Shown: positions 1-44,412 of the stretch, piece by piece
Layout: each line of letters opens with the position of its first letter
Numbering within the stretch: position 1 is the stretch's first letter
DNA from: a virus
Reading direction: 5' to 3' (one strand)
IMG/VR virus record: IMGVR_UViG_3300023220_000415
Coordinates: 1-44,412 of that record
DNA: 44,412 nt
Translations under genes and position numbers: made by a program
Notes under the pieces: generated by a model
Told to the model about the DNA's origin: nothing
What the model saw: only the letters and a program-made list of their open reading frames with translations
Databases searched by the model: none

Positions 1-223
1 GCACATACTTACCACTACGGGTGCTGGTGAAGATGGTGGTGGCAAAGTCATAAGCGAAGAAAAATTTGAAAATTGGTCACAAAAATTTGCAGTGGCTAAT
101 ATTGAAGGCGATGCTATTTTAGGAACCTCTTATGGTCAAATGGCCAATATGTTAATGGGTGGTTGTTTGGGTAATCTTAATGCCGAACCTGCCTCTATAG
201 GATTCTTCGGGGGTACTTGCTAA
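1..223 (+). CDS. Head-tail adaptor, 3' part (gene continues from 44261)
   Basis: Open frame from base 2 to a TAA at 221-223 with no start inside the window. It encodes about 73 residues ending in GFFGGTC. The frame at the right end of the window (ATG at 44261, 50 full codons plus two bases) joins here without a shift, giving 375 nt and a 124-residue protein. Size, the position after the capsid gene and the helix-rich C-terminal half with Gly-rich turns fit the DUF4054-type head-tail connector of siphoviruses. It would form the ring under the portal. The family call is from memory of that pattern. The next gene starts in the overlapping TAATG. Confidence 0.75.
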   Translation, partial: HILTTTGAGEDGGGKVISEEKFENWSQKFAVANIEGDAILGTSYGQMANMLMGGCLGNLNAEPASIGFFGGTC

Positions 224-537
224 TGTCAGGTAGCTTCCGTTTACCGGAAACCATTACAATATGGAATGAAGCGACCGACGATGGCGGTGGTGGTAAAACC
301 TGGACCAGAACAACGGCACCATCGAGACACGCATTGGTTAATACTCAGTTTCGAGATGATAAAGGACAACTTAATGTAAGCAAAGCATCGGTTTACAGTA
401 GGTCTACAGTGTTGGCGGTGGGTTCGATGGTGCTTATTGGGGAATCCTCATCATCGGAGCCTACTGCCGACGCCGAAGAGGTGAGAGGATTTAAGAGCAC
501 CCCCAGCGGAACCACTTTGAAGGTGGCGTTGTTATGA
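223..537 (+). CDS. Probable head closure / head-tail joining protein
   Basis: 104 residues, starting at the ATG fused to the upstream stop (TAATG). A TTG six bases upstream is open in frame but less likely. The protein is beta-rich with an N-terminal strand ETITIW, a Gly-rich turn, a middle segment VLAVGSMVLIGE and a C-terminal strand TLKVALL. This small barrel-like pattern and the place between adaptor and HK97 gp10-like gene fit a stopper or head-closure protein. There is no diagnostic motif, so the role rests on gene order. It overlaps the next gene by 4 nt. Confidence 0.55.
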   Translation: MSGSFRLPETITIWNEATDDGGGGKTWTRTTAPSRHALVNTQFRDDKGQLNVSKASVYSRSTVLAVGSMVLIGESSSSEPTADAEEVRGFKSTPSGTTLKVALL

Positions 538-893
538 GCGTTAAACTACGTAGAAGCAGTGAGCGTAATCTAATGCGCAATCTAAACCGCGAGATCGCCA
601 AGATTGAAGGTGATATTAGTCGCGGTTTGAAAGCTACCATGATATTTATCATTGGTGAAGCCATACCCATAACACCCAAAGAACATGGTGTTCTACGTGG
701 TAGTGCGTTTACAAGTGTTGAGGATGATAAGGCCCGCGTAGGCTTCACTGCCAAATACGCGCCATTTGTTCATGAGATGCCGGATACAAACCAATTCACC
801 ACACCGGATACCGGGTCCAAATTTTTACAACGTGCTGTTTTTGAGAATACCAGGACATTAATTAATATCATTAAGAAACGAGCGCAACGATAA
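534..893 (+). CDS. HK97 gp10-like neck / tail completion protein
   Basis: 119 residues with the features of the HK97 gp10 family. An N-terminal helix is followed by a middle block TPKEHGVLRGSAF, where Thr-Pro...Gly-x-Leu-x-x-Ser is typical, then YAPFVHE and a C-terminal FLQRAV...INIIKKRA helix. Such proteins complete the neck or the top of the tail before head joining. It overlaps both neighbours by 1-4 nt, so translation is probably coupled. Confidence 0.8.
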   Translation: MSVKLRRSSERNLMRNLNREIAKIEGDISRGLKATMIFIIGEAIPITPKEHGVLRGSAFTSVEDDKARVGFTAKYAPFVHEMPDTNQFTTPDTGSKFLQRAVFENTRTLINIIKKRAQR

Positions 894-1294
894 TGGCTAA
901 TGCGGTTTCTCAGGATATCGCAGATTTATTAGCGGCCAATGGTTTCGGCACCAAAGGTACAGATATATTTTTTGGTGAATGGGGTAAAGATAGTACCGAT
1001 ATACAAACATTAATTATTGATACATCTGGCCCGGATACTGTTGATAAAGATCAATATGAACAACCAGCATTCCAAGTTTTACAACGTGGTGGTAGACAGA
1101 AATCAGTAACTGCTGTATTTAGTAAGGCAAGGGCAATTGATGTTTTCTTAAAAGAACAACCACCGTTGCTTACGATCAACAGTACTGATTATTTAGGATT
1201 CGATCCGGTAAGCACCCCCACCGGGATAGGACGTGATGAGAATGACAGATACGTCTATACTATGAATTATGTAACATTCAGAAACCCAGATTAG
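893..1294 (+). CDS. Probable tail terminator protein
   Basis: 133 residues. The N-terminus resembles tail terminators and minor capsid components: a helix SQDIADLLAANGFG, then a strand-rich core with FQVLQRGGRQKS, the Val/Leu-x-Arg-Gly-Gly step often seen in this family. The C-terminus YVYTMNYVTFRNPD is a beta strand. Its place just before the tail tube gene matches gpU-like terminators, which cap the finished tail tube. Starts by 1-nt overlap with the upstream stop (TAATG). The call rests on gene order plus a weak motif. Confidence 0.65.
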   Translation: MANAVSQDIADLLAANGFGTKGTDIFFGEWGKDSTDIQTLIIDTSGPDTVDKDQYEQPAFQVLQRGGRQKSVTAVFSKARAIDVFLKEQPPLLTINSTDYLGFDPVSTPTGIGRDENDRYVYTMNYVTFRNPD

Positions 1295-1306
1295 GAGGGT
1301 TGTTAA

Positions 1307-1729
1307 ATGTCTAACACTATCAAAGGTCGCGCATTACTCTTAGAATTATTTGACGCTGGAGTCTTTAAAATTATAGGTGGTTTCAATGCCCGGTCAATCA
1401 ATCGGGATAATCCGGTGGCCGACGCTACCAGCGCAAGTACCCCAGATACTAGTAATGAGACCGAAGCCTGTTTCACCGGATTTGGCACCCTTACTATTAA
1501 CGGTTCGGGGGTGGTCGATACAAGATCTGATGCTACACATCTCGCTTATAAAACGTTAGCGACAATAGCCAACAGCTCTAATCCGGTGGCTACTTTACGT
1601 TTTAGAGATAGTGAAGATTCGTGGTCAGGACCCTTTATTATTACTACGTTTGAGAAAAGCGCAGATATTAATGATCTTGTTAATTTCACCGCTGCATTTC
1701 AAAATGAAGGTGAAATCACTTATACGTAA
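1307..1729 (+). CDS. Major tail tube protein
   Basis: 140 residues with a strong AGGAGG ribosome site (about 1292-1298) before the ATG, as expected for an abundant virion protein. The N-terminus MSNTIKGRALLLEL, a strand-loop-strand architecture, a central FGTLTINGSGVVDT and the ending FTAAFQNEGEITYT match siphovirus tail tube proteins. The FxxxFQxxGEITY end is typical. It polymerises into the hollow tail tube around the tape measure protein. It follows the neck genes and precedes the chaperones, the standard order. Confidence 0.8.
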   Translation: MSNTIKGRALLLELFDAGVFKIIGGFNARSINRDNPVADATSASTPDTSNETEACFTGFGTLTINGSGVVDTRSDATHLAYKTLATIANSSNPVATLRFRDSEDSWSGPFIITTFEKSADINDLVNFTAAFQNEGEITYT

Positions 1730-1739
1730 GGTATTGAGT

Positions 1740-2036
1740 ATGGATGATCGTACTATTTTTTGGATTTTAGGGTCAATCATCAGCTTAGTTACTACAGTTG
1801 TTTTATATATTCTAAGAGAATTGAGTGATTTGCGTAAACGTTTTCACACCAGAAATAATGATCTAAGTACAATTTTAACTGAAATTCAAGTTGACGCTAG
1901 AGGTGTTTCTGAAATGGTCAAGGCCAATGATAAATCAAATACTGAAATTAAAGTAACAATGGCTGAAGTACAAAAAACCCTAGCGCGCCTCGCTAATGAA
2001 TTAAGCCGGTTATCCGGTCTTTTAAACAAGGATTAA
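1740..2036 (+). CDS. Small membrane-anchored coiled-coil protein, unknown
   Basis: 98 residues from ATG 1740. A longer in-frame ORF reaches back to 1611, but that would overlap the whole tail tube end. One clear membrane segment lies near residues 7-24 (FWILGSIISLVTTVVLYIL). A basic stretch RKRFHTR follows, then a long charged helix ending LARLANELSRLSGLLNKD with heptad-like Leu spacing. N-in or N-out cannot be decided. It lies between tail tube and another virion gene, an unusual place for a membrane protein. A holin, a spanin-like factor or an assembly factor are all possible. No family recognised. Confidence 0.5.
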   Translation: MDDRTIFWILGSIISLVTTVVLYILRELSDLRKRFHTRNNDLSTILTEIQVDARGVSEMVKANDKSNTEIKVTMAEVQKTLARLANELSRLSGLLNKD

Positions 2037-2042
2037 ATAATC

Positions 2043-2390
2043 ATGGCTAAAATTGCTGCTCAAAAAGTCGATAAATCCGGGAGTCAAAAAACATTTTCCA
2101 CTGCAACAGCAGGTGGTGATACTTTTGATAGTTTCAACGGTATTTTTGTTTTTGCTAAAAATGCAAACATAGGTTCGGCTCGAACGATTACGGTTGCCGC
2201 TGTCGTTGACCCTATAATCACACCCCAAGCCGGTAGCCTTGCTGTACCAGATATTGTAGTCACTGTGCCACTATCAGGTGACGCACAATTCGCTGTGCCT
2301 GCTAGTCATCTATCAAGTGCTGGTCTTGCTACGATGACATATGATGATGAGGCTGATATTACTTTGGCGGTGCTTAATGTCGCGCAATAA
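2043..2390 (+). CDS. Small beta-rich virion-type protein, unknown
   Basis: 115 residues, nearly all beta-prone with many Ala, Thr, Val and Gly and no Cys. The segment RTITVAAVVDPIITPQAGSL and the two-strand ending ADITLAVLNVAQ look like a small Ig-like or tail-tube-like sandwich. Located directly before the tail chaperone gene and overlapping it by 14 nt. Possible tail tube decoration or a second tube-like protein. No recognised family. Confidence 0.55.
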   Translation: MAKIAAQKVDKSGSQKTFSTATAGGDTFDSFNGIFVFAKNANIGSARTITVAAVVDPIITPQAGSLAVPDIVVTVPLSGDAQFAVPASHLSSAGLATMTYDDEADITLAVLNVAQ

Positions 2391-2883
2391 AGCCCAGGGC
2401 TTTGAAGAAGTCAATAGTGGTGACGAACTTTATATTTTTAAAGGCGACTTCGGTTTTTTAATGTCGCTTAAAGAAATGTCACCGGTTGATCCAATCGCTA
2501 TAGCCGAACATGTTGCTCATTTAGATCCAGAACATATTCGAAATGTATTGATGGCTTCTTTACGTAAACGCGACAATATTGAATCTGACGATATGGCGGA
2601 AGAAGATATTCAAGCGACTATTGAAGATTTAATCACTCGCCATGGTTTACAAGAGTGTGGAATTCTGGCTCAACATATATTAAGCCACGCAATGATTGGT
2701 GACTTAAAAAAAAACGCCCTGGACAGACACGAGAATGTTCAGAGCCTGCTGAACGATTTAGTTGTTTCCCGATCGAAGAGTTTCAGAAATCATGCATTAT
2801 TATGGGGATACAGCCTAATGATTTTTGGGATCTTTCAATGCATGAGTATCAAATTATTAGGGCTTCCAACAATCTTAAACTAG
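2377..2883 (+). CDS. Tail assembly chaperone G
   Basis: 168 residues from ATG 2377 (MSRNKAQGFEEV). A longer frame from 2341 would overlap the upstream gene further. Mostly helical, with a short strand-rich N-terminus (DELYIFKGDFGFLMSLKEMSPVDP). It sits between tail tube and tape measure, the fixed place of the lambda gpG-like chaperone that coats the tape measure during tail assembly. After the slippery run near 2706 the zero frame has a short, hydrophobic, gene-unlike end, and the -1 frame has a typical T domain. The frameshift site is listed separately. Confidence 0.75.
   Translation: MSRNKAQGFEEVNSGDELYIFKGDFGFLMSLKEMSPVDPIAIAEHVAHLDPEHIRNVLMASLRKRDNIESDDMAEEDIQATIEDLITRHGLQECGILAQHILSHAMIGDLKKNALDRHENVQSLLNDLVVSRSKSFRNHALLWGYSLMIFGIFQCMSIKLLGLPTILN
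2706..2754 (+). promoter_or_regulatory. Programmed -1 ribosomal frameshift site
   Basis: Nine A bases at 2706-2714 followed by C contain the in-frame heptamer A_AAA_AAC (2709-2715). This is a canonical X_XXY_YYZ slippery sequence in the phase of the G gene. A perfect 6-bp hairpin GTTCAG-agcctg-CTGAAC (2737-2754) lies 21 nt downstream, somewhat far for a stimulator. A weaker stem GGACA...TGTTC overlaps it. Slipping back by one joins G to the T frame. Confidence 0.75.
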
Positions 2884-2966
2884 GGTTGCGCGACGAAGGT
2901 ACCAACCCAGAAATGATGAATCTAGAAGAATTAGATGCGTTAAAAGAATCACTAGGGGTTGAATAA
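2715..2966 (+). CDS. Tail assembly chaperone T extension, read by -1 frameshift
   Basis: Codons of the frame one base back from the G gene, open without a stop from the slippery site to TAA 2964-2966. It encodes about 83 residues including QPNDFWDLSMHEYQIIRA and ending LDALKESLGVE. The pattern PxDFW.L...E...I is typical of the T part of siphovirus chaperone fusions. The GT fusion (2377-2715 then 2715-2966) would be about 196 residues. It has no start codon of its own with a ribosome site. Overlaps the tape measure ATG (TAATG). Confidence 0.75.
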   Translation, partial: RPGQTRECSEPAERFSCFPIEEFQKSCIIMGIQPNDFWDLSMHEYQIIRASNNLKLGLRDEGTNPEMMNLEELDALKESLGVE

Positions 2967-5131
2967 TGACGTTGAAACTGGGCAGTCTGTTTTACGACTT
3001 TAATGCTGATACCTCAAAGCTCAAGCGTAAACAGAAAGAAATTCAAGATACTAATAAAAAAGTAACTAAAAGCTTCGTTACTGTAGGTCGAGCTATAACA
3101 GCCGCTTTTAGTTTAGAAGTTTTAAGACGTGCGTTAAGAATGGTTGATAACATGACGTTGTTGAGGGGTCGTGTAGACAATCTTACTAAATCGCAGAAAG
3201 AATCCAATAAACTTTTTCGTGATCTGATTAAGTTATCTGATGATCTTGGAGTAACTATCGACGGGACTGTTCAATCATTTCAACGTTTCTCTCTTGTTAA
3301 AGATGTCATCGGTGCTAGTAATGATCAGGTATTACAGTTTACCGAGAATATTCAAAAACTTGGTATTGTTAGTGGTGCTACCGGGCAAGAAATCACTAGT
3401 ACATCTATTCAAATAGGTCAGGCGATTGCTAATAACTTCACATCGGCAGCGCAAGAAATAAATTCTATCAATGAACAAATGCCAGAAGTCGCTAGAGCGG
3501 TCGAAAGAAGTCTCGGATTGATACCCGGTTCATTTAAGAAAGCAGTAACAGAAGGTCAAGTTAGCGCTGAACAATTCTTCAATGCCATTCTTGAACAAAC
3601 TGATAATATAGAAGCTAGGTTTATCAATTTACCTATTACTATCGCTAGGGCATCTACAGAATTCAGTAATACATTAGCTAAAGCATTACAAGACTTCGAT
3701 GATATGGTAGGTGTTACCGATTTAATAGTTGATAATATCAAATCAGCTAGCAAAATTATGAGAAATGATTTCTTAACAACATCCCAATCAGTTCTTGAAG
3801 TTTTCAAAACAATAAGAGCTGTTTCCCGTCAGGTATTCAGCATTTCGTTCTTTCCTGACTTAAATTTTGATATGGTTAAAAGTCGAAAACTATTAACTGA
3901 CTGGCTTAATGATATCATCGTATTTCCTGTAAGACTTCGCGCAATTTTTACTGTTTTATTCAGTCAAATGGATATATTTATTATTAAAGCTGTCGCAATA
4001 TTTGAAAAGCTTGGTGTTGAATGGGATAGACAGATGGATTTTCTTGGTAGGAATTCACAAGAATTTTTTGATGAACAACTATTATCCATTGATAAAAATA
4101 GAAATGCTCAAATTAAAGCATCTAAAGAAGTTGCCCAAGCTGAGGTTGTTGCGACTGAATTAAAAATTAAAAAAATTAATGAAGAATCAGCAGCCAGAAA
4201 AAAAGCTATCGAGATTGAATCAGCAGCCAGAAAAAAAGCTAGAGATGTCATTGATCCGACTACCGCCGATCGAACTGTTGCCGGTGGTGGTGGACCTGAA
4301 ATTATCCCGGTATCCGGTGCTGATAAAATTCGTGCTCAGATGGGTGATGAAACTCAGATTATTTTAAATCAGCTCCAAGAACGCAATAATAAAATATTAG
4401 AATTAACTAAAGTATCTGAAGAAGAACGACGTGCGTTACTCGTTGAAAGTGGTCGAATAGCGACAGAACAATTTAAACAGAATGAACAGAATCGACAACA
4501 AACTGCACTCGATAGTTTATCGCAGTTTAATGATGCGTTTTTAGGATTGTTAGAAGCTGCAGGGAAAGAACAATCAGCATTAGGTAAAGCTGCATTTTTA
4601 GCCAGTAAAGCATTGGCGGTAGCTAATATTATTGTTTCTACTCAACAGGGAGCCGCACAAGCCTTGGCATTAGGTCCGGCGGGTATTCCCTTGGCTGCGT
4701 TGATAGAAGGACTCGGTTTTACTAGTGCTGGCATTGTTGCCGGTACAGCTGTCGCTCAAACGTTTTCAGGTGGTGGCCGTCAAGCAGGTGGTCCTGCTTT
4801 TGCTGGTGCATTGCATCCAGTCAATGAAAGTGGTGGTCCTGAGATCTTTCAGCAAGGCGCTAGACAGTTTTTGATGCCTGGTAGCAAGTCAGGCACTGTA
4901 ATGCCGTTAAATGCTGCTAACGATGGTGGGGGCGTTGTCATCAACATCAATAACTCAGCACCCGGTCTCGATATCAGCGCCACCACATTAAGCACAGGTG
5001 AAATTGATATCAGAATTAAACGAGCCGAAGATAATGCCGTTAATCGAGTAAATACTAGCCTGAGTCAAGGTCGTGGTCCTTCAGCGACAGCAATTAATAG
5101 CGGGTTTAAAATGGAAAGGAATATTAGGTAA
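2966..5131 (+). CDS. Tail tape measure protein
   Basis: 721 residues. The N-terminal 220 residues carry the tape-measure domain pattern (GRVDNLTKSQKES, a helix with LFRDLIKLSDDLG, VQSFQRF, then SINEQMPEVARAV). The middle is helical and charged, with a duplicated 11-residue unit ESAARKKA. A hydrophobic stretch lies near residues 545-600 (KAAFLASKALAVANIIV, then Ala/Gly-rich), and the C-terminus is Gly-rich. At about 0.15 nm per residue this predicts a tail near 105-110 nm. The protein sets tail length and leaves through the tube at infection. Longest gene after the chaperones, as expected. Confidence 0.9.
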   Translation: MTLKLGSLFYDFNADTSKLKRKQKEIQDTNKKVTKSFVTVGRAITAAFSLEVLRRALRMVDNMTLLRGRVDNLTKSQKESNKLFRDLIKLSDDLGVTIDGTVQSFQRFSLVKDVIGASNDQVLQFTENIQKLGIVSGATGQEITSTSIQIGQAIANNFTSAAQEINSINEQMPEVARAVERSLGLIPGSFKKAVTEGQVSAEQFFNAILEQTDNIEARFINLPITIARASTEFSNTLAKALQDFDDMVGVTDLIVDNIKSASKIMRNDFLTTSQSVLEVFKTIRAVSRQVFSISFFPDLNFDMVKSRKLLTDWLNDIIVFPVRLRAIFTVLFSQMDIFIIKAVAIFEKLGVEWDRQMDFLGRNSQEFFDEQLLSIDKNRNAQIKASKEVAQAEVVATELKIKKINEESAARKKAIEIESAARKKARDVIDPTTADRTVAGGGGPEIIPVSGADKIRAQMGDETQIILNQLQERNNKILELTKVSEEERRALLVESGRIATEQFKQNEQNRQQTALDSLSQFNDAFLGLLEAAGKEQSALGKAAFLASKALAVANIIVSTQQGAAQALALGPAGIPLAALIEGLGFTSAGIVAGTAVAQTFSGGGRQAGGPAFAGALHPVNESGGPEIFQQGARQFLMPGSKSGTVMPLNAANDGGGVVININNSAPGLDISATTLSTGEIDIRIKRAEDNAVNRVNTSLSQGRGPSATAINSGFKMERNIR
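4184..4240 (+). repeat. Tandem 24-bp direct repeat inside the tape measure gene
   Basis: Two identical 24-nt copies (4184-4207 and 4217-4240), 33 nt apart, start to start, encoding ESAARKKA twice in an 11-residue period. Each contains seven A bases. This is a recent in-frame duplication in a helical region, so it alters tail length by 11 residues without a frame change. Confidence 0.85.
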
Positions 5132-5640
5132 TGGCTGAGTATCCACCTACCTTACAAGGCGTTACACTTGCTACGTTATCGGTTAGTGAATTATCGGCGT
5201 TTCGCACCAATGACAGCGAAATAGGTCCGGCAACCAATCGATTGTTATCATTGGATGTACCAACGTTTTTCGATGTGACTTGGTTATATTTTCCGTTCGA
5301 TTTTCAGGTATTTGAAAACTGGTTTAAGTTTGAATTAAACAAAGGAGTTAATGCATTCACAATAGATCTACCAGTTAGTGCAGGAATCTTAGAACACAAT
5401 TGTAATTTTATCGGCAGTTATACCGCAACTCAAGTAGGAAGATTGGTTACTGTCACTGCTACGCTTCGGGCTGTTGAGAAAATTACAAATACTGAAGCGC
5501 AATTTGATGATCTATTATTGTTGGCTGCATTGGTTGAGGATAAAAATAAACTCCCTGTATTAAACGGTTTAATTCAGTTTGCTAATATAACGTTACCGGA
5601 TGTATTCGACACCATAAAATATGGCACTGATCACTCATGA
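5131..5640 (+). CDS. Minor tail / tail-tip protein (gpM-like position)
   Basis: 169 residues. The first two thirds are a beta sandwich-like segment with many aromatic residues (FFDVTWLYFPFDFQVFENWF), which is followed by strands (GRLVTVTATLRAVEKI). The place right after the tape measure and before the DUF1833 gene matches the distal-tail or gpM-like protein that starts the tail tip. It begins in the tape measure stop (TAATG) and overlaps the next gene by 4 nt (ATGA). The family call rests on gene order. Confidence 0.65.
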   Translation: MAEYPPTLQGVTLATLSVSELSAFRTNDSEIGPATNRLLSLDVPTFFDVTWLYFPFDFQVFENWFKFELNKGVNAFTIDLPVSAGILEHNCNFIGSYTATQVGRLVTVTATLRAVEKITNTEAQFDDLLLLAALVEDKNKLPVLNGLIQFANITLPDVFDTIKYGTDHS

Positions 5641-6155
5641 CAGCATTAGACCAATGGGAAATATTTATTGCCAGTAAGCCCGAAGAACAACGGGAGTTTA
5701 GAACGCTAGAATTTTTTCATCCTGATTTTGCTAGTATTCAACGATTTGTTCAGGATTTTGTTAGCGCTCAATTAACACTTGAATCAACAGCGCCACGTAA
5801 TGCGAGTACGACAGTTACATTTAATCCATTGAGCATGGTGATAACCGAACCGACAGAAAACCAGGATGGCGTACAATTACTTACGGTTTCATTAGGTGCA
5901 ACAAATGATGAATTACAGAATCAAATTGATTTAATAACACCGGCAAATGCATTTAAACCTGTAGAATGTATTTATAGGAAATTTTATTCCGGTAATACAA
6001 GCGAACCAGTATTAGTATTAAATCTTTCAATTAGCACCGTTGATTTTGAAGGGTATACAAAAAACAATATAACTGCAGAGGATTCAGATCTTGCAAATAA
6101 ATCAAGTGGGGAATTCTATACCCTGTCAAGATTCCCAACGCTTAGTGACATATAA
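5637..6155 (+). CDS. DUF1833-type tail-tip protein (gpL-like)
   Basis: 172 residues that resemble DUF1833. There is an N-terminal strand-helix, a central FNPLSMVITEP strand, then KPVECIYRKFYSGN, LVLNLSISTVDFEG, and a C-terminal FYTLSRFPTLSDI. The ending with RFP followed by a hydrophobic residue is characteristic. It is thought to link the distal tail ring to the hub. Its last 65 nt overlap the longest version of the NlpC/P60 gene. Confidence 0.8.
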   Translation: MTALDQWEIFIASKPEEQREFRTLEFFHPDFASIQRFVQDFVSAQLTLESTAPRNASTTVTFNPLSMVITEPTENQDGVQLLTVSLGATNDELQNQIDLITPANAFKPVECIYRKFYSGNTSEPVLVLNLSISTVDFEGYTKNNITAEDSDLANKSSGEFYTLSRFPTLSDI

Positions 6156-6552
6156 CGATTTTGTTGGGATACCTTGGGTAAAAGGAGGTTATACGATCTC
6201 CGGTGCTGATTGCTGGGGATTAACTATACTGGTGTTACGTGAAGTGTATGATATCGTTGTGAATGAATATAACGGTTCTAAAGCTTTCGGCGAAGAATTA
6301 ACGAATATCATCAATGATGAAACTCATAGTAATAGATGGGATAAAGTAGATATTCCAGTCCCCGGTGATGTTTGTGTGATGATAAGTAAGATCACCGGTA
6401 AGGCTGGCCACATGGGTGTTTTCGTTGGTCACGGTTCCGTACTGCACTCCCCTGATGAAGGTGGAAAAATGGTATCGTCAATCCACTCTGTTAGAGTTTT
6501 GAATAGAGCATTTTGTAGATTAGAGTACTATAGATATGATTCTAGTTTGTAA
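6091..6552 (+). CDS. NlpC/P60 peptidase of the tail tip
   Basis: Up to 153 residues. Catalytic Cys lies in GADCWGL (Cys41 by this start) and His in KAGHMGVFVGHG (about His107), the NlpC/P60 arrangement. Such tail-tip enzymes cut peptidoglycan cross-links during DNA entry. Start is uncertain. TTG 6091 has AGAGGA 9 nt upstream but overlaps the DUF1833 gene by 65 nt. GTG 6145 begins at VTYNDFVGIPW, where the domain really starts, and overlaps only 11 nt but lacks a ribosome site. Overlaps the J-like gene by 17 nt. Confidence 0.85.
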   Translation: MQINQVGNSIPCQDSQRLVTYNDFVGIPWVKGGYTISGADCWGLTILVLREVYDIVVNEYNGSKAFGEELTNIINDETHSNRWDKVDIPVPGDVCVMISKITGKAGHMGVFVGHGSVLHSPDEGGKMVSSIHSVRVLNRAFCRLEYYRYDSSL

Positions 6553-9256
6553 CGATCCGGCGGGAATATGTGATATTCAACGCCACTATATTGCAGATGA
6601 CACATTATTAAGGGACTGGCTTATTGAAGAATACGGTCCCAATGGCTTCGCTGTACCTACTACTATTTTTAAAGATAGAGTGGCACCGGAATATGAAATT
6701 AAATTAGAAGAATTAGCAAATGGTTATCCTATCGATAATGATGATAATATTATTATTGTTCATACGCCACAAGGTACTATTGCTCTTTTTATTATCGCCG
6801 TGGTCGTTGCTGTTGTTGCCGTATCATTAGTTTCTATACCAAGTGTACCGGAATTTAAACAACCAACCGAATCACCTAATAATAATCTGTCCGGACAAAC
6901 AAATATCGCTAGACCTCAACAGCGCATACCCGATGTTTATGGAAAAAATAAAGTATTTCCTGATTTAATAGCTAAAACTTATTTTGAATTCATTAATCAA
7001 GTGAAAGTACAAAATGAATTTATGTGTATTGGTCGAGGTGAATATCTTGTCGAAGAAGAGAAAACAGGCAATTCACTCCTGGCCGGTATAGCTGGTACCG
7101 TTTCTACAATTTTTGAACCTTTCACAGCTCCATCCCAATTACTTGACGTAACAGCATCAAATGAAGTCAATGGACAAGACATTATCGGACCTAATGTTGC
7201 TAAGGTCAATATTGGAAGTGCTGTAACTCGTTTTACCGATTCAAGTACGATTAAAAGTACTGACGTTACTATGGCTACTTTTGAAGAAATGGTTACTAGT
7301 GAGTTATTTGATATTAGTAGTCCATCGGTCGATAGTGTTTTAGGTTCATCCGATATTGATTTTGCGGCGACCAATGCCGATGAAATAACAAGTTCCGGAC
7401 CTAATTTGAGCGTATTCAGTATCGGAGATATTATTCAGATTAGTGGAACATCAAGTAATAATGTTAACGCTAAAATTCTAACTGTATCATCGGGTGTTTT
7501 AAAATGCGTTGATCCGGTGACAGAGGTGGCAATTGTTTTCACTAATGAAACCGGTACGAGTGCAGCAATAACTAATACTGTCATCAATGCAGGTACATTT
7601 ACGTTTAGTAGTTTCAGTCAAGCAGATATTGGTGGTGGTGTTACTGAATTTACTATCACAGTGACCGAGACTACTTTTACTGTTTTATCTGCTCACCCTA
7701 ATAAATATGTTTCGCAGTCATTTAAATCAAATGAAATTGGTCCATTTAATGTCCCCGGTAATCCTGATCAAGTTTGGTTTGATATTCAACTTCCTAAAGG
7801 ATTGCAGAATGAAGGTGAATTTTTTACTATTAATTTAACGTTGAGATTGCAACAAATTGATGGTGGGGGATCGCCCATTGGTACAGCTGAAGATACGCCG
7901 ATAGAGATTACAGAAAATACCATTGATCCTTTGTTTTTTACCTTTAAAGTTATCCCTCTTGTTATTGGAGATAATATTATTTATGAGGCTAGCGTTTTAC
8001 GAAGCACCAATACTATCAGTGTTGCAGGTCTATCTGAACAAACTAAATGGACTCGATTAGCTGGTGTCGAAGATGTTACTGTCGCTAATTTTGGTAATGT
8101 AACAACCTGGTTTGTCACGACACGTGCCACTGAACAGGCTACCAGCATTCAAGAAAGAAAATTTAATGCTGTTGTAACTCGAAAACTCCCTACATTCAAT
8201 CGAGCTACTGGTATTATGACAACAACCACACCCCCTACAGCACGCATGGCTGATGCTGTTGTGGATATACTGACTAATTCATTCATGGGAAATAAACCAT
8301 TGGCCCAGATTGATTTAGTAGGTTTATATGATATTCAGGATGATTTAGATTCTGATGTAATTTATGGTGATGCTTTAGGGCGTTTTTGTTATTCGTTTAG
8401 TAATTCCAGAACTCCTGTTGATGATGAAGTCAATACAGCTTTACGTGCATGCCGATCATTTAAATTTCAAGAAGGAAACGTGATTAAATTCGGTCGAGAT
8501 CAACTGAATAATATTAGAACGACCACATTTAATCGGCGACTTAAAAAACCAGATAGCGAAAGTAAAACGCGTAAACTATTTAAACCAAATGATTTTGATG
8601 GTATATCTTTAGAATGGGTAGATGAAAATACCGGTGAAGGTGAAACGATTGTTTTTCCCGAATCAAGTACACCCGCTAACCCCCAACGACTAGAAGCGGC
8701 GGGTGTAAAAAATTATGATCAAGCTTGGAATTTAGGACTTATTAATTTCAATATATTGCAATTGAGAAGAACCAGTGTTGATACAACAATATTAGAAGAT
8801 GCATTGCTTGCTTTTCCTAATGCGCGTGTAGGTAATGTTGATAGTACTACGCTTAAAACACAGGATGGAGAAATAAAAGCAATCAACGGTCTGACAGTAA
8901 CGACAGTGGACGATATAGATTTTCAAGGGTTTACAACATCAACTGTTATATTACGTGATAAAAGCGGCGGTGCAAGCAATCCTATTGTCGTTACGGAGAT
9001 TCCCGGTGATAGCAAAGGATTTATATTATCGTCTTTACCTTCATTTAATATTTTTATTCGTGGTGACATTCTGGAAGGGTCAGCAATCCAAATGGGTACG
9101 CTTTATGATTTTGCACCCGATAGTAATCATTTAGCCAACGATTATCTAGTGCAAGCAATTGCCCCAGGTAGTGATGGCTATGTTAACGTAAAATTACTTA
9201 ATTATGATGAAGATGTTTATATTCCAGATACGACAACACCTACACCCAGGAGTTAG
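6536..9256 (+). CDS. Tail-tip central hub protein, lambda J-like
   Basis: 906 residues. The N-terminal 70 residues look like a small beta-grasp/hub anchor (DPAGICDIQRHY). A hydrophobic stretch (residues about 78-97, IALFIIAVVVAVVAVSLV) follows, then NNNLSGQTNIARPQQ and IPDVYGKNKVFPDL. That block is the hallmark of the J/gp53-like hub N-terminus in phages of this type. The middle has many strands. There is no long receptor-binding tail of fibronectin repeats, so receptor binding may lie with the downstream tailspike. It forms the baseplate hub and is probably threaded by the tape measure. Confidence 0.85.
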   Translation: MILVCNDPAGICDIQRHYIADDTLLRDWLIEEYGPNGFAVPTTIFKDRVAPEYEIKLEELANGYPIDNDDNIIIVHTPQGTIALFIIAVVVAVVAVSLVSIPSVPEFKQPTESPNNNLSGQTNIARPQQRIPDVYGKNKVFPDLIAKTYFEFINQVKVQNEFMCIGRGEYLVEEEKTGNSLLAGIAGTVSTIFEPFTAPSQLLDVTASNEVNGQDIIGPNVAKVNIGSAVTRFTDSSTIKSTDVTMATFEEMVTSELFDISSPSVDSVLGSSDIDFAATNADEITSSGPNLSVFSIGDIIQISGTSSNNVNAKILTVSSGVLKCVDPVTEVAIVFTNETGTSAAITNTVINAGTFTFSSFSQADIGGGVTEFTITVTETTFTVLSAHPNKYVSQSFKSNEIGPFNVPGNPDQVWFDIQLPKGLQNEGEFFTINLTLRLQQIDGGGSPIGTAEDTPIEITENTIDPLFFTFKVIPLVIGDNIIYEASVLRSTNTISVAGLSEQTKWTRLAGVEDVTVANFGNVTTWFVTTRATEQATSIQERKFNAVVTRKLPTFNRATGIMTTTTPPTARMADAVVDILTNSFMGNKPLAQIDLVGLYDIQDDLDSDVIYGDALGRFCYSFSNSRTPVDDEVNTALRACRSFKFQEGNVIKFGRDQLNNIRTTTFNRRLKKPDSESKTRKLFKPNDFDGISLEWVDENTGEGETIVFPESSTPANPQRLEAAGVKNYDQAWNLGLINFNILQLRRTSVDTTILEDALLAFPNARVGNVDSTTLKTQDGEIKAINGLTVTTVDDIDFQGFTTSTVILRDKSGGASNPIVVTEIPGDSKGFILSSLPSFNIFIRGDILEGSAIQMGTLYDFAPDSNHLANDYLVQAIAPGSDGYVNVKLLNYDEDVYIPDTTTPTPRS

Positions 9257-9261
9257 AAATT

Positions 9262-11700
9262 ATGGCCTTAACACAACAAGATATTGACGACACAGAAGCG
9301 GCGATAAACGCCATTGTCGCTTGGGCTAATGGTGGACCGGATTTCACAGCAATAACGCCTAACGGTCGTCAAGTAGCTAGTCCAAGTAAAGTTATTGCTG
9401 ATTCATTATTATTTAAAAATGCGATTGCATGGCCACCGGGTGGTACTGTAACTGACGCTACGCAAACATATACTGATAGTGGCATTGTTTATGCTCCTCA
9501 ACCTTCGCAGCTGCCTTTCATCGGTAGTGGCGCATTTATAGCGAGCCGGTTTTACATTGTTCAAGGCATTTTATCTGCAGCTTTAGCAGATCAAGTAACT
9601 ACAGGCAGTCAGTTTATTGGTTATCGGGATAGAACTCTAGAAGATACACTTGATGACACTCCAATGGGTTTTGAAAGTATTTCGGATGCTAGTCTTAGTG
9701 ATCTCATCGGTATCGATATTCTTAAAACAACGAGTAATATAGGTGGTTGGGCCGGTAGTACTACACCCCCAAAAGGAAGCGCTATTTACTATAGAGATGG
9801 CGCCACCCCGAGTACCCCATCTACTTTATTTGCGAATCGTAACGGTTTTTTTGATTCGCAAGGGGTTAGTTACGCGTTAAGTACAGGTCAAGAATGGAAT
9901 GTACATATGTTTGGTGCAACCGGTGACGGCGTAACGGACGACGATGTTGCTGTAGATTTTGCCGTCGCAGCGTCTATTGTTGCATCGAGAGACCTTTCAT
10001 TTTTGGAAGGTACTTATTTATGTAGTATTGAGGTAACAGACGGACCCATTCGTATTACAGGCGCTGGCCCACAAAAGAGCATCCTGAAAAACAACTCGAC
10101 AAGTTCAAATCTAGTAGCCTTCAAAAGAGACCCTTCTCCGTTTCTTATGGAAATTAGAGGATTCACTCTTGATAATAATTCTAAAGTCTCCAGCACCTTA
10201 TTTTGTGATGTTAGTAACTGCGTGTTTAAAGACTTACTCATTTTAAACTATGGCAATAATACAGAGATTCACTGGGGGTTTGAATTAAGCTCTGCTACAT
10301 CTTCCTATGTAGAAAATATTTCGTTTGGTGATATTGATACGACATTTGGCGGATCTATAAGAGTTTTTGAATCGTTCGAAACTACAATTATTGGTATACA
10401 GATGGGACGTTCTGCCACTGATTCTACCCAATATTCAGCACATTTTCAGGTTGCAAACGGTGTAAGTATAACAAGCCTTTATGGAGAAGAAGGTGGTGGT
10501 GCTGGAATGGTCCTCTTTCAATCATGTCTTGGGTTAAACGTAATCAATCTTGATATGGAAGTTTTTTCAACAAGACTAACATCGGGTGCATACTACTTTA
10601 TAAACGCTTGTAAAGGACTTAAGATCGAAGGTGGTTTTTTAAGATACAATTCTGAAATAAGCGCCCCTGTAATAACACCAAGAGCTTTCTACACAATCAA
10701 TAATTCAGAGGGTGTTAAAATTTCCGATCAACATTGGATTAGAGGTGTAAATACTTCTGTGGCAATGGTTACAGCTGGATTAAATTCTAAAAATATAGAA
10801 ATTAGTGATATCACTATAAGAAACGTTAGGTTTTCATTGCCTACAGTAGATTTTACAGAATTAGCTTATAACGTAACTGATATGAGTGGAGTTGAAGGAT
10901 TGACTCTTAGAAATATCCTATCAGAAACCGCAGGTGCTACTTGTCAATTCGATGGATGCACCGAGGTTACTCTAGAGAACGTACCGACGCCTGTACCGCT
11001 TGGTGTCAACATAATGGCAACTCAGAAAGGGTTGAATACAGCATTCTCAGCTAGTTCCAACGCCCAATCGAATGTAACCGGAAACGCCACATCATATGAT
11101 GTTATATTTGGTAATGTTATTTTTGATAACGCCGAAGATATAGGAAAACATACAGGTTCAGATGGTGCTTCTGTTTTAACTAATTCCGGTAAATCTTATA
11201 CAGTGAATCAATTGATAGGTTTTACTGTAACTAATATTTCGGATGGTAGTTCAGGAACTATCACGGCTAATACAGCCACGACGGTAACCGCCACTCTCGC
11301 TGGTGGTACTGATAATGATTGGGATACCGACGATATTTCAAGTATAGACTTTGGAAACTTCGATGGTATATCAACGTTTAAAGCACCTGTAACGGGTAAA
11401 TACCAATTAAATACTTCTGTTAAAATGGCTGGTATAACTGATACAACACTACAAGACGGAACTCTGACATTTATAACTTCTAATAGAAATTACATTATAG
11501 ATAGGGGAGACCCTTTTACCCAAGCCACAAAAACCACAGATACAGGGATAGCTGGTGAATTGACTTGGGGAGGTGGTGAGTTAGTTGATCTTGATGCAGG
11601 AGACACTGTTAAAGTACGTCTAAATATTGATGGTATAGGATCGGCGGATACTGTAGACATTGTTGCAGATAGTTATTTTTCGGCTTCTTTAATAAAATGA
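9262..11700 (+). CDS. Tailspike, pectate-lyase-type beta helix with C-terminal jelly roll
   Basis: 812 residues. The N-terminal 200 are a virion anchor region. At about residues 211-235 lies WNVHMFGATGDGVTDDD, the start signature of the pectate-lyase-3 / tailspike beta helix, and repeated strands follow. The C-terminal 110 residues (FDGISTFKAPVTGKYQL ... DAGDTVKVRLNIDG ... YFSASLIK) look like a C1q/TNF-type jelly roll, a common trimer knob. Likely binds and perhaps cleaves a host surface polysaccharide. The active site cannot be placed. Last gene of the late operon. Its 3' end overlaps the convergent gene at 11673 by 28 nt. Confidence 0.85.
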   Translation: MALTQQDIDDTEAAINAIVAWANGGPDFTAITPNGRQVASPSKVIADSLLFKNAIAWPPGGTVTDATQTYTDSGIVYAPQPSQLPFIGSGAFIASRFYIVQGILSAALADQVTTGSQFIGYRDRTLEDTLDDTPMGFESISDASLSDLIGIDILKTTSNIGGWAGSTTPPKGSAIYYRDGATPSTPSTLFANRNGFFDSQGVSYALSTGQEWNVHMFGATGDGVTDDDVAVDFAVAASIVASRDLSFLEGTYLCSIEVTDGPIRITGAGPQKSILKNNSTSSNLVAFKRDPSPFLMEIRGFTLDNNSKVSSTLFCDVSNCVFKDLLILNYGNNTEIHWGFELSSATSSYVENISFGDIDTTFGGSIRVFESFETTIIGIQMGRSATDSTQYSAHFQVANGVSITSLYGEEGGGAGMVLFQSCLGLNVINLDMEVFSTRLTSGAYYFINACKGLKIEGGFLRYNSEISAPVITPRAFYTINNSEGVKISDQHWIRGVNTSVAMVTAGLNSKNIEISDITIRNVRFSLPTVDFTELAYNVTDMSGVEGLTLRNILSETAGATCQFDGCTEVTLENVPTPVPLGVNIMATQKGLNTAFSASSNAQSNVTGNATSYDVIFGNVIFDNAEDIGKHTGSDGASVLTNSGKSYTVNQLIGFTVTNISDGSSGTITANTATTVTATLAGGTDNDWDTDDISSIDFGNFDGISTFKAPVTGKYQLNTSVKMAGITDTTLQDGTLTFITSNRNYIIDRGDPFTQATKTTDTGIAGELTWGGGELVDLDAGDTVKVRLNIDGIGSADTVDIVADSYFSASLIK

Positions 11701-11954
11701 TCCTTTTCAATATTTTTTATTGAGTTTGTTATATTTAAAGCTTTTATATCAAACTCGACACTTTCAACTAAATGTTTGAAAACATATAACATGTTATGTA
11801 TTAAAGGGTTTTTTTTATGTTTGACTGTCATTAAAAAATTATTCACTTTTGCTATTTCCGTTACAATACAACGTCGGCATCGGTAAGACCCATTACACTC
11901 ACATTGTAAGTTTTGATCAACATAATCATTAATTATTTTTAATTCATCTTTCAT
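11673..11954 (-). CDS. Small Cys-containing protein, unknown
   Basis: 93 residues. Near the N-terminus CECNGSYRCRRC has four Cys in a C-x-C-x6-C-x2-C pattern that could bind zinc. The rest is helical and charged. Its ATG overlaps the polymerase stop by 1 nt (TAATG), so it is the last gene of the leftward replication operon and translationally coupled. Its 3' end overlaps the tailspike end tail to tail. No family recognised. Confidence 0.6.
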   Translation of the reverse strand: MKDELKIINDYVDQNLQCECNGSYRCRRCIVTEIAKVNNFLMTVKHKKNPLIHNMLYVFKHLVESVEFDIKALNITNSIKNIEKDHFIKEAEK

Positions 11955-14038
11955 TACGTTACCACCTCAATTAGTTTCATCGCTTCCGCAATATAATATT
12001 CATAATTTATTATATTGCGGTTAGCATTTTTCATATTATTAGCATCAGTGACAAGCCAGCCGGATTCTATCGCCATATGACGAATCTTATGTACTGATTC
12101 ATTCTTGGTATGAATTTCAGGATTATGAACAGTGTTATCTGACTGTGCGTAAACCTGTTTCGATGTATTATTGTTTTTCTTGTAGTGACCCATAACCCCG
12201 GTTGGTGGTGATACTTTAATTAACGATCCCCCGGTGATAGTTACATAATATCGTGATCGTCTTTGTATTTCGATACCGTTTAGTTCGAGATGACTACCAC
12301 CGGGTGCTTTAGCGAATAGCATAAAATCAAATAGGTCATCATGATTAATAATAAATTGACGAACATCTTTACCATGAACTAATGCAGCTTCAACCGCTTT
12401 CGGCACTATCAATGCACTGTGATCCTTATGCCAGTCTCGACAATTATCAGGATTCCAATCATTAGGATTAGTTAATCGCGTCCGCCAAGCATAAGCGCTT
12501 TTATTCTTTAATTTACCGGACTCACTTAATGCCATGTAACTGTTTACATCTTTTATCCATATTGTATCGTATATAACTTCTTCTAAATTCAGACAGGTAA
12601 ACTTCCCCCATTGTTTACAGATATCACGCGCTCTATCTGCATCCGAATGTTTACAACGAAAAGTGATACCGTCTGTATTACCTTGGATGATTTTTAAATC
12701 GGATACGGTCAATAACCATTCAGCTAGCATACATAATAATAGCTGACCATTTATTGTAATCATCATTGTATACATAGGGTCATAAAAAGGAGTGAAATCA
12801 CTGTTACTATTGCCGAACCCGGCATTAAGTGCGAGTTTATATAATGCGTTTTCCATTGTACCCTTAGGAAAGGTCAAACGAATTGCTTTCAATTCCTCAA
12901 CAACACTGCAGTATCCGATACCTAAATGTTCTGGATATATTTTATTGACGATACCGACCGAAGGATAAAAACTTGTTACATCGACATCAATAATTACATA
13001 TTCATGATTGGTATATATTGTTTGACCAGATACGCTAGCATGTAAACCACCCGTACCAAACTTATAGGTGCAGTCATCGACTATACAAGTTAAGTCTTTG
13101 AACACACCTTTGGTTTCGGTGATAATTTGTTGTGATAACCACAAACGAATACGTTCAAATTCTGGGTTATTGAATTTAATATAAGGGAATATTGCATTAC
13201 ATAACGCCATTGAATCGCGTGGTGTTTGATTTGGTTTTTTAGTACCGTCGTCATAATTAAAACAAAGGTCTTTACCGAGTTTTATTATCGTAAAGTCTTT
13301 ACCTATCTTAGCATCATTGTGATTCATAAACGATTTATCATATTTTTTCGATAAACCTTCGCGAAACTCAATCATTGGAATTGATACTTTATAAAACTTA
13401 AACGTATTATCAACATCAAAATCATTATAAATTAGTAGTTTATCGATTTCATCCGGTTGTAATTCGCTGCCGGGTTTATAAGGTAGGTCTTGAATATCAT
13501 CAGAACGCATTGCAAATTCTATTTGCTTCAATGATGTGGAACGATTTGAATTATCAAAATGATGTATCAGAAACAAATCAATCTGTTCAATATATCTATC
13601 CGACTCCCATATCACATTTTTAAAACGGTCATTCCAAGGCGTATCAATAATTGCTTGTGCGAAATCAAATATCTGTCTGACTGTGAGTTTACCGCCACCT
13701 TCAATAATGTAATGTATTACCGGGTAATCGAAACCACCATTAGTAAAACCAATCATCACCGATTTTTGCGTATGTAGGTGAATTAAAAACTGAATTAAAT
13801 CCCGACTATCATTCCGGCGATAACTAATTTCATATCGGAAACGCGCACCCGTAGCGCAATGCAAAGCACTGAACGTAAACACTAACGGATAGGTTTCAAT
13901 ATCGTAAATATAATGTCTAGGATCGTAGCCCATATCAATACTGTACTCTGAGGGATTAAAACAGTTGGGACATGTTTCCAACGAATGCCGGTACAACATG
14001 CCACAACCATTTATTTTATCACAAATACGTGAACGCAC
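11954..14038 (-). CDS. Family B DNA polymerase with 3'-5' exonuclease
   Basis: 694 residues, starting at GTG 14038. An N-terminal zinc ribbon (Cys6, Cys12, Cys23, Cys26) precedes exonuclease motif I (YDIETYP, Asp46/Glu48), motif II (TNGGFDYP, Asp104) and motif III (Tyr204-x3-Asp208). Polymerase motif A is DVDVTSFYPS (residues 351-360), motif B KLALNAGFGN (401-410) and motif C GNTDG (453-457) with Asn for the usual first Asp of DTD. Shorter than most cellular family B enzymes. It replicates the phage genome with the SSB, helicase and primase genes nearby. Its start overlaps the SSB stop by one base. Confidence 0.92.
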   Translation of the reverse strand: MRSRICDKINGCGMLYRHSLETCPNCFNPSEYSIDMGYDPRHYIYDIETYPLVFTFSALHCATGARFRYEISYRRNDSRDLIQFLIHLHTQKSVMIGFTNGGFDYPVIHYIIEGGGKLTVRQIFDFAQAIIDTPWNDRFKNVIWESDRYIEQIDLFLIHHFDNSNRSTSLKQIEFAMRSDDIQDLPYKPGSELQPDEIDKLLIYNDFDVDNTFKFYKVSIPMIEFREGLSKKYDKSFMNHNDAKIGKDFTIIKLGKDLCFNYDDGTKKPNQTPRDSMALCNAIFPYIKFNNPEFERIRLWLSQQIITETKGVFKDLTCIVDDCTYKFGTGGLHASVSGQTIYTNHEYVIIDVDVTSFYPSVGIVNKIYPEHLGIGYCSVVEELKAIRLTFPKGTMENALYKLALNAGFGNSNSDFTPFYDPMYTMMITINGQLLLCMLAEWLLTVSDLKIIQGNTDGITFRCKHSDADRARDICKQWGKFTCLNLEEVIYDTIWIKDVNSYMALSESGKLKNKSAYAWRTRLTNPNDWNPDNCRDWHKDHSALIVPKAVEAALVHGKDVRQFIINHDDLFDFMLFAKAPGGSHLELNGIEIQRRSRYYVTITGGSLIKVSPPTGVMGHYKKNNNTSKQVYAQSDNTVHNPEIHTKNESVHKIRHMAIESGWLVTDANNMKNANRNIINYEYYIAEAMKLIEVVT

Positions 14039-14961
14039 TAAATGATAATACCATTTGCACGCATCACATCGTCAGTCCAACCCGACTCGATATATTTAGC
14101 ATACGTTAACATTGGATCGGCGTTTGGTCCCATTGTCGGCCCTGTTGGTGTCGGCGTAGGTGGGGGTGGTGCTGCCGTTTTCGGTGGTGATGGAGCTGTT
14201 ACTGTCCCCGGTGCTGAGTTAGTCTTAGAATCACCAATAAACTCAGAAGCGTATTCACCTGGCGCCATCGTAGGTGTTGGGATTGGCGTGGGCGCTGCTG
14301 CTGTCTGTGGTGGCGCCTGTGTATTCCCCGGTGCAGCTGCTTGAGGCGCTGTGGTAGCCGGTGCAACAGCGACATTAGCAGGCAAGCCCTCAACAGGTAG
14401 CGCCTTAGAGAACGCCTTAACAGTGCTCTTGGTTCCTCCACTCTGTGTAAATGGCTCGGCATGACCAAGAAACTGTAAATGGTCACAGCGAGTCATAACA
14501 CCAACACCAAATTGATTATCGAATATGCAGAATCTAACGATAGCGCGATACCAACTACCAGAGTATACAGTGCTAGCTTCTAGAACGTTTTCCCAGGTAT
14601 CGATGATTCCAATAGGCGAAGGTTGTCCGTCATTGTCACTACTGCGGAATTTAAGCCAGTTATGACCAGGATGACCTTCATAAACAACAGGTGGTACGTC
14701 TTTAGTTACTGCCAAATCGCCGTCAGCCGGTTGGTCTGGAAACTTAGCTATAGTATATTGATTCTGCGCGTTAATCATTCCGTTCTTTCTAGCACATTCA
14801 GCAACGGCATTGTTAAACCAATCCACACTTTTATCTTTCCCAAATAACGCTCTAAAATTGAATTGCGGTTTATCGGAAAAAGTATCAGGTTTAACCAAGT
14901 TCGGAAACGTAATTATAAAAGGTGGTGAATAGACTTCGTGAAACTCATATTTCTTAGCCAT
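14038..14961 (-). CDS. DUF2815-type single-strand DNA-binding protein
   Basis: 307 residues from ATG 14961 (MAKKYEFHEV) with AGGAGA nine bases upstream. A longer frame adds nine residues without a better site. The N-terminal 200 residues fit DUF2815 (RALFGKDKS, VYEGHPGHNW, YSGSWYRAIVRFC). A Pro/Ala-rich linker of about 80 residues follows, then a short conserved-looking end (KYIESGWTDDVMRANGIII) that could be a partner-docking peptide. It probably coats single strands for the polymerase encoded by the next gene. Overlaps the DUF2800 gene by 8 nt. Confidence 0.88.
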   Translation of the reverse strand: MAKKYEFHEVYSPPFIITFPNLVKPDTFSDKPQFNFRALFGKDKSVDWFNNAVAECARKNGMINAQNQYTIAKFPDQPADGDLAVTKDVPPVVYEGHPGHNWLKFRSSDNDGQPSPIGIIDTWENVLEASTVYSGSWYRAIVRFCIFDNQFGVGVMTRCDHLQFLGHAEPFTQSGGTKSTVKAFSKALPVEGLPANVAVAPATTAPQAAAPGNTQAPPQTAAAPTPIPTPTMAPGEYASEFIGDSKTNSAPGTVTAPSPPKTAAPPPPTPTPTGPTMGPNADPMLTYAKYIESGWTDDVMRANGIII

Positions 14962-16081
14962 GTTTAAATTTCTCCTGAGTAGTTGCAACGGCGACTCTGC
15001 TATCGTCCATCAATGCAATAGTACTACCGCCTTCGGGGGTGTAAAAGTGTTCTTTAAGTTGTGGGTGTAATTTCTTATCAATACTTTTTTCCAGTTGTGC
15101 AGGGGATTTAAGTACTGGTTCTGGATAATCAAACATTTGTTTTTCTTCAGCACCAGCTATTAACATCGCAAACGGTAATTCGTCTTTATCTTTTACCTGT
15201 CTATGCTTACGATTCTTAACAAGCTTACAACCAGGAATATGAAAACCTCGTTGTTGTCGTTCAGTACCGTAAGCCTTAGCATCACTAATTAATTGTTTTG
15301 CTGTTTTCTCCCACTGTAATACAGTTGCTATTCGTTCATCGCTCATAGTAAACGGTGGTTGAATAACATAACCACACCAAGATAAATATTCAGGACAAGT
15401 CATTTTCGCCTTACAGTGCTTACAATGTTCGCCGGGTGTACGTGGTGAATTTGGATCTAGAACCGCTTTTACTGCAGGCCGTAAAACATCTTCACCCCAA
15501 TCACGTAACTGAACAGCAGATATTAATTTAGTTTCTACCAGATCACCAATACGCGGTTGAACAATACCTAATTGAACATGATCAACAGCTAATCCTTGAC
15601 TCTTTAAAAAAACCAAAAACATCAATGCGTATACCCATAACGGTCCATTACGTTCAACAGTCACTAAACTATAACCATACTTCAAATCATCAACGTATAG
15701 TGTTTTTGTAATACTATCGTAAACACCACTATCTAGCGTCCCGTAAAGCTGTTCTGATATTTCCGGTAGCGATAAACGCAACTCGATAAACCGATTGTCA
15801 CCTGGGCGATCACGAATCAAATCAACATACATCTGAACGTATTCACATTGTTCACGTGTTACTTCGATATGATTAAATTCACAACCAAGAAAACGTAAGG
15901 CGTCACAGTTTAAATTAAAACATGCCTCCGAATGCATATGAGCACCTGTTCCTTCTTCAGCTGGTTGACTGAAGAGGTCGGGCATTTCTAATTCGGCATA
16001 ACCACTGCCGAAACAGTTCAAGCGCTTTTCAGCGCTCGATGGTGGGAACAATAAACTATGCGTGGGTTGCATCATGGTCAA
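14954..16081 (-). CDS. DUF2800 Cas4-like PD-(D/E)XK nuclease
   Basis: 375 residues. Contains GTLDSGVYD and LYVDDLKYG, the Asp ... Asp-x-Lys core of the RecB/Cas4 fold. One Cys at the N-terminus (Cys23) with three more near residues 220-230 (CKHCKAKMTCP) resembles the Fe-S cluster set of AddB and Cas4. Found typically beside DUF2815 genes, as here. Probable role in recombination or end processing during replication. ATG 16081 overlaps the upstream gene by 26 nt, and a second ATG lies two codons in. Confidence 0.88.
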   Translation of the reverse strand: MTMMQPTHSLLFPPSSAEKRLNCFGSGYAELEMPDLFSQPAEEGTGAHMHSEACFNLNCDALRFLGCEFNHIEVTREQCEYVQMYVDLIRDRPGDNRFIELRLSLPEISEQLYGTLDSGVYDSITKTLYVDDLKYGYSLVTVERNGPLWVYALMFLVFLKSQGLAVDHVQLGIVQPRIGDLVETKLISAVQLRDWGEDVLRPAVKAVLDPNSPRTPGEHCKHCKAKMTCPEYLSWCGYVIQPPFTMSDERIATVLQWEKTAKQLISDAKAYGTERQQRGFHIPGCKLVKNRKHRQVKDKDELPFAMLIAGAEEKQMFDYPEPVLKSPAQLEKSIDKKLHPQLKEHFYTPEGGSTIALMDDSRVAVATTQEKFKHG

Positions 16082-16787
16082 TAATCCGCTTAGTGATCCA
16101 GCTTAATTGGTCTTGTTGGTCTATATCATCAGGTGTCTGACCAGCACGACCGCACTTTTTCATAAGCTCACTAACACAGTGTGCACCATCATCACCATGC
16201 TTCAAAACAAACACTCGACATAATTCAACGAACTGTTCAGTGGTAACAGTTTCCGCGTCTACCGATGGAAGTTCACTAACGTTTTCGGTAACAGCTGTCA
16301 TTGGCGGGGGTGGAGGTGGTGCAACACCGGTTGTTTGAGGTGGTAATTCATCTGTTGTTTCTTCAACTGCTGCAGTCGGCGCATCGTTGCCTGGTGTAGC
16401 TTCCTTAGCTGCTTGCACTTTAGCGATTAATTTACGACAATCAAGTAGGAATTCCTCTTGAGTGTAATCAGCATCTTTACGCTTAGACCAACAACCTTTT
16501 CTTGCCCCGGTTTTATTCTTCGATTTAGTTGTTGACATAATACTAGGATCGTACGGGCAACCCATTGCATCTAGTTCACCGAAATCAACCACATCAATGT
16601 TAACCACTTCACCACTTTGGTTTGACACCGTTACCTCAACAACCCCCGGTATCGCTATACCACTGCCATCACCTGTAATAATCGGTTTACCCCCCAATGA
16701 TTGTATCACCTGTAATATATTTTCATTACATAGCAATAATTGTCGTAATTGATTTGAAATTAATTCCATATCTGCTTCAATTGTCAT
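16056..16787 (-). CDS. Pro-rich replication-operon protein, unknown
   Basis: 243 residues, first gene of the leftward operon, with GGAGAGG before ATG 16787. The N-terminal helix is followed by LDAMGCPYDPSIM and KNKTGARKGCWSKRKD. This block is shared, from memory, with proteins in other phage replication operons (Pro-Trp/Tyr-Asp ... Lys-Thr-Lys ... Trp-Lys-Lys-Arg). A linker with six consecutive Pro (GVAPPPPPPMTA) separates a helical C-terminal domain (EQFVELCRVFVLKHGDD). Likely an accessory of the SSB/nuclease machinery. No enzymatic motif seen. Confidence 0.65.
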   Translation of the reverse strand: MTIEADMELISNQLRQLLLCNENILQVIQSLGGKPIITGDGSGIAIPGVVEVTVSNQSGEVVNIDVVDFGELDAMGCPYDPSIMSTTKSKNKTGARKGCWSKRKDADYTQEEFLLDCRKLIAKVQAAKEATPGNDAPTAAVEETTDELPPQTTGVAPPPPPPMTAVTENVSELPSVDAETVTTEQFVELCRVFVLKHGDDGAHCVSELMKKCGRAGQTPDDIDQQDQLSWITKRIIDHDATHA

Positions 16788-16806
16788 TCTAGTCCTCTCC
16801 TATTTG

Positions 16807-16836
16807 TTGGACGTTTTCACAAGTATGTGTGATAAT
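16807..16836 (+). promoter_or_regulatory. Sigma70-like promoter for the rightward helicase operon
   Basis: TTGGAC (16807-16812), 18-bp spacer, GATAAT (16831-16836). Predicted start near 16843, 27 nt before ATG 16870. The short arms TAATG (16833-16837) and CATTA (16846-16850) form an inverted repeat around the start region and might be an operator. Confidence 0.6.
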
Positions 16837-16862
16837 GTAGGATATCATTAACCGAGAGTCAA
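16834..16862 (-). promoter_or_regulatory. Sigma70-like promoter for the leftward replication operon
   Basis: On the minus strand TTGACT (16862-16857), a 17-bp spacer, then TACATT (16839-16834). Start would fall near 16827, about 40 nt before ATG 16787. The -10 shares bases 16834-16836 with the -10 of the rightward promoter. Confidence 0.6.
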
Positions 16863-16869
16863 GTACACT

Positions 16870-18525
16870 ATGATAATAAAACCCCGGTGGTATCAAAAAC
16901 CATTAATAGCCGATACCTATCAGGCTTGGAACGACGGCTATAGAAACGTTGGATTAATAGCACCTTGTGGTTCGGGTAAAACGTATACGATGGGTTTTAT
17001 CGGTAAGGAATTTAATAATAGAAAACAATACGTTGTGGTTATTGCTCACCGGAATGTTTTGTTATCGCAAATTAGTTTATCATTTGCCAGTCTCGGTATA
17101 CATCATGATCTTATTTGTAATTCTTCAACACGTCGTTTCATTGGTGATCTACATACTGAAGAATTAGGACAATCATTTCTTAGTGAAACAGCGAAGGTAT
17201 GTATTGCATCCATTGGTAAATTAAATAACACCAATACGATATCATGGGAATCTAAAGTAGGTTTATGGATGATGGATGAAACCCACCATTTATTATTAGA
17301 AAATCAATGGGGTAGAGGTGTTAGTAAATTCATCAATGCTTATGGGCTGGGGGTTACCGCGACATTCTGTAGACTAGACCGGAAAGGATTAGGCAGTATT
17401 AGCGATGGTGTTTTTGATACTATTGTGCAAGGTGTTACCGCGCACGACTTGATAACTTCCGGTGATCTTAGTCGCTATAGAGTAGTACGTACGCCATTAT
17501 CAAAAGAAGTTCATCGTGATATGTCATGCGTTAAATTATCCGGTGGAGAATATAACTACGCCGAAACTAAAAAAACATTAGCAAGAAAAAATATTGTTGG
17601 TGATGTGGTTGGTACTTATATTAAACACGCCAACGGCTTACGCGGTATTACATTTTGCCAAGATATAGATGCTTGTGAAAAACAAGCAGTTGAATTTAAT
17701 GCTCGTGGTGTACCTGCTATCGCATTAAGTGCTAAAACGCCGGATAAAGAACGATGGGATGGCATTAGAAAGTTTCGTTCCGGTGAGATTTTACAACTCG
17801 TTAACTGTAATTTATTTGGTGAAGGTTTTGACGTACCAGCGTGTTTTTGTGCATCGTTTGTTAATCCTACTAAATCATACGGTAAATTTACTCAAGAATT
17901 TTTCAGACCGTTACGTAAATTAGAAGGTAAAGAATACGCTTGGATATTTGATCATGTTGGAAATGTTGCAGAACATGGTTTACCTGATCATGGTTTATAT
18001 TGGGAAGAATATCTTGATAGACCAACCAAGCGTAAGAAACGCAGTAGCGTTAATGAAAATGCATTGAGATTAACGACTTGTACAAATCCCGATTGCCAAA
18101 GTGATTATGAGTTACCAGCTAGTTGTTGTCCTTGGTGTGGTGAATTGTATGCTGTTGCCGGTAGAGGTGCATTGAAGGTTGTCGATGGTGAATTGGTTGA
18201 AATGACTGAAGATGAAATGAAAGAATTACGAGGTAAAGCTAAATACATATTAAAGGATTCGGATGGTATTCGCGACATGATTAAACGTAATTACCGGGAT
18301 AAACTTGTTGCAAATTCGATATTAAAAAATCATGAAGAACAACGTACCATACAACTGAAACTTAAAGAGAGTCTTAAAGCTTGGTCACTTAAGGCTCGGG
18401 AAAAAGGTTTGACGATACAGCAAGCACATGCGCAATTTACTCAATTATTTCAATGCGATGTGTACACCGCTAGAACACTTAGTAAAAAAGATGCGGAAAA
18501 ATTAATTGAACGTATTGCTTTGTGA
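16870..18525 (+). CDS. SF2 DEAD/DEAH-type helicase
   Basis: 551 residues. Walker A APCGSGKT (residues 31-38), Walker B MMDETHH (134-140, DETH box), motif III-like VTATFCR, a helicase C domain with GITFCQDIDACEK and LFGEGFDVPA, and a C-terminal zinc ribbon (CTNPDCQSDYE ... CCPWCGE, about residues 403-424). A helical tail ends in a segment typical of phage replication helicases. It resembles the type III restriction/ResA branch of SF2. It probably opens duplex for replication. First gene of the rightward early operon. Confidence 0.9.
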   Translation: MIIKPRWYQKPLIADTYQAWNDGYRNVGLIAPCGSGKTYTMGFIGKEFNNRKQYVVVIAHRNVLLSQISLSFASLGIHHDLICNSSTRRFIGDLHTEELGQSFLSETAKVCIASIGKLNNTNTISWESKVGLWMMDETHHLLLENQWGRGVSKFINAYGLGVTATFCRLDRKGLGSISDGVFDTIVQGVTAHDLITSGDLSRYRVVRTPLSKEVHRDMSCVKLSGGEYNYAETKKTLARKNIVGDVVGTYIKHANGLRGITFCQDIDACEKQAVEFNARGVPAIALSAKTPDKERWDGIRKFRSGEILQLVNCNLFGEGFDVPACFCASFVNPTKSYGKFTQEFFRPLRKLEGKEYAWIFDHVGNVAEHGLPDHGLYWEEYLDRPTKRKKRSSVNENALRLTTCTNPDCQSDYELPASCCPWCGELYAVAGRGALKVVDGELVEMTEDEMKELRGKAKYILKDSDGIRDMIKRNYRDKLVANSILKNHEEQRTIQLKLKESLKAWSLKAREKGLTIQQAHAQFTQLFQCDVYTARTLSKKDAEKLIERIAL

Positions 18526-18551
18526 TTCTTTGTGGTCTATTGTGAACATAA

Positions 18552-18699
18552 GCGATTGTGGCGAAACTGGTAGACGCGTATAAGGTTCAAAATATGGTGG
18601 CCACGGTGCCTTGGATCTTATATGTTGGGGCTGTTGATATACGCGGAATCAGCGGTATACAAACTCAACGTGGGGGTTCGATTCCCTCCTCTCGCACCA
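18552..18699 (+). tRNA. Unusual 148-nt tRNA-Leu(CAA)-like gene
   Basis: Class-II tRNA parts are in order. A 5' acceptor strand GCGATTG pairs imperfectly with CTCTCGC (four outer pairs, two mismatches). D arm GCG/CGC has a GG-containing loop. Anticodon loop TTCAAAA (18586-18592, anticodon CAA) lies on stem TAAGG, T arm GGGGG/CCCTC has loop TTCGATT, and ACCA is encoded. The stem partner CCTTG (18609-18613) comes 16 nt late, and the variable arm (GTTGA 18633 / TCAAC 18665) is about 58 nt instead of 15. A rival fold pairs 18579-18588 with 18613-18622. It may be a tRNA with an insert, a tRNA mimic or a decayed gene. Confidence 0.6.
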
Positions 18700-18721
18700 A
18701 CTAATTAACAGGTAGTATATT

Positions 18722-18925
18722 ATGGCTGACAAAGTAATTATTCTTTACAAAAAAGATATTGGCGAATTACGTATAGTCATGAATAGAATGGACTATCTTA
18801 TTACTCAAGCTGCAGCAACGGATGAAGTCATCAAACGCAATGAGATTATTAAGCAGTGTGGTGACGTTAAGAAAATCATTCGTGGTATCATTAAGGACGA
18901 TAAACGCAATGAAACCGACCGTTAG
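18722..18925 (+). CDS. Small helical protein, unknown
   Basis: 67 residues, highly charged and predicted helical (KKDIGELRIVMNRMDYLI ... DVKKIIRGIIKDDKR). Starts 22 nt after the tRNA-like gene with AGGTAG upstream. Overlaps the zinc-ribbon gene by 17 nt. It sits in a run of tightly packed early genes. No family recognised. Confidence 0.6.
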   Translation: MADKVIILYKKDIGELRIVMNRMDYLITQAAATDEVIKRNEIIKQCGDVKKIIRGIIKDDKRNETDR

Positions 18926-19061
18926 AGTAACAACATGTATTGACTTAAATTGTCTAAATATTTATGAATACAAACGTAAGTTTTGCCCTTCTTGCGGAAG
19001 ACCAAATAGCAACTTAAGTCGGAAACGCAAAAATGAAACCAGAATCGCAAATACAGAATGA
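18909..19061 (+). CDS. Small zinc-ribbon protein
   Basis: 50 residues from ATG 18909 (MKPTVRVTTC). An in-frame start at 18822 would lie deep in the previous gene. Two Cys pairs, C-x4-C and CPSCGRP, form a likely zinc ribbon. Tail SRKRKNETR is basic, suggesting nucleic-acid binding. Overlaps both neighbours, as is usual in this operon. Too generic for a functional call. Confidence 0.6.
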   Translation: MKPTVRVTTCIDLNCLNIYEYKRKFCPSCGRPNSNLSRKRKNETRIANTE

Positions 19062-19437
19062 GCAACGATTAGAGATTACTAAGTTAGGCGGTAAAGCTTA
19101 TCGTAATAATTCTGGTGTATTGATGAATCCCGAAGGTGTACCTGTGCGATTCGGATTAGGTAATGAGAGCGCTAAAATTAATAAAGTCCGTAAGTCATCC
19201 GATTTAATTTGTGTACTTCCGGTAGTAGTTACTCAGGCAATGGTGGGTCATACGATCGGTGTTATAATGGTTGATGAATGTAAAAAAGAAGGTTGGCGCT
19301 ATACTGGTAAACCTGAAGAAGTAGCGCAAAAGAATTTTATCGATATTATTAATTCTTCTGGCGGCATTGGTTTTTTTGCCCAAAGTACTCTAGATTTAAA
19401 AATTGCTATTCAGGCATTTTATACGAGGTTTTCGTGA
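19033..19437 (+). CDS. VRR-NUC domain nuclease
   Basis: 134 residues with the phage VRR-NUC pattern. Glu10 in the first helix, RNNSGVL, VPVRFGLGNES, SSDLICV (Asp57), then GVIMVDECKKEGW with the catalytic Glu82-x-Lys84, and AQKNFIDIINSSGGIGFFA. The family acts as structure-specific nucleases, in phages often next to helicase and primase genes as here. Probable role in resolving replication or recombination intermediates. Overlaps the next gene by 4 nt (GTGA). Confidence 0.9.
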   Translation: MKPESQIQNEQRLEITKLGGKAYRNNSGVLMNPEGVPVRFGLGNESAKINKVRKSSDLICVLPVVVTQAMVGHTIGVIMVDECKKEGWRYTGKPEEVAQKNFIDIINSSGGIGFFAQSTLDLKIAIQAFYTRFS

Positions 19438-19694
19438 CTAATCCGCTTCATATTTTACACGCTATCAAAGACAATAAAGAAATCATATACCGTGATAAAA
19501 TTTATAAGTTTTTTTATTATGATCAATTAATATATTATGATCATATAAGCGACTATTACTCTACTAAGTCGGGATTTTTTACACCTTACGATTGTTTCCC
19601 AAGTGATGGTCCTAAATATGTTAAATGGTTAGGTGTAGAGTTTAATGAAGAAGCTGTAATTGATATTATAAATTCTGGGGCAACACAACCATGA
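19434..19694 (+). CDS. Small protein, unknown
   Basis: 86 residues from GTG 19434, which overlaps the VRR-NUC stop. Rich in Tyr and Phe (YRDKIYKFFYYDQLIYYD) with a later FNEEAVIDIINSG. The first 60 residues look like a small beta-sheet domain. Overlaps the next ATG by 4 nt. No family recognised. Operon position suggests an early replication accessory. Confidence 0.6.
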   Translation: MTNPLHILHAIKDNKEIIYRDKIYKFFYYDQLIYYDHISDYYSTKSGFFTPYDCFPSDGPKYVKWLGVEFNEEAVIDIINSGATQP

Positions 19695-19900
19695 CGTTAA
19701 CACCACAAGAACGAAAATTAAAAATGAGGTTAGCTAAGTGCGTTCGGGAACTCGGTTTCCACGAAGTGCAAGAAATTACAAATCTCTCAGGTTCTAGTTT
19801 AGGGCAATATACCGGGTTAGATTATCCGCGTTGTATTTCAGAACATAAACTAAAATTAGTAGAGTTAACCTTATGTCAAAAGAATTCATCCAACGCTTAA
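19691..19900 (+). CDS. Small helix-turn-helix-like protein
   Basis: 69 residues. TPQERKLKMRLAKCVRELG then VQEITNLSGSSLGQYT looks like a helix-turn-helix of the Cro/Xre type with Ser-Gly-Ser-Ser in the turn. The remainder is one helix (EHKLKLVELTL). Could regulate early genes or load the primase, whose gene overlaps it by 28 nt. The DNA-binding call is an inference from helix pattern. Confidence 0.5.
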   Translation: MTLTPQERKLKMRLAKCVRELGFHEVQEITNLSGSSLGQYTGLDYPRCISEHKLKLVELTLCQKNSSNA

Positions 19901-22233
19901 CAGGCGATGCTGATGATTCGGTTCATTGGCAACTATATCATGATAGTGATAAATCTGATTCCGGTAAAAAACTGGCTCGGAGTTTTTACTCGACTTACGA
20001 TAACGCATTGCCTAAATTACAACAGGCACAAACTAAAGGATGTGGTGTTTATGTCACAATCAACGAAACTGATGGTAGTGGAAGAACGTCAAAAAATATT
20101 GTATCAGCAAGAGCGTGTTTCATTGACGGAGACAACCAGGACTTACCAGATAACGGATCATGGGGAATCTATCCTCATATTATTGTTGCTCGCAATGCTA
20201 GGTACTGGCATGCTTATTGGTTAATCGAAGAATCAACCGATTTCGAAACATGGCAGCGTTTACAATACTCGTTAGCATTATATTACGGTGTCAAGGACAG
20301 ACTTCATGATTTACCGCGTGTCATGCGTGCTCCCGGCTTTAATCATCTCAAAAATCCGCAATCACCTGAAGAATATAAAATCATCTATAATAATCCTGCA
20401 GCACGTTGTACATTGTCAGATGTAGCTGCAGCACACGTTCTATCGGGTAATCAACAACAAGAACTCGACAGCTGGTTAACAGCGCCAAAATTACGCAAAA
20501 ACGGTGAGGATATTATCAATGACGATGACCAATCGATTGCTAAATTCATCCAACGCATTAGTTCGATATCGCCGGAAGAAGGTGATTATAATAATGCTTT
20601 GTATATTGCTTCTAACTATGGTCGTGATTACGGGTTGTCACCCGAAGTAATCATAAAGCAGATAACGAAATGGTGGGAAACATCCTGGCCGGTACCAGTA
20701 GAACCAGCGACAATTAAAACCGTTGTTGAAAATGCTTATAAATATGGTTTAAATAATGTCGGTGCTGAGACAACAGCAGGGAAATTCAAATCCGCACCTC
20801 CATTAACAGAACAGGTGGGTAGTGAAGAAGATTTACGCGTAGTTGCCGAAGGTGTGGCGATGAGTGATATTAAATATGGAAAAAATCATACCATCAATGC
20901 ACGTGTATTTATTCAAAGTCATTCCGAAATCAATCGTCATTACATCACAGTTCAGGAAGAATCCTATATATTCGAAGGTACCCATTGGCGCAAACTTGAA
21001 CCTAAAGAATTAGGTCAACATGTATTAATGGCGATGTTAGACGCTAGACCGAACATGGATACCGTTAATCAAACCGCAAGCGCTGTAAAATTATTAACTA
21101 CAAATTACACTATCAATAAAACACCTTCCTGGATTAATAACCCCGGTAAGAATCCTAAAAACTTCATAGCCTTTAAAAATGGTATTTTAGATGTTACGCA
21201 TAACGAATGGATGGAACACACGCATGAACTCTACTACACGCACTGTCTTGATTACGATTATCAGCATAATGCTAACTGTAGTAATTGGATTAACTATCTC
21301 AATAATGAAGTGTTTAACGGAGACAAACAACTCATCGCAGTGTTACAAGAATGGTTCGGTTACCAACTCGTACAATCATATGAATTTCAAAAAATCGCTG
21401 TACTTGTTGGTGCTCCCCGAGCGGGTAAAGGGACAGTCTGTGGTGTCATACGACATATGGCCGGTGCTCATAACGTTGGTGCACCGTCGTTATCGGGTTT
21501 AGCCAAGGATGCAAAACTGGCATCTTTACAGGATAAAGCAATCGCCGTCATTGGTGATGCTCACAAAGTTTCATTTAATAAACGCGATGAAGTGCTTGAA
21601 ACGTTAAAAATGATATCCGGTGGTGACCCTATCACTATTGATCGAAAACACATCAGTGCTATTACGATTAAATTTCCTACACGGTTCACTTTATGTGCTA
21701 ATAAGATGCCAGAATTCTTGGATAGCTCTGGAGCGCTTGCAGGGCGTCTCATACTGATTCCATTTAGAAACTCATATCTAGGTAAGGAAGACCCTAAACG
21801 CCTTGAAAAGCTACTTGTAGAGGCACCGGGTATACTCAACTGGGCATTGCAGGGGTTAAGGCGTTTACAAAGCAACGGTAAATTTACTGAATCCGCTGAT
21901 AGTGTCGAGATGATGGAAACACTGCAGGAAGATTTAAGCCCTATCAAAGCGTTTATGATTGATTGTCTGACAGTTACAGCCGATCCCGGCGACATTATCC
22001 CGGTAACAGCATTGTATAATACGTATAAGCGTTGGTGTGCTGTTAACGATCGTAATCCGATGAAGTCTCAAAGTTTTAGAGGTGATTTATTATCGTGTAG
22101 TTATGCCATAAGGCATACGCGTAAATCTATCGATGGTGGAAAGCCTAGAGTATTCACAGGGGTTAGGGTTGATAATAATTTTGAAAACATAATGCCGGGT
22201 AAGTTTCCGGCGATTGTAGAGGGGTTAGTGTGA
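19873..22233 (+). CDS. D5-like primase-helicase
   Basis: 786 residues. The N-terminal 180 residues look like a RepB/AEP-type primase (ACFIDGDNQD with the Asp-x-Asp metal pair, HAYWLIEE, LPRVMRAPGFNHLKNP). The centre carries the D5_N-like segment (FIAFKNGILDVTHNEW, YDYQHNANC). The SF3-type ATPase follows, with GAPRAGKGT (about residues 513-521), IAVIGDAHK as Walker B, and FTLCANKMPEF with the SF3 sensor Asn. This matches phage/plasmid P4-family primase-helicases. It primes and unwinds the phage DNA at the origin. Overlaps the next ATG by one base (TGATG). Confidence 0.92.
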   Translation: MSKEFIQRLTGDADDSVHWQLYHDSDKSDSGKKLARSFYSTYDNALPKLQQAQTKGCGVYVTINETDGSGRTSKNIVSARACFIDGDNQDLPDNGSWGIYPHIIVARNARYWHAYWLIEESTDFETWQRLQYSLALYYGVKDRLHDLPRVMRAPGFNHLKNPQSPEEYKIIYNNPAARCTLSDVAAAHVLSGNQQQELDSWLTAPKLRKNGEDIINDDDQSIAKFIQRISSISPEEGDYNNALYIASNYGRDYGLSPEVIIKQITKWWETSWPVPVEPATIKTVVENAYKYGLNNVGAETTAGKFKSAPPLTEQVGSEEDLRVVAEGVAMSDIKYGKNHTINARVFIQSHSEINRHYITVQEESYIFEGTHWRKLEPKELGQHVLMAMLDARPNMDTVNQTASAVKLLTTNYTINKTPSWINNPGKNPKNFIAFKNGILDVTHNEWMEHTHELYYTHCLDYDYQHNANCSNWINYLNNEVFNGDKQLIAVLQEWFGYQLVQSYEFQKIAVLVGAPRAGKGTVCGVIRHMAGAHNVGAPSLSGLAKDAKLASLQDKAIAVIGDAHKVSFNKRDEVLETLKMISGGDPITIDRKHISAITIKFPTRFTLCANKMPEFLDSSGALAGRLILIPFRNSYLGKEDPKRLEKLLVEAPGILNWALQGLRRLQSNGKFTESADSVEMMETLQEDLSPIKAFMIDCLTVTADPGDIIPVTALYNTYKRWCAVNDRNPMKSQSFRGDLLSCSYAIRHTRKSIDGGKPRVFTGVRVDNNFENIMPGKFPAIVEGLV

Positions 22234-22493
22234 TGATTATTGAAGGATGTGGTAAAACGATACCCGTGGGGCGATGGACATATCATTGTGGTGAATCACG
22301 TAATAAAGGTAGTGAACCGCTTACATGTTATAATTGTAAGATAGAAGCACTGAATAAAGAAAAAAATAAACTTAGAATTGCGCTTGAAAAAATATATTTA
22401 ACAGTTGATTTACCAAAAAAAGTTTATGACATTATCGACGAATGTCTGGGTATGGTAGATCACGAACAAATCAAGGAGAAGTCAGATAAATAA
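22233..22493 (+). CDS. Small Cys-containing coiled-coil protein, unknown
   Basis: 86 residues from ATG 22233, overlapping the primase stop. GTG 22230 is also open. AGAGGGG lies about eight bases upstream. The N-terminus has Cys in EGCGKT and a pair CYNCK, with His and Cys in TYHCGE, so a metal site is possible. The C-terminal half is a coiled coil (ALNKEKNKLRIALEKI) followed by another helix. No family recognised. Confidence 0.6.
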   Translation: MIIEGCGKTIPVGRWTYHCGESRNKGSEPLTCYNCKIEALNKEKNKLRIALEKIYLTVDLPKKVYDIIDECLGMVDHEQIKEKSDK

Positions 22494-22535
22494 AACAACA
22501 TAAACTTACTTACTTAAACCAATTAGGAAAAAACA

Positions 22536-23288
22536 ATGAAAAACATTTTTACAGTATTAATATTAGCGTTCTCAATATCGGGTCATGCCGAACCAATAAC
22601 ACAAAAACCTATTTTAATTGGTGCCGGTGGATCTCTAGTGACGATCAGGAGTCCTTTATCGTTTTCTACTAACTCAGGTAGTTACTTACCTTTAGAGGGT
22701 GCTCTATACCGAAAAGGTTTTTTAGTGACTAGTGAAGCCGTTGGTGGTTCGGCTACATTTGGTTATACAACCTGCTTGTTTGGTCCATGTGTCCACTTCG
22801 ATAGTTATCAAGAGCAATTCGACAAAGGATTGGGGAAAATATTCAGTCCTGTGACGCTAGACTTCAATGCTGATTATGTCATATTCGCAATAGCTAACGA
22901 TTGCGTACATAGTTTAATTTATCCGGTTGGATCATCGCCTTGTGTAACAGCTGATTATAATCAAATGGTTGATACCCTAGTGAGTGTTGGTCAACAAGCT
23001 TGTGCATTAGGTCTTACACCGATCTATGATGAATATATGGAATACGGTGAATTAAATATTGGTGGTTTTCTTGCATTCGGTGCTGTATGGGTAATTGATG
23101 AAGCCGGTTGGAATGAGATGGCGACTATTCACCGCACTAGAATTCTTCAAGAGGTTTCTTGTGCGTTACAGGTTGATATTTGGGATAATTTCAATGATTT
23201 AGGTGATGGTATTCATCCAGATGAAACCACATCAAAGAAAGCAGCCAAGGCAATAAAAACGGCTATCGCTGAATTCGAAGCTCTATAA
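22536..23288 (+). CDS. Secreted SGNH/GDSL-type hydrolase
   Basis: 250 residues. A Sec signal peptide (MKNIFTVLILAFSISGHA, cut before Glu19) is followed by the four SGNH blocks: GAGGSL (Ser33), EAVGGSA (Gly70/71), FAIANDC (Asn121) and LGDGIHPD (Asp224, His227). The nucleophile block reads GGS rather than GDS. The family includes esterases, lipases and acetyl-hydrolases. After export the enzyme would act in the periplasm or outside, for example on O-acetyl groups of surface glycans or on peptidoglycan. It has its own AGGAAA site. A hairpin ends the gene. Function beyond hydrolase is inferred. Confidence 0.8.
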   Translation: MKNIFTVLILAFSISGHAEPITQKPILIGAGGSLVTIRSPLSFSTNSGSYLPLEGALYRKGFLVTSEAVGGSATFGYTTCLFGPCVHFDSYQEQFDKGLGKIFSPVTLDFNADYVIFAIANDCVHSLIYPVGSSPCVTADYNQMVDTLVSVGQQACALGLTPIYDEYMEYGELNIGGFLAFGAVWVIDEAGWNEMATIHRTRILQEVSCALQVDIWDNFNDLGDGIHPDETTSKKAAKAIKTAIAEFEAL

Positions 23289-23294
23289 TTACGT

Positions 23295-23310
23295 GGCGAC
23301 TTCGGTCGCC
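23295..23310 (+). terminator. UUCG-loop hairpin, weak terminator
   Basis: Perfect 6-bp stem GGCGAC/GTCGCC closed by a TTCG tetraloop, seven bases after the hydrolase stop. Only a short T run (TTAACT) follows, so termination would be partial. It may instead protect the transcript end. Confidence 0.5.
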
Positions 23311-23358
23311 TTAACTGAGTTACAAGTTTTCCGACATAGTGATACCTGGGGAGGAGTC

Positions 23359-23565
23359 ATGAAAGACAAGGCAAAGCGGGACAGAAAGACTATTGACGCT
23401 CTATTTACTCAGAATCAGGATTTAATGGAACAAGTGCATAAGAAAGACATGATGTGTCGAAAATTAATAATGCTAGCGCTGAAGTCGGCGGAAAACCAAG
23501 ACGAAATTGGAGCTGACGTATTTGAGATAATCCAGGGCGATCACTTTCTGCGAAAGTGTTTATAG
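23359..23565 (+). CDS. Small coiled-coil protein, unknown
   Basis: 68 residues from ATG 23359, preceded by GGGGAGGAG. The frame is open back to GTG 23293, but that start would lie in the hairpin. Charged helix (DKAKRDRKTIDALFTQNQDL) with heptad-like spacing. Codon use (many CTG, AAG, GAG) differs from the AT-rich neighbours and is shared with the next gene. No family recognised. Confidence 0.55.
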   Translation: MKDKAKRDRKTIDALFTQNQDLMEQVHKKDMMCRKLIMLALKSAENQDEIGADVFEIIQGDHFLRKCL

Positions 23566-23607
23566 AAACTCGTCTGACATAGCAGCACCACATAACGGCA
23601 ACTTTAA

Positions 23608-24162
23608 ATGGCTATATTAAAACGGCATGAAGATCCTCCAGAGCTTAATAGCACTATAATTGCTAAGACTTTCTATCGGTGTTGGGGCGACAAATTCGAA
23701 ATCACGCTGCCAAATGTTTTCTTAGATTTTTGGTGTGAAGCCGATCTGCTCGGCATTAGAAAGTCAGGCTATATCGATGAGATCGAGATTAAAGTTAGCA
23801 AGTCAGATTTTAAGGCAGATTTTAAAAAGCAATGCTGGTGGAAAACTATTAATGATGAAACTAGACCTTGGGGTAATGGTTTTAGGCGTGTAGAGGTGAA
23901 AAAGCATGACATGCTAGAGGCCCGAGATTGCCTGCCAAATAGATTCTGGTTTTTGGTTCATCCTGATATTGCTGACAAAATTGATGTCCCAGAGTATGCA
24001 GGACTGCTAACAGTAACGCCTTATAAAGACCATTACATGCTGCGACACATTAAAGAGGCGCCACTGTTGCACAAAACGAAAATGCCGGATTCTGCGAAGT
24101 CAAAACTATTCAAAAAGATGGCTTGGCGGTATGTAACGGACTGGCAAACCAGAGTAAGTTGA
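23608..24162 (+). CDS. PD-(D/E)XK nuclease-like protein (MmcB-like)
   Basis: 184 residues. The core FWCEADLLGI (Glu44, Asp46) and DEIEIKVSKSDFKAD (Glu60-x-Lys62) fit the Asp ... Glu-x-Lys metal site of MmcB-like and similar restriction-fold proteins. EIKVSxSDFxxD is their hallmark. The rest has FWFLVHPDIADKI, typical of the same group, and a basic helical tail. Probable DNA repair or defence-related nuclease fold, activity unproven. More CTG, GAG and AAG codons than neighbours, suggesting separate acquisition. Followed by a terminator. Confidence 0.75.
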   Translation: MAILKRHEDPPELNSTIIAKTFYRCWGDKFEITLPNVFLDFWCEADLLGIRKSGYIDEIEIKVSKSDFKADFKKQCWWKTINDETRPWGNGFRRVEVKKHDMLEARDCLPNRFWFLVHPDIADKIDVPEYAGLLTVTPYKDHYMLRHIKEAPLLHKTKMPDSAKSKLFKKMAWRYVTDWQTRVS

Positions 24163-24221
24163 GTTTCAACTATCTAGGACAAAGTGATAGCTGGTAAATT
24201 ATTTAACGACAGTAAAAATAA

Positions 24222-24238
24222 GGGGCTCTAAAAGCCCC
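24222..24238 (-). terminator. Rho-independent terminator, best for leftward transcripts
   Basis: Stem GGGGCT (24222-24227) and AGCCCC (24233-24238) with a 5-nt loop. On the minus strand it is followed by TTATTTTTAC, a good U-run for the leftward small-gene cluster. On the plus strand only GGTGTTT follows, so rightward termination after the nuclease gene is probably weaker. Confidence 0.75.
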
Positions 24239-24247
24239 GGTGTTTAA

Positions 24248-24325
24248 TCATATCCACCCCTTACTTTCCCACCACTTAACTAAACTGACAGCAATGATCA
24301 TTGTAATTACTATTCCTGTAAACAT
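24248..24325 (-). CDS. Tiny membrane peptide (25 aa)
   Basis: 25 codons after ATG 24325 with GGAG eight bases upstream. Reads MFTGIVITMIIAVSLVKWW followed by ESKGWI. A single hydrophobic segment with a Lys-Trp-Trp interfacial end is typical of small phage membrane peptides. Placed between the 83-residue gene and the terminator, so it would be last in the leftward cluster. Could be holin-like, but no evidence beyond the sequence. Confidence 0.45.
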   Translation of the reverse strand: MFTGIVITMIIAVSLVKWWESKGWI

Positions 24326-24360
24326 TACACATTCTCCGTTTGTGGGTAAAAAACTTCATT

Positions 24361-24612
24361 CTATGGTTGATTAAACATTCTCGATAATTTTTTAATGCCT
24401 TTTTCACGAGTTACATTCTTAATGCGTGGTATCCAGTAGCGAACTGGTGATATCTTCTTAACTTCCGGTAGTGCTTCAATCATCCTATTTAACCTTAGTA
24501 ATGTTGTAGACTGCGGTTTTCCCCCGGTATAGAGATAAACCATACCCCAAATCAATTGTAAAAATTCACGGTCAGTTGATGTAACGTGCTGTATACGGTC
24601 AGTTGATTCCAC
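24361..24612 (-). CDS. Small protein of the regulatory cluster, unknown
   Basis: 83 residues from GTG 24612, which overlaps the end of the upstream 49-residue gene by 14 nt. Helical and basic (NRMIEALPEVKKI ... REKGIKKLSRMFNQ). Co-transcribed with the ribbon-helix-helix candidate from the promoter at 24768-24795. May be its partner or a small effector. No family recognised. Confidence 0.6.
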   Translation of the reverse strand: MESTDRIQHVTSTDREFLQLIWGMVYLYTGGKPQSTTLLRLNRMIEALPEVKKISPVRYWIPRIKNVTREKGIKKLSRMFNQP

Positions 24613-24748
24613 GAGCCTTATTCATCCTTTTGATAGAGTTATTAAATTTAACTTCATCGTCTCGGTGTATCCATACGTATTTAGGTATTAGATTCTGCTT
24701 GCGTTTACGTTCGTTGGATAATCGTTTAATTTCTGCGTTTGTTGCCAT
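24599..24748 (-). CDS. Small basic DNA-binding protein, ribbon-helix-helix candidate
   Basis: 49 residues from ATG 24748 with GGAGGA upstream. The arrangement is a basic N-terminus (RLSNERKRKQN), one strand KYVWIHRDD, then a helix (DEVKFNNSIKRMNKARG). This resembles small phage ribbon-helix-helix regulators. It is the first gene leftward of the three TGAATATTCA palindromes, so autoregulation is the simple reading. Fold and role are inferred. It overlaps the 83-residue gene by 14 nt. Confidence 0.6.
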   Translation of the reverse strand: MATNAEIKRLSNERKRKQNLIPKYVWIHRDDEVKFNNSIKRMNKARGIN

Positions 24749-24767
24749 GTTTATTCCTCCGTCGCTG

Positions 24768-24795
24768 ATCATAACTTATAATGAATATTCATCAA
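24768..24795 (-). promoter_or_regulatory. Leftward promoter with operator in its spacer
   Basis: Minus-strand TTGATG (24795-24790), 16-bp spacer, TATGAT (24773-24768). The palindrome TGAATATTCA (24782-24791) covers the spacer next to the -35. The predicted start near 24761 lies 13 nt before ATG 24748. Confidence 0.6.
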
Positions 24796-24858
24796 AGAAC
24801 ATTTAGTTATTAAAAGTGAATATTCATATAATAAAATAATAGTTGTAGTGAATATTCA
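24782..24858. repeat. Three perfect TGAATATTCA palindromes, likely operators
   Basis: Identical 10-bp palindromes at 24782-24791, 24817-24826 and 24849-24858, spaced 35 and 32 bp, close to three helical turns. The outer two sit in the spacers of divergent promoters, the middle one between them. A and T bases flank them. This layout is expected for a repressor binding site set. Confidence 0.8.
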
Positions 24859-24871
24859 TCAAGGCTATAGT
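24843..24871 (+). promoter_or_regulatory. Rightward promoter with operator in its spacer
   Basis: TTGTAG (24843-24848), 17-bp spacer containing TGAATATTCA, then TATAGT (24866-24871). Start would be near 24878, about 30 nt upstream of ATG 24908. Drives the small membrane protein, the Fis-like gene and probably the lysis and accessory genes beyond. Confidence 0.6.
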
Positions 24872-24907
24872 GATCCTAAGAATTGAAATTAACCGCTGGA
24901 GATAGAG

Positions 24908-25114
24908 ATGTATTGTAAAGAAGAAATCATATTTGCTGTATTGGGAGTTTTATTATTATGTTCGTTATTTTATGGTATACATTATCACGAAGGAATGAGT
25001 TGCAAAGAAAAATCCGTTTCGTTTGAATCTTATCGACATAGTTTTTCAGCTGGATGTATGGTGAAACATAAAGGTAAATGGTTACCGTTAGAAAATATTC
25101 GAGGTTTCGATTAA
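24908..25114 (+). CDS. Small membrane-anchored protein, unknown
   Basis: 68 residues with GGAGATAGAG before ATG 24908. One membrane segment (residues about 7-23, IIFAVLGVLLLCSLFYG) is followed by a short outside or inside domain with FESYRHSFSAGCMVKHKG and a KWLPLENIR ending. This small fold (Cys ... Val ... Gly-x-Trp-x-Pro) is common in phage small proteins, function unknown. First gene right of the operator region. Confidence 0.6.
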   Translation: MYCKEEIIFAVLGVLLLCSLFYGIHYHEGMSCKEKSVSFESYRHSFSAGCMVKHKGKWLPLENIRGFD

Positions 25115-25194
25115 CACGAAACTATTAATATTAATAAACGATCACGCTGAAACTATCATCACAGTGTTATTCATTATACTCATGGTGGCTGAAC

Positions 25195-25494
25195 ATGTTG
25201 CATAGTATTAAATTAACTTATCGTGACGGTGCTCGTAAAACATTATTCAGTCCTGGTAAGGGAACTATCTTAGAAATCGAACATATCATGATAATAGAAG
25301 CGTTTATCTTTTATCAGGGTAAAATCAATTTCACTGCTAAACGTCTAGGCTATGACAAGTCTACAATGCGTAAAAAATTAATCAAGTATGGTTTGGTTAA
25401 ACCCGGTGGTGGCCATACGGATCTTTATATCATTCTAAGGAAGGAGTATATCGATGCTAATACGGAAACTACAGGGAATCGGTGGCTGGCGTAA
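25195..25494 (+). CDS. Fis-type helix-turn-helix regulator
   Basis: 99 residues. The middle IIEAFIFYQGKINFTAKRLGYD followed by KSTMRKKLIKYGL is the Fis / NtrC C-terminal DNA-binding fold: helix, Gly, two-helix turn with Lys-x-Leu-x-Lys-Tyr-Gly-Leu. It probably binds DNA and may modulate early or lysis genes. No separate promoter is obvious. It lies 80 nt after the membrane protein. The next small gene starts inside its end. Confidence 0.8.
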   Translation: MLHSIKLTYRDGARKTLFSPGKGTILEIEHIMIIEAFIFYQGKINFTAKRLGYDKSTMRKKLIKYGLVKPGGGHTDLYIILRKEYIDANTETTGNRWLA

Positions 25495-25633
25495 AGTACG
25501 ACAACTCGAATTACAATCAATGATTAAAATAACTGAGGGATTCAAACGTGAGCACACTTACATTTACATTGAAAGACTTAAAAAACCAACAGCCATGCCA
25601 TTCAGTCGATCTTTTATATTCAAAACTACCTGA
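25454..25633 (+). CDS. Small overlapping gene (59 aa), unknown
   Basis: 59 residues from ATG 25454 with a strong AAGGAG seven bases upstream. Basic and helical (LIRKLQGIGGWRKVRQLELQ ...). It lies within the end of the Fis-like gene and the start of the next gene, overlapping both (41 nt and 86 nt). Long overlap with the GTG-started gene is unusual, so one of the two starts may be wrong. No family recognised. Confidence 0.45.
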   Translation: MLIRKLQGIGGWRKVRQLELQSMIKITEGFKREHTYIYIERLKKPTAMPFSRSFIFKTT

Positions 25634-25970
25634 TAATATTGGTGATGAAACACCTATTAGTTTATTAACTGAAACTGATAATAGCGCGTCGGACATTTTA
25701 TGGTTAATCGGTGAAGGTATTACCGGATTATCTGATGATGAAATTAAAACTATATCTGTTAAAGTTGCAATTTTTAGTGCTGAATCTGTTTTAAACATCT
25801 TTGAAGAAAAATATCCCGATGATGATAGACCGAGAAAAGCAATTGAAGCTGCAAAAAATTATTTAGAAAATCCTACAAAAGCTGCTGCTGCTGCTGCTGA
25901 TGCTGCTTATGCTGCTGCTGCTGAAATAAAACAATATTTGCTAACTCTACTTAAGGAATACGAATCGTGA
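25548..25970 (+). CDS. Helical acidic protein with poly-Ala tract
   Basis: 140 residues from GTG 25548. The N-terminus TLTFTLKDLKN is a strand, and the middle is acidic and helical (SDILWLIGEGITGL, VKVAIFSAESVLNIFEEKYPD). A GCT-rich run encodes Ala repeats (TKAAAAAADAAYAAAAEIKQ) near the end. Similar Ala-rich ends occur in small phage proteins from memory, without known function. Overlaps the amidase gene by 4 nt. Confidence 0.6.
   Translation: MSTLTFTLKDLKNQQPCHSVDLLYSKLPDNIGDETPISLLTETDNSASDILWLIGEGITGLSDDEIKTISVKVAIFSAESVLNIFEEKYPDDDRPRKAIEAAKNYLENPTKAAAAAADAAYAAAAEIKQYLLTLLKEYES
25881..25923 (+). repeat. GCT trinucleotide tract
   Basis: Six GCT units in a row, then GAT GCT GCT TAT and four more GCT plus one base, encoding Ala runs. 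A microsatellite in frame could vary in length without shifting the gene. Confidence 0.8.
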
Positions 25971-26488
25971 CAGACTTAATAATCAGTGTTGCACATGGAC
26001 CAAATGCACAACAGGCGGTAGACGGTTTGTTCAACGAGTACACGCTATCACTGATGTGGTCTACGTTGTTGTCGATCGCGTTGGAAGACAGCGTTAGTCA
26101 CCAAGTAATTCACGAACCACTATTTATTAACAAGAAAAACATTATCAACAAAATCAATCCTAAATTGTGTATTGAGATTCATTTTAATTCGTTTCATGGC
26201 GGTATGGTTCGTGGTGCTGAAACGCTATATGATCCCGGTAGTATTCTTGGTGCACGATATGCTGGAATCATGCAGGAACATATAAGCTTCTTACCTAACC
26301 GTGATCGTGGTATTAAGGAAGGATGGTATCGCGGTGAGCCAGGTACTCGTTTGTATTTTTTACATTTCACACGCTGTCCTGCTTTAATTATTGAACCCGG
26401 TTTTATCGCTGCACAAGAACAGTTGATAACGATGGCGCCGATGGGGGTGGGATTAATCGCTAATGCTATTGAGGAGATATTACGATGA
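25967..26488 (+). CDS. Endolysin, N-acetylmuramoyl-L-alanine amidase (Amidase_3-like)
   Basis: 173 residues. Zinc and catalytic residues can be placed as in Amidase_3: ISVAHG (His10), Glu24, CIEIHFNSF (His72) and LIIEPGFI (Glu143). Cuts the glycan-peptide bond in peptidoglycan. There is no signal peptide, membrane segment or wall-binding domain, as in many phages of Gram-negatives, so a holin is required for release. ATG is at 25967, overlapping the previous gene by 4 nt and the next by 4 nt. Position inside the lysis/accessory cluster fits. Confidence 0.85.
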   Translation: MTDLIISVAHGPNAQQAVDGLFNEYTLSLMWSTLLSIALEDSVSHQVIHEPLFINKKNIINKINPKLCIEIHFNSFHGGMVRGAETLYDPGSILGARYAGIMQEHISFLPNRDRGIKEGWYRGEPGTRLYFLHFTRCPALIIEPGFIAAQEQLITMAPMGVGLIANAIEEILR

Positions 26489-26838
26489 GTGATGATTATG
26501 AAGAAATACTTGAAGATGCTTTTTGTCAAGGTATGAAAGCTGGTATAGAGAAAGCTAAACAGGTTGTGGCTGATTTGAATAATAAAATTATAGGATATTC
26601 GAGTGTAGCAAATGCTCAACAAATATTATTGTCAGTACAAGACTCTCAATTAAAGACGTTAAACCGTAGGCATGATTGGCTACTTAATCATACAGAACCT
26701 CATAGAGTGTGTGATTCTGCCAATTTTACATTTCACGATATGGAAATAGATGAATCGATACTTGATAGATTAAATTCCTATATCGATATGGGTTTAAAAT
26801 TCATTGATGAACTTAAACGGAAATCAGAATCATGTTAA
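26485..26838 (+). CDS. Helical protein after endolysin, unknown
   Basis: 117 residues, largely coiled-coil (LEDAFCQGMKAGIEKAKQVV, DSQLKTLNRRHDWLL) with a C-terminal helix (LDRLNSYIDMGLKFIDELKRK). No membrane segment, so it is not an inner-membrane spanin. Overlaps the amidase and the next gene by 4-7 nt. No family recognised. Confidence 0.6.
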   Translation: MSDDYEEILEDAFCQGMKAGIEKAKQVVADLNNKIIGYSSVANAQQILLSVQDSQLKTLNRRHDWLLNHTEPHRVCDSANFTFHDMEIDESILDRLNSYIDMGLKFIDELKRKSESC

Positions 26839-27179
26839 TCGGATTACGTAAACCCAACAGTGATTATTTCGTATTGAAAAACATTCAAGAACCGTTAACA
26901 CAAGGGTGGCGAATATCTGATTGCGGTAAAATGGCCGTCAGTCTTACCACGCGTTATTACTGTGATGGTCTTAAGATTACAGAATCCCCGGTCAAGGATG
27001 TTGCTTATCAATTATTCGGTTGTGTTGGTGATACTTATGTTTATTACAAAGACACTACTATACCAGCTGGTGATTTACATTACATGTTTCATTTCGGTAT
27101 TGAAAATTTCAACTTACTACCTGCTGATGTAATCACCGCGATTACTAATAATTTAAATATTGCAGGGGTGTCTCGATGA
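26832..27179 (+). CDS. Protein of unknown function
   Basis: 115 residues with mixed alpha/beta pattern. Segments include FVLKNIQEPLTQGWRI, LTTRYYCDGLKITES, GCVGDTYVYYKDT and LLPADVITAITNNL. Two Cys are isolated. No catalytic motif. Starts at ATG 26832 inside the previous gene, overlapping it by 7 nt, and overlaps the deformylase by 4 nt, so it is coupled to both. Confidence 0.55.
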   Translation: MLIGLRKPNSDYFVLKNIQEPLTQGWRISDCGKMAVSLTTRYYCDGLKITESPVKDVAYQLFGCVGDTYVYYKDTTIPAGDLHYMFHFGIENFNLLPADVITAITNNLNIAGVSR

Positions 27180-27622
27180 ATTACAGGCTAGTTAAAGATG
27201 GTGACCCCATACTCTTACAGGTTGCTGAGTATGTCGATCATTCAACCGGTGAGCGAGAAGAAGTTATAAAAGTCATGCGAGATGTCATGCTTTTTAACAA
27301 TCAAGGTATAGGTATTGCTGCACCTCAGGTCGGCGCCAGTCTTAGAATAATCATGGTTAAAATCGGTAGCGATATACTGACAATGATAAACCCTAAGATA
27401 ATTAGGCGTTGGGGTAAGAAAGTATCAGTAATAGAAGGTGAAACATGTTTGAGTTATCCAGGCCGTAAAGCGTTTATTAAAAGGGATTGTTTCATACAGG
27501 TTATTTATTCGGATGAAAACTTAAAAAAGCAAAAACGTAAATTCAGGCAATTGGATTCAGTAGTGGTACAGCATGAAATAGATCACATTAACGGTATTAC
27601 TATCGCCAGTGATCGATCATGA
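27176..27622 (+). CDS. Peptide deformylase
   Basis: 148 residues with all three deformylase motifs. GIGIAAPQ (44-51), EGETCLSYPG with the zinc Cys91 (Thr where most have Gly), and VQHEIDH with His133, Glu134 and His137. Shorter than host enzymes (about 165-170) because the C-terminal helix is cut, as in known phage versions. Removes the formyl group from new proteins. Phage versions are thought to keep up with fast late synthesis. Overlaps both neighbours by 4 nt. Confidence 0.92.
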   Translation: MNYRLVKDGDPILLQVAEYVDHSTGEREEVIKVMRDVMLFNNQGIGIAAPQVGASLRIIMVKIGSDILTMINPKIIRRWGKKVSVIEGETCLSYPGRKAFIKRDCFIQVIYSDENLKKQKRKFRQLDSVVVQHEIDHINGITIASDRS

Positions 27623-27987
27623 CTAATCGCTTCCGGTTGCCATGTGCTATGTCGTTATATGTCGGTACTGGGCGACCGGAAAAACCGTTATGGATGTATA
27701 ACGAGAGTCATGCTACACGTAACCAGAAACGTTCTCATGAATACTGGTCTCACATCTGGCAATGTACACCACCATGGACTGATGAGGCGATGGTAGAACA
27801 GTTAAAACATATCTACTTAACTGCACCTGATGATAACCACGTTGATCACATCGTACCGTTACGTTCTACCATCGTTTGTGGTTTACATGTGCCGTGGAAT
27901 CTACAGCACTTACCGATAGCTGAAAACTATCATAAATCTAATACTACCTGGCCTGATTGCCCGGTAATACAAATGGAGTTATTTTGA
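27619..27987 (+). CDS. HNH endonuclease
   Basis: 122 residues. Contains VDHIVPLRSTIVCGLHVP then WNLQHLPIAENYHKSN, the Asp-His ... Asn ... His/Asn-Lys-x-Asn arrangement of HNH nucleases. No DNA-binding extension is visible, so it is either a stand-alone or a packaging-type nuclease. It sits between deformylase and a small gene rather than beside the terminase. Overlaps both neighbours by 1-4 nt. Confidence 0.85.
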   Translation: MTNRFRLPCAMSLYVGTGRPEKPLWMYNESHATRNQKRSHEYWSHIWQCTPPWTDEAMVEQLKHIYLTAPDDNHVDHIVPLRSTIVCGLHVPWNLQHLPIAENYHKSNTTWPDCPVIQMELF

Positions 27988-28160
27988 TGGCTAGAATACA
28001 TATACCGTTAATGAAACCTGTTCCAGAAAACGCTACTGTAGAAGATAGAAGAAAAATGTTTGAAGAACATAAAGCGAAATTAATAAAACTCAATCCATCC
28101 TGCTTTAATACCGATGGAACTGTCAAAACAATATGGCAACGATTAACAGGATTATTTTGA
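27987..28160 (+). CDS. Small protein, unknown
   Basis: 57 residues from ATG 27987 (TGATG overlap with the HNH stop), with GGAG eight bases upstream. Reads as a short strand (RIHIPLMKPVP) then a helix VEDRRKMFEEHKAKLIKL and a short basic end. Frame continues upstream to 27957, but the later ATG fits better. No family recognised. Confidence 0.55.
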   Translation: MARIHIPLMKPVPENATVEDRRKMFEEHKAKLIKLNPSCFNTDGTVKTIWQRLTGLF

Positions 28161-28318
28161 TGAGTAAATATCTATTAATTTTATTACTGTTGATTGGATG
28201 CACAGAAAGACAAAAATTCATAATGGAACATTGTAAGAAAAGCACTGATACAACTTGGTACGCCTATCGACCTTCTCAGCACACAGTATATGATTGCACA
28301 GGTATAGACTTATCGTGA
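28160..28318 (+). CDS. Small lipoprotein, spanin candidate
   Basis: 52 residues from ATG 28160. Begins MSKYLLILLLLIGC, a short n-region, hydrophobic core and lipobox Leu-Leu-Ile-Gly-Cys at residue 14. The mature part is about 39 residues with two more Cys and a YRPSQHTVYDCTG end. Position near the amidase makes an outer-membrane spanin subunit (Rz1-like) possible, but the usual Pro-rich content is missing and no inner-membrane partner is seen. Overlaps the next gene by 4 nt. Confidence 0.65.
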   Translation: MSKYLLILLLLIGCTERQKFIMEHCKKSTDTTWYAYRPSQHTVYDCTGIDLS

Positions 28319-28644
28319 AACAACCCCGTGGTACAGCCAAACGATTACTATTCGGTAAATCATGGTCGTATTGGCCATGCCGGTGTAATCAACGTGACTG
28401 TCAGCAACGTAAAACTCTCAAAAAACATCCAGAGGAATACATGGTGTGGCCTACCTGTGGTTGCGGTGGCAAACTCTACGTTGATTACTACCGAGCGACT
28501 AAAGCGTTTCAAGAGGCTGATAGGGGCTCTCCTACGTGTCGTTGCAATGGTTATCATTATCCTCATAGCATTACAGGCGTATGGTGCCAGAATAATCCGG
28601 TAGAACCCACTGAACAACAATATAAGGAACGTTACGGTGATTAA
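28315..28644 (+). CDS. Cys-rich zinc-binding protein
   Basis: 109 residues from GTG 28315. Three Cys groups can bind zinc: CRCNQRDC (near residue 22), CGCGGK and CRCNGYHYPH, plus Trp-Cys in VWCQNNP. The HYPH ... C block is common in small phage proteins of unknown role (from memory). Basic N-terminus PRGTAKRLLFGK. Overlaps both neighbours by 4-8 nt. Function unknown. Confidence 0.6.
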   Translation: MKQPRGTAKRLLFGKSWSYWPCRCNQRDCQQRKTLKKHPEEYMVWPTCGCGGKLYVDYYRATKAFQEADRGSPTCRCNGYHYPHSITGVWCQNNPVEPTEQQYKERYGD

Positions 28645-28957
28645 ATTAACACCTCGGCATCTATGGAATCTTGGTTATTCCGATGCCACCGGTAAAAAAC
28701 CATGCAGGCCGAATATTCAATGGCATAGCAACAAATTAATGCATTACCTTGTTGGATATCGTCAAGGTGGGGGTTATTTGTCGCATTACTATCGAAAACA
28801 GATGGCAAATCACCGGTTCCTCTTAAGACTAAGACTTTTTGATAATAATGATAAATGGATTACAGTCGGTGATTCGCGTCAACGGCCTCATGATTATCAA
28901 ATAGGTGTTGTTTCTATCACGGGTGGTACCGAAACAATCACTGTTCTGCTAGATTAA
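28637..28957 (+). CDS. Last early-operon protein, unknown
   Basis: 106 residues from GTG 28637. Begins IKLTPRHLWNLGYSDATGK, a helix pattern, then GYRQGGGYLSHYYRKQM, and a beta-rich end (KWITVGDSRQRPHDYQIGVV). Last gene before the long non-coding gap. No family recognised. Confidence 0.55.
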   Translation: MIKLTPRHLWNLGYSDATGKKPCRPNIQWHSNKLMHYLVGYRQGGGYLSHYYRKQMANHRFLLRLRLFDNNDKWITVGDSRQRPHDYQIGVVSITGGTETITVLLD

Positions 28958-28974
28958 CATGCTATAATAACAGT

Positions 28975-29047
28975 CCGCAGAGGACGATTAGCCATCTCAC
29001 CTCGGAAAACCCCTACTGGCCAGATACCGGCGTTTAGGGGTTTTTTT
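28975..29047 (+). ncRNA. Candidate small RNA ending at a strong terminator
   Basis: A perfect TATAAT box (28963-28968) lies a few bases after the last early gene. A start near 28975 would give a transcript of about 73 nt. A small stem GTCC-gcaga-GGAC (28973-28985) spans the predicted start, then an unpaired stretch of about 20 nt, then the terminator hairpin and T7 run. The -35 is weak (no good TTGACA match), so it may only be read-through from the operon. No known riboswitch or ribozyme core seen. Confidence 0.45.
29006..29047 (+). terminator. Strong Rho-independent terminator
   Basis: A 10-bp stem AAAACCCCTA (29006-29015) and TAGGGGTTTT (29035-29044) around a 19-nt loop, running into seven T (29041-29047). 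It closes the early rightward operon and would isolate it from the late operon. Confidence 0.9.
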
Positions 29048-29737
29048 ATGCCTGTTATTCGCGGATATTAATCGAAATAAACTCGCGCTTGACTCTTCCC
29101 GGCTACAACAGTAGTATTTATAGTGCCTCCCATGCACACATCTACCGCATAAGGCGCTGTTTTCATTAAGTATTTGATAAGTAACAGTAAATACCGAAAA
29201 CGCCATTTTGGACCGAAAACTTAAAAACATAACCTCCTGATTTAAAACAACAAAACCAAAAGTACCGAGAATGCCCGGCATTCTTTCCGGTCTTAACCTA
29301 TTGATTTTATTACTCCATTCCAATTAATTCCTCCAAAAACGCCTTTTCGACATTATAATGCGTCAGACATACGTTAATATAACCATACATTATAAGGCTA
29401 CTAGTACTATAACTTACTAGTATATATACCTTACTTAAAACTAATATTAGTTAATATTAGTAGTATTAGTAGTATAAATAGGAATCTAAGATAAGAATCA
29501 ATAGGTTAGAACCGGAAAAAAGTTCGGTCCAACTCGGTACCAAATGGTCTTTACCTTTAATATCAAGTAGTTAACGTTTTCATTTTTCGGTCCAAAACAC
29601 TGTTTTCGGGTCTTTACTAACTAAATCAATAGGTTATAGTCAACTGTAATAAAAACAACGACTTACCGGTAACGACCATTAATGTACTGAAAAACGTAAC
29701 AGGTCATATATGAACTATTATCTAAATATCTATGCGT
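29048..29737. other. Long AT-rich non-coding region with repeats, origin candidate
   Basis: About 690 bp without a convincing gene. TTTTCGGTCCAAAA occurs at 29584-29597 and inverted at 29206-29219, within similar 35-40-bp flanks, and TTCGGTCC recurs at 29523. AATCAATAGGTTA occurs at 29496 and near 29624 and inverted near 29296. Two TACTAGTA palindromes (29399, 29415) and CTAATATTAG (29441) with a near copy at 29451 lie in the most AT-rich part (29380-29490). Inverted and direct repeats around an AT-rich core are what an origin would show. Not proven. Confidence 0.5.
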
Positions 29738-29766
29738 TTGATAGTGATAAGCGGATAATCTATACT
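29738..29766 (+). promoter_or_regulatory. Strong sigma70-like promoter for the late operon
   Basis: TTGATA (29738-29743), 17-bp spacer, TATACT (29761-29766). Start near 29773, about 28 nt upstream of ATG 29801. It follows the terminator and repeat region and heads the continuous rightward run of structural genes. Confidence 0.7.
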
Positions 29767-29800
29767 ATTGTCAAGTAATAATTGTGGAATGAGGTTAATA

Positions 29801-30271
29801 ATGGCTATTGAATCATATGAGTTAATTAAAATAGGCCGACGTTGTAACGTTACATACATTTTCTCTGATGGTAGAAGAATTCCTATTGGTGGATTTAATG
29901 CTGACAGTCAAACTGATGCTGATAATAAAGCGATAGCTCATCAACAGGGAGTATTAAAATCTGTTGCTGAAAGCGATGCTGAAGAAGCGGTTAGGAATGA
30001 TATTAAAATAGCGTATAAAGAGGCTGCCCTAAAAAATGTTCAATACGCTTGGGTAAAAGCAGGGTTTACTTCGGATAATATTCTGGACATGTATTACCAC
30101 CTTAAACAGTTCGTTCCTCAACTCATCGCGCTCAATTGGACCAATCAACAATTAGCTGATTATTTTGATACCACAGTTGATAGGATCGAAAAAACTAAAT
30201 CGATATGGTCTCAAATTAAAGACTATCCCAGAGAATTAGATGCTCTCAGAATTATACAGGATGGGTTGTAA
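29801..30271 (+). CDS. First late gene, unknown
   Basis: 156 residues from ATG 29801 (MAIESYELIK) with GAGG upstream. An in-frame start at 29768 would leave only the promoter for a leader. The N-terminal half is a small beta domain (NVTYIFSDGRRIPIGGF), then helices (NQQLADYFDTTVDRIEKTK). No family recognised. The position suggests a virion or packaging accessory. Overlaps the next gene by one base. Confidence 0.6.
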   Translation: MAIESYELIKIGRRCNVTYIFSDGRRIPIGGFNADSQTDADNKAIAHQQGVLKSVAESDAEEAVRNDIKIAYKEAALKNVQYAWVKAGFTSDNILDMYYHLKQFVPQLIALNWTNQQLADYFDTTVDRIEKTKSIWSQIKDYPRELDALRIIQDGL

Positions 30272-31677
30272 TGGTAGATGCTGTTTACTACGTAAGAGAT
30301 GACGGTACAGCCACTGGCGATGGCGGAAGGTATGCAACACCTAAAACAGCAACCGATAATTGGGCAACTGCTTTTAGTGCTACATCTGAGTATTATGGTA
30401 GTGTAGAAGATGCATACGCAGCAACAACAACTCCTGTGGTGGGAGATGAAATAAGAGCTTCGAATGTTCATGATTTCACTGCGGTAAGTAGTAGATCTTA
30501 TGGTCTTGCAACAGCTTCACCAGTCCCGGTAATAAGTGTTGATGATAATAATGTGGGTCAATCCTTAAGAGGTGCCAAAGAGTCGGCAACAGGTGCTAGT
30601 AATGATGTCATTGTGAACGGTAACGCATTGTTAGCAACTTTCTATGGTTTTGATTTTAGTAGTGATGATAATTTACAGTGTTTTGGTTCAGGCGCTGGTT
30701 TCCTTCTTTTCGATTGCAATGTAACGTTAACAGGTAGTGGAGATCAACTTAGTTGTACCGGTGACGGCGCATATATGGAAATCAACGACGGTATTGTAAC
30801 GTGGACTAATGGAACGACTGCAGGTATGTTGCTCACCAATAATGGAGCTATGCAAGTTCATAACAATGTTTCGTATGTAGCTACGGCAAATACATTGGAT
30901 GATTTCATACAAGGCGGCGGTACTGGTGGTGGTGCTACGATCGAATTGAACGAATGTGACGTATCGGCTGTTACTGGGTGGATGGTAGGACAATTTGGCG
31001 CTTCTGCAACTGATGACGATAATTTCATTATGAATATGCGGCGTTGCAAGATGAACGCTAACAAACAATTTGTTGAGGAACAATTCGCTAGCCCTGGTCA
31101 TCATTTCTTTGCAGAAAATTGTAGCGCCGTCGCTAGTGAAGCTGAATATCAAATACATGCGGAAAAGTTTTCCGGTTCAATCGAAGATCAGGATAGTACT
31201 GGAATAGTCAGGGTAGAATCTGAACCACTTGATGGTGGCGAACAGGTATCTTTTAAAATAATAACGAGCGCGAACGCTGGTTTAGGATCTCCTTTAAGGT
31301 TTGATCTTTCTGCAATATTTGCTGACTTAACAGCGGCTGGCAGTAACGAAATAACAATATATATTGCGGTAGCCAATACAGTAACCCTAACTGATACTAA
31401 CTTTTGGATTAATCTTTCTCATCCTGATGCTACGAATAAACAAACATGGACTGTTGTGACTAGCAGGAATTCAGACATAATCGCCACTGGTACTGAATTA
31501 ACAGACGATAGTGCAAGTTCAAATTGGGAAGACAACGGTGTTGATCTAACAGGACACAATGAATATAGAATAGTTCTTGCTTCTTCTTCTGGTGCAGCAA
31601 GCGTCCCTAGAGTAGAAATATTTACGACAGTCGCCAGCGAAACAATATATGTTGGAACTGATATAGGTCTCAGTTAA
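30271..31677 (+). CDS. Beta-helix-like virion protein
   Basis: 468 residues. The N-terminus has YYVRDDGTATGDGG, a Gly/Asp-rich turn common in right-handed beta-helix proteins. Repeated short strands follow (NALLATFYGFDFSSDDN, GGGTGGGATIELNECD), and a final beta domain ends in TIYVGTDIGLS. No signal peptide. Likely a fibre or head-surface protein. It lies before the terminase genes, together with repeat proteins. Virion role inferred from composition and neighbours. Confidence 0.6.
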   Translation: MVDAVYYVRDDGTATGDGGRYATPKTATDNWATAFSATSEYYGSVEDAYAATTTPVVGDEIRASNVHDFTAVSSRSYGLATASPVPVISVDDNNVGQSLRGAKESATGASNDVIVNGNALLATFYGFDFSSDDNLQCFGSGAGFLLFDCNVTLTGSGDQLSCTGDGAYMEINDGIVTWTNGTTAGMLLTNNGAMQVHNNVSYVATANTLDDFIQGGGTGGGATIELNECDVSAVTGWMVGQFGASATDDDNFIMNMRRCKMNANKQFVEEQFASPGHHFFAENCSAVASEAEYQIHAEKFSGSIEDQDSTGIVRVESEPLDGGEQVSFKIITSANAGLGSPLRFDLSAIFADLTAAGSNEITIYIAVANTVTLTDTNFWINLSHPDATNKQTWTVVTSRNSDIIATGTELTDDSASSNWEDNGVDLTGHNEYRIVLASSSGAASVPRVEIFTTVASETIYVGTDIGLS

Positions 31678-32387
31678 TGGCTAGAAAATATATTGTTGGT
31701 GGAAAATTTTATACTGAGACTGGTGCTAGAAAAGTTATTGTTGGTGGTAAGTTTTTAACTGAAACTACGTCAACAGGCGCTGTAACTATTGCCTTAGTAG
31801 GTCAAGAAATTACTAGTGAACAAGGTACACTTGTTATTACTGGTGCCGCAACAATATCGATAGTAGGTCAAGAAATTACTAGTGAACAAGGTACACTTGT
31901 TATTACTGGTGCCGCAACAATATCGATAGTCGGTCAAGAGATTACCAGCGAACAAGGTGTTATCGTCGTTGATGTCGGTGGTACCTTCGTGGCGCTTGGT
32001 GGTCAAGAGATTACATCAGAACAAGGCGTGATTACCGTTACTGGCGCTGCTACGCTATCATTAGTAGGTCAAGAGATCACAAGCGAGCAAGGTACGCTTG
32101 TTGTTGATATCGGTGGTGTCTTTGTATTACTTGTTGGTCAAGAGTTTACGGCAGAACAGGGTGTTATCGTTGTCACTGGTGAGGCTGTTGTAGCACTAGC
32201 AGGACAGGAGATTAACAGTGAGCAAGGAACTATTACAGTTAGTACTGGTGTTGAATCTACCCCGGTAATAACGTTTACGGCTGTTAAACCCCAACGCAGC
32301 TATGTAGCAATTAAACCAACACGCAGCTATGTAGCAATTAAACCAACACGAGGCTATGATGCTGCTAAAATAGTTAATATTTTGTAA
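31677..32387 (+). CDS. Tandem-repeat protein (VGQEITSEQG repeats)
   Basis: 236 residues. Repeats of about 22 residues carry GQEITSEQG followed by a strand (TLVITGAATISIV), seven copies in total, the last ones diverged. The N-terminus has two IVGGKF...TET motifs and the C-terminus three SYVAIKP-type repeats. Repeats of this LTGQ-like kind occur in fibre and virion proteins of other phages (from memory). Probably a stalk. Overlaps the upstream gene by one base. Confidence 0.65.
   Translation: MARKYIVGGKFYTETGARKVIVGGKFLTETTSTGAVTIALVGQEITSEQGTLVITGAATISIVGQEITSEQGTLVITGAATISIVGQEITSEQGVIVVDVGGTFVALGGQEITSEQGVITVTGAATLSLVGQEITSEQGTLVVDIGGVFVLLVGQEFTAEQGVIVVTGEAVVALAGQEINSEQGTITVSTGVESTPVITFTAVKPQRSYVAIKPTRSYVAIKPTRGYDAAKIVNIL
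31795..31926 (+). repeat. Two identical 66-bp tandem repeats
   Basis: 31795-31860 and 31861-31926 are the same base for base, encoding the 22-residue unit of the repeat protein. The next copy already differs at several bases. This indicates recent duplication or conversion. Confidence 0.9.
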
Positions 32388-32399
32388 GAGGGTTATAGC

Positions 32400-32837
32400 A
32401 TGGCATCCACAACCGCAATAACAACCAGCTACAAAGGTGAGTTGTACAAAGGCATCCACGACTTTACTACTTCGATTGGCGATACGTATAAATTATCGTT
32501 ATATACCAGTACAGCAGTTAATAATGCTAATACAACAGCATTTACAGTAACTAATGAGATTTCAGGTACAGGCTATACTTCAGGGGGTGGTACGCTTGTT
32601 ATTCCCGCTTCAGTACCAACAACAGGTTCCGGTAAGGCGTTTATTGATTTCAATGATCTTGTATTCAGTACTGCAAGTTTCACAGCTGCTAGTTGCCTAA
32701 TCTATAATGATACAGCTGCCGGTGATCCATCAGTACAGGTTCATGATTTTGGCGGTGATAAGACTGCGAGTGCTGCAGATTTCACTATTCAATTCCCAGC
32801 GTTTGATGCTACCAACGCAATTCAACGACTAGCTTAA
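32400..32837 (+). CDS. Conserved-type phage virion protein
   Basis: 145 residues. Reads TSYKGELYKGIHDFTTS, YKLSLYTSTA, EISGTGYTSGG, then CLIYNDTAAGDPS and a strand-rich end. This pattern (x-Tyr-Lys ... Leu-Tyr-Thr-Ser ... Gly-x-Gly-Tyr) recurs in small beta-sandwich virion proteins near terminase genes (from memory). A capsid or fibre accessory is likely. Precise role unknown. Confidence 0.65.
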   Translation: MASTTAITTSYKGELYKGIHDFTTSIGDTYKLSLYTSTAVNNANTTAFTVTNEISGTGYTSGGGTLVIPASVPTTGSGKAFIDFNDLVFSTASFTAASCLIYNDTAAGDPSVQVHDFGGDKTASAADFTIQFPAFDATNAIQRLA

Positions 32838-32844
32838 GAGGTGT

Positions 32845-33123
32845 ATGATGGATTTATTAAAAGAAATAGCGGTTGTTGTTGATCCTGCTGAGTTTGTTAG
32901 CCGTAAAGCTGGTGATGGTGATAAGAAACGTGCTCGTGCTCGACTGAATCAGATCAGTATTGAGATGACTCAGTTAACAGATAAGATCAACTATATCAAA
33001 CGCGATGTAGTTCGCCTTGAAAAGAAACTTGAAGATAAAGCTAAGCTGTACACCCCCGAAGCTGAAAAGCTACTAGCACTGTTAAAAGAGGATTCCCCCG
33101 ATGACCAACAACCCGAATCATAA
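32845..33123 (+). CDS. Coiled-coil protein, unknown
   Basis: 92 residues. AGAGG precedes two adjacent ATGs (32845 and 32848), either possible. The middle is a charged coiled coil (LTDKINYIKRDVVRLEKKLED). A scaffold or packaging accessory role is possible, but no family is recognised. The end overlaps the next gene by 23 nt. Confidence 0.6.
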   Translation: MMDLLKEIAVVVDPAEFVSRKAGDGDKKRARARLNQISIEMTQLTDKINYIKRDVVRLEKKLEDKAKLYTPEAEKLLALLKEDSPDDQQPES

Positions 33124-33352
33124 CGGTTTAGCGTTTGATGGATCGAATGCCAGAATCACCGAATTAATGTGTGGACGCACTGTTGATCGTGTCTATCGTA
33201 AAGGTAAGGATTTAATCGTTGTCTTTACTGATAGCATGGAAGTAACACTTGCATCCGACATTAACCATGACATTCACTACAAGAACCATGAGACCCGTGT
33301 TTATATCGAGGGTCTTGGTATGGGTTCAGCGCTAGGTAAAATAGGCGGTTAA
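33101..33352 (+). CDS. Small beta-rich protein, unknown
   Basis: 83 residues. Alternates strands and charged residues (ITELMCGRTVDRVYRKGKDL, VVFTDSMEVTLAS). A Gly-rich end IEGLGMGSALGKIGG. Overlaps the coiled-coil gene by 23 nt and precedes the next gene by one base. Composition is typical of small phage proteins. No family recognised. Confidence 0.55.
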   Translation: MTNNPNHNGLAFDGSNARITELMCGRTVDRVYRKGKDLIVVFTDSMEVTLASDINHDIHYKNHETRVYIEGLGMGSALGKIGG

Positions 33353-33353
33353 T

Positions 33354-33593
33354 ATGAGTGATGAAAGAAAAACTATAGACTGGAATAAAATGTCAGAACT
33401 CGGTTTGCTTGAAAAGATAAATACCGAGATATTACATCCTATTGGTCTAGCGATATCTAGAAACCCTGAAAACGGATTCAGTGAACAAATATTAATTTCT
33501 AATGATGGCACCTGGGAATATTGTCCATCAATGAAATCCACAATACTATCTGATGACGAATTAAAACATCAGTTATCATTGTTGGGGATTTAA
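33354..33593 (+). CDS. Small conserved phage protein (DUF7415-like)
   Basis: 79 residues. Segment DWNKMSELGLLEKINTEIL followed by HPIGLAISRNPENGFSEQIL and NDGTWEY is a pattern I recall from a conserved small phage family of unknown function (DUF7415-like). Packed helix then sheet. Starts two nt after the previous stop and ends 3 nt before the next ATG. The assignment is from memory. Confidence 0.6.
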   Translation: MSDERKTIDWNKMSELGLLEKINTEILHPIGLAISRNPENGFSEQILISNDGTWEYCPSMKSTILSDDELKHQLSLLGI

Positions 33594-33596
33594 ATC

Positions 33597-33926
33597 ATGG
33601 CTTTATCACAGGAATTTATCCCCAGCCTTGAAATACCAATAGTCAATGCTACTGGTGAACAAGCGGTACTTAGTTGGGATCTAGCATTCTTGAAGACACA
33701 GTTAAACGTTACCATATCTAGTGTTGTTTGGACTGTTGAAGATGGTACCGTATTATCAGTTGGAACAGTAGGTAATACCGGTGATGTATTCTTTACACCT
33801 GTGACAGCATTAAAGGTTGGTTGTAGTCATCTAATTGCAGACGTTACCACTAGCGATAGTAATCAAAACCCTACGTTTCTGTTTATAAAAGTATTCGTCA
33901 TTGATCCGAAGTGCGCTAACCTATGA
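33597..33926 (+). CDS. Ig-like small protein, unknown
   Basis: 109 residues of mostly beta character (VNATGEQAVLSWDLAFL, VVWTVEDGTVLSVGTV, TFLFIKVFVIDPK). Ig-fold virion proteins are common in phages, so a decoration role is a reasonable guess. No motif is decisive. Overlaps the small terminase by 4 nt. Confidence 0.55.
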   Translation: MALSQEFIPSLEIPIVNATGEQAVLSWDLAFLKTQLNVTISSVVWTVEDGTVLSVGTVGNTGDVFFTPVTALKVGCSHLIADVTTSDSNQNPTFLFIKVFVIDPKCANL

Positions 33927-34591
33927 TATCCGATACTGAAATTGAAATTGCAAACTTCAAGTGTACTATCACGGATGAACAGCGAAAATTGTATGATCAA
34001 TTATCTGTGATGATGCAAGAAATCTGCATGAATGTATTGTGTGTTCCAGGTATGACTTGGGTGGACGCTTATAAACAATCGCCATTTCCCACATCCACCA
34101 ATTACAGCTCAATTGCAATGCAAGCGAGTCATATTCAACGCAATAAGAAAGTCCAAGCATTTCTAAAATCTATTCGTAATGCTGATTTTGATAATCGTAT
34201 TATGCAACGTGAAGAAGCGATGATAATACTTACTCGTCAAGCACGCGGTACTATCGATGGTGTATTAGAATTTAAATCACATTATGTTGGTATGTGCCCT
34301 AACGGCGGTGGTCCTTTATGGGTTACTAAATGGGGGTTAAAACACGTTGACGATTTAGACCCTGAATTGCTTGCTAACATTTCTGAAATATCCGAAACCA
34401 AAGAAGGAACTAAGGTAAAGAGTTATTCCCAACGTGACGCCATTAAAGATATGTCACAAATGCAGGGTTGGAACTGTGCAACCAAACATGAACATACTGG
34501 CGTCAATGGTGGACCTGTTGAGACAACGCAGTTAAGTAAAGAAGAATACGCCAAAGTTCGCCAAGAGATGATGGATAACGATGACTGCTAA
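33923..34591 (+). CDS. Terminase small subunit
   Basis: 222 residues. N-terminal helices (QRKLYDQLSVMMQEI, AYKQSPFPTSTN as a helix-turn-helix-like region) and the central ILTRQARGTIDGVLEF-type block fit small terminases. The tail is acidic and ends in a helix (TTQLSKEEYAKVRQEMMDN). It would bind pac/cos DNA for packaging. Located directly before the large terminase. Family is judged from position and helical pattern. Confidence 0.75.
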   Translation: MISDTEIEIANFKCTITDEQRKLYDQLSVMMQEICMNVLCVPGMTWVDAYKQSPFPTSTNYSSIAMQASHIQRNKKVQAFLKSIRNADFDNRIMQREEAMIILTRQARGTIDGVLEFKSHYVGMCPNGGGPLWVTKWGLKHVDDLDPELLANISEISETKEGTKVKSYSQRDAIKDMSQMQGWNCATKHEHTGVNGGPVETTQLSKEEYAKVRQEMMDNDDC

Positions 34592-34796
34592 AGGAAATTC
34601 CCCAATGATATTAGGTGTTGACCCTGCTTTACCCGGTAGCGAGGAAACTGTATTTATTGTTTCTAACGATGGTATTTTTAAGTTTTTCAAAAAAGAAGAT
34701 GCCAGGAACGAATATATCGCAAGTCTTAAGTCTATGAATGCCGAAGAATATAGGCGTTTATGGTTATGCGAATGGTTACCTGAAAATGATTGTTAA
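34581..34796 (+). CDS. Small protein between terminase genes, unknown
   Basis: 71 residues, ATG 34581 overlapping the small terminase by 11 nt. SPMILGVDPALPGSEET looks like the start of an RNase-H/terminase nuclease strand (compare VVGLDPAVSNEED in the large terminase), but the remainder (KSMNAEEYRRLWLCEW) does not continue it. Its first bases ATGACTGCTA recur at the terminase start (34841). Could be a remnant or an independent accessory. No family assigned. Confidence 0.5.
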   Translation: MTAKGNSPMILGVDPALPGSEETVFIVSNDGIFKFFKKEDARNEYIASLKSMNAEEYRRLWLCEWLPENDC

Positions 34797-34840
34797 CTCG
34801 AGGATTAGTACAATTATTAATCAATTAGTGGATCCGACTG

Positions 34841-36304
34841 ATGACTGCTAGTAGCGTTATTCAAGCGAGAAAATTAGAGTGTGAATTAGATCCGCTGTAT
34901 TTCGATCGCTATTTTTTTAAGCAAAGATTCGGCTCTAAAATGATTGTAGCACCACATCATGAGGTGATGGGTGATGTGCGCCAACGTGTGCTCAATGGTG
35001 AAATCAAACGGTTAATCATTAACGTACCACCTCGATATACCAAGACAGAGTTCTGGTCTATTGGATTACCGGCGTTAGGATTAGCGATAAACCCTCAATC
35101 GCGGTTCTTACACCTTAGTTATTCGCAAAAACTAGCATTGAAAAATAGTGCCGATGCGCGTGCCATAGTTAGATCGAAAGATTATCAAGATATGTGGCCC
35201 ATGACGACGCGTGAGGATACCAACAGCAAAGAGATATGGTTTACAGATAAAGGTGGTGGTGTAGTCGCAGCACCCGCAGGCGGTCAGGTAACAGGTTTCG
35301 GTGCAGGGTTAATGATTCCGGAAGGTCAAGGATATCAGTTTACCGGTGCATTAGGATTAGATGATCCGGTCAAACCGGCTGACGCTTATAGTGAAACGAT
35401 CCGTAAAGGTGTCAACGATCAATACAACGAAACCATAGCATCACGTATTGCCCATGAAGATGTACCCATTATCATCGTAATGCAGCGCATACATTATGAT
35501 GATTTAAGTGGGTACCTTCTGCGTGGCGGTAGTGGTGAAGAATGGCACCATTTAAATCTACCGGTGATTATTGATAGTAAACAACGGTATCCGGAAGAAA
35601 ATACCCATGGCATACCGATAGAACACGGATTACCTGATGGGTGGTTATGGCCTTATAAGCATAGTGAAAAGCATCGTGTAGCATTGATGGCCCATAAGCG
35701 TCGTTGGTGGGGCCAATACATGCAGGCTCCCAAGAAATTCGATGAAGAAGGTGCTTTGTGGACTGAAAAGATGATTGCTGCTGCTATTTCCATGAAACAA
35801 CCCTGGAAACTAAAGCGTACAGTGGTTGGTTTAGATCCGGCTGTATCAAACGAAGAAGATAGCGACGAAACTGGAATAGTTGTTGCCAGTTCCTACACTG
35901 ATGATAACTTTAGCGTTGATGGTGATTATACTTGCAAAGAATCAACTAATAGTTGGGCATTACGTGCTATCAGAGTTTACGAACATCATGATGCTGATGC
36001 CATAGTCGTAGAGGTTAATCAAGGTGGTGATTTATGCGAAGATGTATTACGTAAGAATGGTTTCACCGGTCGAATCATTAAAGTCCATGCTAGTAAAGGT
36101 AAATATGCGCGTGCTGAACCCATAGCCGCATTATATGAAATGGGTAGAGTAAAACATGGTCCAGGCTTAGGTGATTTAGAATCTGAGATTATGAGCTATG
36201 TACCGTTTAGCGTTAAGAAGTCACCTAACAGGTTAGACGCTCAAGTATGGGCATTACATGAATTGAGTGAACATGAAAACGTAGCAGGGGCATTTGGACG
36301 ATGA
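34841..36304 (+). CDS. Terminase large subunit
   Basis: 487 residues. Walker A-like NVPPRYTKT (residues 61-69), Walker B LGLDDP (about 171-176), then the RNase H-like nuclease domain with VVGLDPA (about 328-334), VEVNQGGD (about 390) and LDAQVWAL (about 465). These are the ATPase motor and the DNA-cutting acidic residues. Packages DNA into the prohead through the portal. Start ATG 34841 has no strong ribosome site. The 44-nt gap before it holds GAGGA farther upstream. Overlaps the portal ATG by 4 nt. Confidence 0.95.
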   Translation: MTASSVIQARKLECELDPLYFDRYFFKQRFGSKMIVAPHHEVMGDVRQRVLNGEIKRLIINVPPRYTKTEFWSIGLPALGLAINPQSRFLHLSYSQKLALKNSADARAIVRSKDYQDMWPMTTREDTNSKEIWFTDKGGGVVAAPAGGQVTGFGAGLMIPEGQGYQFTGALGLDDPVKPADAYSETIRKGVNDQYNETIASRIAHEDVPIIIVMQRIHYDDLSGYLLRGGSGEEWHHLNLPVIIDSKQRYPEENTHGIPIEHGLPDGWLWPYKHSEKHRVALMAHKRRWWGQYMQAPKKFDEEGALWTEKMIAAAISMKQPWKLKRTVVGLDPAVSNEEDSDETGIVVASSYTDDNFSVDGDYTCKESTNSWALRAIRVYEHHDADAIVVEVNQGGDLCEDVLRKNGFTGRIIKVHASKGKYARAEPIAALYEMGRVKHGPGLGDLESEIMSYVPFSVKKSPNRLDAQVWALHELSEHENVAGAFGR

Positions 36305-37653
36305 AGAATAACGTTGTTGAAATTACACAGGAGGATAGGAAGCGCGGTAATATAATAAACGCGCTTGCCAGTACTCTAAGGAGAACATTCGGTGCTGCAT
36401 TATTTGGCGAATCACCCGATGGTAAACGAAACTATAAACAGATTTTTGGATACCTTGACGATCCTTCTTACGCTGACTATCGCGGCATGTATCGCCGTGG
36501 TGGTATTGCTCATACTGTTGTCGCTAAGATTGCAAAGGCGTGTTGGCGGAACCTTCCTATACTAAAAGAAGGTGACAACGAAATTTTAAAAGATATGGTT
36601 AATGATCTGCATGAAGCTGGATTTTTCAAAGCATTTGAGCGTGCAGATATATTAAATCGTATTGGTAGGCTGTCGGTATTATTTATCGGTATTCAAGATG
36701 GTTTGGATTTCGATCAACCATTGGGAACAGGTGGTTCATTAGAGGATATTTATTTCCGGGTGTACGGTGAAGACGGTATTGAAATATCTAAATTTGATAC
36801 AGACCCAATGAGTATTCGATTTGGCTTACCTATCGTTTATCAGCTGACAGTTACCAATTTAACGAACTCCAAAGGCAAAACAGCAGGTGCCAGAACCGTT
36901 AATGTTCATTATACGCGTGTTGTCGTATTGGCTGAGGGTCTATTAGAAAACGATATCGAAGGTTCATCAGCACTTGAGCCGGTGTGGGATGCTCTTATCG
37001 ATAAAGATAAGGTCAGAGGTTCGGCTGCAGAGAGTTATTATCGAAATGCCCGACAGAAATTTGTATTAGAAGCTGCAGAAGGTTCAAAAATCGATACATC
37101 CCCAGAAGGGGTTGCTTCGCTGAATGCAGAGGTGCAAGAATTTACCAATGATTATCGGGATTTCATGCGCATTAAGGATATGAAGGCCAATGTTATTCAG
37201 CCTAATATGATTGACCCAAGAGGAGCATTTGATATTGCAGTGGAGGAAATATCGGGGCAAACAGGTATCCCCATCAGAGTATTAACCGGTAAGGGTGGTG
37301 GTCAATTAGCTGGTAGTGAAGATAAAGCAGCATGGAACGCGTTGATACTGGACAGAGAAAATCAAGAATGTACAACCTGGTTATTGGTTGGGTTAAGAAT
37401 TTTAGAAGCTGCTACTATAATCGATGAATTACCGAAAACATTAATTGTTGAATGGCCTGAACAATCAGCGTTAACTGAAAAAGAAAAGTCCGAAGTTAAC
37501 AAAAACAAAGCAACATCATTGAAAGACTTATCAGCAGCACGCAGTCTACCCGGTGGCGATGAAATTGTTTTAGAAAGTGCATTGGATGAATTAGATTTAG
37601 GTAATATCGAAACCGAAGAAATAACCGACAGAGGGGAACCAGAAGATGAGTAA
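36301..37653 (+). CDS. Portal protein (DUF1073-like)
   Basis: 450 residues. Begins with helices then YLDDPSYADYRGMYRRGGIA and HTVVAKIAKACWRNLPIL, the entry pattern of DUF1073-type portals. The middle is strand-rich (SIRFGLPIVYQLTV, NVHYTRVVVLAEGLLEND), then IPIRVLTGKGGGQLAGSEDK near the wing/stem border and a helical crown ending acidic. Forms the 12-mer DNA channel. Follows the terminase and precedes head genes, as expected. Confidence 0.9.
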   Translation: MKNNVVEITQEDRKRGNIINALASTLRRTFGAALFGESPDGKRNYKQIFGYLDDPSYADYRGMYRRGGIAHTVVAKIAKACWRNLPILKEGDNEILKDMVNDLHEAGFFKAFERADILNRIGRLSVLFIGIQDGLDFDQPLGTGGSLEDIYFRVYGEDGIEISKFDTDPMSIRFGLPIVYQLTVTNLTNSKGKTAGARTVNVHYTRVVVLAEGLLENDIEGSSALEPVWDALIDKDKVRGSAAESYYRNARQKFVLEAAEGSKIDTSPEGVASLNAEVQEFTNDYRDFMRIKDMKANVIQPNMIDPRGAFDIAVEEISGQTGIPIRVLTGKGGGQLAGSEDKAAWNALILDRENQECTTWLLVGLRILEAATIIDELPKTLIVEWPEQSALTEKEKSEVNKNKATSLKDLSAARSLPGGDEIVLESALDELDLGNIETEEITDRGEPEDE

Positions 37654-38032
37654 CGTAGCAGAAAAGGAATTAACATTAAGTGCAGGTGCAGGTACTCTTA
37701 TTTTTGATGTGGGTACCGGTCCAGATAAATTAGTTTCAAATATTCCTCATAACTTTTTTGATTTTGTTTCTTTAGATGGTGCCGGTGGTAGTCCTGTTGA
37801 ACCCGGTGCAGGAACATATACGACTTACATTGAGCGAGTACCTAATGGTGGGTTTCAAGCTATACCTAATGGTGGTACGATTGACGCTACTAAAACAGGT
37901 GGCACAACTACCGCTGACGGTACCGTATTAAGTGGATCGTTCGGCAGTCCTATCAATAGAATCAAAATGGTTGCTACCGGTATTACAACAGCAACACATG
38001 TGAAGATGATAATTCAACAACAACTAACGTAA
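37646..38032 (+). CDS. Small beta-rich virion protein, unknown
   Basis: 128 residues. Thr/Gly/Val-rich with strands (AGTLIFDVGTGPDKL, NRIKMVATGITTATHVKMII). No signal peptide and no Cys. It overlaps the portal by 8 nt and precedes two exported fibre-like genes, so may belong to the same fibre or decoration set. No family recognised. Confidence 0.6.
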   Translation: MSNVAEKELTLSAGAGTLIFDVGTGPDKLVSNIPHNFFDFVSLDGAGGSPVEPGAGTYTTYIERVPNGGFQAIPNGGTIDATKTGGTTTADGTVLSGSFGSPINRIKMVATGITTATHVKMIIQQQLT

Positions 38033-38039
38033 GGCAATA

Positions 38040-38393
38040 ATGATGAAAAAAATATTATTAACATTACTGCTATTATTCAGTGGTTTTACTAATGCCGCTA
38101 TCGGTCCCGCATATGGTACTACTACCATTGTTGGTGGTTTTGTTGGTGGGCTTGAAATCACAGGCGTTGATGTTTCTGCATCTCCTCAAACAGTAACTAT
38201 TAGTAGTGCTGATATAGCTATCGAAGAAAAAGCATTTATCATTAAAGATGAAAGTGGTAATGCCGGTATAAATACAATCACCATAGATACACAAGGATCA
38301 GAACTTATCGATGGTGTATCAAGTGTAACAATTATTGTTAATTATGGTGCTATAAAATTATATTCACGAGACGGAGCGTTATTCTCATGGTGA
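38040..38393 (+). CDS. Fibre-like protein with Sec signal peptide
   Basis: 117 residues. N-terminus MMKKILLTLLLLFSGFTNA is a textbook signal peptide, with cleavage likely after TNA (residue 19). The mature part reads ITGVDVSASPQTVTISSADI ... EKAFIIKDESGNAGI ... IIVNYGAIKLYSRDGALFSW, a short beta domain common at the base or end of phage fibres. Starts 7 nt after the previous stop. Its end overlaps the next gene by 7 nt. Export is an inference from the N-terminus. A hydrophobic anchor helix is the alternative. Confidence 0.7.
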   Translation: MMKKILLTLLLLFSGFTNAAIGPAYGTTTIVGGFVGGLEITGVDVSASPQTVTISSADIAIEEKAFIIKDESGNAGINTITIDTQGSELIDGVSSVTIIVNYGAIKLYSRDGALFSW

Positions 38394-40063
38394 TCAATAT
38401 GAAAAAAAGAATAGCTTTAATTACATGTCTATTGTCGTTTTTCCTAGCAGATCTTGTATTAGCCACAAGTTCAACAACAAACATAACTACTCGTCTTACT
38501 ACTGCATTACCAAGTACCACTGTGCAAGTATTCTCCCTTGCTGATTTCCCGGTACCAATTGCCGGTGTCATTACTCTCAATGCAGGTGAGGCGTATCAAA
38601 TTATCGATGCTGTTGATATTGGTACAAACAGAATTATAGCTATGGGTAATTCTGTTTTTGGTGTCGATCCTTTTAATGATTCGTTAACTTCTAGTAATAC
38701 AGGTGATTGTTTTACAGGTGTTGACGCTTCGATGCTAATACAAAATATGACATTTAACTGTGCCAATGGTAGAGCGTTTAATTTTAAAAATACAGCAGGT
38801 AGCGAAAAAACATCTATATTTAGCGCTGAAGGTATATTAATTATCACGAAAGATGTTGGTATTTTCGAAAATCTTTCTGCTGTAGGTTTTTTTGACGGTG
38901 GATCATTTGGTACCGTAGATAGCGGTATAACTTTTGCGGGATCTCAGAATGGAGGGTTTGCGACTAGATTTTGGGATACTAGTAATGTTAACGGATCAGG
39001 AGCTCTTTTCGATTTTGGTACAGCTGTATTTGAAGATATTACAATCACGAATACAGAATTTGTTCCGACTGCAACAAGTGTATTCATAAAAGGCGCTGTC
39101 GGAAATGCAAATCTGATTAGTGGTTCCAGAGCTATAGTTGTAAATAATCCAATAAAAGGTGGTCTTACACCAAACTTAAGCGGTGTTTCCACTACCGATT
39201 CTGGCTGGTTTTTCTTTGATAATAATGGTCTTGCGGATAGTGTAGGTGGTGGCGATGGTATTTATTCAGGAAATGGAACTATTCCAACTTCTACTGTTGC
39301 CACTATAACCGATACTTTTACATTGAATGGAGGAAAAGTAGGTATTGGTATTACGCCAAATCAAGGCACATTACAAATTAAACAAAATTCAGATAATTCA
39401 GTTGGCGGTATTACTCTTGAAGATTTGGGTGGTGTAGATATTTTAAGAATTTACCATGATGGAAATAATCTCCACGTTGAAAATGCTGGCAATGCAAATC
39501 AATTGTTACTCGGCAGCAATGGAAATGTAGGTATGGGAGTAGCTATTCCTGATACATCGACAATTCTTGACCTTGTATCGACCACTCGTGGTTTTGGAAT
39601 CATGGGTATGACGAATGCTCAAATATTAGCAATTACTTCTCCTAAGCCTGGATTAACAGTCTATAGTACTGATGATAATTTTAATTATCAATATGATTCT
39701 AGTCGCTCAAAATGGCTTTCATCTGATACAACAACCTATCAATTTGGTAGTAATGGTTCCACGGATAACACCGAATTGAACTTTAACTCAACGCAAAATT
39801 CAACATCTGGTGTATTGACCCCAAGAAATGGTACTGTAATTAGTGTGACTGGTATGCAGAATAGTGGGAATACAACTAAAGGTTTTGAGGTTAGATCAAA
39901 TGGTATAAATATATTTGCCTATACACTAGTGGCTAGTGAATTTATAAGTAATACAGTTGATGCTGACTTTACTGCTGCCGATATGATACATGTATTTTCT
40001 ATTGCTACAGGATCAGCTGCAAGTAATCCAACTGCTACTGTAACTGTTAAATGGAGATTGTAA
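38387..40063 (+). CDS. Large fibre / beta-helix protein with Sec signal peptide
   Basis: 558 residues from ATG 38387 (GGAG ten bases upstream). ATG 38399 is a second option. The N-terminus KKRIALITCLLSFFLADLVLA is a signal peptide with cut after VLA. The body is strand-rich with turn repeats (SMLIQNMTFNCANGRAFNFK, FEDITITNTEFVPTATS). The C-terminal half has NGGKVGIGITPNQGTLQIKQ and SNGNVGMGVAIPDTSTILDL, the GxVGIG pattern of fibre proteins, and a final beta domain ending ATVTVKWRL. No membrane segment besides the signal. Translation is coupled to the upstream gene. Confidence 0.75.
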   Translation: MVINMKKRIALITCLLSFFLADLVLATSSTTNITTRLTTALPSTTVQVFSLADFPVPIAGVITLNAGEAYQIIDAVDIGTNRIIAMGNSVFGVDPFNDSLTSSNTGDCFTGVDASMLIQNMTFNCANGRAFNFKNTAGSEKTSIFSAEGILIITKDVGIFENLSAVGFFDGGSFGTVDSGITFAGSQNGGFATRFWDTSNVNGSGALFDFGTAVFEDITITNTEFVPTATSVFIKGAVGNANLISGSRAIVVNNPIKGGLTPNLSGVSTTDSGWFFFDNNGLADSVGGGDGIYSGNGTIPTSTVATITDTFTLNGGKVGIGITPNQGTLQIKQNSDNSVGGITLEDLGGVDILRIYHDGNNLHVENAGNANQLLLGSNGNVGMGVAIPDTSTILDLVSTTRGFGIMGMTNAQILAITSPKPGLTVYSTDDNFNYQYDSSRSKWLSSDTTTYQFGSNGSTDNTELNFNSTQNSTSGVLTPRNGTVISVTGMQNSGNTTKGFEVRSNGINIFAYTLVASEFISNTVDADFTAADMIHVFSIATGSAASNPTATVTVKWRL

Positions 40064-40075
40064 GGCAAATAATAA

Positions 40076-40984
40076 ATGGGGACTTTAATAAACGATCCAA
40101 CACAAACGCGTGGTATAGAACGTCGCTGGGAACGTGATATCAACCGGCGATGGGCTAAGTTTACGCGTGATATTTTAGTTCCCCTCGATAACAACCTACA
40201 GTTAAATGCGCTTGAGGCGGATCCGGCCCAGATTAGAATTTATATGGGTTTTCTTCAACAGCAGATTGATTCAATTTTATTAGGTACCCTACAACCACCG
40301 AACTGGCAAGCGCAATATCAACTTGAAGCCTATAAGCGTGCTATCGTTCGCTCGAGACAAGAACTACGGCGTCAAGGTGCCAATATAGCGTTAACGGTTG
40401 AAGAGCTGCAGCAAGCCGAATTATTGACACCAGGTGATTTCAGCAGTACGCCTTCATTAATCAGTAGTGCCGGTACAGCGATACAAGCACCCATACATCA
40501 GGAATCATTAGAGTTTCTATTCACTCGTTCCTATGATTCCCTGAAAGGTCATACTGATAAGATGTCGAGGGAAGTAAGACAAATTCTTGTCGATGGTGTT
40601 CGTCAAGGAACTGGTGTAAAAGAAATCAGTTCACAGATCGCAGCTCGAGTTGGTGTATCGAAGTCGGGGGCGATATTAATAGCACAAACCGAAGTTACCG
40701 GTGCATATCGTATTGGGCAAATCAATCAGGCTGATATCGCTTCTGAAGAACTTGACGAACCTGTTAATGTACGATGGTTGACCCGACGTGACGGTAAGGT
40801 AAGAGATTTACATGCTAACTGGCATGGTCAGATATTTACACCAGAACAGGCAGATATTAATAATAGTATCTCACCATTCCGGTGTCGTTGTAGTTTGAGT
40901 CCGGTGATAGAAGAAGCTGATACGCCGGTAGTACAGGAAAAGTTTGACAAGCAACGTAAAACATTGTTAGCGCTGGAAACATAG
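40076..40984 (+). CDS. Head morphogenesis protein (Mu F / SPP1 gp7-like)
   Basis: 302 residues. The central region is helical, with VGVSKSGAILIAQTEVTGAYR. The C-terminal RWLTRRDGKVRDLHANWHG and SPFRCRCSLSPVIEE carry the family mark (Trp-x-Thr/Leu ... Asp-x-Val-Arg ... His-x5-Gly ... Pro-Phe-x-Cys-x-Cys). Minor head protein that is attached to the portal and often injected with the DNA. Followed by a promoter for the capsid genes. Confidence 0.88.
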   Translation: MGTLINDPTQTRGIERRWERDINRRWAKFTRDILVPLDNNLQLNALEADPAQIRIYMGFLQQQIDSILLGTLQPPNWQAQYQLEAYKRAIVRSRQELRRQGANIALTVEELQQAELLTPGDFSSTPSLISSAGTAIQAPIHQESLEFLFTRSYDSLKGHTDKMSREVRQILVDGVRQGTGVKEISSQIAARVGVSKSGAILIAQTEVTGAYRIGQINQADIASEELDEPVNVRWLTRRDGKVRDLHANWHGQIFTPEQADINNSISPFRCRCSLSPVIEEADTPVVQEKFDKQRKTLLALET

Positions 40985-40992
40985 GCTATAAT
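40964..40992 (+). promoter_or_regulatory. Sigma70-like promoter for the capsid genes
   Basis: TTGTTA (40964-40969) at the end of the Mu F-like gene, a 17-bp spacer, and a perfect TATAAT (40987-40992). Start near 40999, 47 nt upstream of the protease gene. Would allow extra transcription of capsid genes up to the terminator at 43958. Confidence 0.7.
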
Positions 40993-41045
40993 TAGATTTT
41001 CTATACTGATTATATTTTAATCCACCGGGGAAATGGAATCATGTA

Positions 41046-42353
41046 ATGGATTTTATTACGATTAACACCCGTACGACGGGTAAATTCAAAAAGAAGAAAA
41101 TTGGTGGTAGAGATCATATAATCACTTCTATGCGTCCAATTCGCGGCAATACTGCTATGAATGGAATTCTATATCCTGACATTGAAGTGCAGAAAAGTTT
41201 CATGCAATTCGATAACATGCTTGCGCCTTCCAAACATCCTAAAATCAATGGACAGAACGTTTCCGCCTTTCATCCTATGGCAATCAATAGCCATAACATA
41301 GGGGGATTTACTCAGAACCCTAAGAAAAAAGGCAAGGACGTTTTCGTTGATTTTGTTCTGGATATTGAAGTCGCCAATAACACCGACGATGGTAAAGAAT
41401 TAATCCGACGTATTGAGAATGGTGAGAAAGTCGGTGTATCAACTGGCTTAACAATCAATAGGTTAACACCAAAGAAAGGTAAAGATGATTTTGGCAAAGA
41501 CTTTACAAACGTTGGTGAAGGTTTTGAATTTGATCATATTGCCATTCTCCTCAACGAAGAAGCTGCCGGGGGACACGCCGGTACTGAGTTAATTACCAAT
41601 TCTGATTTAGATGAAGATATTACGATTATCAATCTAGATAAGATGACAGTAACGAATGAATTAACCGTTCACGAATTACGTAATCAGCTTGAAGCGTTAG
41701 TTGATTCTGAGACTGGTACTAATCACCAATCATTCATTGAAGAAATTTTTATTGATTCGCGAAGTTTTATTTTCGCCAGTATGTCGAATCCAAGTCATAA
41801 ATTATTTAAGCAAAGTTTCGCCGTTGACGATAGTGATACTGTTTCGCTTGTTGACGATCGTAAAGAAGTCAAAAAAGAAATTACATTTGTAGAAGTTACT
41901 CAAAACACAGACCACGAGGTGGATGAAATGGATAAAAAGCTGTTTATTATGGCTCTGCGTGCCAATGGTGTAATAACCAACAGTGAAGACGAGCTGACAG
42001 CTATGTCTGAAACTGAATTAGCTACACTGTTCAAGGCTAAGCCTGTCAGTGTGGAAAACGCTAAGGAAGTCTTAACCAAAGATGGTTTTGATTTTACCGG
42101 CTATGATAATTTCGTTGCGAAGAAAGAAGTATTTAATACTTTTGAAACTGCTGAAGAAACTCGATTGAATGAGCTTCGTGAAGGGATCATAGCTAATTCA
42201 GATTACACTACCGAAATGCTCACCGGAAAGTCTGAAGATGAATTAAAAGTTCTGCAATCAATGAGCACTAATAAGAAACCTACAAAACGCATAGGCGCTG
42301 GTGTGATTCATCAAACCAATTCATCTGACGATGTTGAATTAGATTTTAACTAA
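41046..42353 (+). CDS. DUF2213-type prohead protease with scaffold domain
   Basis: 435 residues. The N-terminal 190 residues fit DUF2213 (RDHIITSMRPIRGNTAMNG, HPMAINSHNIGGF, EKVGVSTGLTI, FDHIAILLNEEAAGGHAGT), the HK97-like protease fold used in prohead maturation, with His and Ser in the middle strands. The C-terminal 250 residues are helical and acidic (EETRLNELREGII, NKKPTKRIGAG), as expected for a scaffold. An internal start at 41928 could make the scaffold alone. Gene order before decoration and capsid genes agrees. Confidence 0.85.
   Translation: MDFITINTRTTGKFKKKKIGGRDHIITSMRPIRGNTAMNGILYPDIEVQKSFMQFDNMLAPSKHPKINGQNVSAFHPMAINSHNIGGFTQNPKKKGKDVFVDFVLDIEVANNTDDGKELIRRIENGEKVGVSTGLTINRLTPKKGKDDFGKDFTNVGEGFEFDHIAILLNEEAAGGHAGTELITNSDLDEDITIINLDKMTVTNELTVHELRNQLEALVDSETGTNHQSFIEEIFIDSRSFIFASMSNPSHKLFKQSFAVDDSDTVSLVDDRKEVKKEITFVEVTQNTDHEVDEMDKKLFIMALRANGVITNSEDELTAMSETELATLFKAKPVSVENAKEVLTKDGFDFTGYDNFVAKKEVFNTFETAEETRLNELREGIIANSDYTTEMLTGKSEDELKVLQSMSTNKKPTKRIGAGVIHQTNSSDDVELDFN
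41928..42353 (+). CDS. Nested in-frame scaffold protein (internal start)
   Basis: ATG 41928 is in frame with the protease gene and has GAGGT (41916-41920) followed by GG, seven bases ahead. The product would be 141 residues, beginning MDKKLFIMALRANGV and covering most of the scaffold domain. This resembles the nested Nu3-in-C arrangement of lambda. The internal start is an inference. The sequence supports only the ribosome site and frame. Confidence 0.5.
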   Translation: MDKKLFIMALRANGVITNSEDELTAMSETELATLFKAKPVSVENAKEVLTKDGFDFTGYDNFVAKKEVFNTFETAEETRLNELREGIIANSDYTTEMLTGKSEDELKVLQSMSTNKKPTKRIGAGVIHQTNSSDDVELDFN

Positions 42354-42364
42354 GGGGAACCGAT

Positions 42365-42832
42365 ATGTCACAAGTTACACAAGTCATACAGCTAACGGGT
42401 GGTATTGCCGGTGAACCTGTTGTTCGAGAAAATAAAGCAGCGGGTACTATTACCCCGGGTGATCTCATCGAGAGAATTACTGCTGGTACTGTACAACGTC
42501 ATGGCACGGCAGCCGTTAATTCCAACAAGGCGTTTGCTCTCCCTAATATTGCCGATGGAGGCACTATTGATGATGATTACACAACCGGTGAATCCGTTCG
42601 TTACGGTTTGTTTCATACTGGCCAAGAGGTTAACGCCTTGGTCGCTGCGGGCGCACCAGCAATCGTTATAGGTGATGAATTAGAATCAGCCGGTGACGGT
42701 ACATTGCGCAAAGCTCTTGCTGATGCAGCAACCGACACTGTTCAACGTGATTCTATCATCGCCTATGCTGAGGTCGCTGTTGATAATAGCGGTGGCGGAT
42801 CAATAGTTCGAATTCAAGCAAGCATCGCTTAA
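42365..42832 (+). CDS. Head decoration (cement) protein
   Basis: 155 residues, beta-rich, no Cys. TQVIQLTGGIAGEPVVREN, then AGTITPGDLIERITAGTVQR, GEEVNALVAAG-like GQEVNALVAAGAP and a final strand. This pattern and place directly before the capsid gene match small head decoration proteins. A good AAGGGG ribosome site precedes the ATG. Probably binds the capsid surface at the three-fold or quasi-three-fold sites. Confidence 0.7.
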   Translation: MSQVTQVIQLTGGIAGEPVVRENKAAGTITPGDLIERITAGTVQRHGTAAVNSNKAFALPNIADGGTIDDDYTTGESVRYGLFHTGQEVNALVAAGAPAIVIGDELESAGDGTLRKALADAATDTVQRDSIIAYAEVAVDNSGGGSIVRIQASIA

Positions 42833-42844
42833 GGAGCACGGAAC

Positions 42845-43930
42845 ATGGGTATGTTACAACAAATCAACGAAATGAGTCGTGAAGAACACGCCGTTAATAT
42901 TATGTTCCAGGGTAACAACTGGGTTCAATATTGCGAGTTACACCATAATGTTTTTGCTGAGAATAAATTGCAAAAATATGTTGTGGTGAATGCCGAAGGT
43001 AAGATCATTGAGCGTAATGCTGATAAACAAGAATTGATTCACAATGCTGATGGTACTGTACGCCATGAGGATTTCTTGGTTATCAAGGATATGATAATCG
43101 AGGTTCGTCAGCGTAAATTAAACGGCATCACTGATTTAATGGATGGCGGTCTTACTGTCGATGCAGCCATTACAGATCAGTTAATTGGATTCGAAAATAT
43201 CAACGAATTCCAAGAAGCAAAACAAGAAATGAATCCCGGTTCATTTGATAATAACGATACCGTATTCACTGAAGATTTTGTGCCTAATCCAATTACCCAC
43301 AGCTCTTTCGGTATCCCTTGGCGTCAACAAGGATTTAATTACAAAAGTTCTTTGGGAATGGCCGCGTCTATTCGTGAAGTCGCATTAAAGAATGAGAAGA
43401 CGTTATTTAACGGAAACGCGGATATCGCCGTATCGTTTAACTCAACGGCATTTACTATTTTTGGATACACTACTCATCCAGATCGCGGTACCGATACCAT
43501 CAGTGATTGGACATTAGCAACCAGTAGCGAAGCAATCATTACCGAAACTGTTACTGCCATTGGCTTGATGTTTTCAACTCAAGGTGGTGTTGAAAACGAT
43601 AGTATAATTCTCTATGTCGCCAATGATATTTGGGAAAACCTTCAAAACGATTTTAAGGCGAATAGTGATAAAACTATCATGGAACGTCTTATGCAAATTG
43701 CGCAGATCAAAGCAGTCAAACCGGCTGAGACATTAACCAGTAAAAACGCTGTCCTGGTTGAAATGTTATCTCGTACTGTTCAATTAGGTGTTGCTCAAGA
43801 TATCATTGTTGTCCCTCATGTGAAAACTAACCCGATGACCAAGCAGTGGATGACCGCTTATTCTGCGATGGTGGTTCACATCAGCAGTGATTCTAATAGT
43901 AAAACCGGTATCATGCATTTAAGCCCATAA
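42845..43930 (+). CDS. Major capsid protein
   Basis: 361 residues with strong AAGGAG upstream of ATG 42845. The HK97 fold is suggested by an N-terminal helix arm, a middle strand-rich P-domain with SFGIPWRQQGFNYKSSLG and AASIREVALKNEKTLFNGN (encapsulin-like block), and an A-domain ending YSAMVVHISSDSNSKTGIM. It lacks a long cleaved propeptide, consistent with a separate scaffold. The shell is made of many copies, so this gene is expected to be most expressed. Followed by a terminator. Confidence 0.9.
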   Translation: MGMLQQINEMSREEHAVNIMFQGNNWVQYCELHHNVFAENKLQKYVVVNAEGKIIERNADKQELIHNADGTVRHEDFLVIKDMIIEVRQRKLNGITDLMDGGLTVDAAITDQLIGFENINEFQEAKQEMNPGSFDNNDTVFTEDFVPNPITHSSFGIPWRQQGFNYKSSLGMAASIREVALKNEKTLFNGNADIAVSFNSTAFTIFGYTTHPDRGTDTISDWTLATSSEAIITETVTAIGLMFSTQGGVENDSIILYVANDIWENLQNDFKANSDKTIMERLMQIAQIKAVKPAETLTSKNAVLVEMLSRTVQLGVAQDIIVVPHVKTNPMTKQWMTAYSAMVVHISSDSNSKTGIMHLSP

Positions 43931-43957
43931 TACCCGACAAGGTATGTACGACACTAG

Positions 43958-43983
43958 TGGGGTTTCGGCCCCATTATTTTAAT
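43958..43983 (+). terminator. Terminator after the capsid gene, possibly partial
   Basis: Stem TGGGG (43958-43962) and CCCCA (43969-43973) with a TTTCGG loop, followed by TTATTTTAAT. A short stem and interrupted T run suggest partial termination, giving more capsid mRNA than mRNA for the tail genes behind it. Confidence 0.75.
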
Positions 43984-44003
43984 CAGATTAAAGGGTTCCC
44001 ATC

Positions 44004-44258
44004 ATGAAGACAAAAACGTATACAGTAACAAAAACAGGCATAAATGTACCAAATCCGGACTACGATCCTAAACGTAATATGCATGTACCACAGAAAGTAT
44101 CGATTCCTGTAGGTGCTGAAATAGAATTAACTGAAGCTAAAGCAAAAGCCTTGGTTAATAAAGTCACACTTGTGGCTTCTGGTGAAGTACCACCGCCCGT
44201 TGGTGAAGAAGAAGACAAGGCCGGTGATGACGCACCACAAGTTAAGGATGATAAATAG
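44004..44258 (+). CDS. Small protein between capsid and adaptor, unknown
   Basis: 84 residues. N-terminal strand KTYTVTKTGINVPNPD, then PQKVSIPVGAEIELTEAKAKALVNK, and an acidic low-complexity tail (VGEEEDKAGDDAPQVKDDK). Could be a small Rho-N-like or capsid-associated domain, as often seen behind capsid genes. Followed two nt later by the adaptor ATG at 44261. Confidence 0.6.
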   Translation: MKTKTYTVTKTGINVPNPDYDPKRNMHVPQKVSIPVGAEIELTEAKAKALVNKVTLVASGEVPPPVGEEEDKAGDDAPQVKDDK

Positions 44259-44260
44259 CC

Positions 44261-44412
44261 ATGGTTGCTGTATCGGCGACAGCTGCCGACGTTGTTAGAA
44301 TAACGTCAACTACAACCGATACCACTACCATCGGCACGTTTATCAGTGTCGCTAATTCCTTAATTAATATTGCTATTGATTCTGGTTGTAAGGTTCCAAC
44401 TGCAACGATATT
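44261..44412 (+). CDS. Head-tail adaptor, 5' part (gene continues at base 1)
   Basis: ATG 44261, 50 codons plus two bases to the window end. Reads MVAVSATAADVVRITS ... FISVANSLINIAIDSG. With the left-end frame it makes a 124-residue adaptor (see the entry at base 1). The N-terminal helices fit a DUF4054-type connector. Truncated only by the linearisation of the map. Confidence 0.75.
   Translation, partial: MVAVSATAADVVRITSTTTDTTTIGTFISVANSLINIAIDSGCKVPTATI

Follow-up and report, generated by a model that had tools for sequence, protein, structure and literature searches.

Organization of the head operon

The window (the whole stretch of DNA analysed, an IMG/VR virus record 44,412 bases long) has a gammaproteobacterial look because its terminase is ~61% identical to the terminases of Cronobacter, Pseudomonas and Klebsiella phages. 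Its head operon encodes, in order, the terminase, the portal, a 128-aa protein, protein 1, protein 2, a Mu F-like protein, a 435-aa protein, a decoration protein and a coat-type protein. All features described below lie on the plus strand. The portal gene (36301..37653; PHROG 146, PF06381) is followed by the gene for the 128-aa protein (37646..38032), an ORF whose product has neither a signal nor a family match in profile searches. Next come the genes for protein 1 (P0005, 117 aa; 38040..38393) and protein 2 (P0004, 558 aa; 38387..40063) and the gene for the Mu F-like head morphogenesis protein (40076..40984; PF04233, PHROG 758). The ORFs of proteins 1 and 2 share 7 nt (ATGGTGA), a GGAG lies 10 nt upstream of the protein 2 ATG at 38387, and an AAGG lies 5 nt upstream of the protein 1 ATG at 38040. 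The GGAG site and the overlap (38373..38393) suggest that the two genes are translationally coupled. Each of them is intact, and the packing is tight.

In ENT47670, ES18, Vibrio NF and the viral contig L006 (46% identity to the window in the Mu F protein), the portal gene directly adjoins the Mu F gene and the three intervening genes are missing. Thus, the three window genes constitute an insertion relative to these genomes. The GC3 of the insert genes is 0.18-0.23 compared with 0.31-0.34 in the portal and Mu F genes, although values almost as low occur in some other tail genes. Promoter and terminator counts were at the level of shuffled sequence. A search for PF00589 integrases in the window, which may be an incomplete contig, gave no match, and this makes a lysogenic-conversion gene a less favoured candidate. 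The contig seems to be opened within head-tail connector genes (44258 and 217), so it is possible that the window represents a circularly permuted genome that is close to complete.

Domain structure of proteins 1 and 2

Protein 1 consists of a signal peptide and a small beta domain (residues 41-113; 38160..38378). In a profile search this domain matched PHROG 20556 ("baseplate protein") at 3.7e-9, and it is also homologous to haloarchaeal virus baseplate proteins. A PDB sequence search with protein 1 returned no match; its predicted structure, which is of low confidence, resembles parts of the KP1 baseplate, T4 gp9 and gp10 with weak E-values. Together, the profile match and the model support a gp9/gp10-like baseplate domain as the body of protein 1.

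Protein 2 comprises a signal peptide, a beta-helix domain with a DFPxPxxGVITL entry motif (residues 44-291; 38516..39259), a spacer with a Bacteroidota-type motif and a C-terminal beta domain (residues 450-558; 39734..40060). It has no direct match in PHROGs or Pfam and none in a PDB sequence search. The beta-helix is modelled with a block-mean pLDDT of about 84-97 over residues 41-280. The top PDB matches of the fold are to phage tailspike (TSP2), with C1q/TNF-like knobs lower down, all at weak E-values, whereas a search of predicted viral proteins (BFVD) gave a match at 8e-17. By homology over the beta-helix and by its modelled fold, protein 2 can be placed in a phage beta-helix fibre family. 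Its C-terminal end may form a C1q/TNF-like trimer knob, a low-confidence assignment suggested by the model and the structure search.

Sec signals

Signal peptides were called by a simple rule used instead of SignalP (a positive n-region, an 8-residue apolar core and small residues at -3/-1), which recovered the PhoA, OmpA and MalE signals used as controls. Both N-termini satisfied these Sec/SPase I-type criteria. The signal of protein 1 (38040..38096) is MMKKILLTLLLLFSGFTNA followed by AIGP, with the cut after FTNA, and that of protein 2 (38387..38464) is MVINMKKRIALITCLLSFFLADLVLA followed by TSST, with the cut after LVLA; residues 9-24 of protein 2 form a helix in the model. Neither protein has a lipobox with Cys at +1 in its sequence, and neither carries an outer-membrane or lipoprotein signal, leaving plain Sec signals only. 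Inspection by eye revealed no downstream start in either gene that is preceded by a ribosome site and would bypass the signal. The sequence features therefore make export of proteins 1 and 2 a well-supported prediction. The initial annotation had described two translationally coupled genes whose products have Sec signals with TNA and VLA cut sites and fibre-type beta domains, and had placed the pair between portal and Mu F. Both ORFs lie at the coordinates given there, and the signals and fibre-type bodies are supported by the present analysis. The placement holds, but the 128-aa gene also lies between the portal gene and the pair.

Of 799 ORFs from viral loci, the rule was positive for 21 (2.6%), and some of these 21 are probably spurious ORFs. 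The chance of two signals in this particular pair is ~7e-4 under independence, but it rises to ~4% for some adjacent pair among the 65 genes of such a genome, which is not negligible and counts against the exported-pair reading. The signal count alone is thus only moderately unlikely, suggestive rather than conclusive, and more weight falls on the recurrence of signals among related proteins. Two artefacts were considered. A mis-called start is unlikely for the window and for L117 and L119, two signal-bearing viral relatives of protein 1 with good ribosome sites. A chance hydrophobic start keeps some plausibility but is weakened by the recurrence in related proteins. In protein 2, C108 is unique among 47 homologues, which mostly have M or L at this apolar position, while C125 is common (38708-38761); a C108-C125 disulfide in an oxidising periplasm is conceivable from the sequence. 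Cysteine enrichment in exported homologues showed no clear difference.

Homologues and exchange of the N-terminus

Single-protein scans of viral contigs with protein 2 and with the portal gave no matches, and alignment queries were used instead; the first for protein 2 yielded 32 viral and 14 bacterial loci and the second 59 viral loci. Among 56 distinct 5'-complete viral homologues (window included), only the window protein and L033 bear a signal. The other 54 have different, cytoplasmic starts, some of which are recognisable virion-attachment ends. The start types include AIHKDL..ELHEPKG, a KISEL type and NIGAAANDRTGDTWR..NFxELF, the last of which, in L014, matches T4_gp9_10_N (PF07880) at 1.1e-7. 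These starts are labelled virion-type partly by inference, many of them being without a known family. The window proteins have no recognisable virion-attachment N-terminus, and a signal stands in its place. The initial annotation held that a lack of the signal segment in homologues would speak against export. The lack is literally true of 54 of the 56, but these carry a different start, which argues for a swap and not an artefact.

L033 is encoded in a 79.9-kb phage (G001) with portal, terminase and other head genes. L035, the sister of L033 at 49% identity (support 100/99), starts in the same way as L014. The phage of L033 has many more small genes with Sec-like N-termini (L107-L110). In a 60-row tree the signal label changes three times (window, L033 and a Bacteroidota clade), and at least two of the changes are forced by well-supported branches. 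This comparison of sequences indicates that signal and attachment end were exchanged more than once. The window beta-helix falls with the viral rows, apart from the Bacteroidota clade, with weak support near the window, whose long branch makes its exact placement unsure; a bacterial origin of the beta-helix domain was rejected on this grouping. The Bacteroidota relatives of protein 2 bear signals, and one lies in an ordinary chromosomal context. A record titled Glaciecola (CP034120.1, L044) encodes a Fluviicola-type protein despite the gammaproteobacterial name, reflecting either a transfer or a mislabelled genome.

Other signal-bearing phage proteins

Among the 19 viral relatives of protein 1, two (L117 and L119) carry signals. 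In L119 the signal directly precedes AKISELPALTTV; L067 and others begin with this start type and have no signal before it. The L119 gene lies downstream of a major head protein gene and upstream of genes for a tail-type protein and a reverse transcriptase; this arrangement (L119:3566-6873) resembles a diversity-generating retroelement. The L117 contig is myophage-like (Baseplate_J and a Mu-type portal) and has four close signal-bearing genes, flanked by a fibre-like gene on one side and lysis-type genes on the other (L117:1041-4556); two of the four have lipobox-like ends. The isolate Tenacibaculum phage Larrie encodes a signal-bearing protein related to the N-terminal part of L033, to which alone it is tied; it is not homologous to protein 2. 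Both domain types of the pair are fused in single proteins in L062/L084 and in a secreted bacterial protein (L053), suggesting that proteins 1 and 2 probably work together.

The exported cassette of L117, with its two lipoprotein-like products, and the position of L119 beside a reverse transcriptase would fit a general class in which many phages exchange the attachment end of spare virion fibre bodies for a Sec or lipoprotein signal, the products serving to divert phages or block receptors both in the envelope and once the cell has lysed. This generalization is tentative and, at present, rather doubtful. The arrangement in the window is itself real and unusual, and it is part of a recurrent pattern. 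No description of an exported fibre of a tailed phage was found in the searchable literature, which covered few subscription papers, and the recurrent pattern appears to be undescribed in searchable papers.

Two further window ORFs have export-type N-termini. A 250-aa protein (22536-23288) has its own Sec signal (MKNIFTVLILAFSISGHA followed by EPIT) and, by eye, the SGNH-hydrolase-like motifs GGS, AND and DGIHPDE; it has no match in Pfam, PHROGs, NCBIfam, the PDB, viral contigs or phage records. On these motifs it is possibly a glycan esterase and a third exported protein of the window phage. A 61-aa ORF (28133-28318) has a lipobox-like sequence (MSKYLLILLLLIGC followed by TERQ) and perhaps encodes an outer spanin.

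Proposed function and alternatives

The reading favoured here, which we regard as about evenly poised, is that the pair are exported fibres, made late, that fill the periplasm, are freed at lysis and probably occupy receptors, serving either superinfection exclusion or as a decoy against debris. The pair would be expressed late along with the head operon, and both precursors would pass SecYEG and have their signals cut. The mature proteins would form fibre-like oligomers in the periplasm, with protein 1 as adaptor and protein 2 as shaft and knob, and these would stay there until set free at lysis. The released pair would bind the surface glycan or receptor normally bound by such fibres. Receptors on the infected envelope, debris and neighbours would then be occupied, keeping rivals out and preventing progeny from becoming stuck to debris; receptor occupation is a function that we infer for the pair. 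A Sec signal alone, with no outer-membrane or lipoprotein signal, implies that the proteins should remain periplasmic until lysis. The earlier proposal that the pair coats the infected cell is therefore less favoured than action within the periplasm or liberation upon lysis, and surface display before lysis is doubtful since no outer-membrane route is visible.

The initial annotation had weighed export against a virion fibre anchored by its hydrophobic N-terminus. The signals favour export, and the quite different N-termini of the homologues weaken the anchored reading. In its broader form, in which the hydrophobic N-terminus is kept and inserted in the virion or fibres folded in the periplasm join virions at lysis, this explanation is unlikely, though it is the strongest of the competitors. 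It draws on the position of the pair in the head operon, on most phage relatives being virion-type proteins, and on Shewanella phage SppYZU01 gp09, a collagen-like protein without a signal that occupies the same portal-protease slot and shows that signal-less fibre-like proteins are also found at this site. However, both N-termini resemble cleavable signals, with short apolar cores and small -3/-1 residues; the searchable literature offered no precedent; and capsid assembly is cytoplasmic.

Somewhat less probable is that the pair acts only within the infected cell's periplasm, where it would obstruct a receptor or the entry path from below in the manner of T5 Llp, which acts from the periplasm. 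Plain Sec signals would suit such a role, as would C108, which might form a disulfide with C125 if the compartment is oxidising, but jamming does not need large fibre-type bodies, and Llp is a small lipoprotein whereas the pair has no lipobox. It is improbable that the pair was recently acquired from a bacterial gene for a secreted adhesin, with export as a relic and no phage function. Signal-bearing relatives do occur on Bacteroidota chromosomes and the GC3 of the pair is low (0.18-0.21) against portal and Mu F, yet the GC3 of some other tail genes, which is nearly as low, the viral grouping of the beta-helix (weakly supported near the window), the intact state and tight packing of both genes and the recurrence of the swap in other phages all argue against it.

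The swap, which recurs in unrelated phages, suggests that the fibres of some phages are destined for the envelope of the host or its surroundings rather than for the virus particle. If the exported reading is correct, phage fibres are more than virion parts, and a swapped N-terminus redirects binding bodies to the host envelope or medium. A fibre body with a signal would then be a readable sequence mark by which metagenomes could be searched for decoys and receptor blockers of phage origin, and it would offer a simple way to test how lytic phages shut out rivals and escape being lost on debris. It would also caution that a fibre-like gene does not necessarily encode a virion protein just because it lies in a structural operon.

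Comparison with known systems

Among the nearest parallels are the superinfection-exclusion lipoproteins T5 Llp and Cor which, like the window pair in the reading proposed here, are phage-made, exported and meant to change phage adsorption. T5 Llp blocks a receptor and prevents both reinfection and non-productive adsorption to fragments of lysed cells (PMC9586334). Llp is a small lipoprotein, whereas the window pair has no lipobox, has large fibre-type bodies and lies in a head operon (PMC9586334). PblA and PblB of Streptococcus phage SM1 are virion parts that, once lysis has occurred, also attach to the cell wall in free form (PMC3675006). The parallel lies in phage tail proteins with an additional activity at cell surfaces, away from the virion, but in the window pair the attachment ends are replaced by signals. 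Baseplate domains of the T4 gp9/gp10 type (PHROG 20556, PF07880) resemble the body of protein 1, and their N-domain is found in some homologues of protein 2; this N-domain is absent from the window proteins, which have a signal instead. Proteins of Zobellviridae Vibrio phages (1.077.O gp18 and 1.034.O gp16) and phrog_16509 share the beta-helix and head-gene neighbourhood of protein 2, but they begin with the AIHKDL..ELHEPKG-type start and have no signal. Secreted beta-helix proteins of Bacteroidota (Fluviicola and Aequorivita) share with protein 2 a signal, a beta-helix, a C-terminal beta domain and an LDxxSTxxGF..PxxGLxVY motif, but they are encoded in bacterial genomes, form a separate clade and carry the motif before the helix.
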